Part shown: positions 1 to 7,208 of the stretch, one piece after another | How positions within the stretch are numbered: position 1 is the stretch's first letter | Layout: each line of letters opens with the position of its first letter | Assembly: GCA_021821235.1 (NCBI GenBank) | Contig: JAKACS010000151.1 | Location: forward strand, 1-7,208 | DNA length: 7,208 bases | Direction: 5' to 3' | Source of the DNA: Bacillota bacterium | GTDB taxonomy: Bacteria > Bacillota > Bacilli > Bacillales_B > DSM-18226 | Position numbers and translations under genes: made by a program | The notes under the pieces: generated by a model | Seen by the model: only the letters and a program-made list of their open reading frames with translations | Told to the model about the DNA's origin: nothing | Databases searched by the model: none

Positions 1-75
1 CAGCTCTTCACCCGAAATGATTTTCCGTGCTCGATTGGCTAAACCAAGTAGTGACATCCATTTTTGTTCCTTCAT
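1..75 (-). CDS. rplGA: L7Ae-family RNA-binding protein YlxQ, N-terminus only
   Basis: Only the first 25 codons are in the window; the gene continues past the left edge. The start MKEQKWMSLLGLANRARKII matches the beginning of YlxQ/RplGA, a small protein (about 100 aa in Bacillus) of the ribosomal L7Ae/L30e family that binds kink-turn RNA. The ATG at 73-75 overlaps the TGA of rnpM as ATGA, a typical translational-coupling overlap. An AAGGAG site lies inside the end of rnpM, but about 14 nt upstream, so coupling may matter more than direct initiation. The start leaves eight residues before the LLGLANRARK core, as I recall for B. subtilis YlxQ. The identity rests on this core and on gene order (nusA-ylxR-ylxQ-infB). 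The rest of the protein cannot be judged. Confidence 0.85.
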   Translation of the reverse strand, partial: MKEQKWMSLLGLANRARKIISGEEL

Positions 76-356
76 TTGGATAGTCGGTTCTCCTTCTCGA
101 TTAGCTCTAACAGCTCATCATATAACTTGTCATCGATCGGAACTTGTAAATGATTCGCTAAACTATTTTTTTTCTTGGCTAATTCAACTGCTTCCTTCTC
201 TTTTGAAAGGTATGCCCCCCTGCCGGATTTTTTTCCAGTCAGATCGATTGAGACTTCCCCTTCCTTGGAACGAACGATGCGAACGAGTTCTTTTTTCGGT
301 TTCATTTCACCGGTTGCCACACATTTGCGCATTGGAACTTTTCTGCGAGTGTTCAC
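72..356 (-). CDS. rnpM: RNase P modulator RnpM (YlxR family)
   Basis: This is a 94-aa basic protein of the YlxR (DUF448) family. Visible family marks are RKCVATGE near residues 10-17, the charged stretch KPKKELVRIVRS, and the signature GRGAYL at about 45-50. In B. subtilis the homologue has been reported to bind RNase P RNA and modulate its activity; that role is taken from the family, not from this sequence. I chose GTG at 354-356 as the start because the AAGGGGG site at 364-370 lies 7 nt from it. The in-frame ATG at 360-362 is only 1 nt from that site, too close for normal initiation. The gene sits 18 nt after nusA and overlaps rplGA by 4 nt, so it is in the same operon. Length is normal and nothing appears broken. 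Confidence 0.9.
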   Translation of the reverse strand: MNTRRKVPMRKCVATGEMKPKKELVRIVRSKEGEVSIDLTGKKSGRGAYLSKEKEAVELAKKKNSLANHLQVPIDDKLYDELLELIEKENRLSK

Positions 357-363
357 GATCATT

Positions 364-370
364 CCCCCTT
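364..370 (-). promoter_or_regulatory. ribosome binding site of rnpM
   Basis: The minus strand reads AAGGGGG here, in the short gap between nusA and rnpM. It decides the start: 7 nt to the GTG at 356, against 1 nt to the ATG at 362. It differs from AAGGAGG by one base. Confidence 0.65.
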
Positions 371-374
371 ACTG

Positions 375-1499
375 TTATTCCACTTCATCTTCTGTATCAT
401 CAAAGCCAAAATCGGTATCGTCTTCAAAGAGTTTAATGGTCTCTTCTCTTGGATAGATTCCTAATTCGCGTGCTTCTGATTCCGATCTAACGTCGATTTT
501 CCAACCAGTTAATTTCGCAGCAAGCCGGGCATTTTGACCGCGTTTTCCAATTGCCAGCGACAGCTGGTAGTCAGGAACGATCACCGTTGTAGCTTTTTCA
601 GCTTCATTCACATTAACATCCAATACTTTCGATGGGCTAAGTGAGTTAGCTACAAATACGACTGGATCATCGGACCATTTTACGATATCGATTTTTTCCC
701 CTTTTAGTTCATTGACAATTGCCTGAACCCTTGAACCTTTCGGGCCTACACATGAGCCGACAGGATCCACTTCCGCATTATCGGAATGAACGGAAATCTT
801 TGAACGGTCGCCAGCTTCGCGTGCCACCGATTTAATTTCTACAGTGCCATCATATATTTCAGGAACTTCAATCTCAAACAAGCGTTTTAACAGTCCAGGA
901 TGTGTTCTTGACACAAAAATTTGCGGCCCTTTTGTTGTTTTTTCAACTTTTGTTATAAAAACCTTAATGCGATCGTGCGGCTGATAGCGTTCGTTCGGCA
1001 TTTGCTCATTGACCGGGAGGATTGCCTCAATTTTCCCTAAACTGACATATATAAACTTCGAATCAATTCGCTGAACGATTCCTGTCATGATATCTTCTTC
1101 ACGGTCAATAAATTCGGAATAAATAATCCCTCTTTCTGCTTCTCTAACACGCTGGGTGACCACCTGTTTAGCAGTTTGAGCCGCAATTCGGCCAAAATTC
1201 TTTGGCGTGACTTCAAGTTCAACAACATCTTCTACTTGATAATTCGGATTAATATTTCTTGCTTCCTCTAGAGAAATTTCCAATCGCGGATCAAAAACTT
1301 GATCGACAACTTCTTTTCTGGCAAAAACACGCATCGAGCCTGTTTGCAGATTAAGATCAATTCGCACATTTTGTGCTTGATTAAAATTACGGCGGTATGC
1401 CGACACAAGTGCTGCTTCAATTGCTTCAATTAAAACATCTCTGGAAATACCTTTTTCTTTTTCCAGCAATGTAAGAGCATCTAATAATTCGCTGCTCAT
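375..1499 (-). CDS. nusA: transcription termination/antitermination factor NusA
   Basis: This 374-aa protein is the length expected of Bacillus NusA (about 371 aa). NusA binds RNA polymerase near the RNA exit channel and promotes pausing and intrinsic termination. In order: the N-terminal polymerase-binding domain (about 1-125, beginning MSSELLDALTLLEKEKGISR), an S1 RNA-binding domain (about 133-200, with DIMTGIVQRIDSKFIYVSLG), then two KH domains with GxxG loops at GPKG (252-255) and IGKRGQ (317-322). It ends in a short acidic tail and lacks the extra C-terminal repeats of E. coli NusA, as usual in Firmicutes. The ATG at 1497-1499 has a GAAGGGGGA ribosome site at 1508-1516, 8 nt upstream. 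The 106-nt gap to rimP holds no clear promoter. In B. subtilis NusA acts back on its own operon leader; a candidate site lies upstream of rimP. Confidence 0.97.
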   Translation of the reverse strand: MSSELLDALTLLEKEKGISRDVLIEAIEAALVSAYRRNFNQAQNVRIDLNLQTGSMRVFARKEVVDQVFDPRLEISLEEARNINPNYQVEDVVELEVTPKNFGRIAAQTAKQVVTQRVREAERGIIYSEFIDREEDIMTGIVQRIDSKFIYVSLGKIEAILPVNEQMPNERYQPHDRIKVFITKVEKTTKGPQIFVSRTHPGLLKRLFEIEVPEIYDGTVEIKSVAREAGDRSKISVHSDNAEVDPVGSCVGPKGSRVQAIVNELKGEKIDIVKWSDDPVVFVANSLSPSKVLDVNVNEAEKATTVIVPDYQLSLAIGKRGQNARLAAKLTGWKIDVRSESEARELGIYPREETIKLFEDDTDFGFDDTEDEVE

Positions 1500-1605
1500 G
1501 GATTGTATCCCCCTTCATTTCTTATTCAATTTTTCAGGTATGACTGAAGTTTCTGTTGATTTCAGCTTTAATTAACAGACAGCTAACAATGATATGTGCA
1601 TTCTT

Positions 1606-2076
1606 TTAGGAAAAGCTGATTGCCAACCGGGCGCTGGCAACTTTCTCATAAGGAATTTCAACTATTTTCTTTCTTGTTTTGATCTTTACTTCAATCGATA
1701 CCGTAACTCCGTCAAATGTTAGCAATTTGCCTTCAAACCCTTTTTCACCATCGATCGGTTCGTATGTTTTCACAAGGATTTGCTTGCCTATGGCCTTTTC
1801 AAAGTCGTTCGCCTTTTTCAACGGCCGCTCAGCCCCTGGGGAGGACACTTCAAGAAAATAGTTGTGCGGAATCGGGTCGAGCTCATCCAATTTTTCACTG
1901 AGTTTTTCGCTAACTACACCGCACTCTTCAATGTCAACACCGGTATCTTTATCGATATAAACGCGAAGAAACCAGTTCTTGCCTTCTTTTACGTACTCGA
2001 CTTCCACCAATTCAAGATCAAGTTCAGTGACAATCGGTTTCGTCAGTTCTTCGACGATTTCCGTTACTTTGCTCAT
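1606..2076 (-). CDS. rimP: ribosome maturation factor RimP
   Basis: This 156-aa protein is the same length as B. subtilis RimP (formerly YlxS). RimP assists maturation of the 30S ribosomal subunit. The N-terminal alpha/beta domain (about 1-85) carries the family motif [13 protein letters not shown] at 75-87, followed by a small Sm-like beta-barrel domain (about 88-156). An in-frame GTG at 2097 would add MKRRLWS, but that segment is the ribosome site itself (AAGGAGGT at 2085-2092). The ATG at 2074-2076 lies 8 nt after it and gives the canonical [10 protein letters not shown] start, so I use that. It is the first gene of the rimP-nusA-rnpM-rplGA unit, behind its own promoter and leader hairpin. 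No frame damage is seen. Confidence 0.96.
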
Positions 2077-2084
2077 GCTCCATA

Positions 2085-2092
2085 ACCTCCTT
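2085..2092 (-). promoter_or_regulatory. ribosome binding site of rimP
   Basis: The minus strand reads AAGGAGGT, a near-perfect Shine-Dalgarno sequence, 8 nt before the ATG at 2076. It rules out the longer reading that begins at 2097. Confidence 0.85.
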
Positions 2093-2144
2093 TTCACGAA
2101 TTTATACGTGTTAACATAGGACGTTTTTTAGAAATAAGTGCACA

Positions 2145-2174
2145 CAATACGAAAGAGTGGGTTTCCCCACTCTT
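2145..2174 (-). terminator. leader hairpin with broken U-tract, candidate NusA-dependent terminator
   Basis: On the minus strand the arms AAGAGTGGG and CCCACTCTT form nine perfect base pairs closed by a GAAA loop (arms 2166-2174 and 2153-2161, loop 2162-2165). The following bases, TCGTATTGT, are only partly U-rich, so the terminator is weak by the usual rules. It lies about 30 to 60 nt after the likely transcription start and about 75 nt before rimP. In B. subtilis the leader of this operon carries a terminator that needs NusA, giving NusA autorepression, and weak U-tracts are typical of such sites. The hairpin may also stop readthrough from polC. The fold is direct; NusA dependence is inference. 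Confidence 0.6.
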
Positions 2175-2208
2175 GAATACGAGAGTATTTCTTAGTATTT
2201 CCAATAAA

Positions 2209-2237
2209 ACTATACCATAACCATAATATAGATGCAA
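2209..2237 (-). promoter_or_regulatory. sigma-A type promoter of the rimP-nusA operon
   Basis: On the minus strand TTGCAT (2232-2237) is followed after exactly 17 nt by TATAGT (2209-2214), with TGG directly before it, an extended -10 element. The -10 matches TATAAT at five of six bases; the -35 matches TTGACA only at its first three. Transcription would start near 2201-2202, between the polC stop and the leader hairpin, leaving a leader of about 125 nt. Position and spacing support it. Confidence 0.6.
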
Positions 2238-2264
2238 ATGAAATGCGGCCTGGAACTGGTCGAA

Positions 2265-3670
2265 CTAGAAGAGTGAGAGCTGGTTTTGTTCCGGTAAGTC
2301 TGCCAAACAGCCTTGTTTATCTAAATATTCGATTATCGTTTTGGATACTTTCCCTCGCTGCTGCAAATCTTCTTTTGATAAAAACTCTCCATCTTTACGG
2401 GCATTAACAATATTAATTGCGGCGTTGGTTCCAAGCCCTGGAATGGCATTAAACGGCGGTATTAAGGTGTTCCCATCAATAATAAATTCGGATGAAGCCG
2501 ATTTATATAAATTGATTTTTTGGAAGGAATAGCCTCGCTCCGTCATTTCGAGTGCAAGTTCCAGAACAGTTAATAAACTCTTTTCCTTGTTAGAGGCGTC
2601 CAAGCCCTTTGCATTAATTTCTTCAATTTTAGCTCGAATGGCTGCAGAACCGTTCGCCATTGCTTCAACATCAAAATCCTCAGCGCGAACCGTGAAATAA
2701 GCCGCATAATAAAGCAATGGGTGATGCACCTTAAAATACGCAATCCGAACAGCCATCAGCACATACGCAGCTGCGTGCGCCTTAGGAAACATATATTTTA
2801 TTTTTTTGCAGGAATCGATGTACCATTCTGGTACTTCGTTTTTGCGCATTTCGACTTCCATTTCTTCTGTTAGGCCTTTTCCTTTACGGACTGATTCCAT
2901 GATTTTAAAAGCAAATGAGGGTTCAAGTCCCTGATAAATCAAATAAACCATAATATCGTCACGGCAGCCGATCACTTCACTTAGCGTACAAATTTGGTTT
3001 TGAATGAGTTCCTGAGCATTGCCAAGCCAAACGTCAGTACCGTGCGAAAGACCTGAAATCTGAACCAATTCCGAGAAAGTTGTCGGCCTTGTGTCCTCCA
3101 GCATTTGCCGGACAAACCGTGTTCCAAATTCCGGAATTCCAAGTGTACCCGTTTTACACATAATTTGCTCTTCGGTGACCCCAAGCGATTCTGTTCCACT
3201 AAAAATTTTCATCACTTCCGGGTCATCGGTCGGAATGGTTTTTGGGTCAATCCCGCTCAAATCCTGCAGCATCCGGATCACGGTTGGATCATCGTGTCCG
3301 AGAATATCAAGCTTTAAGACGTTGTCATGGATCGAATGGAAGTCAAAATGCGTTGTCCGCCATTCCGAGTTTCGATCATCGGCTGGATATTGAATCGGTG
3401 AAAAATCATAAATATCCATATAATCCGGGACAACAATAATTCCTCCTGGATGCTGTCCAGTCGTTCTTTTTACCCCCGTACAGCCGGAGGCAAGGCGGTC
3501 AATTTCTGCTCCTCGCAAATGCAGATTGTGATCCTGCTGGTAAGCTTTTACATACCCAAAAGCAGTCTTGTCGGCAACAGTGCCAATCGTTCCGGCGCGG
3601 TAAACATACTCCTCACCAAACAATACCTTCGTATAGTTATGCGCCCTTGGCTGATATTCCCCGGAAAAAT
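2265..3670 (-). CDS. polC: PolC DNA polymerase III alpha, 3' exon (C-terminal 467 residues)
   Basis: This is the second exon of the replicative polymerase of low-GC Gram-positives. The join is complement(2265..3670, 6341..7208). Its first two bases (AT) complete the Asn codon begun by the last base of the 5' exon, and it then reads [20 protein letters not shown]. Visible parts: the fingers region with [12 protein letters not shown] and [35 protein letters not shown], whose first Asp corresponds to the third palm aspartate of the DnaE/PolC family; [20 protein letters not shown]; and a C-terminal helix-hairpin-helix-like region ([13 protein letters not shown]). The last residues, QNQLSLF, are the beta-clamp binding peptide. 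The frame is open throughout. By itself this exon has no normal start; an ATG at 3718 inside the intron is in frame. A promoter for rimP follows the stop codon. Confidence 0.96.
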
Positions 3671-3672
3671 AT

Positions 3673-3717
3673 GATGATAGGTAAGCATTTGATATAATCT
3701 CCAGCTTTTCCCCCATC
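3673..3717 (-). ncRNA. group II intron domain VI with branch-point adenosine
   Basis: On the minus strand GATG at 3714-3717 pairs with CATC at 3673-3676. The stem continues through G-U and G-C pairs (GGGG with CCTAT) to AA/TT and GC/GC. The A at 3678, eight nucleotides from the 3' end of the intron, is left unpaired between G-U pairs. This is where the branch nucleotide of a group II intron is expected (7 or 8 nt from the 3' splice site). The fold was drawn by hand and has one A/A mismatch and one extra A. Confidence 0.75.
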
Positions 3718-3719
3718 TC

Positions 3720-3754
3720 ACACCGTACGTGACCCTTTCAGTGTCATACGGCGT
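3720..3754 (-). ncRNA. group II intron domain V (catalytic hairpin)
   Basis: The minus strand holds ACGCCGTAT pairing with GTACGGTGT (nine pairs including wobbles), a two-base AC bulge, and a distal stem capped by a GAAA-type loop (GACACTGAAAGGGTC). The CGC catalytic triad, the AC bulge and the CGTACGG segment are hallmarks of domain V. It is 35 nt where 34 is usual, because the distal stem has either a bulged A or an A/G mismatch. It lies 25 nt after the stop codon of the intron protein and 2 nt before domain VI, in the canonical order. Confidence 0.9.
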
Positions 3755-3779
3755 TCCATCGTTACTATGTCGAAGTTAC

Positions 3780-5603
3780 TCAGCTAAGTTTTGGATTTCC
3801 TACTTCCGTTCTTAGCCCATTTAATCTTTTAATTGCTTTTAAATCAAAACTCTCAATTATTGCTTTATACTTTGGATTTTTTGTTGGATTTATATTATGA
3901 ATTAACATATGGTAGTCCTTTTTTATGATTATTAGATTATCGTAATCATCTGTTCCATTTAGAGAAGTTGGTTTTTTGTGGTGACATATTGCATTAAACG
4001 GAGTTAGTCTTTCACCCGTTATTCCACAGCAACCTTTCTGGGCAACATATTTACTTAGACGGTTATCTTCGTATTTCACACTCTTGGACTTATAGATACC
4101 TTTTCTAAACAATTCTAATTCAGTAATGGACACGTTTTTGATTTCTTTTTGTATGGCTTTTCGGTCGTTTGCATTGTAGATTGAAAACTCAGGTTTTCTT
4201 TGACCTCGTATATCGTGTTTAATTGCTTCCAGCGGATATACTAATATGCCGTTACTCTTAAATCTAGGACATCGGTAACCAGTGTAGAATTTCTCAATCA
4301 CTTTGTTCTTTTCAATTGTTAGATTGAAGATATTTCTATTCGTAAGTGATTTGATGTTTTTGTGTACTCTGTGCCTTATATGGTTAAAATCTTGGGATAC
4401 TCTAGTGGCTATTTTGTAATAGTTTTGCATTCCAAGAATGTTGGCATTGTACATCATAATCTTTTCTGGTGTGGGACTTTTTCTTATCTTAACTAATTTG
4501 TGCCTAATAACCTCTTCGACCTTATTTTTAGATTTAGGACTCATTTTTGAGTTCACTATATATCCAGTTTTTGCAGTTCCCTTATTGACTGCTCGAAACC
4601 TAATTCCTAAGAAATCTGTACCATTTTTACGCAGATTAGTGATTTTACTTTTTTCTTTACTAATCTCCAAGCCAAGTCTTTCTTGTAGCCATTTTTCAAC
4701 AGCTATTTTGATTTTCTTAGCATTGTTAAATGAGTTCGTAAAGATTTTAAAGTCATCAGCATATCTAACAAGGTACATTGGTTTTAGCTTTGTCTTTTTA
4801 AGAGCATCTGTTTTGTTTCTTTTTAATTTATAAGGTATTTTAGTCGGTTTTGTTTCCCATTGATTAGATATCCACCAATCTAGCTCGTTTAATACCACAT
4901 TCGCTAGTAGGGGAGATAATATTCCACCCTGAGGTGTTCCTTTCTCTGGTACTCCATACCCTTTTATTTCGGCTTTTAGCATTTTCTTAATTATCGATAA
5001 TACTTTTTTATCCCGTATTCCAATTGTCCAAAGTTGTTTGATTAGCTTGCTGTGATTGACGTTATCAAAAAATCCTTTTATATCTATGTCTACCACATAG
5101 TGATTGAAGCTATGATTAACTAAGTGATAACACCTAGCTAACGCGTCGTGAGTACTTCTTTTGGGTCTAAAACCGAAGCTATTTGAGTTAAACTTTCCTT
5201 CCATAATAGGTTCAAGAATTTGCAAGAACATTTGCTGAACTAACCTGTCCTCTATTGTTGGAATTCCGAGTGGTCTCAAATCGCCATTAGGTTTTGGAAT
5301 TAGCACTCGTTTCACTGAATGTGGTTCGTAGTCTTCGAGTCTTTTTCTTGTCAATGCAACAAGCTTATCCGTGTCCATCTTTTGTAGATGTTTTATGGTA
5401 TGTCCATTTGTGCCTTTTGTTTTGCTCCCAGTATTACTCTTCAGATTACGATAAGCTAATCTAATGTTTTCTTCCGATATGATTTGCTCATAAAGGTTTT
5501 TAAAGTATCTACCATTGTTACTATCTGCATATAGTGCATCCAACTGACTTTGCATACCAAAGTATTCGTTATTTCTTAACTTTTGTATCATTAAGTCAGC
5601 CAA
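3780..5603 (-). CDS. group II intron-encoded reverse transcriptase/maturase with HNH endonuclease
   Basis: This 607-aa LtrA-type protein helps the intron RNA fold and splice, and copies it into DNA during retrohoming. Domains: an RT-0-like N-terminal part (about 1-90), then the reverse transcriptase with the fixed block IPKPNGDLRPLGIPTIEDR (102-120), VDIDIKGFFDNV (171-182, catalytic Asp), GTPQGGILSPLLAN (222-235) and the active-site box RYADDF (280-285). The maturase (X) region is about 360-450. The C-terminus carries an HNH nuclease: CCGITG (525-530), CHH (540-542), DNL (555-557) and HMLIH (565-569), so second-strand cleavage looks possible. I use the TTG at 5601-5603 because AGGAAGTGA lies 7 nt upstream; the first in-frame ATG is at 5591. 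No frameshift or lost catalytic residue is seen. Hand-counted lines are 28-32% G+C, against 47-55% in polC. Confidence 0.96.
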   Translation of the reverse strand: MADLMIQKLRNNEYFGMQSQLDALYADSNNGRYFKNLYEQIISEENIRLAYRNLKSNTGSKTKGTNGHTIKHLQKMDTDKLVALTRKRLEDYEPHSVKRVLIPKPNGDLRPLGIPTIEDRLVQQMFLQILEPIMEGKFNSNSFGFRPKRSTHDALARCYHLVNHSFNHYVVDIDIKGFFDNVNHSKLIKQLWTIGIRDKKVLSIIKKMLKAEIKGYGVPEKGTPQGGILSPLLANVVLNELDWWISNQWETKPTKIPYKLKRNKTDALKKTKLKPMYLVRYADDFKIFTNSFNNAKKIKIAVEKWLQERLGLEISKEKSKITNLRKNGTDFLGIRFRAVNKGTAKTGYIVNSKMSPKSKNKVEEVIRHKLVKIRKSPTPEKIMMYNANILGMQNYYKIATRVSQDFNHIRHRVHKNIKSLTNRNIFNLTIEKNKVIEKFYTGYRCPRFKSNGILVYPLEAIKHDIRGQRKPEFSIYNANDRKAIQKEIKNVSITELELFRKGIYKSKSVKYEDNRLSKYVAQKGCCGITGERLTPFNAICHHKKPTSLNGTDDYDNLIIIKKDYHMLIHNINPTKNPKYKAIIESFDLKAIKRLNGLRTEVGNPKLS

Positions 5604-5607
5604 CTAA

Positions 5608-5616
5608 TCACTTCCT
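5608..5616 (-). promoter_or_regulatory. ribosome binding site of the intron protein
   Basis: The minus strand reads AGGAAGTGA, one base different from AGGAGGTGA, 7 nt before a TTG codon. It favours the TTG at 5603 over the ATG at 5591. Confidence 0.6.
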
Positions 5617-6017
5617 AGCGAAAGTTTTCGTTTCTTAAAATCTTACGAGAATCTGACTATTTGTAGGTTTTGTTTTCGACGTCACGACTAATGCCCTTCC
5701 CTCAAAAATGTTTTATCCTCGGACTTATTGGTTATTCAGTCGTCATTGGCATTTTCTCAAAGGTACTATGGCATCACTGCCACTCCCGTTAATCTATGTT
5801 ATAGCGAATGCTTTTCCATAGAAACACCTTAAGCGAAGTGCAACCTTCTGATGTGTCGGGAGCTTCTCACGTTCCACTATTTCTATCTGTACATAATCTA
5901 CTTAGGTTCCCCCTAAATCCCGTTGAGCTCGACTGTGCCTGTAACACAGTATGGATTTTCATAACCAAACGCTTACTCATCCACACTCAAAATTCCTAAT
6001 TGGAACCCATACCATTT

Positions 6018-6024
6018 CTGATAT
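6018..6024 (-). other. EBS2 guide sequence of the intron
   Basis: The minus strand reads ATATCAG, the exact reverse complement of CTGATAT in the 5' exon (6349-6355). It lies about 320 nt into the intron, a plausible domain I position. A candidate EBS1 (TTGAGT, 5985-5990) lies downstream but pairs with the exon only through three Watson-Crick and three G-U pairs, so EBS1 is not assigned with confidence. Confidence 0.6.
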
Positions 6025-6340
6025 GTGACATTCACGAGAAGTCAATCGAGGGTTCGTCCCAGTCATTCTACTGATTCTAACCATATAGATTTTATAGACA
6101 CCAGACCTATCATCCACAGAAGCTTTGTAGCTCCTTTTCCTCGCCTCAAACGTTAGGGTGGACTTCAGCCTACTTTAGCGGGCTTCAGACAAAATTTGTT
6201 TTTGCAATACTCCTTATGCCTGCCGCAGCTTCAGTGAGTGTGTTTCAGGGCGTTACTCCATCATTCCACACTTCGAAATAGCAGTTCTACTAGGTATAAA
6301 ACACTAGTGGCTAATCTTTTCAATTAGCAACGTGACGCAC

Positions 6341-6355
6341 TCAAATCAATATCAG
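6341..6355 (-). other. intron-binding sites IBS1 and IBS2 in the polC exon
   Basis: The last exon bases read CTGATAT (IBS2, 6349-6355), TG, then ATTTGA (IBS1, 6341-6346), directly before the intron. They encode the catalytic PDIDL of PolC. IBS2 has a perfect 7-nt partner in the intron; IBS1 is defined mainly by position. Confidence 0.55.
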
Positions 6356-7208
6356 GTACCTTGTCTCCCTTGAAGCCAAGGAAGGTTTCAAACGGAATAT
6401 CGTGGCCGTCTTTACGGTATTTTTCACCGCAGACTGGGCAATTTTTGTTTGGAAGGTCAAAGCCGGATCCGACAGTACCATCATTAAAGAATTCGGAATG
6501 TTTGCAAGCCGGGCAAACATAATGCGGCGGAAGCGGATTTACCTCCGTTATTTCGGTCATCGTCGCAACAAGCGAGGAACCAACCGATCCCCTCGAACCG
6601 ACGAGATAGCCGTCATCAAGAGATTTCTTCACCAATTTATGAGCAATTAAGTAGATTACCGCAAATCCGTGACCGATAATACTCTTTAATTCCTTTTCAA
6701 GCCGGGCTTCAACAATTTCCGGGAGCGGGTCACCATAGATTTTATGAGCCATTGCATAGCTCATTTGCCGCATTTCATCTTCAGCGCCTTCAATTCTTGG
6801 CGTGTACAAATCATCTTTAATCGGCTTGATAAAATCAATCATATCTGCAATTTTATTCGTATTTGTCACAACGATTTCCTTTGCTTTTTCAGCACCTAAA
6901 AACTGAAATTCTGCAAGCATTTCATTCGTTGTCCGGAAATGAACATCTGGGAGTTGGTGGCGGTTTAGCGGATTCGCTCCTCCTTGTGAATGAACAAGGA
7001 TTTTTCGGTAGACTTTATCCGTTTCATTTAAATAGTGAACATTGCCGGTAGCGACAACAGGGATACCCAGTTTATCACCGAGTTTCACAATATTGCCGAT
7101 GATTTCTTCCAACGCCTTTTCATCACGAATCAATTCCATTTCAATCAACGGCGCGTATACAGGCTTCGGCATCACTTCAAGATAATCGTAAAAACCGGCA
7201 AAGGCTTC
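6341..7208 (-). CDS. polC: PolC DNA polymerase III alpha, 5' exon (internal 289 residues; gene start outside window)
   Basis: This exon runs in frame from the right edge for 289 codons plus one base. Counting from the window edge: the end of the PHP-type region ([13 protein letters not shown], about 48-60); the palm motif [15 protein letters not shown] (201-215) with the GSRGSVGSS phosphate-binding loop; a zinc site with C232, C235, C257 and C260 (CPAC...CPVC), typical of PolC; and [13 protein letters not shown] (277-289), whose Asp286 and Asp288 are the first two catalytic aspartates. The coding sequence ends on the first base of the next Asn codon at 6341, where the intron begins. Unspliced, translation would add SASRC and stop at 6324-6326. 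With the 3' exon, 757 residues of PolC are in the window; a full Bacillus PolC has about 1437, so roughly 680 N-terminal residues lie beyond the edge. Confidence 0.96.

Follow-up and report, generated by a model that had tools for sequence, protein, structure and literature searches.

Does a group II intron that cuts the catalytic motif of a replicative DNA polymerase leave the gene readable, and how did it come to be there? The question is raised by the window (the whole stretch of DNA analysed, 7,208 nucleotides), in which polC, an essential chromosomal gene, is found in two pieces on the minus strand. A sequence-only reading of this DNA had proposed that a group II intron separates the two pieces. 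Covariance models, the reading frame and 25 relatives with an intron at the same site bear this proposal out.

Anatomy of the interrupted polC gene

The upstream exon (6341..7208, minus strand) is partial, running off the window, and matches positions 686-977 of the PolC model NF001688 with 518.4 bits. The downstream exon, which includes the stop codon (2265..3670, minus), matches positions 978-1444 with 943.9 bits, both flanks thus scoring as one PolC. On the same strand follow rimP (1606..2097; NF000928, 235.9 bits), nusA (375..1499; TIGR01953, 429.8 bits) and rnpM, also called ylxR (72..362; NF047356, 121.8 bits), the usual gene order in Bacillus.

The intron occupies positions 3671..6340 of the minus strand (2670 nt) and lies in phase 1 of a codon within the PDIDL-N motif, as judged from its ends, the reading frame and matches to Rfam models. 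It begins with GTGCGTCACG at 6340 and finishes with CCTATCATCAT at 3671. Group II introns start with GUGYG and end with AY, and the GTGCG...CAT ends of the window intron agree with this consensus. The 5′ ribozyme domains match RF02004 (group-II-D1D4-5) at 6091..6289 (minus, 157.5 bits, E 3.4e-36), while domains V and VI match RF00029 (Intron_gpII) at 3671..3756 (minus, 48.6 bits against a gathering score of 40). The latter match ends exactly at 3671. The A at 3678 (minus), eighth base from the 3′ end, is bulged in the minimum-energy fold of the last 95 nt of the intron and is the probable branch point of domain VI. The intron may belong to the bacterial class B, or IIB, subclass.

Joining 6341 to 3670 yields one frame of 757 codons, reading PDIDLNFSGEY across the junction and closed by a single terminal stop; the two other frames of the joined exons contain 36 and 67 stops. 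The unspliced frame stops after SASRC. Thus the boundaries proposed from the letters alone were exact, as the ends and the 3′ limit of the Rfam match both indicate, and the consensus ends, the restored motif and the premature stop were all found as described. In an alignment with the solved PolC structures 3f2b and 9qpc, the restored motif falls on their PDIDLNF; the Asp residues of this motif bind the catalytic metals. An intein is excluded by the stop after SASRC, and the Pfam matches of the intron-encoded protein (IEP) and the two polC ORFs include no intein domain. Only group II families were detected in the window at Rfam gathering thresholds, with no group I intron.

The intron carries an ORF for a reverse transcriptase/maturase of 607 aa with a TTG start (3780..5603, minus; TIGR04416, 354.8 bits for a cut-off of 300; RVT_1, 142.8 bits). 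A YADD motif and a C-terminal HNH-like stretch were recognised by eye, and some homologues, P0009 for example, have a precomputed PF01844 match. Comparison with the IEPs of Priestia flexa and Bacillus sp. B1-b2, the two pairs in which dS was measurable (it was saturated in seven others), gave dN/dS values of 0.067 and 0.078, indicative of purifying selection. With its IEP open over 607 codons, the window intron falls outside the class of IEP-less group II introns.

One polC nucleotide in many genomes

Introns were read at the same polC nucleotide in 25 further cases, 26 counting the window, and every one has ends that restore PDIDLNFSG in phase 1. About half of the additional cases came to light in a scan of genome contigs for the IEP: 13 of its 78 loci are introns at this nucleotide, hosted by Priestia flexa, Anaerobacillus, Kurthia (2), Metasolibacillus, Lysinibacillus, Mesobacillus (2), Domibacillus, Niallia and three Bacillus sp. 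Sampling by family gave the frequency of the interruption. Among 121 genomes of the Niallia nealsonii family, 120 had a polC match; the site was interrupted in 10 of these and intact in 109. The remaining genome, G074, was rejected as a split polC: 41 polC residues are missing there and the gap holds no intron. The Lysinibacillus family had the site interrupted in 9 of 100 genomes (101 sampled) and the Priestia family in 3 of 16. Pooled over the three families, the intron is present in 22 of 236 polC-bearing genomes, a figure that includes the three sample centres and seven more cases already known from the IEP scan. Across the class, 6 of 398 genomes matched a 5′-junction pattern, and of these the centre alone reads as polC; the backward control pattern matched 2 genomes, and single matches of the class-wide pattern can therefore be chance. 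The intron thus appears rare outside the three sampled families. The same pattern also matched D-Y-D-A exons, with one mismatch each, in four Bacilli (G254, G435, G506 and G376).

As in the window, the unspliced frame is short in nearly all of the 16 relatives displayed: 11 stop directly after SASRC, SATRC or SAPRC and 4 a few codons on, while one shows no stop within the 30 codons displayed.

Two readings would dispense with splicing, and we consider both very improbable. The first holds that the interrupted polC is a dead or dispensable copy and that the cell uses another, uninterrupted gene. The sequence-only reading had called for a search for such a second polC. The 13 relatives taken from the IEP scan and the 12 taken from the family samples showed none; each of these 25 relative genomes has one polC, split at the site. 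In the window, moreover, the exons are open and, over 178 residues around the junction, share 85-95% identity with the 109 intact PolCs, and the neighbouring genes stand in their usual order, all of which argues against a discarded copy. A second PolC-like stretch, 50% identical, was noted beside an intact polC at G194:C1:2014201-2014581. In G040 (locus L081), the polC 5′ exon appears frameshifted upstream of an IEP-less intron, by sequencing error or real decay.

According to the second reading, PolC is made as two polypeptides, translation of the downstream one beginning at a start codon within domain VI. Domain VI is indeed open in frame with the 3′ exon, in the window (3716-3671) as in homologues. 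An in-frame AUG lies in this domain of the window intron, 16 codons before the junction, and 14 among the 120 matches listed are PolC C-terminal proteins of 477-483 aa that cover 99-100% of the ORF. The open domain VI and, in the window, its AUG lead gene callers to list the second half of polC (477-483 aa) separately. Three of the 26 introns, in contrast, have no ATG, GTG or TTG in the open stretch of domain VI, and in the remaining ones both the kind of start and its place vary. The cut would also divide the catalytic Asp motif, and the two-piece arrangement leaves unexplained the exact splice ends as well as the retention of the ribozyme in copies that have lost the IEP. An assembly artefact at the join has practically no probability left. 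Nothing was found in its favour, and the 25 further introns at this nucleotide come from other assemblies, five on contigs longer than 1 Mb; they make chance and misassembly very unlikely and, for the intron family, dispose of the artefact reading.

The reading that we favour is that of an intron spliced from the polC message. Of the 26 copies, 12 have an IEP that is open over 607 codons or more and 5 have an interrupted one, while the other 9 have lost it by deletion or keep a remnant; the Anaerobacillus and Lysinibacillus IEPs are interrupted by one TAA only, possibly a sequencing error. Intron lengths at the site range accordingly from 757 to 2677 nt. All 9 IEP-less introns score above the gathering cut-offs of both ribozyme models, with 145.3-159.8 bits for RF02004. 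Other reverse transcriptases, which could act as helpers in trans, are encoded in 8 of the 9 genomes concerned. In the ninth, G547, no reverse transcriptase was found at E values up to 0.001 (2 candidates, neither of which matched) in a search whose control gave hits in 3 of 14 known genomes and in an assembly of unstated completeness. A second group II intron was seen in polC of Priestia flexa (L001 7826-8905). It measures 1080 nt, has no IEP (its longest open stretch is 76 codons), matches RF00029 with 55 bits and the 5′-domain model not at all, and sits in another conserved PolC motif; omitting both introns yields a PolC frame of 1448 codons.

Probable movement between genera and recognition of the target

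Ribozyme and exon identities were weakly correlated when 20 introns were compared in 190 pairs (r 0.23). The Kurthia pair has introns of 99.7% identity within exons of 80.5% identity, and the introns of P. flexa and Anaerobacillus are 97.6% identical within exons of 76.2%; Niallia and G091 show the reverse trend (introns 89.6%, exons 93.0%). Trees were compared for groups chosen after the identities had been seen. The intron tree unites the window with Niallia (94/89), a grouping rejected by the exon data (p 9.3e-5), while the exon tree unites Niallia with G091 (100/100), a grouping rejected by the intron data (p 0.014). The exon data allow a grouping of P. flexa with Anaerobacillus (p 0.176), so this pair taken alone is no proof of transfer. 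The conflict between exon and intron trees points to lateral movement between genera, and the intron is probably a mobile one that arrived repeatedly at a single polC site.

Among the genomes searched, a close IEP occurs in polC only: outside polC, no copy exceeded 56% identity in one set of 20 genomes and none exceeded 55% in another set of 6. Searches of mobile DNA gave no close match, and hence identified no phage or plasmid vector. None of 27 viral-contig stretches that matched a pattern encodes an IEP relative; all 347 plasmid records (E limit 1e-100) were below 60% identity, with one short DNA match; and phage matches, in 6 records, covered 3-7% of the intron.

More distant relatives of the intron lie in comparable places. 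Four Clostridia loci (L011, L013, L014 and L053) contain related introns in phase 1 at the homologous codon of dnaE, in a PDID-x-D motif. The upstream exons of three score best with NF005298 (DNA polymerase III alpha, 508.5-554.9 bits) and far lower with PolC models; L013, whose upstream frame is broken, was assigned by the motif. All four genomes also have a polC match that covers, in a single frame, 642 or more of the 645 query residues. At L022, L023, L055 and L046, related introns in phase 1 interrupt UvrD-type helicase genes at DEYQD or GDQNQ motifs; the assignment follows from PF00580 for L022 (253.6 bits) and L046 (189.8 bits) and from the motif for L023 and L055. The helicase cases suggest a wider taste for conserved enzyme motifs. 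A provisional identity of L021 and L064 as coupling-protein genes was dropped, as there was no Pfam match.

As the search for the guide sequence EBS1 was ambiguous in single introns, covariation was examined over 37 introns with different targets, 6 of 43 having been dropped for a doubtful 5′ start or alignment. This placed EBS1 (UUUGGU) at intron positions 372-377, that is 5964..5969 on the minus strand of the window, where it pairs with the exon sequence IBS1 (AUUUGA, 6341..6346, minus). A probable EBS2 (AAUGUCA, 6026..6032, minus) would pair with a probable IBS2 (UGAUAUU, 6348..6354, minus); the evidence is weaker than for EBS1, another nearby stretch scoring slightly higher for the window alone. 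The EBS1-IBS1 helix of the window (A-U, G·U, U-U mismatch, U·G, U·G, A-U) has five of six positions paired and is weak, with two Watson-Crick pairs, three wobbles and a mismatch at -3 that is common to 17 of the 26 introns.

The window guide was compared with a selection of 20 sites (17 top-ranked, 3 near the bottom) among the 109 intact ones in polC. The invariant exon positions -1, -6, -9, -10, -12 and -13 had a Watson-Crick partner in 20 of 20. All 20 sites had a pairing guide base opposite the synonymous positions -4, -5 and -11, and 19 of the 20 had one opposite -2. The guide mismatches the invariant position -3. If -8 and -14 are part of EBS2, it also mismatches these, in 14 and 16 of the 20 sites respectively. 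The idea that wobbles fall on degenerate positions, formed on polC, was then tested on 12 of the 17 non-polC introns among the 37 (five were left out for short or unclear frames, L013 was kept on its motif); L050 lacked the EBS1 context, leaving 11. Degenerate positions in these showed 12 wobbles, 8 Watson-Crick pairs and 2 mismatches, as against 3 wobbles, 40 Watson-Crick pairs and 1 mismatch at non-degenerate positions (wobble versus Watson-Crick, Fisher p 1.3e-5, a value too small because the rows are related rather than independent, four being dnaE and three lying at one DEYQD site). At two-fold degenerate positions the guide base was synonym-tolerant in 16 of 16 (G 10/10, U 6/6). The pattern recurs across several target families, and polC rows with distinct pairs gave 11 wobbles, 7 Watson-Crick pairs and 3 mismatches at degenerate positions and 0, 22 and 5 elsewhere. 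A counter-case is Bacillus sp. B1-b2, which has an open IEP and a non-tolerant A at -5. In G040, whose IEP-less intron has the longest branch of the intron tree, EBS1 is the perfect complement of its own exon; this one case is as expected if tolerance matters only to mobile introns. A guide selected for tolerance and an exon that drifts only where wobble allows fit these counts alike.

Taken together, the data make it highly probable that we are dealing with a site-specific mobile group II intron of replicative polymerase genes, spliced from polC mRNA and retrohoming into polC. The intron RNA would fold within the polC pre-mRNA and, assisted by the IEP as maturase, would be removed at 6341/3670 to restore full-length PolC; splicing in the cell is suggested by the structure, the exact boundaries and the frame. 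The excised RNA with the IEP may then retrohome into empty polC alleles, EBS1 and EBS2 recognising the PDIDL-N codons, a pairing and a spread to which covariation and tree conflict point. Growth and viability would then depend on splicing, imprecise loss would presumably be lethal, and the target could not easily mutate away. Residence in an essential, nearly invariant motif would account for the persistence of the intron despite decay or deletion of the IEP. We further postulate, tentatively and at slightly less than even likelihood, that this lineage specialised on the catalytic codons of replicases with a guide matched to codon degeneracy (G opposite C/T and U opposite A/G at synonymous positions), which would allow homing into many related genera; that the maturase was later lost and exit blocked; and that some bacteria, such as G547, obtain the product of their only polC by splicing that is maturase-free or host-assisted.

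Relation to known systems

Housekeeping genes that contain group II introns have been described before; a lineage at the catalytic codon of polC has apparently not been reported previously. Our literature search, which covered a minority of the subscription papers, found no report of a group II intron in polC, and a prior description is possible. A close case is one that Chee and Takami reportedly described in 2005, in recA of Geobacillus kaustophilus. There too the host is related to Bacillus and the group II intron lies in a housekeeping gene of the chromosome; compared by description, the polC intron differs in residing in a replicative polymerase, within the catalytic motif and at a site common to many genera. 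Mobile introns of the Ll.LtrB type sit in relaxase genes of conjugative elements. They home into a conserved enzyme gene and are spliced with the help of the IEP, as proposed for the polC intron, whereas polC is chromosomal and essential and not part of a mobile element. In cyanobacteria, the dnaE, dnaN and ribonucleotide reductase genes carry group II introns as well as inteins.

An intein in dnaE of Thiomargarita is described in PMC4853749. Like the cyanobacterial elements, it is a parasitic sequence in a replication gene; inteins act as proteins and stay in frame, unlike the polC intron with its stop codons and its ribozyme. In the review PMC4424553, most bacterial group II introns are placed outside housekeeping genes, those inside being exceptions, and the survey PMC2814812 states that group II introns, unlike inteins and group I introns, have no significant preference for conserved sites. 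In settling time and again at the catalytic codon of the replicase, the present lineage acts as an RNA version of an intein. As natural cases open to testing, it provides bacteria in which replicase would be supplied by way of ribozyme splicing, along with repeated maturase loss and a guide RNA that apparently tolerates synonymous changes in its target. Splicing-only group II introns exist in organelles, according to PMC4424553. Nine of the 26 polC-site introns, the window not among them, resemble these in having lost the IEP and kept the ribozyme in a housekeeping gene; they differ in being bacterial and in having IEP-bearing sisters at the same site. If the tentative postulate made above for G547 is correct, the IEP-less polC introns would be a bacterial parallel to the splicing-only introns of organelles.
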